This document shows positions 1-64,000 of a stretch of 64,000 nucleotides of DNA, piece after piece; position 1 is the first letter of the stretch, and each line of letters starts with the position of its first letter. The notes under the pieces were generated by a model. That model saw nothing but the letters and a program-made list of their open reading frames with translations, was not told the DNA's origin and did not search any database. The position numbers and the translations under genes were made by a program. Where the stretch lies: positions 24,439,115-24,503,114 of the forward strand of contig NC_034011.1 of assembly GCF_000346465.2 (NCBI RefSeq), read 5' to 3'. This stretch comes from Prunus persica (lineage: Eukaryota; Streptophyta; Magnoliopsida; Rosales; Rosaceae).

Positions 1-720
1 CCCATGGGAAAGAACAAGAAAAAAAAACCCAATTTATTACTACAAAAAACTAGATCAACCCTCAGTTTGTTAGATGGGTCCTTCCTCCTTGACCTTGAAC
101 TGTGTTGGATTTGGGAAAATATTGTTGAACTTGTCTTGGATTGGGAAAAATTGTTGAATTTGGGGAGGAAAAGAAGAGGTTGAGTGAGCTGAAAATTTTT
201 GGGGATAGGGTGGTGTGCGCAGCGAGGGAGGAGGAGCAAGTTATGTGGTGGTGGTGGGTTTGGGTTGCTTAGGTTTAATTTACCAGGGTGGTGGTTGGGG
301 TGCACCTGATTCATTCGAAGAGAGGCGGGGGGAAGAGAGAGAAATCGGGAGAAAGGATGGTAGGCGGAGGAGGTGGTTAGATAAAAGTCTTATTTACCTC
401 TAAAATATCCATCATGTGCATAACATGTGATCAATTTTGATGAAAAAACAAACACAATTGACGGAAATGACTAGTGGTGCAATGCGAGATCTAATCGAAA
501 TACCACTGTAATTATTTTGCCACCTGAAGGACGAAAAGTAAAGTTGGATCTTAGTCGGGGAGACTATTGCTGCAATTTTGTCAATAATATAATTTATGAA
601 GTTAATTAAAATATTTAATTATTCACTAAATAAATAATAATTAGAACATAATTATTAATGAAAGTATTTAAATAAGGCTAAGACATTGTTTAATTAATAA
701 AAAGAAAAATTGAAAAAAAT
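1..720. other. Intergenic, no gene recognised
   Basis: The first 400 bases are G-rich on the + strand, with GGT/GAG runs. Positions 590–720 are very AT-rich. Short open frames exist but have low-complexity composition and no recognisable domain. An imperfect direct repeat of about 26 bp (around 650–675 and 923–948) flanks the palindrome cluster at 730–862, which hints that the block 590–980 is one decayed mobile or foldback element. That reading is an inference. Confidence 0.4.
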
Positions 721-729
721 ATTTTTAGT

Positions 730-862
730 GTAAAGCCGCGCGGCTATACTTTTCTATTTAAAGAATATCGCCGGTACTCTACAAACAGAGTGTTTTTTGC
801 CGTATAGCCGGGGGGCTATACTCTAGAAATAGAATTTTAAACGTATAGCCGCACGGCTATAC
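730..862. repeat. Cluster of three TATAGCCG palindromes
   Basis: Three 20-bp near-palindromes of the form GTATAGCCGNNCGGCTATAC lie at 730–749 (one change, GTAAAG), 802–821 and 843–862 (centre CA). A degenerate half copy is near 765. They are embedded in AT-rich DNA and match the large array at 54018–54623, so this is a dispersed repeat family present twice in the window. Confidence 0.8.
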
Positions 863-1670
863 TATTTAAATAGCATAATATTGATTTCTCTTTTTAATTA
901 TTTTATTTAGTAGTTATGTTTTAATTATTAATGCTTAGTATTTAAATATTTTATTAAATAAAATAATTACCATTTATTGCTTGCTGTAGTAGTTCTTCTA
1001 AGCTTTTTATTTTATCTTTTCATATGCAGGCTTGGATTTTTTAGTTGTTGTAATCTTTCTCTAATTGTAATAGATGTCCACTAAAGTCCAAACATGCAAA
1101 ACGACAGGTTGATTTTTCTTAATATTAACTATTAGCTTCACTCCTCAAGTTACTTTACTAACTTAACAATATTAAACAAAGATAGCTATGGCTCTAAAAC
1201 CAATATTTTTTGGTGTGCAGGGTTTTACATATTTATGTGGTGGAGAAGACATTAAAATTACATGAAATGCTCTTCTAAAAGTATTTACCGACATGGGCAT
1301 AAATGGAAAATTATGTAAGAAACTAAATTATTGAGTTGCTGATAAAAATTTTGAGGTACTGATCCAAAGTGCCACGGAAAAAGCTTTTGCTGGATGAGAA
1401 CATGTTGTGCTGGAACTTTTATCTTTTTCTTTCTTTCCCTTCGGCCCCTCTCCCAATTATGTGGCTTTGCTTTTGGGGGACGTCTCTTGGTGTCCCTTAC
1501 TATTTCCAATCAAAAGGTACCAAAACTACAAGAGGTGTGAGGGAAATGAAAGCCCACACTGACGCAACGCAAGGTAAAGGCGTAAAACCTCACAATTTGG
1601 TCCCACACATGTAATTATTGATTCACTATTGAGAAATACAATTACAATTTCCTTTATGGATTCAAATACG
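863..1670. other. Intergenic, upstream of UGT copy 1
   Basis: AT-rich DNA without a supportable gene. Open frames on both strands between 1285 and 1837 overlap each other and the start of the UGT gene, and they have no domain. Confidence 0.4.
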
Positions 1671-1764
1671 ACCAGTTCTCCAAAGCTCCTTGTATATATA
1701 ATACGATTCAGAAACCACATTCGAAAACATCTTAAAGTGGAAAAAGGAAAAATCAAGAACAAAA
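1671..1764 (+). promoter_or_regulatory. Core promoter and 5'UTR of UGT copy 1
   Basis: A TATATATA box at 1693–1700 lies 65 bp before the ATG. The block from the TATA box to the ATG is nearly identical to the same block before UGT copy 2 (8936–9006). Compared with copies 2 and 3, the CCAAT-containing segment upstream of the TATA box is missing. The sequence goes almost directly from a GGATTCAAAT stretch near 1660 to the TATA region. Confidence 0.6.
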
Positions 1765-3436
1765 ATGAGCAACCCACATATAATAGCTGTTCCTTTTCCA
1801 GCACAAGGTCATGTGATTCCCTTGATGGAGCTGTCACAATGCTTAGTTAACCATGGCTTCAGAGTCACATTTGTGAATACAGACTACAATCACAAGCAAG
1901 TCGTGAATGCCTTGGCTGCTGATGAAAGTCAGTTATCGGATCGAATTTGCCTAGTTTCACTTCCAGGTGGCTTAGAGCCCTGGGAGGCCAGGCATGAGGT
2001 AGGAAAGTTATGTGAAGCAACGGAAAGAGTCATGCCTGGGAAGTTGGAGGAGCTGATAGAGAAGATCAACCAAGGGGAAGGTGACAAAGTCACTTGTGTC
2101 ATTGCTGATGAGTGTTCCGGGTGGGCTCTGGAAGTGGCAGAGAAACTGAATATCAGGCGAGTTGCCTTCTATCCTGCATCAGCTGCAATTTTGACTTTGC
2201 AATTCTCTATCCCAAAGTTAATTCATCAAGGAATCATCAACGACGATGGTAAGATCCTCTATCATGCAAATACTATGCAACACTCTTATGTAGTATTGGT
2301 TGAAGAATATGAAATCCCTCCTTGGAAACTTGACAAAATCTAATATACCATACAATGAATAGTTACCCTACTAAATACTAATAGAATTGAGGGCTTTTGT
2401 ATAAAACTCCACACATGCCGAATATCATAGTTAAGTTGGGGACAATATCGATGTTGATAGTAGTGGTGGAAATTGAACAGTATTTTAGTTCAACAAGTTC
2501 TTAAGTTCTGTTATTGTCCATTCTTTTCATAGTCATTCACTTTTGGCAGGAACTGTTTTAAGAAGCCAGATGATTCAGTTGGCACCGGGCATGCCCACCA
2601 TGAAAACTACAGAATTTCTTTGGGCATGCATGGGTGACTTGACCGCACAGAAAATAGTATTTCAAGTTATGGTAAGAAATAACAAGGCTGCGAAATTGGC
2701 AGAGTGGATTGTTTGCAACTCAGCATACGAACTTGAGCCAGCAGCATTCACAGTGGCACCAGAGATTTTACCAATAGGCCCGCTTCTGGCAAGCAGCCGG
2801 CTTGGAAACTCAGCATGCTACTTCTGGCCACAAGACTCAACTTGCTTACAGTGGCTGGATCAACAGCCACCATGCTCAGTCATCTATGTTGCATTTGGCA
2901 GCACTACATTTTTTGATCAAACACAATTCCAAGAACTGGCTCTGGCTCTTGAGCTGTCCCAAAGGTCATTCCTCTGGGTTGTGAGGCCAGATATCACTGA
3001 CAAAACATCTGATCCCTACCCAGAAGGATATCAAGACCGTGTAGCCTCTTGCGGTCTGATGGTTGGTTGGGCACCTCAACAAAAGGTTCTAGCTCATCCT
3101 TCCATTGCTTGCTTCTTAAGCCACTGTGGTTGGAACTCTACAATAGAAGGTCTAAGCAATGGAGTTCCTTTCTTGTGCTGGCCATACTGTTCTGACCAGT
3201 TCCTTAATGAGAGCTACATTTGTGATGTCTGGAAGGTTGGGTTGAAGTTGAAAAAGAATGAAAATGGGATCATACCACAAGGAGAAATCAAGAGCAAGGT
3301 GGAACAACTGCTTGGTGATGAAAACTTCAAAGCAAGAGCTTCCAAACTGAAGGAAATGGGCATGACCAGTGTCAAAGAAGGTGGCCAATCTCACAGGAAC
3401 TTTAAGAATATTATTGAATGGATGAAGACATGTTAG
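1765..3436 (+). CDS. UGT83A1-like: UDP-glycosyltransferase, UGT83A1-like (copy 1)
   Basis: Family-1 glycosyltransferase that should move a sugar from UDP-glucose to a small molecule in the cytosol; the acceptor cannot be read from sequence. Two exons, 1765–2248 and 2550–3436, with a phase-1 GT–AG intron, give 456 aa, normal for the family. The N-terminal motif PAQGHVIPL carries the catalytic His16, and the partner Asp is probably Asp115 (IADE). The 44-residue PSPG box is residues 335–378 and keeps HCGWNS, the Glu and the final DQ. Odd points: the box ends YCSDQ where the other copies have YFADQ, and it has several private changes (SACYFW, VASCGL). The last codons read KTC-stop instead of KA or KS-stop because an LTR begins at 3431 and provides the TGT and TAG. 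Transcript 3' end formation therefore probably uses LTR sequence. Family call is strong; functionality is uncertain. Confidence 0.9.
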
Positions 3437-3624
3437 CGAGATCCTAGCTTAATTAGGATATTTATTTCCTAGTTTATTAGGATTATATTTCTTTACTTTT
3501 TGTACAGATATTATGTAATTAGGTTTTTATTTTGTTTCCTAGTTTGACCCTACTAGGGTTACATCCTCGTACTATAAATACTTTCTTTTGGAGAATGAAA
3601 TATAATCTGAAAATATTCTACCCA
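3431..3624 (+). mobile_element. 5' LTR of a Ty1/copia element
   Basis: Starts TGTTAG immediately after the UGT coding segment and ends CCCA, giving the TG…CA ends of an LTR. A TATAAATA box lies at 3573–3580. It is followed at 3636–3649 by TTAGTATCAGAGCC, which resembles the tRNA-iMet primer binding site (usual core TGGTATCAGAGC). The 5 bp before it are AGACA. No matching 3' LTR or second AGACA junction is visible in the window. Confidence 0.8.
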
Positions 3625-3635
3625 TATTGTTTGAC

Positions 3636-5473
3636 TTAGTATCAGAGCCGATTTTTTGGTGACCTGTGTATTGTGCCCACCCGTGTTCTATCCCCATATT
3701 TTTTTTCTCTACCTGTGCCGTGTGCGCCCTCTTGGGTTTGTGTGTTGTGTTGTCGTGTTCGTGTCTTTACTGTGTTCATGTGTTCATGCATCTGCCGTAT
3801 TTGTGCCTTTGATGTGTTCAACTGTGTACTCTGCTGTGTTCGTGCCTATCTTTTTGCATCTGCCGTATTTGTGCCTCTGCGGTGTTCTGTTGTATACTCT
3901 GCCGTGATCTATTGAGTTTCTGCTGCAATCATAGGTGATAACTCCATTGTTGCTGCTGTTGCTGTTGCCTCTGCAAATTTGTGTGTTTCTGATTCTATTC
4001 CAGGTACTGGCTCTAATACTTGGATAATTGACACTGGTGCTTCTGATCATATGACTTATAATGCTAAATTTTTTGATGAGTTGTCTAGTAACACCCGTGA
4101 CCCATACATAACTAGTGTTAATGGCTTGCCCTCTCTAATTACTGGTGAGGGCACAATCTCTCTCACTCCTACTCTGTCCTTATCTTGTGCGTTACTAGTT
4201 CCTAATATCCATTGTAACTTGTTATCTGTTGGTCGATTACTTGATACACTTAATGCTTCTGCTACTTTCTATCGTACGCATTGCTCTTTTCAGGATCTCA
4301 AGACTCACGAGACAATTGGGCATGGTAAACGGATATGGGGTTATATTATTTGACATTGCCTTCTGCACCAGTTCGTGCTCGTGTCGTTAATACTGTTCAA
4401 AGTTGCAGTGTCAAAGACAAACAATAAATTTGGTAATGGCATCGTCGCTTGGGACACTCGTCATTTGGCTACCTTAAGCGTCTGTTTCCATCTTTATTCT
4501 ACTGTTGTGATGAGTCCAATTTTAAGTGTGAGACATGTATTTTGGCCAAGAGTCATTGCAGTGTGTTTCCTTTGAGTGACAGTAAAGCTACAAAGCCTTT
4601 TGATTTAGTGCATTCTGATGTATGGGGTCCGGCTCGCGTTACTGCGCATGGATTTCGTTGGTTCGTCACATTTATTGATGATTGTACCCGACTCACTTGG
4701 GTTTTCTTGCTAAAAATAAACATGATGTTGCTTCCATCCTTCTAGAGTTCTATACTATGGTGTCTACTCAGTTTCATGCTCGGGTCAAAGTATTCCGGAC
4801 TGATAACAGAGGCTAATATGTGAATAACACTTTGGCATCTTTCTTCCTTGCTCAAGGTATTATTCACCAAACGACAACCCCATTTACTCCTCAACAGAAT
4901 GGTGTGTCTGAACGCAAGAATCGTCAGTTACTTGAAGTTGCCAGCTCCCTTATGTTGGACATGTCTGTTCCCCATCATCTTTGGGGGCATGCTATTTTAT
5001 CTGCTGCATATTTGATTAATCGTACTCCTAACTGGGTTCTTGATTTCAAGACTCCACATGATGTGTTTGGTGACCATGTTTCCCCTGTCTCAGTCTCCAA
5101 GTTGCTCTCTAAAGTTTTTGGGTGTGTTGCCTATGTTCATGTTTACTTTCATCAACGGAGTAAACTTGATCCTTGTGCTCTGCGATGTGTTTTTATTGGT
5201 TACTCTTCTACTCAGAAATGTTATAAGTGCTATCATCCACTTACCTAGAAGGTGCATATTACTTTGGACGTGACTTTCCATGAAGAAGTGCCCTATTATG
5301 TCTCTCATTCCTCTCCAATTCAGGGGGAGAGGGGGAGCGAATTGGAGAGTCTTGGATTGGAGAATGATGTGTTTGAAGATACTGCTTTCAGGAAGGAAAC
5401 GACTTGTCGCACTGAAGCAAGTGATCGGTTGCCCATATATGAAGATGAAACTTGTGGTCCTGTGAAGAAATGA
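3636..5473 (+). mobile_element. Truncated Ty1/copia internal region (protease, integrase)
   Basis: After the primer binding site comes a low-complexity stretch (3650–3910) with repeated TCTGCCGTATTTGTGCC in place of an intact gag. Then follow a retroviral-type protease segment (WIIDTGASDHMT, 3979–4350), a GAG-pre-integrase segment (CILAKSH, about 4440–4640), an integrase core (HSDVWGPA; FIDDCTRLTW) and the integrase C-terminal part (TPQQNGVSERKN, 4820–5248). Frameshifts and stops interrupt it, for example TAA near 4815. No reverse transcriptase or RNase H is seen after about 5470. The element is dead and non-autonomous. Confidence 0.85.
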
Positions 5474-5484
5474 CTGATCGAGAC

Positions 5485-6292
5485 ACAGTGTCACTTTTTC
5501 TACAATGCCCACGCGCCGGCAGCGCGTGGGTGCCCAAAGCGATAACGCTTCGCCGGAAAATCTCAAAACCACGGCTCCAAACTCCTACCCTAGGTATAGC
5601 ACCCTATTTGGAGCCACTTTTGTTCTTGGACCTAACCCAAAAAGTGGCCGGAAATGGCCGATCACGGTGGCCGAAGTTCGGCCGATTTTCAATTTGAAAA
5701 TCGAGTTGTCTACGCTAAGAATCGATCTAATTCTACCCAACAGGCAGCTAGAGCATGAAAAGTAGGTGAGAAACCATACCTTGCTCGTCGGAATCGATGG
5801 CCGAAGAAGGGAGATCGAGCTCCTTGAATTTTGGGTTAAAATCGGTCGGATTTTTGCATTTTCCGGCGAGCACAGGTGGTTCCAGTGGCTGAGATTGGTC
5901 GGGATGGAAAGAGGAAGATGGCACGGTTCTTTTGGGACCGGTGCCACCCCGAGCGGTGGCCGGATGCGACGGCGGCCCAAAAACCGCCACTGTGAACAGT
6001 AACAGGGGGGGCTGTTCTGCGCGCAGGGAGAGAGAGAGAGAGAGAAAATCTGATTTTATAAAAAATCTCATTTCGAAATATTTACGATTGTGCCACTGGA
6101 CTTCTTTTGACCATATCTCTCTCGTTACAACTCCGATTCGAGCCCACTACGTGTCTATGAACTCGTCTCAGTACGACCTATCCAAAAATACAAGTCACTG
6201 CCTCAAACTCTCTCCGGTTAAGAATATGACCAAAATGCCCTTAAATAATTAAATAATTAAATAAGGGTTAAATTCGGAGTCGGGGTGTTACA
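5485..6292 (-). mobile_element. Gypsy-type LTR (minus orientation), probably solo or truncated
   Basis: Read on the minus strand, this GC-rich block starts at 6292 with TGTAACACCCCGACTCCG, a start common to many plant Ty3/gypsy and related LTRs. It contains a GA run at 6026–6045. Near its other end is a GC palindrome (CCCACGCGCC…CGCGTGGG, about 5507–5532). The lower boundary is not resolved and no target duplication was found. It abuts the dead copia element, so it either inserted into it or replaced its 3' half. Confidence 0.55.
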
Positions 6293-8055
6293 TAAAGCAA
6301 ACGCACCAAAAACACAAGATTTATAGAGGTTCGGTAACGTACCTACATCTTGTCGGGTGTCTACTTTCTGGCTCTACAATAAAGAGCCCTCAACCCCAAG
6401 GAGGGACACGCCCAGCTCAAATACAGCAAACCCACCCAAGCTCACCAAGAGCAAACCGCATTGTTCCTAAGCAAGAGCTCCAGCAAGCTTTCCTATTTTC
6501 ACCTCAAGCTGCTCCCAGCTAAACAAAGGCTCTCAAGCCCTCAATTGTAAAACCCTCTCATAAATACAATACAAATACAAACAGTGGACGTAGCCCAATT
6601 TCAAGGGTGAGCCACTCAAATCCTTGTCTTATATGCGTGTGATTGTGATTTTACTGTCGTATGGTATTTTTCTTGTGACGCTCGTCATTTTTTTGCTTTG
6701 AATTTCTTCCATTTTCGTTTGTTCTTGGTGCGATTTTTTTCGATCTTGGCGATGTCTTCGTATTAGAAGAGGTATGAACTGTAGGCTTTGTTTCAGTTTT
6801 AGTACAGGTAGGTAGATATGTTATCATTAGATATCAGTATGATTTTTGAAGTTAATGGAAATTATGAAATTTTCTCATCAATGCATATGCCTTTTTTGAC
6901 TTTGTTTAATTACTTGTTTTCATGATGGCTTTGCCTTTTGGTTTGTTGATTTATTACGGTCGTTCAATTTGTTTTTGTTCAAGCATAATTTGTTAGGCAT
7001 GTATCATGATTGAATTTGAGTAAAAATTTGTGAAGTATATGTATTGAAATTTATAAAATTCTCTCTATATTTTAAGTTGATTTGTTGAGCATATGTCATC
7101 ATGGATGTGCCTTTTGGAGTTCTTTGCTCATTATTGTTGTTGCAGCTTGATCAGAAACTGGTGTATGTTTGGTTGCTTTACAATTTTGTTTGTTGGTTGC
7201 TTTACAAACATGTTAGAGCATTTCCAGCAGTTTGCCCTTTGCCATGGCAAGGAGAGCCCTAGGGAAGCTACTATTCATGTGAATAATGGATGCCCTAGCC
7301 CCCCAGCAAAGTGTGTTTCCAGCAGTTGCCCTTTGTCATGGCAAATACTATTCATTTTTTTATTTTTTTCACAACTTTTTTTACTTAAACAATTAATTTG
7401 GATAATATTTTCGGATAAGATTTTTGGGTTCCTACGTGTCAGTACTATTCATATTGGATAATATTTTCGGATAAGATTTTATTTTATTAGTTGTATTGGT
7501 TGGTATTTATAGGAAAAAAAAAAGTATGAGGATTTGGTGTTAAAAGTGAAGAGTATTGATTGGTATTTATAGACACTGGCGGACCCAGAATTTTTGTAGC
7601 GGAGGTGCAATATTGACTAAGTATGAAAAATGATTTTTCGGAATAATCATTTTCTCAAGATAATTTTTGGCGGCTTTTATTCCTTACACATCAAATAAGA
7701 AAACTTGATTTTATGGGATTTTAATATGAAGTATATATTGACTTAATGAGCCATCATTTTTAGCCTAAATCGTATTTTGCACTAAAACCGATTTTTCATA
7801 TTTTGATTTGGTAGGAATTTGATTTTCTATTATTTTTATTTGAATCTAAATAGGGGGTACTTCTTTATTTACATTGTAAACTTAAGTAAATGGAGTAATA
7901 TAAAAATAAATGAAAGTAAAAGGACAAAGACATTTCTTTACCATGACAAACTTCAATTATAAGGACATTGAAATGAGTAATAATTGGCAGGCCTTTCTTT
8001 ACCATGACAAACTTCAATTATAATTGACACTTCCATAAAGAAAAAAGTTATTAAG
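6293..8055. repeat. Repeat-rich spacer with small direct repeats
   Basis: No gene is recognised. Several short direct repeats are visible: TTCCAGCAG…TTTGCCCTTTG…CATGGCAA at about 7214–7245 and again at 7318–7345; GGATAATATTTTCGGATAAG at about 7399 and 7457; ATTGGTATTTATAG at about 7490 and 7557; CTTTACCATGACAAACTTCA at about 7936 and 7995. The stretch starting GGCGGACCCAGAATTTTT near 7578 looks like a dispersed plant repeat. These suggest MITE or LTR debris, which is an inference. Confidence 0.45.
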
Positions 8056-8059
8056 TTAT

Positions 8060-8570
8060 TATCACCAGATATGCCTGGCATGAACACAGCAAACTTGGTG
8101 TGGGCATGCCTTGGCAGCAAGGCTTTGCAGAAAAATGTGTTTGAACTTATGGTTAGAACCCAATCAATGAAATAAGCGCCTTGGGCCTGCAGCATCTACC
8201 ATGGCCCCAGAGATTCTACCAGGGCCACTTTTGGAAACTTGTGGCCAGGAGACTCTTGTTTGAACTGGCTTGACCAACAACCACCACAACCCGTCACATA
8301 TGTTGCTTGAACTCTTTACTTTGCTGATCAATTTCTCAATCAAAGCTACATTTGTGATGTTTGGAAGAGTTGGTTTGGTCTTTGATCGGGATGGGAGTAG
8401 GATCATTACCCACAGAGAAATCACAAAATAAGGTGGAGCAGCTGCTAGGAAACAGTAATTTTAAAGCAAGGGCGTTGGATATCAAGAAAATGGTTATGAA
8501 TAGTATCAAAGAAGGTGGTGGCTCATACAAAACTTTCAGTAGTTTTATTGAGTGGATGAAAAGATTGGTA
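8060..8570 (+). pseudogene. UGT83A1-like pseudogene, 3' half only
   Basis: Translating around in-frame stops and shifts gives pieces of the UGT second exon in order: PDMPGMNTANLVWACLGS (8065 onward), a stop near 8170, a fragment matching the APEILPIGPLL region (about 8200–8230), DSCLNWLDQQPP (8250–8285), then a jump to FADQFLNQSYICDVWK (about 8325–8370) and KVEQLLGNSNFKARA to FIEWMK (8430–8563). The first exon, the middle of the glycosyltransferase domain and nearly all of the PSPG box are missing. It is more diverged from the four intact copies than they are from each other, so it is an older duplicate. Confidence 0.85.
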
Positions 8571-8589
8571 AGCTCTTCAAGCATTGGAT

Positions 8590-9006
8590 CAAACGTAAAT
8601 TTACTTCTTGGAAGGAGTTGGGGTCAAGCTGGTGTAAACTACAAATACAGAAACCAAAACCCCAGTTGCCATTTTAACATCTTCAATACTTCCACAAAGA
8701 ATGAAAGGTAGTTCCATCAATTATAGAACAAAGTATAAAACAATAGAGTGAAGAAACTAAAGCCATTCACTGAAGGACAAAACAACATCATAGTAAACCA
8801 AAAAAGAAATGAACTATGAAATCTAAACAAAAGAGACAAAATGGTTGATTCCCCAACTTTGGATTCAAATGAGAACAATGCCAATGAAGACAACACCTAA
8901 GTAATGGCGCGTAAACCAATGCTCCAAGCTCCTTCTATATATGATACGATTCAGAAACCACATTCGAAAACATCTTAAAGCGAAAAAGGAAAATTCAAGA
9001 ACAAAA
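8590..9006 (+). promoter_or_regulatory. Duplicated upstream region of UGT copy 2
   Basis: Contains a CCAAT box at 8916–8920 and a TATATAT box at 8936–8942, 65–70 bp before the ATG. More than 250 bp of this region, from AATACTTCCACAAAGAA at about 8685 onward, has a recognisable counterpart upstream of copy 3 (11215–11566) and copy 4 (14080–14289). The tandem duplication unit therefore carried its promoter. Confidence 0.6.
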
Positions 9007-10484
9007 ATGAGCAACACACATATAATAGCTGTTCCTTTTCCAGCACAAGGTCATGTGATTCCCTTGATGGAGCTGTCACAATGCTTAGTTAACCATGGCT
9101 TCACAGTCACATTTGTGAACACAGAGTACAATCACAAGCGAGTCGTGAATGCCTTGGCTGATGAAAGTCAGTTCACGGATCGTATTCATCTAGTTTCACT
9201 TCCAGATGGCTTAGAGCCATGGGAGGACAGGAATGAGCTAGGACAGTTATGTGAAGCAATACAAAGAGTCATGCCTGGGAAGTTAGAGGAGCTAATAGAG
9301 AAGATCAATGAAGGGAAAGGTGACAAAGTCACTTGTGTCATTGCTGATGAGAGTTCCGGGTGGGCTCTGGAAGTGGCAGAGAAACAGAATATCAGGAGAG
9401 TTGCCTTCTGGCCTGCAGCAGCTGCGCTTTTGGCTTTGCAATTTTCTATCCCGAAGTTAATTCATGAAGGAATCATTAACGACGATGGTACGATCCTTTT
9501 TCATGTGAATATTATGGAACACTATCATGTAATATTTTGTCCAACAAGTTCTTGAATTCTGTTATTGTCTTTTCTTTTCATAGTCATTCACTTCTGGCAG
9601 GAACTGTCCCAAGAAGCCAGATAATGCAGTTAGCACCAAACATGCCCACCATGAAAACTGCAGACTTTGTGTGGGCATGCATTGGTGACTTAACCACTCA
9701 GAAAATAGTATTTCAAGTTATGGTAAGAAACAACAAGACTGTGAAATTGGCAGAGTGGATTGTTTGCAACTCAGCATATGAACTTGAGCTAGCAGCATTT
9801 GCCATGGCACCGGAGATGTTACCAATAGGCCCACTTTTGGCAAGCAGCCGGCTTGGAAATTCAGCAGGCTACTTTTGGCCACAAGACTCAACTTGCTTAC
9901 AGTGGTTGGATCAACAACCAGCCTGCTCAGTCATCTATGTTGCATTTGGCAGCTTCACAGTTTTTGATCGAACCCAATTCCAAGAACTGGCTCTGGCTCT
10001 TGAGCTGTCCCAAAGGCCATTCCTCTGGGTTGTGAGGCCAGATATCACTGACAAAACATCTGATCCCTACCCAGAAGGATATCAAGACCGAGTAGCCTCT
10101 CGCGGTCTGATGGTGGGTTGGGCACCTCAACAAAAGGTTCTGGCTCATCCTTCTATTGCTTGCTTCTTAAGCCACTGTGGTTGGAACTCTACCATGGAAG
10201 GTGTAAGCAATGGGGTTCCTTTCTTGTGCTGGCCATACTTTGCTGACCAGTTCCTTAATGAGAGCTACATTTGTGATGTCTGGAAGGTGGGATTGAATTT
10301 CAACAAGAATGAAAGTGGGATCATACCACAAGGAGAAATCAACAAGAAGGTGGAACAACTTCTTGGTGATGAAAATTTCAAAGTAAGAGCTTCCAAACTG
10401 AAGGAAATGGCCATGACTAATACCAAAGAAGGCGGCCAATCTCACAGGATCTTTAAGAACTTTATTGAATGGATGAAGGCATAG
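9007..10484 (+). CDS. UGT83A1-like: UDP-glycosyltransferase, UGT83A1-like (copy 2)
   Basis: Exons 9007–9487 and 9601–10484 with a 113-bp phase-1 intron give 454 aa. The start is the ATG of MSNTHIIAVPFP, as in copy 1. Catalytic His is in PAQGHVIPL and the partner Asp in IADESSGW. The PSPG box starts at Trp334 and has all hallmark residues (WAPQ, HCGWNS, FADQ). The frame is intact with no unusual substitutions, making this the best candidate for a working enzyme in the cluster together with copy 4. The N-terminal exon is very close to copy 1, which suggests a recent duplication or gene conversion between them. Sugar donor is presumably UDP-glucose; acceptor unknown. Confidence 0.93.
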
Positions 10485-10794
10485 GCAAGTCGCCTATCCT
10501 TTTCATTCGATAGGAACAAAAGGAAAAAGGCAACACAGAAAATGTGCCAATAGATCTGGTTCAAGTATTAATAATATAAGACCAATACCTCAGCTGATGT
10601 ACTAATTCAATAATTAATAGAAAAGATAAAAGCATAGCGAAACTTTCAAGCTTTTTTTCTGTCCTTGTTGTCTCTTGTGTGCATGTGTGTGCGCTTCCCT
10701 TCTTTTTCCTGAAATAAAAATTAGGAGGAGAAGCAACACCAGACACTAAAAGGCATCATTTTCTGGTCAACCATATTACCGCTTTGAAATTCAG

Positions 10795-10826
<32 letters not shown>

Positions 10827-11460
10827 TACTGCTGTGAAATGAGACCCCAAGGTTTAAAAACATATTATTCACAGAGAATTAAACACCAAGTCTAACCTAG
10901 CACCTAGCAGGAAAGAATTATACTCAATTGCTCAAAGGCCTTAGGTTGTACATATCTTCCTAGCACCGCTCACTAACTAGGTATTCTCTCCATGTCAAGT
11001 TTAAAGATGACTGCAGCATATGATTTGTCAGATTATATATGTTTCTATTAGATTGACCATTTCAGCATCTCAACGTCATCAAACTTTTGATGCCGATGAT
11101 CACTCTCGTGGCCAATGAGATTGATAATAGCATGGTAACATCTTTGTCTATTGTTCGAAAAAGGAGTTTTTTTGAAAGGAAATGAGACCAGGTTGGTGTA
11201 AGCTGCAAAATAGAATTCAATACTTCCACAAAGAAAGAAAGCAGTTCCATCAGTGACAAAACAAGGATATAAAACAAAAGAATGATGATACTAAAGCCGT
11301 AGCATCAACAAAATTGCAACAGAATAAACTAAAATAGGCATGAACTCAATAACAAATAGATAGATATAATGAATGGCCTGTAAAGGAAAGAGACAAAATG
11401 ATTGATTCCCTTCTCTGGGTTCAAATAAGGCCAATGCCCATGAAGACAAAACCTACAGTA
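10485..11460. other. Intergenic between UGT copies 2 and 3
   Basis: No gene. An (AT)n microsatellite lies at about 10798–10828. From about 10990 the sequence is paralogous to the region upstream of UGT copy 4 (13466–14289): AGTTTAA…ATATGATwTGTCA and the CACTCTC…GGCCA segments appear in both. This marks the left part of the duplication unit. Confidence 0.5.
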
Positions 11461-11566
11461 TTGGCTATTCAACCAATGCCTCAAGCTTGTTCTATATATG
11501 GCATGATAAGGAAACTGCATTTGAAAACATCTAGAAGTGGAACAGGGAAAATCAAGAAAGAAAAAA
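11461..11566 (+). promoter_or_regulatory. Core promoter and 5'UTR of UGT copy 3
   Basis: CCAAT box at 11473–11477 and TATATAT box at 11493–11499, about 70 bp before the ATG. Layout is the same as in copy 2. Confidence 0.6.
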
Positions 11567-13270
11567 ATGAGCAAGCCGCATATTGTAGCTATTCCTTATC
11601 CTGCACAAGGGCATGTAATTCCCTTGATGGAGTTTTCACAATGCTTAGTTAATCATGGTTTCAAAGTCACATTTGTGAACACAGAGCATAATCACAAGCG
11701 AGTCGTGAATGCCTTGGCTGATGAAAGTCATATAAGTAGGAATCAGCTCCATCTAGCTTCACTTCCGGATGGCTTAGAACCCTGGGAGGACAGGAGTGAG
11801 CTAGGGCAGTTAACTGAAGCATTAAAATGGATCATGCCTGGGAAGTTGGAGGAGCTCATAGAAAATATCAACCAAGGGGAAGGTGACAAAGTCACTTGTG
11901 TCATTGCTGATGAGAATTGTGCCTGGGCCCTGGAAGTAGCAGAAAAAATGAAACTCAAGCGGGTTGCCTTTTGGCCTGCATCAGCTGCAGCGTTGACGTT
12001 GATTTTCGGTATCCCAAAGTTAATTCATGAAGAAATCATTGACAATGATGGTAAGATCCTCCATCTCTAACTTGTGAATATTATGAAACACTGTTATGCA
12101 ATATTTTAGTCCAACAGGTTCTTAATTAAGATTGATCAAACTCACTCATCAAACTACGCAATAGGATAAGCACAGAAACAATATATGAAAAAATTTCACT
12201 AACCTTAAGTAGCAATGGGACTTATGAGGACATGGTGTTCTTGAGTTCTGTTAAGTGGCATCCTTGAATCCAACATCGCTAATGCCAGAAGATTTAAATT
12301 ACTTCGTCAGCACATTGATGTGGGATTTTTTTGGGGTATCTTCATTTATTGTCCTTATCTTTTTCATAATCTTTCACTTTTGGCAGGAACTGTATTGAAA
12401 AGCAAGAATGTTGACTTGGGACCAAACATGCCCACCATGAACACTAAAGACTTTGTGTGGGCATGCATAGGTGACTTCACCACTCAGAAAATGATATTTG
12501 AGGTAATGTTAAGAATCAACAGGACTCTGAAACTGGTAGAAAGGCTTGTTTGCAACTCAACATATGACTTTGAGCCAGAAGCATTCACCTCGGCCCCTGA
12601 AATTTTACCAATAGGCCCACTCTTGGCAAGCAACCGGGTCAGAAATTCAGCAGGCTCCTTTTGGCCACAAGACTCAACTTGCTTGCAGTGGCTGGATCAA
12701 CAGCCACTCAACTCAGTCATCTATGTTGCATTTGGCAGCTTCACAGTTTTTGATCAAACCCAATTCCAAGAACTGGCTCTGGCTCTTGAGCTATCCCAAA
12801 GGCCATTCCTCTGGGTTGTAAGGCCAGATACTACTGACAAGACATGTGATCCATACCCAGAAAGATATCAAGAGCGTGTAGCCTCTCGCGGTCTGGTGGT
12901 GGGTTGGGCATCTCAGCAAAAGGTTCTAGCTCATCCTTCTATTGCTTGCTTCTTAAGCCACTGTGGTTGGAACTCTACAATAGAAGGTTTAAGCAATGGG
13001 GTTCCTTTCTTGTGCTGGCCATACTTCGCTGACCAGTTCCTTAATGAGAGCTACATTTCTGATGTTTGGAAGGTGGGGTTGAAGTTCAGTAAGAATGAAA
13101 AAGGGATCATAACTCAAGGAGAAATCAATAACAAGTTGGAGCAACTGCTTGGTGATGAAAATTTCAAAGCAAGAGCTTCCAAACTCAAGGAATTGGCCAT
13201 GACCAGTGTCAAAGAAGGGGGCCAATCCAACAAGACCTTTAAGAATTTTATTGAATGGATCAAATCGTAA
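11567..13270 (+). CDS. UGT83A1-like: UDP-glycosyltransferase, UGT83A1-like (copy 3)
   Basis: Exons 11567–12050 and 12387–13270 (336-bp intron, phase 1) give 455 aa. The start is the ATG of MSKPHIVAIPYP; an in-frame upstream extension has no counterpart in the paralogues. His16 and the IADE Asp are present. The PSPG box begins WASQQ rather than WAPQQ; the Pro in this motif is nearly invariant in plant UGTs, so donor binding could be changed. The loop SYISDVWK also differs (Cys to Ser). The 3'UTR is interrupted 49 bp after the stop by a SINE at 13320–13449. Otherwise intact. Confidence 0.92.
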
Positions 13271-13303
13271 GCAAGCAAGTGGCCTATCATTTGGTTTCGT
13301 CTA

Positions 13304-13465
13304 CTCAAAATTCAAGTTTTTTAATTTTTTTTAATTTTTTTTAATTTTTTTTAATTTTTATAATAGAAGCATTATTAGAGAAGGGGGAATCAATCCTAGA
13401 ACCTCGAGTGCAGAGGTAATTACTGCTGCTTGAGCTACAAGCCCCTTACCTCAAAATTCAAGTTT
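13304..13465 (-). mobile_element. tRNA-derived SINE with 16-bp target duplication
   Basis: On the minus strand the insert starts at 13449 with GTAAGGGGCTTGTAGCTCAA. It has an A-box-like TAGCTCAAGCAGC and a B-box-like GGATTGATTCC, and it ends in an (AATTAAAAAAAA)n-type tail (about 13320–13360). It is flanked by a perfect 16-bp direct repeat, CTCAAAATTCAAGTTT, at 13304–13319 and 13450–13465. These are the features of a Pol III SINE inserted in the 3' flank of UGT copy 3. Confidence 0.85.
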
Positions 13466-13514
13466 GAAGTTTAAGAGTGCACCATATGATATGTCAAGAT
13501 TTATATGTTTCAGC

Positions 13515-13924
13515 TGTAAGACAATAACTTGTCTTACATGATTATGGGTTTCTAATCCTATAATGATTCGGCAATTTACACTGATCTAGGAGTACAGACT
13601 TAAACATAATCTGCAGTTCTTTTTCTACGACTGTTTTAATAGGAAACAAGAACTTAAGAGAATTCCTAATTTCTTACGGATTGAAACAAACTATCCTAAT
13701 GCAAACTGGATTACTTAAGTATTTTGAATGGGCAGGAAACTTAAGTAAATGCATATAAATAGAGGTCCCTTCTCTAGCAGTTAATCAACTAATCATATAG
13801 AAATCTCACCCCATAAGAGAAAGAGCTTAAGGACTGCATAGAAGAAGAAGATCTGTATCTTACCTATAGAAGCCGTGTCTGATCAAGATTAGTATTATTG
13901 AATAAAGACATGAAATAACTTACA
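13515..13924. mobile_element. Solo LTR, 410 bp, with 5-bp target duplication
   Basis: Begins TGTAAG and ends CTTACA, a perfect 6-bp terminal inverted match, and is flanked on both sides by TCAGC (13510–13514 and 13925–13929). It contains a TATAAATAGAGG box at about 13757. No internal retroelement coding lies next to it, so it is a solo LTR left by recombination. The paralogous spot upstream of UGT copy 3 (about 11030–11060) lacks it, so it inserted after the UGT duplication. Confidence 0.85.
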
Positions 13925-13929
13925 TCAGC

Positions 13930-14289
13930 TATATTCAATGTACAATAATGTATGACAATTTCACAATTTCAATGTCAATGTCAATCACACATGTTGACAC
14001 CTCTAATCACTCTCATTGGCCATTTGATTCAAGTGACCCTAGCATGAAAAGAGCACCTTTGTCCATTGCGTATTTAACATCTTTAATACTTCCACAAAGA
14101 ACGACAAAGAAATTACGCATTCACCAAAGCATCAAGAAAACAACGATATAATAAACCAAATTAATGACTTAAAAATAAGACCAATACCAATGAAGTCAAC
14201 ACCAACAGTAATGGCTCCTCATAATTAAAAAGACCTGATTAAGATGAGAAAACATCTGAAAGTGGGAAAACGAAAAATAAAGAAAAAGA
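13930..14289 (+). promoter_or_regulatory. Upstream region of UGT copy 4, CCAAT/TATA module lost
   Basis: The block AATACCAATGAAGTCAACACC to AACATCTGAAAG is clearly paralogous to the copy 2 and copy 3 promoters. However, the segment of about 35–45 bp that holds the CCAAT and TATATAT boxes in them is replaced by CTCCTCATAATTAAAAAGACC (14212 onward). The start site here must use other signals, or expression may be low. Confidence 0.5.
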
Positions 14290-15854
14290 ATGAGCAAACA
14301 ACATATTTTAGCTATTCCTTATCCAGCACAAGGTCATGTAATTCCCTTGATGGAGTTGTCACAGTGTTTAGCTACTCATGGCTTCAAAGTCACATTTGTG
14401 AACACAGAGCACAATCATAAGCGAGTCATGAATGCTTTGGCTGATGAAAGTCATATAAGCAGGGATCATATTCATCTAGTTTCGATTCCAGACGGCTTAG
14501 AACCGTTGGAGGACAGGAATGAGCTAGGGCGGTTATCGGAAGCAATGCAACGAGTCATGCCTGGGAAGTTGGAGGAGCTGATAGAGAAGATTAACCAAGG
14601 GGAAGGCCAAAAAATCACTTGTGTCATTGCTGATCAGACTGCAGGGTGGATTCTTGAAGTAGCAGAGAAAATGAAAATCAGGAGGGTTGCCTTTTATCCT
14701 GCTGCAGCTGCACTCTTGGCGTTGAAACTTAGTATTCCAAAGTTAATTCATGAAGGAATCATTAACAATGATGGTGAGATCCACTTACCCCTAACTTGTC
14801 AATTACATAATATTTTAGTCCAACTAGTTCTTCGTCAAGATTGTTCAAGCTCACTCATCTCATCTGAAATGTAAAATTTTGATCCAATGACTATTTGGAA
14901 ATTTGAACAAGTTCAATTCTGGAGTTCTGTTTTTATCTGTTATCATTTCACAACGGTTCACTTGTGGCAGGAACTGCCCCAAAAGGCCGTATGTTTCAGT
15001 TGGCACCAAACATGCCCATCATGAAAACTGAACACTTGTTGTGGTCATGTATTGGCGACTTAACCACTCAGAAAATTATATTTCAAACTATGGTAAGAAG
15101 CAACAAGACTACGCTAGCCGCAGACTGGCTTCTTTGCAACTCGGCATACGATCTAGAACCAGCAGCATTCACCTTGGCACCTGAGATTTTACCAATTGGC
15201 CCACTCTTGGCAAGCAACAGGCTTGGGAATTCAGCAGGCTACTTCTGGCCACAAGACTTAACTTGCTTAAATTGGCTGGATCAACAGCCACCCTGCTCAG
15301 TCATCTATGTTGCATTTGGCAGCTTCACAGTTCTTGATCAAACACAATTCCAAGAATTGGCTTTGGCTCTTGAGCTGTCCCAAAGGCCATTCCTCTGGGT
15401 TGTGAGGCCAGACACTATTGAAAAAACACGTAATCTCTACCCCGAAGGATATCAAGATCGAGTAGCGTCTCGTGGTTTGATGGTGGGTTGGGCACCTCAA
15501 CAAAAGGCTCTAGCTCATCCTTCCATTGCTTGCTTCTTAAGCCACTGTGGTTGGAACTCTACAATAGAAGGTATAAGCAGTGGGGTTCCTTTCCTGTGCT
15601 GGCCATACTTTGCTGACCAGCTCTTTAATGAGAGCTACATTTGTGATGTTTGGAATGTGGGGTTGAAGTTCAACAAGAATGAAAGTGGGATCATTACACA
15701 AGGAGAAATCATGAACAAATTGGACCAACTGCTTGGTGATGTAGGTTTCAAAGCAAGAGCTTCCAAACTCAAGGAATTGGCCATGACCAGTGTCAAAGAA
15801 GGTGGCCAATCCAACAAGAACTTTAAGAATTTTATTGAATGGATGAAGTCATAG
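14290..15854 (+). CDS. UGT83A1-like: UDP-glycosyltransferase, UGT83A1-like (copy 4)
   Basis: Exons 14290–14773 and 14971–15854 (197-bp phase-1 intron) give 455 aa. Start MSKQHILAIPYP; catalytic His16 in PAQGHVIPL; partner Asp in IADQTAGW. The PSPG box starts at Trp335 with WAPQQKALAHPS and ends FADQ, complete. The acceptor-side N-terminal half differs more from the other copies (ADQTAGWIL; LALKLSIP), which may mean a different acceptor. The coding frame is intact, but the usual CCAAT/TATA module upstream is missing. Last gene of the array. Confidence 0.92.
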
Positions 15855-16300
15855 GCAAGTGGCCTATTGACTAATCTGTTTCAAGAATGTAAGGCCAATG
15901 TGTCAGTTGATACAGTGATGCAATATACTATTTGTATCAAATTGTTACTCGACTAGTTGGAAGAATCGTAGAACTATTAGATATTCGAATACAACGTATT
16001 TAAAATGACTAAATACAATGTAACAAATTGAAATTATTATGTACGGACCGAACCTGCAGTCTGCAGATGACGTACTTTATTGGAGTTATTCGAAAGAAGA
16101 GAAAGCAATGTTTTTTCCTCCGGCTCCAAGAGTATGGGCAAATGCTAGGTGATGAAGATGTGACATGCATTTTGCTTGTAGGCTTGTCGATTGTAGCCAG
16201 TCAAGGTTGCTTTTTGAAATGAAAGAAAAGGACTCAAATTCAGATGGGGACATTTATTTCTGTGAAACACTTTGTTATCTCAAATCAAAACTCAAAACTC
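15855..16300. other. Intergenic, no gene recognised
   Basis: AT-rich DNA downstream of the UGT array. Two open frames of about 63 codons here have no domain. Confidence 0.4.
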
Positions 16301-16302
16301 AC

Positions 16303-16515
16303 CTACGAGGGTTGGTTGAATTGGTAAGGATCGTTCTCTTCGTTATCAAGACCTAGGTTTGAGTCCCACTATCAATAATACCTCTTGATGGGTAATCTGT
16401 ATAAACAAAAAAAGGAACTAAGACCCCCTCTGTAAGTCCTCAAAGAGACCTTAGTATGCCCTGGACCTGGGATGAGGTAGCTTCTCATCCCCTTAAACTT
16501 TCTTTCACCAAAAAA
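16303..16515 (+). mobile_element. tRNA-derived SINE-like element
   Basis: GGTTGGTTGAATTGGTAAGG at about 16310 resembles a Pol III A box. GGTTTGAGTCCCAC at 16356–16369 matches a B box at the expected distance of about 40 bp. A tail TGTATAAACAAAAAAA follows at about 16398–16413, and a second A-rich end TTTCACCAAAAAATAA is at about 16502–16517. No clean target duplication was found, so the exact end is open. Confidence 0.55.
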
Positions 16516-17949
16516 TAACAAACTGAAAACTCCTTTTTTTTAAAAAAATCCATTTTTCCTCTAGTGGGTAGAGCCTACCAAGCCCAAGGAAGTCCTTAAA
16601 AGCAAGCTATCAACTCCATGTTACAAAATTTATTGAAAAGCACCATTTTAGCTAAATGAACAGAGAAGAGCATGCTGAGTTGCTGTGATTTGCTTTTGCA
16701 CATGGTTTCCTTTCTAAGTTTAAGACGCACTTAATTACACAGAGCAGAAAGAAGGTTAAGTAAGACATAGAGATTTACGGAGCAGAGAGGAGAGGAGGAG
16801 GAGGAGGAGACATACAAACTGGCAAAGACCCCTCAAAATTTGGCTTTTGCACATGGGATTCTTGACTGTGCTGCTGAGAAAAACTTGTCACTATCATCAC
16901 AAACACTGCATGCCACCACCGGCATTGGAAGTGATAGGACAAATTCAAGGACAAGGGGCACTGCTGTCATTTTCATCAAGATATTATGTGAAATATCTAT
17001 CAGAGTTCAATTTTTACCTGCACACACCCATTCCCATTCTTAATATCAAGTATAGTACCAGTACTCACTGCAATCACTACTGGCAACACCACCACACACC
17101 CCATGCTCCTCTCCTATCTATCTCTCTCTCTTCAGAAAAACTTGGGTTAAAAGGGAATAACACTGTTTTGCTATTTCCAGTCAATTACAGTATACATGTC
17201 AAGTGGATAGCACACAAGTGTTTCTCCTCTCTCTCTTTCTCTGCAGAACTAATAATACTGACATATTATGCTTTCAGGCTTTGCAGTAAAAATGCCATGC
17301 CTGAGCTCAGTCATTTTGCATATGGGTTGGATGTAGATCCATCATGTCATCATGTATAAATATTTCCTCTGCTTTGCATATGTCTCTGTGCTTAGAAAAT
17401 GATGTGTGTGCAGTGTGCGTCAGTAAGAGAGACATACACATAGAGAGGGCCAGAAGGGATGTCCAACTCTTGGGTTACCAAAAAATTCCTACCTTTTTTG
17501 TTTATGCATTTTAGTTCAGACACAGAAAAACCAAAAAACCCAACAAAAGCTTGATTAATTATTCAAAAAAAATATGACCAATTTCAGGCAAAAAAAGGTG
17601 GAAAATGGTAAATCTTTCAACTTCATTCAAATGAATGAACCCTGCAGAAAATTTCATCTAATCGAAATTACAGAACTTGTCCATCATTTTTTTGCAGAAG
17701 ATTAATGAACACCATATGCACCAAGATATAAAGTAACACATTCTGCTACAGAAGATCTGATGAAAAATTTAGCTATTAATTAGTTCAGCCTCATGTGGTG
17801 GGTGTGGTGGGTGATGATCTTCAACCACACAAAGCATGCAACATCTAAACTTGAAAATTAAATTAAAAGATTTAAAAAAAAACCCCCAAAGACCCTGTCT
17901 TTTTTCTTTTTCTTTTTCTCTTTCCATTGAAGAATTGAAAGATATTGAA
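16516..17949. other. Intergenic, no gene recognised
   Basis: Contains a GGA-rich run at 16789–16810 and a pyrimidine-rich stretch near 17105–17250. Open frames at 16840–17359 overlap in two frames, have no domain and no splice support. The last few hundred bases probably hold the 3'UTR of the minus-strand bHLH gene. Confidence 0.4.
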
Positions 17950-18306
17950 CTATAATACAGCAGCAGTAGCAGTAATATTTTCTTTCTCACTAGATCCATA
18001 AAGCTCAACGAGTCTCTGCAAAATCACGACCTGGGTTCGCAGCAGAACGATGTAATCCGCCGTTTCTTGGAACAATTCGTCAGCTTTTAGCGTCTTTCCG
18101 GCGTGGGATGGGCTGATGAGGCTCTTCAGGGTCTCCAGCTTCGCTGAGACCGTCTTGGAAGAACACTTGCTCTTGCGTCCACCATTGTTGAAGCTTCTTC
18201 TCGGAGCTCCACAGGCACGTGACCCCAGTCTTCTTCTTGAGCTGGTTCTTCTTGTTCTTCTTCTTCCTGCCAGGCTGGCTTTGAGGTTTCCTGGAGCTGA
18301 GCTCAT
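17950..18306 (-). CDS. Atypical bHLH protein (UPBEAT1/IBH1-like)
   Basis: Single-exon gene of 118 aa. The start is the first ATG (18306, MSSAPGNLK); the frame is open further upstream only through a GTG. The N-terminal half is strongly basic (RRRTRR, SSRRR, GGRKSK). The C-terminal half is a helix-loop-helix: SAKLETLKSLI, a loop, then LKADELFQETADYIVLLRTQVVILQRLVELYG. The His-Glu-Arg pattern needed for E-box contact is absent, so it likely acts by dimerising with other bHLH factors or binds DNA atypically. The helix resembles the small plant regulators UPBEAT1 (root redox and growth) and IBH1-like proteins. Which of these it matches cannot be decided by eye. Confidence 0.75.
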   Translation of the reverse strand: MSSAPGNLKASLAGRRRTRRTSSRRRLGSRACGAPRRSFNNGGRKSKCSSKTVSAKLETLKSLISPSHAGKTLKADELFQETADYIVLLRTQVVILQRLVELYGSSEKENITATAAVL

Positions 18307-19738
18307 TGTGTTTTTGTCTGTGTGAAGAACAGTCACAGAGAGAAGAATGTAATGAAGAAGAGGCCTCTCGGGGTTTAAGTAATGGAGGGTTCACAAATTG
18401 ACACTTGGGTTGTAGTTTACTACGGAAATGCCATTTTTGGCTTCTTCTCTGTCGTTTACTCGTTTTCTTCTGATTCTGTCATTTTTGGGCCTTTTATTTA
18501 TTGCGTTATAATTGGAAAGAAAATATCATGCAAGTAGCTGGGGAGTAGATTTTCATTTTTTTCATACGAGGAGAAGGAGGTTATTTTTGTAATTTCACGA
18601 TCCGATGGTTTGGCATCTCAATTAAAAGGAGAAAGCGGGAACAGGGCACAACTTGCGAGCCTTAAGGCAGAAAGCCTGCCCATCTGTAACGGCACATGTG
18701 AGGTCCGGGACCGTCGAACGCCTCATTCCCAAACTACCCTCAAGTTTATTTATTTAATTTTCTGTATGAGAGTTGATAAACATTACAACATTTGACCTTC
18801 ATCTCTCTCATAATCAAGGGTAGATACATTAATTAATTTTTGATTTGGGTTGTTTTTAAGACCCAACAAAATCGCTAATGCATCATAAAATTTTGCTAAT
18901 GTCAAGTTGACAACTAATCATTGATTTGTGTAAATTTCACGAGTGTATAGACAATTGATAATCGTTGATTGATGTAAATCTCACATGCTATATCACCCCA
19001 ATTAATAGCTCACAATTAGTTTTAAGTTAGTAAACCTTGTTAGTTATAAGACACGACAAGTCGATAACAAGCCCAACTAATCGTCATTATTAGATCTAAT
19101 ACTTAGTAAGCATATAAATTAGAATACTCTATTATATATGTTAGGTGGCCAAGCAAACAAAGGACAAACATGATACTATACCAAAGTCCAATAGACGGGA
19201 ACAACAAAGCAAATGACAATTAATTACGAGCGATATTAGGATGATCCAGAAGAGAAGGCATAGCTAGCAAGACAAATTAAGCTTCCGTTTCTCTCTTTTG
19301 ATTTTGTCCACAAAGGGGGGCTTAGGCTTGTGTTTAATTATAATGTGATGAAACAAGGTAAGGGGCAAAATAGGAAATTGGGATGGAAATAAAGGTTGGA
19401 GTGTGAGCTAGCTAGGTCAAGGTGGGTTGTATTGGGAGTGGGAGTGTGGCTTCCCTAAAGGATGCATGTGAAGGTGATATGGGCCAGCAAAGCCCCCCAT
19501 ATGAGGGCTGGCTTGAGAGAAGAAGAGGGTTTTGATTTGAGAAGAGCTTGAGATGAGAGAGTTGAGAAAAAAAAAGTGCACATGGGAAGCACATGCAGAT
19601 GGGGAGTTTTGGAGTGTAGTTTGGGAGACGAGGGGTAGGGGCATGTGACAAATGAAATGAGAGACAGTGAGGCAGCATGAAATGTACAGCATGTTTTGCA
19701 CATTCCCTGCATGGAACTGATCAACTGGCACTACCTTT

Positions 19739-19778
<40 letters not shown>

Positions 19779-21700
19779 AACAAAGCGATATTATAAATTA
19801 TTCTAAAATATCAAGAGATTAAACTTAAGTAAATGATTCCACACTATCGTGACCAACTGATCTAACTCACTCTCTCTTTCCCTCTTACAAATGATTATAT
19901 TCTAACTTTAATCATTTACTTTTTTTTATCAATCAATTCATATATAATTATAATATTTATAAATGGGTTTTAGACTTGGTTTTAATTGGAAGCTAATTCA
20001 ATCTGGCATGTGTGACATGTGTCTAAGCAGTGCACATTACATCATTCCTATACATACTTTGTTAATTAATCAAGGTCAATTATTAAAATGTATCAAAGTA
20101 CCATTCTGTGATCCATTTTATTAAGCTAAACAGAAGATCCTGTCTTCTCTCGTAGGTGGACTTTTGTTTGAACTAGCACTGCAAACTTCCAACAATATTT
20201 AACTTTATCCATTAAATGTGAAACAAATATGGCACAGCATGTATATCTGTACCAGAATTACAGGTTCAAATAAAAGTTCACCCCATTATCACTTTTTCCC
20301 TTGTAAAAAATGACAAATAGTTGAGATTCTTCGTCACGATAAATTTCTAACTCTAATAATTTTTTTTGCATGAACTTCTCTATTACAATAAATTTCTAAT
20401 TGCGCTACCAAGATTTTTACTTTTTTGTTGTTGTTGTTGTCGTCGCTGTTTGTTGTGAGTAAAGAGTTAAAAAGTGAACTTCGATTTGGTATTCATTTAG
20501 AATAAATTTGACAACATAGAACAGGTCTTTTATAGGTGGTAATTATATATAGGTCTAGATCAATCATATGAATGGTCAATCTAGAACTCAAATCCTTGCT
20601 TGCTATAAATGAATGTGAGGGACATGATGATGATGTTGATGATGAAAGCCAATATTGTACAATATATATATGCATATAAGCAAATCACAGAGAGCTAGAT
20701 GTGATGTAACATCTTTTTTTTTCTTTTTCTTTCTGGCTGATCAGCTAGCTAGCACTTTCTTTGTTAGAGTTGAGAGGAGAGGAGAGAGCTCAGTTAGCAA
20801 TTCATGAGCTGAGAGCAATTGATGCATGTGGAGGTTTTCACTTTATTCCTTTTGTTTTTCGGTCGGCAGAGGCTGCCATAATCGAACATGGCTCACTCTC
20901 CCCTTTTGATTGCAACTCCATGACCCACTTGTTTTGTCTAGTCTCAACCAACTTTTTGCCTCCTAATATTTCTTCCCCCTTTTCCCCTCTCCTATATAGA
21001 ATCCCCATTTTAAACACTCAATTTTACTCCTGTCGGCTCCCAATTAGTAACCCCAAACTGAGTTTTTATTGTTATTCTTGGTTTCAAAATCATATACTCT
21101 CAAATTTACTCTCATCTTATCCGCGCATGAATGTTAGATTTCAAACAAACGTAAGTTAAAGTCAGTTGGCCAAAGTAGTGTGTCTACTCCCTTACACCCG
21201 AATTCGAGTTAAATTCGATCCTCACCCCCTTATACTCGAATTTGATCCCCTCCATGTACATAAAAATAATTTAAAATATCATTTTGTCAACAAAAACAAA
21301 AACAAAAAAAATCACGTAAGAACCCAAGAATTAATAACAATTGTGAGAGTTTGATTCTTAACCTTTTCTTTTTCAAACCTAAGGTCTTTTTTTAAACTTA
21401 CTCTCACAATCATGTATGACTTTGTCTCTAGTTGTCAACCTCTCTAATGCCTCTAAATCAAGAAAAGAATTTAAAAAAAACAATCAATTTATTTCGGTTA
21501 AGTTTATTCTATTCTATTTCTACAACAACACTGATTTCGTTAAATTGATGCTTGGGCCATTGCCAATAGCAAAAGCCCTGAAACTGTTGAAATTCAGCTG
21601 GTTCCGCCAAATACAAGCCCAACGGTCCTTGTTGCTTTGTGGGACCATTTGCATTTGCGACCCTGAATAAATAGTTATTTTAATAAAAGTCCTTTTTTTA
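18307..21700. other. Long intergenic region, no gene recognised
   Basis: The first few hundred bases should be promoter and 5'UTR of the bHLH gene. A (CT)n microsatellite is at 19743–19776. Frames at 19412–19731 (-) are low-complexity His/Pro/Ser-rich and overlap in three frames, so they are not supported. A GTT run is at about 20427–20440 and a short GAT run at about 20625. No tRNA or domain-bearing ORF was seen. Confidence 0.4.
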
Positions 21701-22837
21701 TTATTATTTTTTTTTATAGTTTGCTTACTTTTCTCTTCCCTCAGACTCTCTCACTTGACCCCATCATCGGGTTTTACCAATTCCGCCATCGAATCAGGTA
21801 AGAAAAGAAAAAATCTTTCCATGTTCTATTCAATGTTCAGATCAGCAACCTAGCTAATTCTTCAATTTTGTTCGTGTTTATCTTCTTTGGTGCGATCTAG
21901 GTTAAAGGTTTTGATTCCTATCTGCATGCTCTTTTTGGTTTCTGTCAATTTTAATTTTGGGGGTTTTTAAGTTTGTCTACAGTGTAAATTTTGGATTGTT
22001 TTTCTAACCCCAAAGCTTTATCAGTTAGCAGTCATGGATTTCGTTTTCTGATTCCTGTAGTTTTGCCTCTGAATAGGATGAAGTCTGCATATGAGTTTGA
22101 TATGTGTTAGAAATGTACAGGTATTAGTCAAATCTTTGACATTTCAATCTCTGTATATTGATAATACGCCTTGTGTTATGGTGGTAGCTATCAGAATGAC
22201 AATACTTGTTATTTCTCGCATCTGAATTTTCTATATGCTTGGTATTTGGGGGACATTTATCCCCATTTCTTGCAATAGTTATGTTGTTCGTATCGTGTTG
22301 GCAATTTGCATATGTAAAATGCACATAAGTACCGAGTGTAGAAACAATTCTGTGGTTGTTCGATAAGAAAATTGGCTATTTGGTTGAGCTATGGAAATGT
22401 ATTCGGCCCAATGTAGGGTTATGAAAGTGCATTTGCTTATTGAATAAGACCGCCAATACATAACCGAATGTTTGGTCCAATGCAAGGTTCTTCTTGAGTT
22501 GGCTTACATATTGTTATCAAAAGCCAGTGCTTAGTTTGAGTACATCTCTTCAGAACCAAACTCAGTGTCAGGAGTCTTAGATATTTATGTTTGTTTACAT
22601 TTGAACTGATTTTGATATCTGTGATCTATAGTTTTTGTGCCTTTCCCCATTCTCTCTAGAGCATGTTTGTGTTTGATGCTCATTTTAACTAAAAGTTGGA
22701 GTGTATATTTTCTGAATTTTTGGATTTTATTCTGTTTTTATCCTTTTTCCACAGGGTTTTTTGTGAGTTCACTGCTTTTAGTCCCCTAATGTGTTGATCG
22801 TTGCAGGGACATATTCTATTTTTAAGGCTAGCTGAAA
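21700..22837 (+). promoter_or_regulatory. 5' leader of the F-box gene with a leader intron
   Basis: A pyrimidine-rich leader (TTTCTCTTCCCTCAGACTCTC, about 21729) ends at 21797 before CAG|GTAAG. The matching acceptor TTGCAG ends at 22806. A leader intron of about 1.0 kb fits a ubiquitously expressed plant gene. No coding potential inside. Confidence 0.55.
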
Positions 22838-23587
22838 ATGACATATGAAGAGGTTCTGAAGGCCGTTTTTCCTTTACTGGAGGGTGTGGACCTTGCTTCT
22901 TGTATGGTAGTGTCTAAGCAGTGGAGACACATAGCTCGAGATGATTTCTTTTGGAAGTGCGCATGCGCCAAGAGATGGCCCTCTATCTGCAAGCGACCTA
23001 ACCCTCCAACTCTAACATATTACAAGCTGTATCAAACCTTTTATAAGCGCCGGCCTGGTCGAATTCTTCTTCCCCCAAGACTTTCCTTTGATGACCTGGA
23101 ATTTTTCATCGATATCTGGACAGAAGATCGATTTATCTTTTCTGAAGTGGTCCCAGGCCCAATCCTACAGAACGGTATTAAAATCCCACCACCAGGAGTA
23201 TGTGACATGCTTAGATTGCACATGGAGAGCTCCGAGTACAAGATGAAAGTCCCTGTTGAGCCAAGGTTCACAGTTCCTTTGAGCCAGACCGTGAATGTTT
23301 CAGTGCTTGTGGGGCGCAAGGATTCTAATAAGGTTGCTTGTATACTTAATAAATCTATGTTTGACTACATTGATCGAACAGCATATAGAGCCATGGCAAA
23401 TGACTACCTTGACTTCTCACCGGTCTACCCATTCACTACGGGTATCCGGGCATGGATCTCTTTGCTTTTCATGGACAGCGGAAATGAAGGAGTTGTTGAT
23501 GTCTTTGGGATTGAAATGGATTTCATGGATGCTGCAAACTCGAAGGAAGAGGTTTTGTGGCTATTAGACATGCTTGATTGGAAGTGA
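22838..23587 (+). CDS. F-box protein, At5g39250-like
   Basis: Single coding exon, 249 aa. The N-terminus (VLKAVFPLLEGVDLASCMVVSKQWRHIARDDFFWK, residues about 5–40) is an F-box that would dock on SKP1 in an SCF ubiquitin ligase. The rest (LPPRLSFDDLEFFIDIWTED onward) matches the small conserved F-box family typified by Arabidopsis At5g39250, without kelch or LRR repeats. A 5'UTR intron is likely: donor at 21798 (CAG|GTAAG), acceptor ending 22806, then 31 bp to the ATG. Substrate unknown. Length and frame are normal. Confidence 0.85.
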   Translation: MTYEEVLKAVFPLLEGVDLASCMVVSKQWRHIARDDFFWKCACAKRWPSICKRPNPPTLTYYKLYQTFYKRRPGRILLPPRLSFDDLEFFIDIWTEDRFIFSEVVPGPILQNGIKIPPPGVCDMLRLHMESSEYKMKVPVEPRFTVPLSQTVNVSVLVGRKDSNKVACILNKSMFDYIDRTAYRAMANDYLDFSPVYPFTTGIRAWISLLFMDSGNEGVVDVFGIEMDFMDAANSKEEVLWLLDMLDWK

Positions 23588-24289
23588 AGGTTTGACTTGA
23601 AAGCCAATGCAAATAAAAAAGAGCCACCAAATTGGATGCAACAATGATGTTTTTGTCTTCTACAGTTCAGTTGGCATGCTGAGGCTGCATATGGAACGCA
23701 GTGCAACGCTCTCATTTCCAGTGACAACACTTTGCTTTAGTGGTATCACTTTCTTCGTATGTTCAAAGTTTGTACATACTTGTTTTATTCATTACCTTTA
23801 AAATTATGAACCTCATTTTTTTTGCTCTGCATTGAAGTATATTTCATTTGGTCTTATGAACAATGTGCTGAGCATCAGGGTAATTTTGACTACAATTGAA
23901 TAGCAGATCTTTTTTCATTTATTGATATCCATTAGTTGAACGATAACGCCTATCCTTTCTTTGTTTGGTACATGAACATTTAAGTTATTTAGAATAAAAG
24001 GAAAAGAATCTTGTCTACCAAGGAACAAAATATTTGAGGGATTTCTGCTAGCTTCAATTTTGGAAAGACAGAAACAAATTTGTTTGTTTTTAAAAATCCT
24101 GTTGATTTTGTGCCATTGTCTTGGTTTTAACCCAAATACATAGTTAGGGCATGGACTTTACCTCATTTTGTATTAGCTGCCTACCAAAAAATAATTTTTT
24201 TTATTGAGCATCTGCATTACAATATGTGTTTTCAAATTTGACACATGGGGAAAGCAACAGGTGCAAAATAACTAAACGCTCATCCTAGT
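23588..24289. other. Convergent intergenic between F-box gene and expansin
   Basis: Holds the two 3'UTRs. AT-rich, nothing else recognised. Confidence 0.5.
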
Positions 24290-25223
24290 TCAAAAATTTA
24301 TTCTCCCCTCATAGGTCTGACCAAATTGCCAATTTGTTGGTGCAACATCATCAAACCTAAGTGTTTTCCCATCACTTGTGGTGACCAAGAATGATAAGCT
24401 TTGCCCTACTATGTTGCTTCCCGTCTGCCAAACTTGGCCCCAATTGCGAGACATTTGAAGCCAGTCAGTGCTAGAGCCTTTAATTTTAACGTTTGCAACA
24501 TCACCGGCACCGCCAACGTTGAACACCAATGCAGTAAGCCAGTAGGGGTTTCCCTTAAGCTCAAACTTAACCCCTCCGCTTTTCTGGCACGGGACTCTGC
24601 GATATTTAACCGGGATTATCCCGGCTTTCGCTTGTGCGAGTTTTGTGAACATCGTCATGGACAAATCGAAGTGTCTCTGTGGCGGGTTGCACCAATGATC
24701 AGGAGCTGGAATCCAATTTGGAGGACAAAAATTGGTTGCAGTGATTGTGATTGCACCGGCATTAGGGATGCACCATTGTGGATCCTTGACACACCGGATC
24801 TGAAAACAAGCACCGCAAGCGTGCCCGTCCTTGAACAGCTTTGTGCTTAGTGCTGCTGTCTCCAGGCCATAGCCTTGTTGGAAGAGATCACCATATCCAC
24901 AAGCCCCCTCTGTTTAAGAATCACAAAGTTAAAACTTGATATAAAAATAAAAATAGTTATGTGCCGGTTATATATAACATTCCTCTCATATTAAGTACAC
25001 GAGTTTGCTATCGTGGGAAGGAGGTTATATGTAACCGGTGCAAACAAAAACTCTTTCACTTACGCATGGTTTCTCCTCCGTTCAGGTCACCATAAAACGT
25101 TGCGTGTGCATCATGCCAAATCTTGCCGGCGCGTCCCTTAGCTAAAGGGATTACATCGCCCATGGCTTGAACCAGAAGAGTGATGAACACTGCCCATGTA
25201 AACAAGTTCTGAAACTTAGCCAT
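24290..25223 (-). CDS. EXPA: Alpha-expansin-like protein
   Basis: Cell-wall loosening protein secreted to the apoplast. Two exons on the minus strand, 25223–25064 and 24909–24290 (intron 154 bp, split CAG codon), give 259 aa. A signal peptide is visible ([17 protein letters not shown]). The GH45-like domain follows: [18 protein letters not shown], a Cys-rich block ([14 protein letters not shown]) and the HFD motif. The pollen-allergen-type C-terminal domain has SRNWGQVWQ and ends [10 protein letters not shown]. It deviates from mainstream expansins after HFD ([16 protein letters not shown]), so it belongs to a less common clade. No frame damage. Confidence 0.9.
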
Positions 25224-27131
25224 GGCAATGTTGTAGTGAGAAAAACTGGAATGCCTCTTAATTACAGAGTTAATTTTATAGGCACAAGTGGGATTATCAT
25301 AAAAGGAAACATAAATTAGATGATACTGATCGAGTGAAAAAAGGAATGTAATGGAACGGACATGATTAATTCCTATAATCCTATTGCTACGATACATTGG
25401 ACCGATATGTTTCCTTGTTGCATCTCCTAAGAAGATTCGAAATTAAAAGAGGTAAAGAATGTCAACCTTAATTCTTGCCAAAGCAGAGCCACAAAGATTT
25501 CCAATTCCAATTTTAATTTTAAAATTTTGTGCTGTCTTTGGTATACTCAGGTCCGGCTTTAAATTATATGTCCAAATTTTATGTAACTTCTTATATTTAG
25601 GCTTCAATATTGTGACATTGAGAATCCCTAATTACGTATAATTACTTATATGTAGGTTTAAATTTGTGTAAACAATTACTAGTCTTATTTGTCATCCCAT
25701 TGCCCTTAAGTCAACCTTCTCAATTTTCCTCATGGGGACTAAGTCAACCTTCTCCAGTATTTATGTCATACATGAAATTTTCCAATGTATGGATAAATAG
25801 TACGGAATCGTTGTGAGATATGAGTGGGCGACTAACCCATTGTATTGTACTAATCGTTCAACTACTCACATCCCGCAATTATTCCGCACCAGAGAAAATA
25901 CTTCAGACTCTTCTTTAGTCAACGGAATCAAACCATGCTTCTTTTGATTGTCTTGCTAGGATGGAGAGCACGAAGGATTTGAGCTACATGTGCTTAATGG
26001 CCCAACGGAGGGTGTTTTGGGTTTCTTGGAGAAAGATAGGAGTTGCCTTGCTACCTTGCCAATGCCAGCCAGGCCTAGACTTCCCCACTCCCCCAAAATA
26101 AAGTATTTATCATATCGAGCACATAATTAATTTTATTATTTATTTGTATTATGTAATGAACGCAGCAATAATTTGAAAATTAAAGTAGAAAAAAATTGTG
26201 GTACAAATAGTGTTGCTCTAATTAAAAAATAGATGATAAGTATATGCCCTTGCTATATCAAGGTATTTAACATGTTTGTGGAAACACAAAGTTCAGTTGA
26301 ATAAGTGTTTCTTTTCTTATTGTCTATCTACATGGGTTAATTTATAAAGAATGTTACGATATTGTAAGCTTATAAATTTTTCCACTTAATAACAATCTTT
26401 TATGAGCGTGAATTTTACAGTGAGATTTGATTTATTAACGATTAACGATCGTCCAACTCCAAACGGTAATATTTATTCAAAGAACAAAAAAGTATTAATT
26501 TACAGTAGCATCACTCCTTCCGCACAATGTATTAATTCAGAGTCAACTCCTCTTATTCCGCTGGGAAAGCCGGAAAGACCAAAAAGGACTACACACAATC
26601 TTTGTGCTATTGACCTTCATACAATCTTTGTGTTGTTGACCTTCATCAGCTTCTTATGGTCGAGAATCAAAGATTGCCGGTCAGGGGTAATTCCGTAATT
26701 TGGTAAGTTGAACTCCGCTCAAATCTAGCCCTTTAAAATCCTCCGTCGCCGAAGACTCAAGAAGAGAGCCTTCCGAAGGAAGCTAACTCGTCAGTTCATA
26801 CAGTGCCTCGAGGGCATTTATGTAATTGCAACAGTTGCGACTCTGTTATCTGTTCTTTAACACCCAAATCCATTATTATTATTCCCCCCCAAAAAGCCCG
26901 AAAATTCAGTTCCTCACACACTTTCCCCGCCATTTGCCTTCTCAATTTCTCTTCCCAATCTGTCCCTCTAGGGCTCCAAAACGCTCATCATCTCCCTCAC
27001 TCTGCAACCAAAACCCTAATTCCCGCCAAAATACCCCTGGATTTCAGCTTAATTACAACCCCTGCCACTCCACCTCGTTCTCGATACATGCCCTTGCAGT
27101 GCCAATCGCGAACTCACCGGTTAAGCAATCG
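25224..27131. other. Divergent intergenic between expansin and SCC2
   Basis: No gene. Frames at 26402–26698 and 26803–27135 have no domain. The last 300–400 bases are C-rich and probably the SCC2 leader (an in-frame upstream extension of [10 protein letters not shown] begins only with TTG). Confidence 0.45.
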
Positions 27132-30100
27132 ATGAGTTATCCAGTCACTTCCAGTTCGAGCTCCGGCTCGGCTCACTGGGGCATCAGCCTCTCGAACACG
27201 GTGCACTCGGAAGTCGCTCCATGCTTGCCTTTGCCTTCGCTTCCGGTGTTCTGCGGCGCATCTGATCAGGACCTACGGCTGTTCGACGAGCCGAGTCGAA
27301 ACAGTGCGTGGTTGAATCACCCTGACGCAGCTCTTTCCAGTAGGATTGCTGATCTGCTTCGAGAAACTGACGTCTCTTACTTGTAAGTGTGTTCTGTGCT
27401 TTGCGCAACGCTTTCATTTCCAGGTTTAACTTTGAAATTTGAATGAAAGAAGTACGCGATGTTACTTGGAGTTGAAATTTTTGTTTACTTTCTACGTTAC
27501 GATTTGAAATTTGGCGTACTTGATTGTTGCTGTGTGCTACTATATGTCAATTTTCCGGTTTTTCTGATGAAGTAGGTTTTTATCGTGAACTCGTAGATTT
27601 TGAGGTTTTTATGAAGTTGCGATCATGAAGTTTAAATAATTTGAAAAAAAGTAATGTTATTGATTAAAATTAGCTCTCTCTCTCTCTCTACCTCTACCTC
27701 CACTAATGACTGAGATAACAGGAAGCACAACGTGTACGTGTTTGAACTAATGCGACGAGTTTGTAAAATGTGAATTTGGTGGTGACACGTGATTTGGAAT
27801 AACGTGGCTCGTTCTTACTAAATAAATTGTACTCCAGGATTCTATTTTAGATTAAAAACCGAATAGATTAGGGACTGTGTTTGTAAAAATTTCTATCGAG
27901 TTCTATTGGTTTGAATTTTGTTTTTGCTCTTTTTTTTTTTTTTTTTTTTTGGTTATTGCTCATATATGGTATCATGTACAGGAACCTTCGAGAAGATTCT
28001 AGCTTAGTTCCATATGGTTATATCGAACCTTTAAAACTTCATGATGAAGTTCTTCAGTTCAATCCAGAAGCATTTGAGTACAATAGTCCAGGTAAACCAA
28101 GTATTTAGTTGCTCCGTACCTGCTTTGATTATAAGTTTTTATGCTCATGCATGTGTTTGATTTTTCTTTAGATGCAATTTTTTGGTTGCCTACTTGTTAC
28201 TTAGGCTTTCTGTATTGCTGCTTTAGCTAGAATTGGAAAGTAGTGGGATCTGTTTTTCCCAGAACAAAAATAAAAGTAATCAATCCATAAATGTATTGTG
28301 TTTTTAATATGCAGGGAGATAAGTGTGAGAGCCATTTTTCATTATATAATTAATAAGCCTCTACATAAGTTATAACCTCATTGAGTAATGCAATCGCATC
28401 TGTCTGGGGCAAGAATTTTTGCCGACAATATGCATATTTTACAATAATGAGAGGCCAAATACATATCAATTTTTTTTGAAAATAAAATTTTTGAAAAGAA
28501 GAAGAATATGCACAATTTCATTGGTAAGAATACTGATAACAATGAACAAAATGCTAAAAATTATATCACTAGAAATGAGAAAATATTACTTTTTATTTTT
28601 ACTAGCAACAGTTTTGATCAGATATGATAAAATTAATATCTATTCTTTTTTGGTATCAAGGCACAAGTAGCGAAAGTTAGAGAGTGGTACTTGATATTTT
28701 AATACATGCATATGGTATTCACTTACTATTCAAAACATAGTTTAATTGAAGCTAAAAAAAAACTTGTTTCTTTCTACTTGATGTAGTTGTTGAAAGGATT
28801 CATGGCGAATTACCAGGATCTGTCTCATGTTTGCTCTGTGTATATATGTGATTTGAGTAAATATCTTTAGATATTACATACACTATTTTGTTCCTTAGAA
28901 GAATTAATTGTGCTTTATGGTGTTTTGTTCTTATATGATTTGATGTTTCTGTGCTTACTGTTTCTTGCACTGTTCAAGTTTCTCAGGTCTTATTAAGGGG
29001 CAAGTGCATACGCTATTTTGTTCCTAAAAAGAATTAATTGTGATTTACGGTGTTTTGTTCTTATATGATTTAATGTTTATGTGCTTATTGTTTCTTGCAC
29101 TGTTCAAGTTTCTCAGGTCCTATTAAGGGGCAAGTGCCTGGCAGTAGTACAGTACCTGACAAGAAGCCCTTCAAGCCCAGTGTACCTATAACCAGACTTG
29201 CCCAAAGAGACTATGGTGCAACTAACAATAATCAGCTCAATGATATTCCTCCTAATGTATGTGTTGATCTATTTGGCAGTTGATAATCATTTTCCCCCCT
29301 CCTTGTTTCCTAATCTAGAAGATGAAATTGCAGGACGTATCTACACCATCTTCTAGGAAACCAAAAGCCAAGAAAAAAGATACTGATGTCGTTATGTCAT
29401 CAGTTGGACCAGATCAGACTGCAATTCAAGGTTGTTATTGGGTTTTAGAACTCTCTCTCTCTCTCTCTCTCTCTCAAGTACGATCTCACATTTTTATTTT
29501 CAGTATTCATGTGAGTGACTTATTTTGAAAAATCTTATTTAGACGCCATCATTGGACGCTTTTGTGAGTTGGTGGAGGATTTCTGCGGTAGAGCTGAACT
29601 TTTCAGTGATGATCGGGAAGAAGCTGAGTGGTTATCTATTCCTCTTTCTGATCTTAGAGTGCTTGCAAATGAAATAATGTCTCTTCGAGCAAAGAGGCTT
29701 CTACATTTGGTCCCTGTAGATTCTTTTGTTAGATTGTTAAGGATTTTAGATCATCAGATACATCGAGCTGAAGGCTTGTCTATAAGTGAATGTGAGCAGG
29801 TGAGCTTGTTTTATGTCCTGCATTCTTTCTTGCATATAGCATAGGTGTTGTGGTAGTTTGCTTTTTAAACTACATTTCTTCAGGCTTTTGTGCTATTCTT
29901 CTTGTTTATATTTTCATTGAAAGTTTGTGCTATTTTTAGTTTTGCTTCTCCATGATTTTTTTGTTTGGGTCTGATTTTAGAATCTCCATGCTAGTAATGA
30001 TATTACTGAGGTGCCTTGCAATATATTGATTGTTTTAAATTTCATCTTATAATGGTCTTCTTATCTGAATCACTGTTTGTCTGACCCTATGTTTTCCTAT

Positions 30101-33100
30101 TTATCACCATATTTGGGCAGAAACATTAGGGAGATTAAAATAGTTACGGAAAAAAAAAATGTTTATCAGTATAGAGAATGTATTAAGCATCTGAGCATTT
30201 GGAGGAGACTACTTATAATGTATAAATTTCATTTGGTAGTAATGGAGACTGGAGAGAGCAATGGGAACAGTTTTGGGAAGTGATAAATGGTCAGAGTAAT
30301 AATGGGAATAATCAGGAAAGAGAGGGAGGAAGAAATATAGAGAAATAGTTTCACTCATTTGGCAGTGGTTATAACACTAGTTTAATTTATAAACTTGTTA
30401 TACAGTATTTTCGTTATGGTTGAAATTTATGCGCTCAATTCTATATACATATATATTTGGAGTTTTTATTTTAATAGGTATTCGTGATCACTTTCATTTA
30501 TTACTGTTCTCTTCAATATGTCAGTCAAATTCAGATGTGGTTTCATCAATAAATTGTGCACTAGAGTCCATTCATGCAGCTTTAGCAGTAATGGCTCATA
30601 ACCAGATGCCAAAACAACTATATAAAGAAGAGGTACACACTTTTTGCTAAGGATCTCTCTACATTTTGTGGGTATCCGTTATATGTGTAACTTCGTATCT
30701 TGTGATTTATTTTTTTATGATTATAAAAAAGGTAAGTAATTCTTATTTGTGTTTGTCAGATCATTGAAAGAATTCTGGAGTTTTCTAGGCATCAGATAAT
30801 GGATGTTATGTGTGCTTATGATCCATCATATCGTGCTTTGCATAGGCCAAGTCAAAATGGGTCCCTTGAAGGTTAGTTTTTTTGTTTTTGTTTTTGAAAA
30901 AGGTGGGGTTTCCTTAACCCACTACATTCATACGTTCCTGAGTTTTTCATACGTATTTTAACATATTATTCTGTATACACAACTCTTTCCATTCTGCATA
31001 TTGTCTTGCTCAATCATTCTGCATTTTCAGGAGTAGTTGTTTTCAACTTTTGTGATTCGAGTGACAATATTTTTCAATATATTAACAGTTGAGGAAGATG
31101 AAGACCCTGATGCTGAAATTGGTTCAGCAAGCAAGAAACGACGCAGCATCAAGACCGTTAAAGTGCATAAATCGTCATTTAACAGGTGTGCTTATCTATA
31201 TTCTGCTCCTATGTTGTTGGGTTTTTTTACTAGAACCTTATATAAAAAATCTTAGGTGTTGTCTTGTTCCTTACATCTTTGCCTTGGTAGGGTCTCTGCT
31301 GCTGTGAATAATATTCTTCAGAAAATGTGCACCATTCTTGGTTTACTCAAGGATTTGTTGTTAATAGAAAGGTTGTCAGATGGTTGCATCTTACAGCTAG
31401 TGAAAACAAGCTTTACAACATTCATGGTGGATAATATCCAGCTCTTGCAACTGAAGGCAATGGGTTTAATCAGTGGGGTACAGATCTGCACTGTTCTTCT
31501 CCTCTTGGCAGCTATTGTTTGCACATACCTATACATATTTTCATGCACTTATGCATTTTAATATTATTTACTCTGAAACTTGTAGCATCTTCATTGTTGG
31601 TTGTACAGATATTCTATTCATACACTCAGCATCGGACTTATGTGATAGATGAATTAATTCAGCTGCTTTGGAAGTTACCGTTCTCGAAGCGAGCTTTGAG
31701 AGCCTATCACCTACCTGATGAAGAGCAAAGGCAGATTCAAATGATCACTGCTTTGCTGATTCAGTTGGTTCACTATAGTGCAAACCTTCCTGAACCGTTA
31801 AGGCAGGAATCAAGTGGTAATTCCATCTTAGAACTTTCTCTCGATGCTGATTATCCAACTAAAGGCCATGAGGCAGCAACAGAGGCGTGTTGCCACTTTT
31901 GGACTCGTGTACTTCAGCGTTTTGCTAGTGCGAAGGCTCAGGAAGCTTCAGAGTTGAAAGTAATGATGGAGAATCTTGTTACTGATCTGCTGACAACGTT
32001 GAATTTACCTGAATATCCTGCTTCAGCTCCTATTCTGGAGGTAAAATATATGTGTGACTTGTGTAGACTGTAATATCTTTAATTGTATTGAAATGTCACC
32101 ATGTTGAAGTCAATTTATTTGCAGGTTCTTTGTGTCTTGTTACTCCAGAATGCCGGGCTGAAATCTAAAGACATAGGTGCACGTACCATGGCGATTGACC
32201 TTCTTGGCACAATTGCTGCGAGGTTGAAGCGTGATTCTGCCCTTTGCATTAAGGACAAATTTTGGATACTACAGGAGTTGGTTAGTGTGGATGGGAATGA
32301 TCAGACTGATCCAAAAAATGCATGCTCAGTTTGTTTAGATGGTAGGGTTGAAAAAAATTTCTTTGTATGTCAAGGTTGTCAGAGAATGTTTCATGCTGAT
32401 TGCATGGGAGTAAGAGAATATGAAGTTCCAAATCGAAGTTGGCACTGTCAGATATGCCTCTGCAGGAAGCAACTTCTTGTTTTACAATCTTACTGTAAGT
32501 CACAATGCAAAGATGATGGGACAAAAGATCGTAATCGTTCAGGAAGAAACACTGAAGTTGCTTTTTCAATTACAAAACTTGAGGTTGTCCAGCAGATGCT
32601 TTTGAATTACCTTCAAGATGCCGCATCAGCTGATGATGGGCATCTCTTTGTTCGCTGGTATGTACTCATTGAACCTCATCCCTTCTTAACTTTGTGGTTC
32701 CATTGTTTCCATCGTAAAGCTATGCATGTTGTACAGGTTTTATCTCTTGTTGTGGTACAAGGATGATCCAAAATCACAGCAGAAGTTCATGTACTATCTT
32801 GCTAGACTGAAATCAAAAGAAATAGTGCGGGATTCTGGGACTGTTTTTTCATTATTGACAAGGGATTCAGTCAAGAAGATTACTTTAGCATTGGGACAAA
32901 AAAACTCTTTTTCCAGAGGGTTTGATAAGATTCTTCATTTGCTTCTGGTTAGTAAGTTTTTTCATTTAATCCCTGATTTATTATTTAATAAAATCTCTAT
33001 TTTGACAATTTAGTTGATTTCAGGCAAGTTTAATGGAGAATTCACCTGTAATTAGGGCCAAGGCTTTACGAGCGGTAAGTGAAAAAATATATTATTGGAC

Positions 33101-36100
33101 TTTTAACCCTTGAAATGGAAATTGAGAATTCATTTTGTGGCTATGTTGGCAGAATTTAATGTCTTAATATCTTAATATGATGAGCAGGTCAGTATAATTG
33201 TAGAAGCTGATCCGCAGGTGCTAGGAGACAAACGCGTTCAATCGGCTGTTGAAGGAAGGTTTTGTGATTCCGCAATTTCTGTCAGAGAAGCCGCACTGGA
33301 ACTTGTAGGGAGGCATATTGCTTCTCATCCTGATGTTGGTTTGAAGGTGTGTTCAATTGATCTCTAAACCTACTAAGTTCTTCGTAGATTCTCTATTAAC
33401 GCATTTTGCTTCATCTTCTCCACATTTTCTTTTAGTATTTTGAGAAGGTTGCTGAGAGAATCAAAGATACTGGAGTAAGTGTTAGAAAACGATCTATCAA
33501 AATCATACGAGATATGTGCGTTTCAAATGCAAACTTCTCCGAATTTACAAAAGCTTGCATTGCTATCATCTCCCGTATTGGTGATGATGAATCAAGTATA
33601 CAGGTAATTCTGAAGCGGTGAATGCATTGGATTAAGGATTGATGACATGTGAAATACAAGTATAAAAATTTGTTTGTTCTTGACTAGGTCGCAGTTTTTA
33701 TTCTTTTCCTCTTCCACAGGATATTGTTTGCAAGACATTTTATGAGTTCTGGTTTGAGGAACCTACTGGTTCACAAACTCAGTTCTTTGGAGATGGTAGC
33801 TCTGTTCCATTGGAGGTGGCTAAAAAAACTGAACAGATTGTTGAGATGTTGAGGAGGATGCCAAGTCATCAACTTCTTGTGACTGTCATTAAACGCAACT
33901 TAGCCCTTGATTTTTTTCCCCAATCAGCTAAAGCTATTGGGATAAACCCTGTCTCACTTGCATCTGTACGCAAGCGCTGTGAGTTAATGTGCAAGTGCTT
34001 ACTGGAAAGGATATTGCAGGTATTTTACCCTCATCTTTTTGACTTGCTAAAACAATTTGGTTGATATTTAAATCTGAATGTTCGGAAATTCTTTTTTGTC
34101 AGGTAGAGGAAATGAATATCCAGGAAGGAGAGAGGCGGACCCTTCCATATGTGCTAGCTTTGCATGCATTCTGTGTTGTGGATCCAACACTTTGTGCACC
34201 AGCTTCTGACCCTTCCCAGTTTGTGGTTACTCTTCAGCCTTATCTAAAGAGTCAGGTTAACTGCATCTCATTAAATCAATTCTAATTTTATTTTTGTAGC
34301 ACCTTGAGAAGATTTTGTTTGACTTGGTATGCTCCCCTGAACCCAAATCTACAAGACTAAAACAAAAGGAGCAATAGCGTTGACTGAAATTTTTGTTCTT
34401 TTAATAGAGGTCAATATGTTATCCTAAAAGTTATTGTTGAAGATCTTACCTACTAAACACGTTAGGACTTTCTTCTCCAAGAGATTGTTCAAATTCTAAT
34501 TGGGCAATTTGATTGTAGTATCCGTATTAGATATTACAATAATCTTTTCATTTTTCAGTTTAGACTGGGCACTTGATTATATGCCTTTTCTTTTTGGTCG
34601 GAAAGTGCAGACCTATACAAGAAAGTAAAGGAAAACATCATGCCTGCGTTTTAATTTGGTTTGTCTTGTGTTCAGGCTGATAGTCGAGTGATTGCACAGT
34701 TAGTGGAGAGCATAATCTTTATAATTGATGCTGTTCTGCCTTTTGTTCGAAAGTTACCGCAAAGTGTTGTTGAAGAACTTGAACAAGACTTAAAGAACAT
34801 GATTCTTCGGCATTCCTTCTTGACAGTTGTTCATGCTTGCATCAAGTAAGTTCATGTTCAGGCTTTCTCTGTCAGACATTCGTTTTTACTAATAATGGTT
34901 GAAATTGCATTTCTTTGCCGATTTGGATGTCTTCTAGGTTTGATTTTTTCTCCTCATTACAGGTGCCTCTGTGCTGTGAGTAAAGTGGCAGGAAAAGGTG
35001 CTGCTATAGTGGAGAATCTTATTCAGCTGTTCTTCAAACGTTTGGATGCTCAGGCAGTAGATAACAAGCAGGTTGTTAGCTTGAATTATGCGTAAAGGGG
35101 TTATGTATGTAGTTACTTAAATTGCATTGGCACAACATTCGTTGCTAGGATAAATGTTAAATATCTAGATATTTATATGCCTGCCAGGATGAGTTGATTT
35201 TGGTTTGATGAAGTTATTAAGCTCCTAAGATTCTAGTTGTCTAATCCCTTGGAGTATATTATTAGTATTGTGCAGTTCTGGCCCCATGCCTGAGAATGTC
35301 AAACATACATTTGCTTGCTTTTAAGTGGTACATGTATTAGAGATTTTATAGATGGGGTTTTCTTCTGGTTTATACCCTGAAGTCTGACCCTATTGTTGAT
35401 TTGGTCCCTAAACTTCTAATTTGAGCAACATTATCCTTGTTCCATTACGGGATGGAAGAGATGCCTTTATTACATAGATTCTCTTATTACTAACGAATTG
35501 ATGGCCCACTTGCCTATGAGTTACACTTGTGTGCCTAATATTTCAAGCACTACATAGACATCATGATATGTGAATTTACCATTTTGTGCATAACTATGCA
35601 TTTGTATTATTACTCGATAGAAATTCAGAATGAACCACAAAGGTGAACTTGCCAATTGTACTGCTCGTGTTGTTCAATCGAGGATGTTCGGAAACCTTAT
35701 GCACACTATACATGTCATAGATGCCATAAATTAAGATTTACTGATTAAATAAGTGACATCCTTGTAGTTATGGGGATGCATCGTTCTAACAAGAAGTTAA
35801 GGAGCAAAACTGAGACTAGGGTGAAAGTTCAGGCCCTCTTTTCAGCACTGGGTAGCTACAGTGTTGAATACTCATGAATGCAGTTATATGTAGGACTTTG
35901 TAGTTTTGTGCTGCAAAGTAAAGCTTTGTGGTGTATGTTACTTGCATGAGGCACTATCTTGTCAGGTTTTATGTATCCTTTGGTTGTTGAGTTAAATAAA
36001 GTTTTGCAAGGAAAGGCCAGTTGTTAACAATTATTTTTGATAGGGGAGGTTTTATGTCATTGTCTTATTTTAAGCTCTTTGCATAGCCCTTTGCATCTGG

Positions 36101-38765
36101 GCTTTTAGTTCCTTGTGCTTCAAGGTTGATGATCCATATTTAATATGCTCTAGATGTGTATTGCTTCTTTTCAAGAACAATTCTAATGTTTGGCTCTAAT
36201 CGCAAACCAATAACTGGTTGGCACACAGTTGATAGTTCAGACATGCAAACGTACCTGTACATAAATTACATGTATGTAATTAGGAATTAAATTTTAACAA
36301 TTTTATATTTTTGCTAATTTCAGCAAGTGGGGCGGTCTCTTTTCTGTCTTGGATTGCTCATCCGTTATGGCAACTGTTTGGCAAGTAACTCTGACAAAAC
36401 AAGTGATGTTGTAAGCAGTCTCAGCTTGTTTAAAAAATATCTTCTAGTGGAGGATTTTGTCATAAAGGTTCGGTCATTACAGGTAAGAACTTTTTAATCT
36501 TGAATTGTAATGTTCATGGTTTGATCTTGAAATGTAAAAAGCCTGATTTTACAATGAAATGTAGTAATGTTGCATTGTGACATTTGCAGGCATTGGGCTT
36601 TGTTCTAATAGCTCGGCCTGAATATATGTTGGAAAAAGATATCGGGAAAATATTAGAGGCAACATTCTCTTCTAGCTCTGATGTTCGTCTTAAGGTAATA
36701 GTGTCCCTTGATTTTTACTACAATGTTTATCTGTATACTGAATAATTTTTTTTTTTTTGGGGGGGAACCAGATGCAAGCGTTGCAAAACATGTACGAATA
36801 TCTCCTTGATGCCGAAAGTCAAATGGGAACAGATGCAGCCAGTAATAATGTGATTCAATATTCTGTGGAAGGTGGCAATGCTGTATCTGTTGCTGCAGGT
36901 GCTGGGGATACTAATATCTGTGGTGGTATAGTTCAGTTGTATTGGGATAATATGTTAGCGAGATGTTTGGACCTTAATGAACAAGTTCGCCAATCTGCAC
37001 TTAAGGTGAGCATAGGGCTTCCATGTTCTGTTCCTGGCTAGTGTTTGTGATTTTCTCCTTCTAACTCCTGAGATTATGTGGAGGAAAGGATATTATGTAT
37101 TTCAGAATTTGATTTTTATTTATTTATGTATTTCTACTGATTCCCGGTAAACTAGTTAGGAAGAATTGGTTCAAGTATCATGGTCCCAATGTTACAGCGA
37201 AGTTTTGTTAATTTATCTATACTATTTACCAATATAAATGCAGATTGTTGAAGTTGTGCTGCGCCAAGGCCTTGTCCATCCTATTACTTGTGTTCCATAC
37301 CTTATTGCACTCGAAACAGATCCTCTGGAGAGCAATTCAAAATTAGCACATCATTTGCTGATGAATATGAATGAAAAGTATTCTCCTCTTGTTGCTTTTT
37401 GACTTCTTGTAATCACCTATATTTGCTTGTGCTTTCTAATTGAAGGATCTTTTTAGGTACCCTGCATTTTTTGAAAGCCGCCTGGGGGATGGCCTTCAAA
37501 TGTCGTTTACTTTCATACAGTCCGTTACTACCAGTTCTGAACGGGAGAACACAAAAGTTCCAACAAAGGCTTCGGGAAATGCAAAGGGAAAATGTGATAG
37601 TATTTCTCTTGCTCAAGCAAGAGTGGGGGTTTCTCGAATCTATAAGCTTATTCGTGCTAACCGGGCTTCGAGGAACAAATTTATGTCTTCGATTGTTCGC
37701 AAATTTGATAATACTAGCTGGACAACTTCAGTCGTCCCATTCCTAATGTGAGTTTAATTATTGGCGCCAGCCAGTGTTGAAGTTCATGTATGCTGACTGA
37801 GGATGCTGACTTGAAAGTTGATTTCTTTTTACAGGTACTGCACAGAAATACTTGCCTTGCTACCGTTCACAACACCTGACGAGCCGCTTTATTTGGTCTT
37901 TTCTATAAATAGAGTAATACAAGTTAGGGCTGGAGCGCTTGAAGCAAAACTGAAAGCTCTAACCTTGCATCTGTTACAAAGAGGTGCACCTCATGGGAAT
38001 GGCATAATTGAAGAGGACCCAACTGCTCAGCCTTTTCAAAGAGGGACAACATTAGTGGATTTGAATGGGACAATTCAACAAGAACCAGTGTTTCAACCCG
38101 TTACAAATTATATGCCAACAATGCAGTGGAATGGGGTAATACAACTCGAGCCAGCTGAACAGTCTGTCTCAAATCAAGCTACCCCTTTTGGGGCAAACAT
38201 GCACGGTACGGGATCCGGCAGTTCCCATGGCTTCTCAAAAGATGATGAACAGAAGATCCAGGTATTTCAAACCTCTTGTAGTCCTGTACTGACTTTATTT
38301 TCCACAAGCCCGAAAAAAAAAAAATCTCGGGGGAGAGACTGTGATTGGCATTGTTAGGGTTTCCTGCTCAGTTAATCTTTCATTGATTATAATTTCTTGC
38401 AAATCTTGTTTGATGTGCTTTTGCAGGCAGACTGCCTAGCAGCTATTGCGTTGCAGCTTCTTTTGAAACTAAAGAGACACCTAAAGATTGTGTATAGCCT
38501 GAATGATGCAAGGTGCCAGGTAAGCAATCACTAAATATCTTTAGATAGATTGCATTACAGTGATTTATGGACCTAACTTTTTTTTTTTTTTTTTTTTCAA
38601 CTGCAACTTTTCTTTCAAATCAGGCCTTTTCTCCAGCTGATCCCCTTAAACCGGGAGATGTTCTCTCCAGGCAGAACATTCCTTTTGACCTCAGTGAAAC
38701 ACATACCACCTTGCCTACAACGCATCAAGAATTGGTACAAAGATATCAGGTACTTGAGCAGTGAC

Positions 38766-38804
<39 letters not shown>

Positions 38805-39088
38805 CTACATGTCACTGGAAGGAAGTTGGCCTTCAAGCCCATACATCATTTCTGACTGGTATCATCATTGTACAGGAATTCAAGAATGCGTTGAGGGAAG
38901 ATACTGTTGATTACTCTACTTACACAGCCAACATCAAGAGAAAACGTCCGGCCCCAAGAAAAGGACGGAAATCTGTAGGTGGAGATGATGACGGTGATGA
39001 TGATGATGAAGATTGGACAGGTGGGCCTCGGAGGCTGAGTAATAGTGGGAGGAGAGGTAACTACAGTAGAAGTCGACAGCGGTTATAG
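27132..39088 (+). CDS. SCC2: Sister chromatid cohesion protein SCC2 (NIPBL-type cohesin loader)
   Basis: Loads cohesin onto chromatin with SCC4 in the nucleus. I assembled 28 coding exons, all GT–AG and in frame: 27132–27382, 27982–28091, 29117–29256, 29334–29430, 29543–29799, 30525–30632, 30760–30871, 31089–31185, 31291–31477, 31609–32040, 32125–32657, 32737–32947, 33024–33074, 33188–33346, 33436–33603, 33720–34019, 34103–34255, 34676–34845, 34963–35071, 36324–36482, 36590–36694, 36772–37005, 37244–37377, 37457–37747, 37835–38261, 38427–38519, 38624–38749, 38876–39088. Product 1808 aa, in line with plant SCC2. A PHD finger with eight ligands (C664, C667, C679, C682, H687, C690, C705, C708) precedes a long HEAT-repeat body; this plant-type PHD is absent from yeast and animal loaders. 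The C-terminal tail is basic, then acidic (poly-Asp/Gly), then RS-rich. Intron 19 is long (1.25 kb). Confidence 0.95.
28877..29136 (+). repeat. 130-bp tandem duplication containing an SCC2 3' splice site
   Basis: Units 28877–29006 and 29007–29136 are near-identical at a constant offset of 130 bp. The second holds the real acceptor of SCC2 exon 3 (TTTCTCAG, exon from 29117). The first holds a copy with the same acceptor at 28986 and the first 20 bases of the exon, then runs into a stop codon in the exon frame. Confidence 0.9.
38767..38803. repeat. (AT)n microsatellite in SCC2 intron 27
   Basis: About 37 bp of alternating AT, a likely length-variable marker. Confidence 0.95.
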
Positions 39089-40070
39089 GAGTCAAGTATA
39101 TGACAGGGTAGGCTAACTTGTACATGTTTTAGGAGAAAGGAATAGATATAGGGATATAATGAGAGCAGAAAGAATAGATTTATGGAAATGGTAGAGAAAT
39201 CCAGTAGGGTAGTGCTTTCTCTTACCTTTTCCATCTTTTGTAATTTGCCTGGAGATATAGTAACCGCATTCTTTTTGTGAATGTAATTCAGCTGTTATAT
39301 GTATTAATTTTTCATTTATTAATGTTATGTTTTAGTCTCTTTTTTTCAGTTCAATCATCAATGTGGCCGAACCTTCTGGGCCGTAAATGTAGCAAATTTA
39401 AGGGGAAAATTTCCCTTCCAATTGACTCTGGTGACAACTCACAGAAACCTCATCATTGTTTCTCATCAATCGTCAACTTTTTGTTTATAGTTTTAGACGC
39501 GGCGTTGTTATCTATGTACGAGGGCCGACCAATTTTGCATCCGCACCAAACCACCTAACAAAATTGAAATAAATTGGATGTGCTCTTGCATTTAGATTTG
39601 ACACTTTCAATCAGAAACCAATTTAAAACAAGTTGCCGAGATTTAAACTAATGGCATCTTATTTTGATTTAATTTACTTCATACTTTGTAGAGTATTTTG
39701 GGTGTTCTTGTGATTGTTGCGACTACTTTGCAAACAATAAAAATAGAAGCTGAATGTACACAATAAATTGAGTTTTAATATAACAAAGTAAGGGACTTGT
39801 TTATAGGAAAGTTTCTTGGCAAACTTTCTAATTACTATCTTAAAGAGGATTAACATAACGTTTCAAGATAGCTCATTGCCTGACATCTTTGAGAACCATG
39901 CAATGTCCTAAAACTCTAAAAATGTGAATAGCGGGGTTTTCCAGAATCGAAACAAACATTATTAAAATTTAAGTTACAAGGGAACATAAATAGTATCAAA
40001 AAGTGTCCTTCGAGAATAAAACATCTTCAAAGAGTGTATACATCCTTCAAAAAATTCTTCCCCAAGTTGC
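39089..40070. other. Convergent intergenic between SCC2 and BCCP
   Basis: 3'UTRs of both genes; AT-rich, no other gene seen. Confidence 0.5.
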
Positions 40071-41924
40071 TCATGGTACTATGACAAAAAGAGGCTGCAT
40101 GGAAGAGGCCACATCACTTAGATATAGATCACGAGAGAGTAGTGAGTTTGTGTCTCTGTGTATGTATGCGTGAAAGAGGGAGAGTTTACTTACCGTGTCT
40201 ACACTCACTGGCTTTGCATCTTCGGCCAGTATCTCAGTTACTGTCCCAGATTGATCAGCCTAAAGAGAGAGAGGGACACATAAATTGAGAGTACAGCAAC
40301 ATACATTTCAAATGAAAGAAAAGCTAAAATCATTTCAATGCAAAAACATACCTCAATTTCATTCATCAACTTCATGGCTTCAATGATGCAAATGACTTGA
40401 CCTTTCTGAACTTTATCCCCTACCTGAACATTCAGAACTCCTAATATAAGTAATGATGTGTATGATGAGGAAAATTGTGAATGGTCTTCTGCAATCTCTC
40501 TCAGAATTCAAGCTTTAAAAGATAAGTAACACAGACACTTGCCTTAACAAAAGGTGGTTCACCAGGTGCAGGACAACGGTAAAAGGTTCCAGCCATGGGG
40601 CATTTCAGTGGAGGGTGAGAAGATGTGCTAGCCTTTGCAGGGGCGGGTAATGCAGGTGCTGCTGCTGCTGGATGGCTTGCTGGAGCAGGAGCAGTTGCTG
40701 GGGCTGCTGCTTGTTGAGGTGGTAGCATGGCATAAGGATAATGTGCTGGTGGTGGAGCAAAAGGAGCTTGTGGTGCTGGCTTCTCCAAGGCTTCTTTCTT
40801 TCTTATCACGAGCTCTAAATCTAGTTGCTTCATTTGGAGCTCCACAATATCTCTTGAATCCACTAACCTGCTCAGGAAAATGACCTCATTTTAATTAAAA
40901 AACATGTACGTCTGACACATAGTTGCTCATATAAATTACGAAAGAAAGCCGCTGCAACTTACTTAACCAGGTCTGATACTTGAGCCATGAATGCTGATAT
41001 TGATGATGCATCTGGAATATTGCTGGAACGCTTTTCAGTAGACTCATCTTTCCCTTCCAGTGATCCATCTTCAGACTTGGTGTTATTTATGGGTGCAGAA
41101 TTCGACGATTTCTCAGTTACCTTGGATTCAGAAAGAAATTTATTATGCATTGATGACAATGTTCTTCAATCAAATTCATGTACTACACTTATTGCAAACA
41201 GGTTACCTCACTAAGCTGTGCCTGCACCTTCCAGGCAGCAGATTGCTTCCTGATGGGGCTCTACACAAGTCAACCATATGATCAGAAAAAAAGAAAAAAG
41301 AATAGCAGCAACATTTCGATGTACATAGAACTGTCGCTGCAACATAAAGCTATAGATAAATGACAGTACAGTATATGACTATGGTGATCATTAATCGGTC
41401 GTAGCTTGCAGGTGTACATGAAAGACATCATTTTGAATAGAATCCTTTCTGGGTTACGGCTCAATCAAAATTCTACATGTGATGTAACTATCAATTCTTC
41501 AACTACATCAATTTCAATGCATATCCACCAACTGTCAGCTTCTTATATATTATATGTGTTACACATGATGCATACATAATTATATACATATGAAACCCAT
41601 TTCAAACATAAAAGAAATCCATAATTAACGACTGAACAGGACAGTATACGGCAAGTAACAAGGGTAAGAGAAAAGAAGCAAAATTTAACAAGGAAGACTC
41701 GTAAAGTGAAAAATTTTACATTCACAAATGGGAGTAAAGTAGAAGGTATGTCGAATTAACCAAACCTGAAGCCCAGAAATCTGCAGAGAGGGAATGGGAC
41801 AGCGATTGAGATAGTTGTGAAAGGAAAGCAGGTGCTGCTGCGGCTGCGAAGTTTGGGCAGTAGAACCAAGGCGAGCCATGGGGGGAGAGCATGCTTTGGG
41901 GCACGGGACTGTGAAGGAAGCCAT
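40071..41924 (-). CDS. BCCP: Biotin carboxyl carrier protein of plastid acetyl-CoA carboxylase
   Basis: Carries the biotin of heteromeric acetyl-CoA carboxylase, first step of plastid fatty-acid synthesis. Seven exons on the minus strand: 41924–41766, 41260–41207, 41120–40963, 40867–40543, 40423–40352, 40259–40194, 40094–40071; product 285 aa, normal length. The N-terminus is Ser/Pro/Ala-rich like a chloroplast transit peptide. It is followed by DIVELQMKQLDLELVIRKKE, a Pro/Ala-rich hinge (about residues 150–200), then the biotinyl domain with EAMKLMNEIE; the biotinylated residue is Lys250. The protein ends PLFVIVP. Intron 4 has a GC donor (AAG|GCAAGT), needed to give the conserved FVKVGDKVQKG junction. 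Confidence 0.94.
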
Positions 41925-42256
41925 TGGAGTGTTCGTTATGTGAAGCAAAGCAAAGAAAAGCTAGCAAGATTGTTTGCCACAGAGATGGAAGAATCGGAAA
42001 TGGGGGAAGGCAAAAGGTGTGAAATTTTTGGGGATGGGATCTGAAGGGGAATGGAGTTAGATTTGTAGGGGTGGGGAAAGTGGGCGATGAGATCCAAGAG
42101 GTTTTGGTCTGAGAAATCTGAGAAACCCCAAAGGTTATGTGGGTTTTTAGAAAGTGTTTGCTTGTCTTCCGATACTTCCAATGCGAGAGATAGAACCAGC
42201 GAGAGAGCGAGCTAATAATTTAAATACCCACCCTCTTAACTAACCGCTAACAAATC

Positions 42257-42295
<39 letters not shown>

Positions 42296-43106
42296 GGGGA
42301 CATTGTGTTGATTTCCCTCCAACTCCAACTGCAACGACTGAAATTAAATGGGCTCCTTGCATTTTTCATTTTTACTGTTATCAAATTATCCCTATCAATC
42401 TTTTATCACTGCAAATATGTATTTCTCATTGGTGCTCATTTAATACTCGTTGGTATGTTGATCGAGTTTATGGGGAGAATAATTGGGCAGATCCAATCAT
42501 CACCAGACAAAAGCTTTGAGCTTGCTTGATTGTAATTACCGACGGCTTAGTCAAGGGATGGAGGGATTTTGAACTTACAGGCCTCATGAGTTTTGTACGC
42601 GCCTGGAACTTCCCAAATGTCCCAATAACTAATTTCGTTCTTGATAGGAAAATTATGAATTTGATAAAAATAATTTTCGACTATCAAGTACATAAAAAGC
42701 CAGCTCATTCACTTCATTCCAACAAAGTAGCAGTTGAGCTACCAATCAATTCCACCATTTAATTGTAGCCAAAAATGTTGGTGCTAAAGGACTAGAAAAT
42801 ACATGTAGGTCACCAACCATATTGAGTTCATCGACAAGTAACTTGCAGCGCTCAGTAGTACAAAGTACAAACACATTTGGAAAATTTTATGTCGCAGTTA
42901 ACATTCACAGACGCAGCAATGCTTATTTTATGACAAATGCAAAGTTACAAAAAGAGAGCCTATAACATATTTTGGGGGGAAAAAAATTACAGCAGCCTTA
43001 AAAGCTCTCTCCAAGACCAATAATTAAATTGCATCATAGCAACAAAATATTCCAAGACCATATAGATCATGAAAGGCAATTATGAAATAATCAAGGCAAG
43101 GCAAAA
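41925..43106. other. Intergenic between BCCP and MPPB
   Basis: BCCP promoter and leader, with a (CT)n microsatellite at 42261–42292, then the MPPB 3' flank. No gene recognised. Confidence 0.5.
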
Positions 43107-46100
43107 CTAATATCTGTTCCAGTAGGTCCGGCGTCTGAACCAGTTGTAGTCGGGCAACTCCCCGACAGGACCCATGGAAGCAATTGCAATATCCTGCAGA
43201 GACCAACCAACAAAAGAAAGTACGAATGTTCAGTTTTTTATTGACAAAGGTTGGGAGAATACAGAATAATGTATTAGCACTTAAGATGTGTCATAACAGA
43301 TTGTAGTCCTACCCTGTCATAGATAAATCGGTTTGCAACACGTTTGATGGTGCTTGCATTAACAGCATCAATTCTAGCAAACAATTCAGCTAATGGGATT
43401 CTTCGACCATATGTAAGTAGCTGCAAAACAATAAATAACAATTCAGAATACGCAATGGAGCCCGGGTCAGCTTCCAGTAAAACACATTATTTCTTGTGAA
43501 GTCTACTACACTGTCAATAGAACTAGTCAACAACGATCAACATCAATTTTCATGTTCTTAATTAAGGCACAAAAACATTAGTCAGAACAGTTCTTCCAGC
43601 ACCTAGTGAACCGGTTAACACATACCATATTATTCCAGGTAATGATCTGCTATGAAATAGTCATAATTAATGCCTCTATACTCATTTAGGGAATCAATCT
43701 GGATCTCAGGTGGGTAGATAATATTAGCCAACTCCAATTGTTCAAATCTGATTGCTCTCATTATTTTTCTATATCAGAAGGAAAAGGTGTACCTGGCGCC
43801 CAATATCTTCAGCTACGGCACTTGTTCCATCCAAGTGAAGGAGCAGGGAAGATTTCAACTGCCAGAAAAGGAACAAAGTTAAGTGGCAATGGATATTATA
43901 GCGATAACATGAAGCAGCTAAATTGAAACATGAATTCACCATTTTTATACTGGATACAGACAAAAATACACAAAGACAAACATACACAGCATTAGAAAGG
44001 ACGAATCTAGTATTGGGGCAGAGTTAGAAATCTAGTGCTACCTGATTACGAGCACGGATCACGTCAGCTTCTGAAACTCGATAAACTAATTTGGTTATTT
44101 CATACATTATTGAATAGGCCAAATCATCTAAGCAATCCGGCTGAAATAAAAAGAAAACACAATATAAGTCATAAAAGTATATTAATATGACTGGTTGTTA
44201 ATGTATAATTATACACACTTTGGTGTTTATCAGCATCCAAATAGAGCAAAGATACTACACACCAGAATAAGAAGTCAAAATGTTTTTTTTATTTATAATG
44301 AAATAAATTATCTGAACAAGGAAAGTTATTACAGATGGCACCCTCACCTTAGCAGTAGCAAAAACACCAAATAAGCCAGTATCCTTATAGTTGGTGTTGA
44401 AAGCCATATAGCTGTCTGCTATGTCATTTATGGCAACCCGTTGTGCCAGCTCTGAACTGTTTTACAGGTAGCCAAAACTAATCATTGCATGTTCTTCCAA
44501 GACATAAACACATAAAAGTTGACATCAAGTATTCAATCCATTGAAGTTAAAATCATGTAAGTGCTCACCCCATGTGCTTTCCACCACCAGCATTTTTATT
44601 CCATGAACCTAACATAGCCTGCATGACCATTAGAGGAATAGAGTCTGGATCTGTCCAAGATGCTCCATTGAATGCAACCGCGAAATGTGCCAAAGGCAAG
44701 TCACTATCAAACATTCTGACCTGATTTTCACAACATTAATAGAAATGCATATTGTAAGAGAAAGCAAAAACATTTTAAAAGAAGATAAAAGTAATTTTCC
44801 AGGATATAGTATTACCTCAGAACCAGTAAAAAAGGAAGGTTCTTTTGCAACCAACTGACTAGCCGTGGTTGGATCTCCTGACAATTTTGTAAACAAACCT
44901 TTAACTGTCTCAACAATATCTTCATGCCTAACAGCTCCTGAAGCAGCAATAACCTATAATAGAGATCACAAACAAATAAGCCACAGGATAATCACTTCTA
45001 AAACCAAATTCCTGATTATCTATGTGTCATGTAGAGTAATAACAAAGAACGATGACCACACCTGGTGCATGATCTACTACATAAAAGGACAACAACTTTA
45101 AAAAAAATTATCATAATTTGAATTACCATTCTGGGTGCGGTATAGTGAGTTTTGATATAGCTTTGAAGATGTTCTTTGGAGATAGTCTTAATATTGTTAG
45201 CAGGTCCAAGAATAGTTCTGGCTAGAGGAGAGTACTGGAATGCAGTTGCATGCAGATGGTCAAAAATAACTTCATCGGGTTGTTTCTCGACCTGCAGCAC
45301 CAAAGGAATGATATTAAAACATGTACTTGAAAACAGTATGGACCAAATAATCCATAAAAAAAATTATTTGCAAACTGTTATAAAATGTCAAGTTCACGTT
45401 TATAGGCGTGTACCGAATCACGCATATACCAGGAACCTATAAACACCCCTAAATACACAATTGACCATAAAAATAGTAGGTTCCCAGATTTCATGTTAAT
45501 ACAAAGTTACTATCAACATTAGTTAACACTCAAAACATTCAAATCCAAAGACACCATAAATTAAAATCACTTATCCAAATTAATCCAGAAAACCCAAGAC
45601 CCTAACTTTCCAAAGTTCTCATTTTTAAGACATTACCTCCTCCATTTCCCTCAAAATCACTTCGCGCTCGCGAAGAATACGGTTATCATCAAACTTGGAG
45701 TTCTGCAAGATATCAGCCAAAATAGAGAGCGCCTTGGGCACATCCGACTGCAGCACCTTGGCATAGTAGGTGGTCTGCTCCCTCGATGTGTACGCATTCA
45801 AGTGACCTCCCATGTTCTCGACTTCCTCCTCGAGCTGACGCGCTGACCTCTGGTCGGTCCCTTTGAAGATCATGTGCTCCAAGAAATGCGCGGTGCCGTT
45901 GGTCGCGTCGTTCTCGAACCGCGACCCAGCATCGATCCAGACCCCGACGGTTGCCGTCTGGGCCGCGAGGTTCGACTCGGTGGCCACTCGCAGGCCGTTG
46001 GGGAGTGTGGTGACACGTGTCTCGGGTGCGGTCAGGATGTGGGTATGGTCCGCGATACTCGGGTGGGGCGACCCGTACTTGAGGAACCTCGGGTCCGGGT

Positions 46101-46311
46101 TCTCGAGCCTCCTGATCTTCGATTTGACGTCCTCGGCCAAGCGGTCGTAGATCATAGCGGATGGTGGAGGAGGCGAGGGTAAGGATGGTGCCAAAGGTGA
46201 CTCAGCGACGGCGGGTGAGGTTGATGAGGATCGTACGGCTACTGTGAGAGCGGCCGGGGGTCTGTGCGGCCGACGGCGAGCTATGGTTGTTAGGAGGTGC
46301 TTCATCGCCAT
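43107..46311 (-). CDS. MPPB: Mitochondrial processing peptidase beta subunit
   Basis: Zinc endopeptidase that removes mitochondrial presequences; in plants it is part of the cytochrome bc1 complex (core subunit) in the inner membrane. Nine exons: 46311–45637, 45291–45127, 44953–44816, 44720–44569, 44456–44348, 44140–44042, 43858–43793, 43420–43313, 43193–43107. Product 532 aa, matching the family. The start is the ATG of MAMKHLL; a longer open frame upstream is not family-like. The N-terminus is Arg/Ala/Ser-rich with few acidic residues, a presequence. The inverted zinc motif is HFLEH, residues 142–146 (H142, E145, H146), and the distal Glu lies in the [12 protein letters not shown] region. 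The C-terminus ends [10 protein letters not shown]. Head to head with RPS19. Confidence 0.96.
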
Positions 46312-47917
<1,606 letters not shown>

Positions 47918-49708
47918 ACTATGGAGTTCTTAGAACTGCATGGGCACTAGCGTATCTGATATTTTAGGTTTCGATTTGAGTTAGTCAAAAGAGATGTGGC
48001 AAGAAGATGTTATGAGCGAAATGTGCTTTCTGTTTTGATAATTTTAGTTGTTATGACAATCTTTCTTTCTTCCGAAACTTCCATCGATGTGTTATGATAT
48101 TATGTCATGTTTTGGCCTGAGGATTTCAACCTATTTGTCTATTAGTTTCTTTATTTGTTTTGCGGTTCCATGTGATGTTTTAATCGCAGACCAATTGATA
48201 AGAATGAGTGCACTCCGATCTCATTTTGCCCTGTCTTGTATTCTTTGGTTTAATTATTTTGTGGTGTTAAATCAAATTTATAGTCATTTGCAAGATTATA
48301 GTTGGAGTATGCTCATCTATAAACAAAAGAAAAATCAAGAAAACGTACAAACTTCGTTTTTTCTAGTAACAAAAGAAGTCAGATAAGAACATGCGTTATG
48401 GCTTAAGGTTGTGAACGTCATGGTGAAGTTGTGTTTTTCCAACACACTTGCAACACTAGCAGCAGTGAGTGCCTTGAATTTTTCTAGGCTACATGCTCTG
48501 CTATTCGATTCTTCCTTAGTTAGCCTTTTCATTTTATGTCTTTGATGTCTAAGAATATCAATGTAAGTTAGTTTCTTAATGCAAATTCTGTTGTCTTAAA
48601 GTCTTTACATGTGCCCTCTATTTTTCCATGCTATGCTTCTGCATCCAGTAAAGATATTGCTGAGCATTTATTTATACAGAATTGTATTCTTAGGCTAACT
48701 TCTTACTTTGCGGGATAACACAATCTGGAAACTCTTCGACTCGAATCTTGAATTGTTTAACTGTGAGAAAATACTGTATCTGTATCTTAAGATTTTTTCC
48801 ACTAAGCTCACTGTTTTTTAATATCAAGTAGAAGATCAATCTTTCCTATTATACTTCCAAATTCGGAAAGAGGACTGGATCCCTTTATTCACAATGCACC
48901 GACCAATTTCTCAGCTTGACAAATCTCATCCTGCAACTGTTTTTTTCTGAAAATGCAGGCTAAATGTTTGTTTTTAATACTCCTGTATTGATTAAAATCA
49001 TATTAGTTACAATTGTTTGGATGATAATATAGGGTTTGATATTTGTACCTCCCACAAAAAAAATCTCACGTGAAAAATCTCATGGGTTAGGATGTGATTT
49101 GAGATAGGGTTTGGTATTTATACCTCCCACTAAAAAGTTCCACACATTTCCACATTTTAAAAAATCCTTCGAAATTAGTAAGTTTTTGAATACCACAAGA
49201 CCTGTTTAGATTATTTAAAAGTCTTAATTGAATACCACAAGACTTATTTATCCCAAAATAGTCTTTTACAATCCTAATTAACACCCCCAGATGTTGGCAT
49301 ATATCTAATGGTAACCTTGAAGCTTTATTTTTATTATAGAAGCTTTAATTTTAACAGTTGCTTTTGATTTTGTTGTTATTTTCGGTTTAAGAGGTATGCT
49401 ACTTAGCAATAAGCATTCTTAGCATAGGGTTGTGCTCATTATACCTCATTGGATGATACCAAAGGATATATCAGTTGAACAATTACATCATACTAAGAAC
49501 GCCGTAACCTTTCAAAGAATCAAATTAATGGGATTGCAACTAAACTAGTTGCTTCATTCATATTCATATACAAGATTAAAAAGAATATCAGAAGCAAGTT
49601 GGGAAAGAAATAGAAAGCACTTGATTATTAGTTATTAATATGACAGGGGAATGAATGCACACGGCTAAGGAGAAACAAAATCAGGTTCTTTCTTGTCTTC
49701 TTCAAGCT
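47918..49708. repeat. Convergent intergenic with a MITE-like repeat patch
   Basis: No gene. Between about 49029 and 49290 there is a direct repeat of ATAGGGTTTGRTATTTRTACCTCCCAC (49029 and 49105) and two copies of TTGAATACCACAAGAC (about 49184 and 49229), ending in a GGGTGTTAATTAGGATT-like terminus on the minus strand. This looks like debris of a small DNA transposon (inference). Confidence 0.45.
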
Positions 49709-52700
49709 TCACTCTTGGTAAATATAGGAGCCGATATCGTTCCATGGCAAGCAGGACTTGATCTTCTTTTGCTGAGGCACATGAAACTTTGGTTCTTTGG
49801 GTATAGTGGGATGCTTCATTGACCTTACAACAAAGAAACATGAAAATATAAGAAACCGTACATCTACTATCGTACAAAGGATATCAGAATCTGACTCGCT
49901 GAAGAAATCAAAATGCACAAACTTGAGAAGAAGAAAAAAAATTGATGGGATGTAGCTCATATTTGGGACAAACTATGTTCATGGAGGAAATGACAACATA
50001 TGGACTCGGTCTTCGTCTTTCTTTAAGGTTTCATACAGAAAGTTAAAGAAGACAGATCAAACATTGGATATAAATTCTGCATGAACCAGTATCCGTATAA
50101 CTTATACGAAATTTATTGACCCACTTTGTAAGGATGGAATTCCAAAATTATCTGCACTCTCTTTTTCTGCATGTTGAGAAAGTTCAATAATATCATCAGC
50201 ATTCCACAATCCAAGCAACTATAATCTATTATTACTAAAAAGAAAAACAAACCAAAAGGAAAACCATTTTCTTGTAAGGTGTTATTTGCAGAGAAGAGAC
50301 ACAAAATAATAAGTAGATTCTGAAGTCACTGAAGAATTTGGAATGCACCCTTGTCATTCAAAAATGAGAATATTCCAATCATGCAATAGTTACAGAAGAG
50401 TTCCATATAGTTCTTCTAGACATACAAGAAGCTTTAAGAGAAAGGGTCTATGTATAATGGATTTACAATCAGATAAAAGTTTTACCTTCTGGGAATGAAA
50501 GGCCTGTCAAAGTAGGGCATCGGCTGTGCTTTTGGAACAAGCTCCTTTCTCAACCTTCTTATTTCCTCCTCTTCTGCCAACTGTAAGAGCAAAATACCAA
50601 AATGCATATTTCAGGTGAAAACTATGATGATAAAAGCTGATCAAGTGAAATTATTCTTTACGTTAAAACAAATGGTTGGTTTACCTTCTGCAGTCTCTCT
50701 CTTTCCATCTTGTATTGCTCAAACAGGTTCATCTTCTCGGCCACCTGATGGTGCACACACATTCCAAAAGAAAAGGTAATTCAATTTTCAGTCTACACAT
50801 ACATACCAACAGTACGTAACAAATGTAAGGAATAGAGACTAAAAACCTTCGCCCTTATTATCACATACATACCAACAGATAAGTCATGCACCCATATAAG
50901 TCATTTCTTCCTTTAAAATTATGAGCCACGTTATTAGTGTAGATTTGTTATCTCCAAAGTGACATTATAAGCACGAAGAAAGTACGTAACAAAGGTAGTT
51001 TCATGAAGATGTCCTCACAGTTGTCTACAATAAATTGTAAACGTTTTTTTATCTCACAGTTGTCATAAAGAATGTTGATGTTAAGATGCTGACGAAAAGG
51101 TTCATTCTGAAAAATCTATAAATTTCACACCTTTTTTTTTTATCTCACAAGTGTTTGTCTAGAATGTTACATATTAGGATGATATCACAAAATTTATTCT
51201 GCAAAAGCTAGACAAGTTTGTTTCTTCTTTTGATTAGAAGTGTTCCCAGGTGCTCCAACCTGAAAAAACTTTTCCACACAGATCTACTATATTCTTATTC
51301 ATATTTAGTTTAAATGCACAACTACGTAGACAGTGATTAAAAATCTAGAGCCAAAGCGCCCAATATTTAAACGCACCTGATGGTCAAACTCAGCTCGCTC
51401 TACTGCCCGCATGTCACTGTAGAGCTTCAGATCAGTTGGTATTGTGATGTCTTTTACTGGAGGTTTCATTAAGCACTGAGATAAAAAATTAAAAAAACAC
51501 CGAAGATATACATCTAAGTCAGTGGTTCAGTCTTGTCTGTCTTGCAATATCAATAAAATCACTTAAATATAGTTGGAAAGTTAAGAAAACGCAATCGATG
51601 AACTTATACGTCCCCTTTGTGTATTTTGGACCCTAATTTTGTATTTATATCTCAGCATCTATTATATGGTACATAAGAAAGAAAAATTGAAGTAATAATG
51701 GTTTAACCTCTGGTTCATCAGTTGTCCATGGGAGGCCCTGAGCAATTGGTATCCGCTGCCTCTCCTCCTCTATCATCATCTCTTGTATCTTCTTCATGAA
51801 CTCTTCCTCTTTTTGTCTTCCCCTTTCCTGCAGTGAGATCACCAAACAAAGTTAGAAGCTATGGAACCGCAAGTAAACTTGATTACTTTTCAAGACAGTC
51901 ATTTGCAGTACATTTTACCTCTGTCCTTAGCTTGAATGGTTTAAGGCTAGTGGCTCTGAGCTGCTTTTTCTTCCATGTCCTTCCTCCCATTGTGCTAGAT
52001 GATTCAGAGCTCTGAAACTCAAACAGGAATACAAGATTTCATCAGTTAATCAATCATTTTCAGTCTCCAAATAATGTCCAAAATAGTAAAAAAGAAAAAA
52101 AATCTTACATTTCTTCGGCTCCTTCGCCCCCCATTGGAAGTCCTGCTTGAAACACTATAAATAGCCAAACAAAACCCAGTCAGAACAAAAAACAAACACT
52201 TTGCATGCATCAAAAGTAATGCTAATTTTATTCAAAAGTATTGTTGCCAACCTTCCCAAACTTCCATCCCAAGAAGACGAAACTGAAGGCCGCCGATCCA
52301 AACCAAGATTCTCAGATGTCAAAAACAAATCGGACGGACAAAACGAATAAGACGAAACCTGTGCTTCAGGCACCTTAGGAGGTTGCAATCCAGGTAAGGC
52401 CCACTTTTCTGCCTTCTTGCCATTATCTTCTGGTTCCTCCCCATCCTTCTGCTCATCCAATTCCTTCGAGGGAATCGAAAGGAGTTTCTCAAAGGCCTGA
52501 ACCAAGTGCATCACTTTCCCTCGCTCAGGCACACTCTTCCTTGCCTCCTCCAACAACTTGTCCCTCCTTCTCTTGAAGGTCGAAGAACTCATTTCACCAG
52601 ACGGGTCAATCTCACTCGGGTCAAAATCACCCTCCAACCCATCTTGAATCCTCAAACCCTTCTCAATCTCTTCCTCGAGTTCACGCTCAGCTCTATCACA

Positions 52701-53102
52701 CTCCTTCAAACTATCCGATTCATCGTTCCGGTTCTTGAAAAACTCTTCCTGCGATGCCCTCAGATTCTCATAGGCCACGCAAAGACACTTCTTGGAATTA
52801 CCTTTCTCTTTGCATTTACAAGCAACATTCGGGTTCTCTTTCTTCGATTTCTTCTTTGCCACGACGAACTTCCTCTCCCGGATCTTGTTCCGGGGTGAAT
52901 GAACAACCGGGTTCGGGTTCTTGGGGGCCGATTTCTGGGACTTGGTCGATTTCGTCGCAGGGGAAGCCGTGGGTTTTGGCCCAGGAGAAACATTGGGGTT
53001 CAAATTCTCGGCATATCTCGAGTTTCCGTGCCTCTTGGATCGAGAACCATGTTGGTCTTTCACAGGAGTGACCGATCCGGCCTTCTTACCGACTAAGTCC
53101 AT
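49709..53102 (-). CDS. TPX2-domain microtubule-associated protein
   Basis: Eight exons: 53102–52252, 52154–52109, 52011–51919, 51827–51708, 51475–51377, 50744–50685, 50580–50486, 49823–49709; 492 aa, all junctions GT–AG and in frame. The start is the ATG of MDLVGKKAGS; an upstream in-frame start at 53195 is less likely. The first half is basic and Ser/Pro-rich, with a Cys-rich KCKEKGNSKKCLC patch and an acidic helix (ERELEEEIEKG). The C-terminal third has the TPX2-type segment: coiled EEEEIRRLRKELVPKAQPMP, then YFDRPFIPRR and KHPTIPKEPKFH. It resembles the At3g01015/At5g15510 group of TPX2-family proteins, which bind microtubules. Exact role not readable. Confidence 0.88.
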
Positions 53103-53211
53103 CAGAATGTGACCAGAAAAGAGAGAAGACTGGCCGGAGACGTAGGGAAGAAAAAAGGTCAGTGAATGTCTGGTGTTTTGGCACCGAAGAAACAAATGAA
53201 TGAGGGTTGAT

Positions 53212-53235
53212 GAGAGAGAGAGAGAGAGAGAGAGA
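53212..53235. repeat. (GA)n microsatellite in the leader of the TPX2-like gene
   Basis: A run of about 12 GA units, 110 bp upstream of the start codon on the minus strand. Confidence 0.9.
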
Positions 53236-53539
53236 TGAGAGGAGAGAAAAAGGGAACGTTAGAGCTGTCGACGCTCTCTGTGTAACGGCTAGTTTTTTGG
53301 GGGGCTTATCTGTGGATCGTTTGATAACACTTTTAAATTTCTGTCTGTTTTGAGCCGTTGGATTAAGTGAATGTGTATTTTTTTTGGTCGTTTGGATTAG
53401 GGGAGAGAGTGGTGAATGATTGGGTTTGATTACCAACCGTTGTAGCCGAATCGGGATAGTCGCAATTACGGAAATACCCTGCGCCTTACCTTCTTCGCCA
53501 GCGTCCACGGTGGCGGCGTGGTACAAGAGCAACTCCCCT

Positions 53540-54017
53540 CTTCAATTTTTGTTTTTTAATTTCTGACCTTTTCTGTTTTTATTTTATATTTAGAAGAGGT
53601 TTTTTTTTTTCTTCCTAAAATATGCAATAATTTTTTGAAAACATTGAAAAATACAATAAATTGTAACTTTTTTATGTTATTGATCTAGGATGTTCATATT
53701 AGGATGACGGCAATCGCGAAACTAGGATTTTATGTATTTTGGGGAGAGGGCCAACATATAAATCAAATAATATATAAAAATAAATTCCAAATTGTACACT
53801 TATCAGCCCAAATCTCATGTTCAAGGTTTTGAAATCAGTAATATTAGGACATTTTTATTGGATCTAAAATACATTAGATTACAGATTCATTAATTTAATT
53901 ATGTTGGAGTAGAGATTGTGTTCAACTTAATTGAAATAGTCCAAATCAACTCCAAACCCCCGTGTGAAGTTTGATAACTTTTATTTTCCAGAAATATTTT
54001 TGCTCACCAACCCAATA
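53540..54017. other. AT-rich intergenic before the palindrome array
   Basis: No gene. Sequence is AT-rich, without a recognisable element boundary. Confidence 0.4.
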
Positions 54018-54623
54018 GTATAGCTGCGTGTCTATACTTTTTTGACATGTGGATCTCATTTTTTTAAATACTAAATTGTATAGCCGTGCAGCTATACACG
54101 GATATTTTTCAAAATAGTATTGCCGCAAGGCTATACTCTGATTTTTTTAAAAAATAGTATAGACGCGTGTCTTCACAACGGTATTTTGTTATTTAAAAAA
54201 TAATATAGCCCAGCAGCTATCCTACGGCATTTCTTTTTTAAAAAATAGTATAGCCGCGCGGCCATACTTATTTCGACATGTGAGGGTTCTCTTCTTTTTT
54301 TTTTAATAAGTAGTATAGCCACTAGGCTCTACTCAATTTTTCAATTTTTTTATTTTTTATTTAAAATAGTATAGCCGGCTATACTTATGCGTGGCCACTA
54401 AATAGTATAGCCGTGCGGCTATACTAAGTTTTTAATAAAAAAATTCGTATAGCCGAACGGCTATACCCGGTTTTAATAATGTTTCTTAAAAATAGTATAG
54501 CCGCGCGGCTATACGTATTTTGACACGTGGCCTCCTATTTTCTAGGATGTAAAATAGTATAGCCGCTCGGCTATACTCGGTTTTGACCCTATTTTCAAAA
54601 ATAGTATAGCCGCCCGGCCATAC
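54018..54623. repeat. Array of 13 TATAGCCG palindromes
   Basis: Thirteen copies of GTATAGCCGNNCGGCTATAC start at 54018, 54078, 54117, 54157, 54203, 54248, 54313, 54369 (short, 16 bp), 54405, 54447, 54495, 54557 and 54604. The spacing is irregular, 36–65 bp, and spacers are T- or A-rich. The right-hand copies have near-perfect 9-bp arms while the central two bases vary (GC, TG, AA, CT, CC). The left copies are more decayed. A TTTTGACAYGTGG-like spacer box follows copies 1, 6 and 11, hinting at a higher-order unit of five palindromes (230–247 bp). It ends within about 10 bp of the BRR2-derived sequence. Function unknown. Confidence 0.9.
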
Positions 54624-54627
54624 TCCA

Positions 54628-55912
54628 TATTTCGCCGAAGCAAAAGTCGCCGCCTTTGTGAAGAGAGCGTGCTCTCTGTTTCCACGGAGGAAGAAGGTGT
54701 TTACTGGCCCACGACCATGGAAACAAGGGAGGCCTATGAGGAATTTCTTAGAGTAATTCAGCAGCTGTTGGGTGGTCAGCCTCTGAGTATGGTCGGCGCT
54801 GCGGAGGAGATTCTGGCTATTATTAAATACGAGAGCTTTAAGGACCCTGAGAAGAAAAAGGAGATGCAGAAGTTGTGGAACCCGATACCAGACTGGGTTT
54901 TTTATCAGTTGGTTTCGATTGGGAGGCAGATCATGGATTATCAAGTTGGGGATGATTCGGTGGCTAACTGTGATGACGTGGGTGTTGTGGTTGGGATTGA
55001 AGAGGATGAGGAGGAGGAGAGTAGTGATCTTTATATGGTCATGGGAGATGAGGAACAGGATGAGCATGATTTGCTCAAACCAAACGAGTCTGGGCCAATG
55101 CAAATGCAAATTGGTGGTGACATTGATGATGCCTATAATGAGGGTATGAGCCTTAATGTTCAGGATATTGATGCTTATTGGCTTCAGAAGAGGATCTCTG
55201 AGGCTTATGAGAAAAAGATTGATCCACAACAATGCCAGAAGCTTTCTGAAGAGGTGCTCAAGATACTTGCTGAAGGTGATGACAGGGGAGTTGAAAAAGA
55301 TTGATCCACAACAATGCCAGAAGCGTCCCGTACCCCTGGAAATACACATACAGAGGGTGGAGAATGCTGATTTTGAAGCGAGGATGCAAGCAATGATGAA
55401 ACCAGCATACACTGCCATTGTCCAACATACCAAGAATGCCAAACCAGCTCTTGTGTATGTTCCTACAAAGAAACATATCCGACTAACTGCTGAGAATCTG
55501 GTGACTTACTCATATGCAGACAGTGGTGAGAAACCACCATTTTTATTTCGGCCTTTGGATGTTCATATCGAGTCTTTGATTGGAAGACTTAATGATGAGA
55601 TATTGCAATCCACTTTGCGTGGTGGAGTGGGATACTTGCATGAGGGCTTAACCCTTTCAGATCAACAAATTGTGTCGTGGCTTTTCGAAGATGGGTGGAT
55701 TCAAGTTTGTGTAGTAAGCAGTTCAATGTGTTGGCGAGTGTTATTGTTTGCCCATTTGGTGGTTGTGATGGGAACCCAATATTATGATAGCCGGGAAAAT
55801 GTTCATACAGATTACCATGTTACTGAACTGTTGCAGATGATGGGCCATGCCAATCGCCCTCTGCTAGACGATTCAGGAAAGTGTGTCATCCTCTGCCATG
55901 CTCCGCGCAGAG
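54628..55912 (+). pseudogene. BRR2 (U5 snRNP 200-kDa helicase) pseudogene, internally deleted
   Basis: No intron is seen. The first part (54636–55300) reads RRLCEESVLSV…EETREAYEEF-like N-terminal BRR2 sequence, through an acidic region to NVQDIDAYWLQKRISEAYE and KILAEGDDRGVE. After a 32-bp direct repeat (55211–55242 and 55293–55324, encoding KKIDPQQCQK) the frame shifts. The text then resumes far downstream in the protein, in the second helicase cassette: NADFEARMQAM, LVYVPTKKH, GVGYLHEGL, LVVVMGTQYYD, MMGHANRPLLD, CVILCHAP. Both RecA catalytic cores, and probably over a thousand codons, are missing. Homology ends near 55912. It cannot make a helicase. Confidence 0.88.
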
Positions 55913-56950
55913 TATTTTTCATGTTAACAGAGTTCGTGAGAGTACAAGAGATGAGTACAATTACAAAGCTAAGCTTGCTAATAAAAAATATGATTTGACA
56001 CACACTTCCAACTTAATGGATTTCGTTTGATTGTTTTTTACCAATTTGAAAATGGGGTTTGATTTTCTTGAAGCATACTGGTGGTGGATTTGGTTGTGTT
56101 AGACCATCTTGTACATTGCATGAGTCTTGTTTGTCGGTTTTGTTTCCTTATTCTGCTCCTCATTCATGGCCAAAAGAAACAGGAGAAAGAAGGATTTGGC
56201 ATGAATCTCACCCAACTTCTGCAAGTAGGCATGCTTAAAGCTTTCACGTATTGCTTCAAATATGGAGTTTATTAATATTCATAACATAGAACACAGTTCA
56301 TGTGTGACTTTCATACATGCACATGGAAAAGAATTGAAGAGGTAGAGCTTAGAAGATAAGAAGCACGACCCAAAGATCGAACACCTTCAACAAATGAAAA
56401 TGATCTCATTTGTAGACATCTGGCGGTTTAATATTTATGACGATTATTAAGGGTGATTAATACAAACCTTACACAACTCCCCAGACTGACTTTGCTGCTG
56501 TACAAAAAAATAGGAAGGTAAAACAGTATCTGGGAAAAATGAGAAGTTCTTGTTTTTTTATGGCGGTTTTCTAGATTTATGATTTTTTTGTAATAAATGC
56601 AAGCGATAGTCTAATAATATTTAAAATTAATCTAATTTATAATAGGGGGATTTGCACTTAGGAGTAGTGGGCGGACACAATACATGACTAGTCAACTGAC
56701 CCAACCCACGTTTGCATAAGATACTTTTTTATCAACAAATAAGCAAACAATTTTACCAAAAACATAGGTAATAAGGAGAGGGGTAGGTAAATACTCTTAA
56801 TAATAAGAATGGAAATTTTTCTACCATTTGCAACAATTAATAAGATCACACATGAATCATCAGAAACAGAAGGCTTGAGCCTCGTGATCGGATCATATTA
56901 TTCATCACAAAAAAGGCAAGGAAACAAACACTATTTTCCTAAAAAGTTAT
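55913..56950. other. Intergenic, no gene recognised
   Basis: AT-rich sequence. A short frame at about 55935–55995 (RVRESTRDEYNYKAKLANKKYD in one reading) may be a stray coding fragment, but I do not recognise it. Confidence 0.35.
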
Positions 56951-56954
56951 ATGA

Positions 56955-57035
56955 TTCCTATCCCTCTTGAATATTTGGGAAGCAGCAAGAACTTGCATAA
57001 TCTCCAAGATGTGGTGATTTTTCTGCTAAAATATG
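56955..57035 (+). pseudogene. F-box gene relic
   Basis: The stretch TTGGGAAGCAGCAAGAACTTG… at 56976–57030 aligns without gaps to the F-box of the gene at 57930 (58237–58290: LDTWEGGRTCVISKRWRFLW). It has several changes, including loss of the reading frame after WCDFSAK. It is a short remnant of a tandem duplicate about 1.2 kb upstream of the intact gene. Confidence 0.7.
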
Positions 57036-57100
57036 AGAAATTATAAGAGAATATTTGTTTGTGAGAATTCTAATAATCTAATTGTCCAAGATACGTCACG

Positions 57101-57199
57101 TCAATTTTTAACTTTTGACACCTATCTATTTAATTAACTTTAACTTTAGGGTTAGATTAAAGTTAATTAAATAGATAGGTGTCAAAAGTTAAAAATTGA
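57101..57199. repeat. Perfect 43-bp inverted repeat (foldback)
   Basis: The arms 57101–57143 and 57157–57199 are exact reverse complements with a 13-base loop. Matching continues imperfectly a few bases outward. The perfect match means a recent origin. It could be a small MITE or a young hairpin able to give small RNAs. No terminal motif identifies a transposon family. Confidence 0.9.
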
Positions 57200-57929
57200 A
57201 GTGTCTAGATATCACGAAATGCGGGCAAATACATAATGTCTAAATGTAGAGGTTAGGAATCCGTTTATAGTATGTATATATATGAGGGCAAAAATGTCAT
57301 AATCACAAACTGTTATTGTAGCTTGTAAGTTAAGTTTGATGTACAGTCCTCAATTAGGAATCCTTAGAGGATCCTATTTGTAGTTTTAGTTTTCGTTATT
57401 AAAATAAAAAAATAAAATAAAAACTCTATGTAGATCAACTGTTAAAAATCTCCTACATGAAAGCCCCATCTGATTCATCACCAAATAGGGGAAGAGAACT
57501 ACTTTCCTTAAAAAAATCCTATGATTCCTGTCCTATATCCCATCCAGAAGAGGAGAAGATTCCTATTTCCTAATAAATTTCGATTATACACAAGAGGAGT
57601 TTGAGTATAAGTACAAACCTTCCGAGTAAATTTTTGGATCTCAAATTTTGAAACAAACTCTTTTCTGAAACCGTATATAGAATAGAAAATCTCTCTGGCC
57701 TTTCGCTCTCTATTGCTCTTAACAAAATGTAAGTTGAGTTTCTTGTATTATTTCTCATGAGCGAGCAGAGAAGCCCTACTTTCTTTTCTCTCTCTTTTTT
57801 TTTTCATCTTCTTCTGGGCCGAGGACGCATCTCATATCTCTTAGTTACTTCTTGCATTGCATGCAGATTATTTGATTGTATCCCTTATTAAGAAGAACCA
57901 AGAGCAAGTTAATAACAAGGTTGAATAAT
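57200..57929. other. Upstream region of the F-box/LRR gene
   Basis: AT-rich with no further gene. A pyrimidine-rich stretch (57783–57812) may be part of the leader. A further frame continues upstream of 57930 only from a TTG. Confidence 0.4.
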
Positions 57930-60145
57930 ATGTCTAAAGGGAAGGCCACTGATTTGCAGACTACTGAATGCACACGTCAAACAGAAGGACGTAAAATTGC
58001 AATCAATTTTGGCGACCATGATGAGAAGGAAGACAATTATTTGCTTGATGAGAAGGGAGATAATTATTTTATTGATTATACGAGAGATAATTACTTGTTT
58101 AAGGAGGAAGATGATGATGATGATGATGATGATTATTTTCTTGATGATGAGAAGGGAGATAATTATTCGGGGGAGGACCGGATTAGCGAGCTGCCAGACG
58201 AAATTCTAATTGCCATTGTTTCCCTCTTGGACACTTGGGAAGGAGGAAGAACTTGCGTAATCTCCAAGAGGTGGAGATTTTTGTGGGCAAGTGTTACATG
58301 TCTGAACTTTGATCGCAAGGAGTGGGAATTTACTGAGCCTCTCAGGAAACCATGCATTTGTGGTTTGTTTAAAATCTTGCAATCGCATCAGGGTTCAACC
58401 TTAGAGAGATTGAGGATTGGCTATTGCGATTTAGATAGCGAATGCTGTCGTTCTGATGTCGATAATTCGATCGAAAGTGCAATATTGCAGAAGAGAGTTC
58501 AAAGGCTTGAGATAGATGATGTTCGTTTTTCTAACGACCCTTACATCTTTCCAGAGAGGCCATTCAAAACCCCTTTTGGTGTTTCCTGCATCAAGTCCCT
58601 TACACACCTCAGCTTCAACAACACAAACATACATTCTCGAATTGTTTGCCACTTTCTATCTCACTGTCCACTTCTTGAGCACCTGTGTATTCGTCGCTCC
58701 TCTGAAATATATGTTTTGAAAGTCGTCGGTCCCTCTCTCCGGTTGAAGTTTCTGCAGATAAGCGACTGCCCTAGCGTAGTTAAAATCGAGATCTTTGCTC
58801 CTAATCTCTTGTCGTTTATCTACGACGGAAGAGGTCCATACAGAACAGGAATTGTTATGAAGCATGCACCCTCGCTTGTCATGCTATCTCTTGCAGAACC
58901 TTGTGATTGTATATCCAAAGCTTTTCGGTCGGTTTCAAGTTGTTTTTCTCGTCTGCAAACTCTCAGCCTGCGTATTGGTCTCGGACAAGTCAGTATGCAT
59001 ATGAAATCATTCAAGATTTATTATCAGTCAGTATACATTCTTGTCTTACAATTGGTTTCTTTTTGCAGAGGAGTATTATGCTCCCAGAGTCTCCACAATT
59101 ATCTAGTCTCAAAAAGCTATCTTTGGCGATACATATGGGACAAAATTCGAAAATCCTCATGGATTTGACTTCCTTGATAGAGCGATCTCCTTTCTTGCAT
59201 AGATTGGAATTACGGGTAAAATTACTTCCACATTTATCTTACAAGTTTGTAACATTTTATCATTTATAAGCAGACAAGATACATAGTACGCTTAAAAGTT
59301 TGGTGCGTGAAAATGAACTAGAATATTTTAAAGAGTGAACAAGAGTCCAAGCCCTTGTTTGATGTACCGAGACTATAGACTTATTAAATTAGACAAAAGT
59401 CCAATATATTGATTATGTCTTACAAATCCTACCTAAAAGGGTAATACTCATAAGACTTGCTTGAACTCAACTTCAATTCAAGCTCGACCACCAAACCATG
59501 ACAAAATGATGGAAAACTTGTGTTCATTTGTTTAATTCATTAGCTTTTTTCAATGAGGAATCTTGATAAATTCTTCTCATATATACGCCGTTTTGCAGTT
59601 AAAGTGGAGCGGTTTGTTTAGGTATTGTACGAGCAGTGTGCAGAAGATTAAAAAATGTCCTCATCCATGCCTTAAGGTTGTGAAAATTTCAGGCTTCATT
59701 GGGTCTCGTATGGATACTATGTTTGCCATGTACTTAATTGAGAACTCTCTTGTGCTCGAGAAGCTCATCTTTGATCTTCATAAGGTAAATGATACACCGT
59801 ATTGTCATACTTCCCTTTTTTTTACACTTCTCAAAGATATAAAAAACTACATGTTTTTTTTAATGCATATGTATTATTCACGTATTATACATATAATGAC
59901 ATACACGTTCTTTCCAAATATTTTCCATTTTATCTGTATTTTTCAAGTATTATTGGTTGGACCGTATGTTTTTAAGAAATTGGTCGAGTAATACAAGAAA
60001 ACATGCTTTGCAGACTTATGATTTTCTGAGTCGGAAACAATACCTAAGTAGAAAGACAATCAAGAAGAAAATAGAGGCAACAAGAAAGCATGCTTTGCAG
60101 ATTGGGAAGCAACTTCCACCAGGAGCCGAGTTAATTGTCATATAA
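57930..60145 (+). CDS. F-box/LRR protein with acidic repeat leader
   Basis: Four exons, 57930–58988, 59069–59215, 59599–59784 and 60014–60145, all phase 0 and GT–AG, give 507 aa. Start MSKGKATD is the first ATG of the frame. Residues about 25–85 form an acidic leader with repeated DEKGDNY-type units and a run of eight Asp. The F-box follows (DRISELPDEILIAIVSLLD, then RTCVISKRWRFLWASVTCLNFD), which would bind SKP1. Leucine-rich repeats come next (LTHLSFNNTNIHS, LEHLCIRRSSEIY, LKFLQISDCPSV, LQTLSLRIGLG, LKKLSLAIHMG). The C-terminus (CLKVVKISGF to LPPGAELIVI) is FBD-like. This is a fast-evolving plant family, and the substrate is unknown. Exon 4 has a second in-frame acceptor-like copy at 60100. 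Confidence 0.85.
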
Positions 60146-61790
60146 GTTTATTTGTTTGAATTATTTGATTATCAAATTGTACTTATACGGTTTCCTTGGA
60201 TTCCAAGCATACGATATATTCTTATAATTAATTAATTATTTCATAAAATTTGTAAGAAAATTTCCATCGTTATCAATCATCACCATCCAGGTTTCTATGT
60301 CAAAACTTTTCCAAAAGCTTTTGCCCACTTGGGTCAAGAGTTGAGCTCGGATACGACTGCTCTTTTTAGGCCCATAGATATCTATAGGCTTGTTCGGTTT
60401 TTATGGTTCAATTTGCCCACTTTTAATCTAGAATTTTCAAGTCTTTTTATTTTTATCGTTTATAAAAAGCAATATTTTAAGTTATTTTAAATTAATTTAA
60501 TCTAATGAGAGGGTTGAACTTAGTGCAAGGGGATGAGTTCCCATTGAAATAGAATCCACACAAGAAAAATCACTTGCCATTCATTGGTTATGAGGAGCAT
60601 CTCGAAAATGTCCATATCAAAATATGATTTTTAAATTAAGTTTCGAATTAGTGGATGTTGCCAACCGGAGTGGCGACGCCATAAACAAAAAGAAAGAGAC
60701 TCATAGAATTTTGCACATTTTCATTAATACGTGAACAAGATCTATATAGACCCATAGATTTACACATCTCGATCAAAAAAGAATCCATAAACAAGAAGGT
60801 TTTCTATTATGCTCAATTAACCTAACCAACATATGTAATTTTCATATCGATTTTAATTATAAAATTATATGTAACTTGGTTTATTAGCTCGCATAAAAAT
60901 ATGTAATTGTGTGCATTATTAAGAGTCATCATCAGCATGGGTCCGTCCCCTTAATTTTCCTTTTTTCATATGGCTTGAAATTCAATCCAACATTTTCTGA
61001 TTTTCCAAGCAAAGTCGAGTCTTGATTTCGAAGTTTTCCTCTTCACACTTTAACAAGAGTTGTCCATATGTCCTCCTGTTTTGCTCTCGATGATGACACT
61101 AATGCACATGAACCTAAAATATATATATATTTATCAGTCAAAGAAATGAGATTGTGCAACTTAGTAATTATGTGGTACCGGGTTACCAAAAGGTCCGAAT
61201 CCGAAACAAGTAAATGTTACCATTGATTAGCGGAGCACATTACTCCTCCACCGAAGGTTGCTGCAAGTTGCATTCAATCCAACCCATCATTGCGTGTATG
61301 GTAAACGCGTAGAAAGTGCTTTTAAATACAACTAGCAACTACAACGTATAGTTCCATTGTATTGATAAAATCTCAAAATGGAATTTATAATGTGGATATT
61401 GTCTCATTATCGATAGTCATGACATTTTGATAGCGTGTATGAGAAAATCTACCTCTTGATTCCTAACTTGACCAAAAACAAAGTAAAATTTGGGATGTTT
61501 TTATTATTTTTTGATTTTGGGTAATATTATACTCAACTTCTGGGCTGCATTCTTAAAAAACTATGACCTTTTCATGGGCATTTTGTAATTTCACCCTAAT
61601 AATATGAACCGCGTCCGACATTTAATTTTACAAGACTACCCTCTCTCCTCTACCTGCCATAAGTAAGTCATTTATTTGAGAGCTTCGCATCATCAACCAA
61701 CTATCGTCCCGGAACCGGCTTGTCCTTTTCATAAATCAGAGGGGTAGATTTGGGACATGTGTTGCGTATTTAAGCAAGACCCATCACGCT
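60146..61790. other. Intergenic, no gene recognised
   Basis: AT-rich. The last 150 bp should hold the UGD promoter, with a TATTTAAG near 61769. Confidence 0.45.
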
Positions 61791-61856
61791 CGTCTTCTTC
61801 GTACTCGCATTTCTCTCGTTCTTCGAACTTACAGTTGAAAAGGAAGACAAGCAAAG

Positions 61857-62752
61857 GTACCTAATTAGTTTAGTTCCGACCTTTTCTTAGTTGGATTGTT
61901 TTGAAATCTCCACACCTTGTTTTTCTAGGGTCAGGCAAGGAAAATTTTCTGTATCAACTCTGTAAGGACGCCGGGGGAGCTATTTCTGGTAATTCCAAAC
62001 CACTTATCGATTGTTTCTTTGAATTGGTACATTTTCTTTGAATATACTTAATGGATTTTGTTAATGGCGCTTATAATTCTTCAGATCTAGTTCATTTTCC
62101 TTTGTTTAGTAGTTAAGCTTGAAACTTTTGATTTCATATAATCATTCGTATATGCGTGGATATGATTTGCACATTGGATTTTATATATGGATCCGTTTTA
62201 TTGATAAATTCTCACATTGAAAATGGAAATTGAGCTACTTGCTCATGGATCTGCTCCAATTCCCTAAGTATGGATTTGAGTTCTGTTGCAATTCCGGGTT
62301 GTGCTCCTTCTGATTCTAGATCTACCAGAATTTTTGTAGATCTAATTTTGTTGTTTATAATCAAGCCTTTGTTTTTGTTTAAGCAATTTTTGTTTGGATA
62401 ATGGAAACGAAGCAATGAAGAAAAGGAGGATTTTTGAAATTGTTTAGGCTAAAGGTCTAGATCTGGGAACCGGGTTTGAAATAGAACAATGGCTATATTA
62501 GATGATATAGTTGATAGGGGTATATTCTGGATGAGCCATTTTCGTAAATTGTAAGATCAAACAGACTTTCCGTCCTTGAATTGTTCTTTGCTGCAACATG
62601 AGAGTTTGGTTCAGTGGGTGAATATCAAACTCAATTTCATATGATTTATAGGCAGTGAATACTGAAACAATATCTGAATATGTGGATCGTTTCCATTTTG
62701 TTTTGTTTTGTCTTTTCGCGCCCCTGACATGTACTAGCTTAACTATGGGCAG
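61857..62752 (+). promoter_or_regulatory. Leader intron of the UGD gene
   Basis: Likely donor CAAAG|GTACC at 61857 and acceptor GGGCAG ending 62752, 19 bp before the ATG. An internal leader exon cannot be excluded. A minus-strand frame at 62212–62415 inside it has no support. A 5' leader intron upstream of a single coding exon is usual for plant UGD genes. Confidence 0.6.
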
Positions 62753-62771
62753 GTTCTAGAGTGAAACAAAA

Positions 62772-64000
62772 ATGGTGAAGATCTGTTGCATTGGTGCTGG
62801 ATATGTCGGGGGCCCTACAATGGCGGTGATTGCACTCAAGTGTCCATCCGTTCAAGTTGCTGTTGTTGATATCGCTCAAAAAAGGATTGAGGCTTGGAAC
62901 AGTGACAAGCTTCCCATCTATGAACCTGGCCTTGATGATGTGGTGAAGCAGTGCCGAGGCAAGAACCTCTTCTTCAGCACTGAAGTGGAGAAACACGTTG
63001 ACGAAGCTGATATAGTGTTTGTCTCTGTAAACACCCCTACCAAAACTACGGGTCTTGGAGCAGGCAAAGCTGCAGATCTGACATATTGGGAGAGTGCTGC
63101 TCGCATGATTGCTGATGTGTCAAAATCTAGCAAAATTGTTGTTGAGAAATCTACAGTCCCAGTCAAAACAGCTGAAGCAATAGAGAAAATTTTGACCCAC
63201 AATAGCAAGGGAATCAAATTCCAAATCCTCTCAAACCCAGAGTTCCTTGCAGAAGGAACTGCAATCCAAGATCTTTTCAACCCAGACAGGGTCCTCATTG
63301 GTGGAAGGGAAACCCCTGAAGGCCAAAAGGCCATCAAAGCATTGAAGGATGTTTATGCTCAGTGGGTTCCTGAAGACCGAATCCTAACCACTAATCTCTG
63401 GTCTGCAGAGCTCTCCAAGCTTGCAGCCAATGCATTCTTGGCCCAGAGAATATCGTCTGTCAACGCCATGTCTGCCCTTTGTGAGGCTACTGGGGCCAAT
63501 GTTATAGAGGTGTCATATGCTGTTGGTAAGGACACTAGGATTGGACCCAAATTTCTTAATGCTAGTGTTGGTTTTGGTGGGTCTTGCTTCCAGAAGGATA
63601 TCCTGAATCTGGTTTACATCTGCGAATGCAATGGCCTTCCAGAGGTGGCTGAGTACTGGAAACAGGTCATTAAGATCAACGATTATCAGAAGAACCGTTT
63701 TGTGAACCGTGTTGTTGCATCCATGTTTAACACAGTGGCAAAGAAGAAGATTGCCATCCTGGGGTTTGCCTTCAAGAAAGATACTGGTGACACAAGGGAG
63801 ACCCCAGCTATTGATGTGTGCAAGGGGTTGTTGGGTGACAAGGCCGAACTGAGCATATATGACCCGCAAGTTACTGAGGACCAGATTCACAAGGACCTCG
63901 CATTGAGCAAGTTTGACTGGGACCATCCTCTTCACCTCCAGCCGATGAGTGCCTCCTCCATTACTGAGAAGCAAGTTACTGTTGTCGGGGATGCCTACGA
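62772..64000 (+). CDS. UGD: UDP-glucose 6-dehydrogenase (5' part, cut by window end)
   Basis: Oxidises UDP-glucose twice with NAD+ to UDP-glucuronate, the precursor of pectin and hemicellulose sugars, in the cytosol. The open frame runs from ATG 62772 to the window end, 409 codons of the usual 480 or so; the coding region has no intron so far. The N-terminal Rossmann motif is GAGYVGGPT (residues 8–16). Next are VSVNTPTKT, the substrate segment [10 protein letters not shown], and the catalytic Cys272 in [10 protein letters not shown]. The second nucleotide-binding domain follows ([19 protein letters not shown]). All key residues are present. The product supplies nucleotide sugars, but nothing links it to the UGT cluster apart from distance. 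Confidence 0.96.

Follow-up and report, generated by a model that had tools for sequence, protein, structure and literature searches.

Foldback elements are long inverted repeats that are built of, or enclose, short repeats. The variable-loop palindromic elements of organelle genomes (e.g., in Volvox) occur in many copies, with conserved stems and changing loops. A review (PMC13359793) reports that the MITEs of Prunus are enriched in transcription-factor sites and names sites for bZIP60 and PIF3.

We analysed 64,000 nucleotides of Prunus persica DNA (NC_034011.1, positions 24,439,115 to 24,503,114; hereafter the window), which hold an array of short palindromes. We found no description of such a palindrome-array repeat in the Prunus and Rosaceae repeat literature, judged mostly by search listings. 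The string "palindrom" is absent from the available parts of PMC7004133 and PMC9028240 and occurs only within the name of CRISPR in those of PMC6450939 and PMC9653787; the available part of the review PMC13359793 uses neither "palindrom" nor "tandem". Six 14-base forms of the motif had no match in the literature searched, and the matches listed for four 8-base pieces of it included no title on a plant repeat.

Results

The palindrome array in the window

We use PAL for a 20-bp palindrome of 9+2+9 design, that is, two 9-bp arms and a central dinucleotide. A sequence-only reading of the window had described 13 such palindromes at 54018–54623. We found all of them, one (copy 8) with its centre deleted (Table 1). 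The start-to-start distances agree with the spacing of 36–65 bp given there, and the spacers are indeed A/T-rich, at 78% A+T. A search of the window at up to three mismatches returned 10 of the 13 listed copies plus three unlisted ones in a second, short array, whereas 100 shuffled versions of the window yielded none. Three of the 13 copies have at least four mismatches or a deleted centre.

Some details needed correction. Among the right-hand centres, TG, AA, CT, and CC had been read correctly, but the third, given as GC, is CG. A box does recur after copies 1, 6, and 11 (at 54044, 54275, and 54522) in the form GACAYGTG; the longer form GACAYGTGG fits two of the three, but not the second, which reads GACATGTGA. 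These boxes had been taken to point to a five-palindrome higher-order unit. We rejected this unit for the window. The three boxes exist, but spacers five apart were no more alike than by chance, their lag-5 similarity being reached in 557 of 2000 shuffles.

Table 1. Palindromes, boxes, and neighbouring features in the window.
Feature	Position	Strand	Remark
PAL copy 1	54018..54037	+	3 arm mismatches
G-box-like box GACATGTG after copy 1	54044..54051	+	
PAL copy 2	54078..54097	+	centre TG
PAL copy 3	54117..54136	+	centre CA
PAL copy 4, degenerate	54157..54176	+	5 mismatches
PAL copy 5, degenerate	54203..54222	+	4 mismatches
PAL copy 6	54248..54267	+	centre CG
G-box-like box GACATGTG after copy 6	54275..54282	+	
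PAL copy 7	54313..54332	+	3 mismatches
PAL copy 8, minus four central bases (GTATAGCCGGCTATAC)	54369..54384	+	
PAL copy 9	54405..54424	+	arms perfect, centre TG
PAL copy 10	54447..54466	+	arms perfect, centre AA
PAL copy 11	54495..54514	+	arms perfect, centre CG
G-box GACACGTGGC, 22 bp from copy 11 centre	54522..54531	+	
PAL copy 12	54557..54576	+	arms perfect, centre CT
PAL copy 13	54604..54623	+	centre CC, one arm change
Left AT-rich inverted-repeat arm, second short array	602..672	+	
Second array: three PALs (730, 802, 843)	730..862	+	
Right AT-rich inverted-repeat arm, second array	893..957	-	76% match to 602-672
5'-truncated BRR2-like copy	54630..55301	+	74% identity to fuller copy L048 on C6

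Abundance and spread

The sequence-only reading had suggested searching the host genome for the motif and counting its loci. We searched 227.5 Mb in 192 contigs; the repeat counts are lower bounds. At up to three mismatches there are at least 13,377 PAL copies, dispersed over the genome, versus 19 for a reversed control, and at least 4,142 exact PALs with perfect arms versus 0. The exact copies with a TA centre (n = 43) lie on all eight large contigs and on two small ones. PALs are thus not confined to a few large blocks, as a satellite would be; they do repeat head to tail in the manner of satellites and minisatellites, both in the window array and in the units of locus L050. The window array is one copy of a high-copy, apparently non-autonomous, dispersed palindrome-array repeat.

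Statistics were taken from the window and 38 further loci (L009–L046), 315.5 kb together. The sample is not random, because all 38 loci come from contig C1 and were picked for holding exact copies. It contains 410 PALs at up to four mismatches (reversed control, 0); at up to five, it contains 77 arrays of 1 to 23 PALs each. All 16 central dinucleotides are present among the sampled PALs.

Carriers of the arrays

An inverted-repeat screen entered 77 arrays, left out those with less than 100 bp of flank, and kept the best three matches of each. Most of the screened arrays had no clear inverted arms. Long AT-rich inverted repeats enclose the arrays of L030 (326 bp, 75%), L034 (82 bp, 91%), and the second array of the window at 602–957 (71 bp, 76%). 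One inverted-repeat arm was seen at L051, and it is the same arm as in L030; three ends of this arm agree to within about a base. L030 has 6 PALs, and L051 has at least 12 at up to three mismatches on the inner side of its single visible arm. Other inverted matches in the screen were short or AT-rich (e.g., 78 bp, 77% at L013). Terminal inverted repeats like those of MITEs therefore characterise a few copies and not the family at large.

The second carrier is a separate AT-rich repeat body that lies beside the PALs in L009, L010, L033, L039, and others. The L030 arm gave 57 matches from 40 scored of 466 first-look candidates, and the separate body gave 43 from 40 scored of 1,038. A single palindrome is common to at least two different dispersed carriers. 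Of the proposals of the sequence-only reading, which had included copying by a foldback element, copying is supported by the dispersed copies, the arrays inside inverted repeats at three sites, the agreeing arm ends, and the two carriers.

Inspection by eye revealed no Helitron ends and no target-site duplication at L030; L034 has a possible 9-mer, AATATTTAA, which is ambiguous in AT-rich sequence. No transposase was found in the 10 reading frames scanned, the loci with their surroundings having 205 listed frames and the window 37. Seven of the 10 belong to ordinary plant families (BRR2-type helicase PWI domain, UDP-glucosyltransferase, F-box/LRR, PPR, HSP70, ubiquitin hydrolase, and TBP-binding) and three had no match, which argues against the nearby genes as carriers.

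The arrays themselves vary in organisation. Four copies of one duplicated site have 3, 3, 2, and 1 PALs. PALs form short higher-order units in L038, L039, L045, and L042. At L038:964-2000 and L039:1442-3446, the unit of ~153 bp comprises two PALs, a G-box, TGGGCTT/GGGCC boxes, and a TATATATAATA run, and the centre is mostly kept in one PAL and variable in the other. PALs also occur in tandem satellites such as L050, with variants at regular steps among the places listed on C1, C2, C3, and C4. At L050 (C1:42918000-42927999), the repeated blocks mostly hold four PALs with G-boxes; pairs of its 314–315-bp unit match at 97% and usually have four PALs each. The places listed for this satellite run from C1:42910276 to 42939758, at least ~30 kb.

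Neighbouring genes and local duplications

The similarity of the BRR2-like copy (Table 1) to its C6 counterpart begins ~10 bp or less past the last PAL. The C6 copy has no PAL at up to five mismatches in 3.7 kb, and the window has none at up to four mismatches beyond 54623. We rejected a captured-gene element with arrays at both ends, since only one side of the BRR2-like copy carries an array. Elsewhere in the window, four tandem copies of a gene block occupy 1671–15867; they are about 86–91% alike over a stretch of ~0.9 kb, and the copy scanned has a UDP-glucosyltransferase domain.

PAL arrays may favour local duplication. At L012, a duplicated exon stretch stops ~20 bp before the array. The array at L037:672-1567 lies between the copies of a 240-bp direct duplication; by eye, both joints carry sequence resembling half a palindrome. 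Across 20 loci, 42 of 136 duplication ends fall within 150 bp of a PAL, in sequence that makes up 11.1% of the total; seven of the 20 loci contributed these ends. The enrichment fits fragility, but it may also reflect nothing more than dispersed repeats that adjoin PALs.

Association with G-boxes

The G-box is a type of site bound by bZIP60/PIF3-like factors. The form GACACGTGGC occurs 3,315 times in the genome on both strands, versus 61 for its reversed control (~50-fold). Among the 100 places listed, some of these sites stand in runs at ~92-bp spacing and others beside PALs. In the sample, 66 of the 80 GACACGTG sites lie within 100 bp of a PAL centre, and 12 of these 66, from eight loci, are at +21 or +22 from it. 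Other sites cluster near +50 to +56 and at −51; those at −51 come largely from L038, L039, L042, and L045. A half-PAL followed by GACACGTGG within 5–30 bp was found 647 times genome-wide versus 0 in the control. PAL arrays with G-boxes, which are often near genes in the sampled loci, could alter gene regulation in the fruit-tree lineage. The multiplication of G-boxes has a precedent in the MITE-borne transcription-factor sites of Prunus, as given in the available part of PMC13359793.

Rate of change at the centre

The sequence-only reading had treated the PAL centre as free to vary. We compared duplicated PALs, masking them before alignment so that homology was set by the flanks alone, and using each PAL once. 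At a local flank identity of at least 80%, this gave 38 PAL pairs from 14 locus pairs. The differences amounted to 319/3905 in the flank (8.2%), 58/684 in the arms (8.5%), and 24/76 in the centre (31.6%), with a peak at positions 10–11. The ratio of centre to flank is ~4 (bootstrap range over the 14 locus pairs, 2.2–5.9). Centre and arms differ (Fisher test, p = 1e-7), whereas arms and flank do not (p = 0.76). Because partners were selected for similar flanks, the flank rate is biased downwards; the arm rate is free of this choice, yet it matches the flank rate. A centre that changes faster than its flank, rather than one merely free to vary, is a new point.

The result was similar without L038/L039 (flank 9.2%, arms 9.0%, centre 38.1%) and in 177 overlapping masked pairs at an identity of at least 85% (8.8%, 9.0%, and 34.5%). 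By band of flank identity, centre changes numbered 6/24 (≥95%), 11/32 (90–95%), 6/14 (85–90%), and 1/6 (80–85%); in this lowest band, which has three pairs, the flank rate was 0.182. The hot spot is not uniform. CA is almost always kept at one PAL position of the two in L038/L039, the tandem copies of L027 changed at 0 of 4 centre bases, and an earlier comparison without masking showed 0 of 8 changed in its two alignments above 90% identity. In the L050 satellite (16 units), pi was 0.147 in the centre, 0.024 in the arms, and 0.072 in the spacer; a column test of centre diversity was not significant there (p = 0.28). Taken together, in the sampled pairs the arms decay at the flank rate and the central dinucleotide changes about four times faster, unevenly among sites.

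Centre changes comprised 15 transversions and 9 transitions, versus 21 and 37 in the arms. Since 15 of the 24 centre changes are transversions and all 16 dinucleotides occur, CpG decay is ruled against as the main cause of the variable centres. Deletions that span the centre left 12 half-arm pairs with gaps of 2–4, versus 309 intact. We rejected an excess of indels at the tip because, in a strict scan, single indels were about as frequent in the arms.

Predicted folding and paired arm changes

We folded five strands in silico. Two intact 20-mers gave −5.4 and −6.8 kcal/mol, two flanked copies from the window −6.2 and −8.8 kcal/mol, and the copy that lacks its centre −1.4 kcal/mol. An 8-bp stem with a four-base loop is predicted for the four intact strands. 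The predicted stability of the window array exceeds that of 20 shuffles by 16 sd.

Selection on the stem, another proposal of the sequence-only reading, was not supported by compensation, as mirror doubles in the sample were at chance: among the copies with two changes (n = 83), four had them at mirror positions versus 5.5 expected, and three of these four were complementary. Genome-wide, T4C (599) and A17G (552) against 4,142 intact copies predict 80 doubles, and 93 were found in this uncontrolled count; part of the 4/17 doubles listed are runs of local satellite copies. C8T (103) and G13A (107) predict 2.7 doubles, and six were found, again uncontrolled. Mixed copy ages may be the source of these small genome-wide excesses.

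Discussion

The palindrome-array repeat is real, abundant, dispersed, and MITE-like in part, and it has an unusual fast-changing tip. Because the centre changes faster than the flank, a local mutational cause is needed. Because the arms decay like the flank, no current constraint is visible on resident PALs, and neither a binding-site function nor a stem function in place is necessary to explain the arms. The best explanation, to which we give slightly better than an even chance, is a dispersed palindrome-array repeat whose hairpin or cruciform tips mutate faster. PALs would fold as hairpins or small cruciforms with an 8-bp stem and a GNNC loop amid A+T-rich sequence. Such surroundings ease cruciform extrusion. 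Against this reading, eight-bp stems are short for cruciforms. The exposed tip would be damaged, cut, or miscopied, so that the central dinucleotide changes faster, and its instability would also help arrays grow, shrink, and duplicate locally. The initial spread was probably that of MITE-like DNA elements mobilised by some enzyme, and copying from active ancestors would account for the constancy of the motif.

The strongest rival, unlikely on balance but a serious one, is that the PAL is a site for a protein dimer (a host factor, or else a transposase or accessory protein of the element), which recognises the arms and leaves the centre unread. One arm sequence is kept across differing carriers and spacers, the box GACACGTG, itself like a protein site, stands at preferred distances and orientation from PALs, and half-PALs are joined to GACACGTGG far beyond the control, all of which would suit a bound motif. 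But resident arms change as fast as their flank, and for a centre that is not read one would expect the flank rate rather than a fourfold faster one. The dimer site that the sequence-only reading had suggested could hold for the ancestral motif, but no present constraint is visible. It could explain the origin of the motif, not the rate of the tip, and both readings may be true together.

We consider it improbable that this is an ordinary minisatellite-bearing transposon family in which PALs that do not correspond were aligned with each other, producing the centre excess as an artefact. Many spacers are low-complexity A/T runs, within which non-corresponding PALs could pair, and misalignment does occur: the second L018/L019 pair was matched to different PALs in two alignments. 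Against this, the main comparison masked the PALs and used each only once, and L027/L028, where each aligned segment has one PAL and the 759 flank bases match at 90%, differs at both centre bases. The other long pairs are mixed (L018/L019, 3/4 or 2/4 by alignment; L038/L039 with 578 bases, 1/2; L027/L027, 0/4).

Less probable still is that centres differ by the exchange of short patches between PALs, through gene conversion or template switching, and not by point mutation. The arms, identical across 4,142 copies, would make ideal donors, and local duplications are common near arrays. However, 70 of the 96 differing centre pairs (73%; the pairs overlap) are one base apart versus 40% expected at random, and the spacers, which would not have been exchanged along with the centres, would limit the patches to very short ones. 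Selection on the stem as a cruciform or an RNA hairpin we regard as very improbable: the strong predicted folding of the window array and the slight genome-wide excess of compensated doubles would fit, but mirror doubles in the sample were at chance, many of the 4/17 doubles lie in local satellites, mixed ages alone would give a small excess, and the window has no Rfam match at gathering score.

We propose, as a speculation more likely wrong than right, that PALs are a self-propagating fragile repeat. They would extrude in living plant cells, where nicking or miscopying of the tips makes the central dinucleotide a hypermutable tag, and repair of the breaks would make arrays grow, cause local tandem duplication, and join gene fragments to arrays. 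If the fragile-repeat proposal were true, the genome would hold thousands of natural recorders of cruciform formation. Cruciform formation by short palindromes in cells, and its mutational cost, are hard to observe; the thousands of PALs with perfect arms and a fast tip would make them measurable across related genomes, trees, and tissues.

How does the repeat compare with known systems? It shares with the variable-loop palindromes of organelles conserved stems, changing loops, and multiple copies, but PALs are nuclear, stand in ordered arrays, and show no clear paired arm changes. Like the MITE-borne transcription-factor sites of Prunus, the G-box has been multiplied genome-wide, here together with PALs; the available part of PMC13359793 mentions neither the palindrome nor how far it stands from the G-box. 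Like foldback elements, the repeat can have long inverted arms that enclose short tandem repeats, but most of the PAL arrays screened are without clear arms, and the PAL tandem units are themselves palindromic and located between the arms. The likeness to MITEs lies in a short, apparently non-coding repeat that is dispersed near genes, in some cases with long AT-rich inverted repeats, and in one carrier arm with agreeing ends. It differs from MITEs in that a target-site duplication is not established, one palindrome is common to at least two carriers, and the interior of the repeat is a variable array of a 20-bp palindrome.
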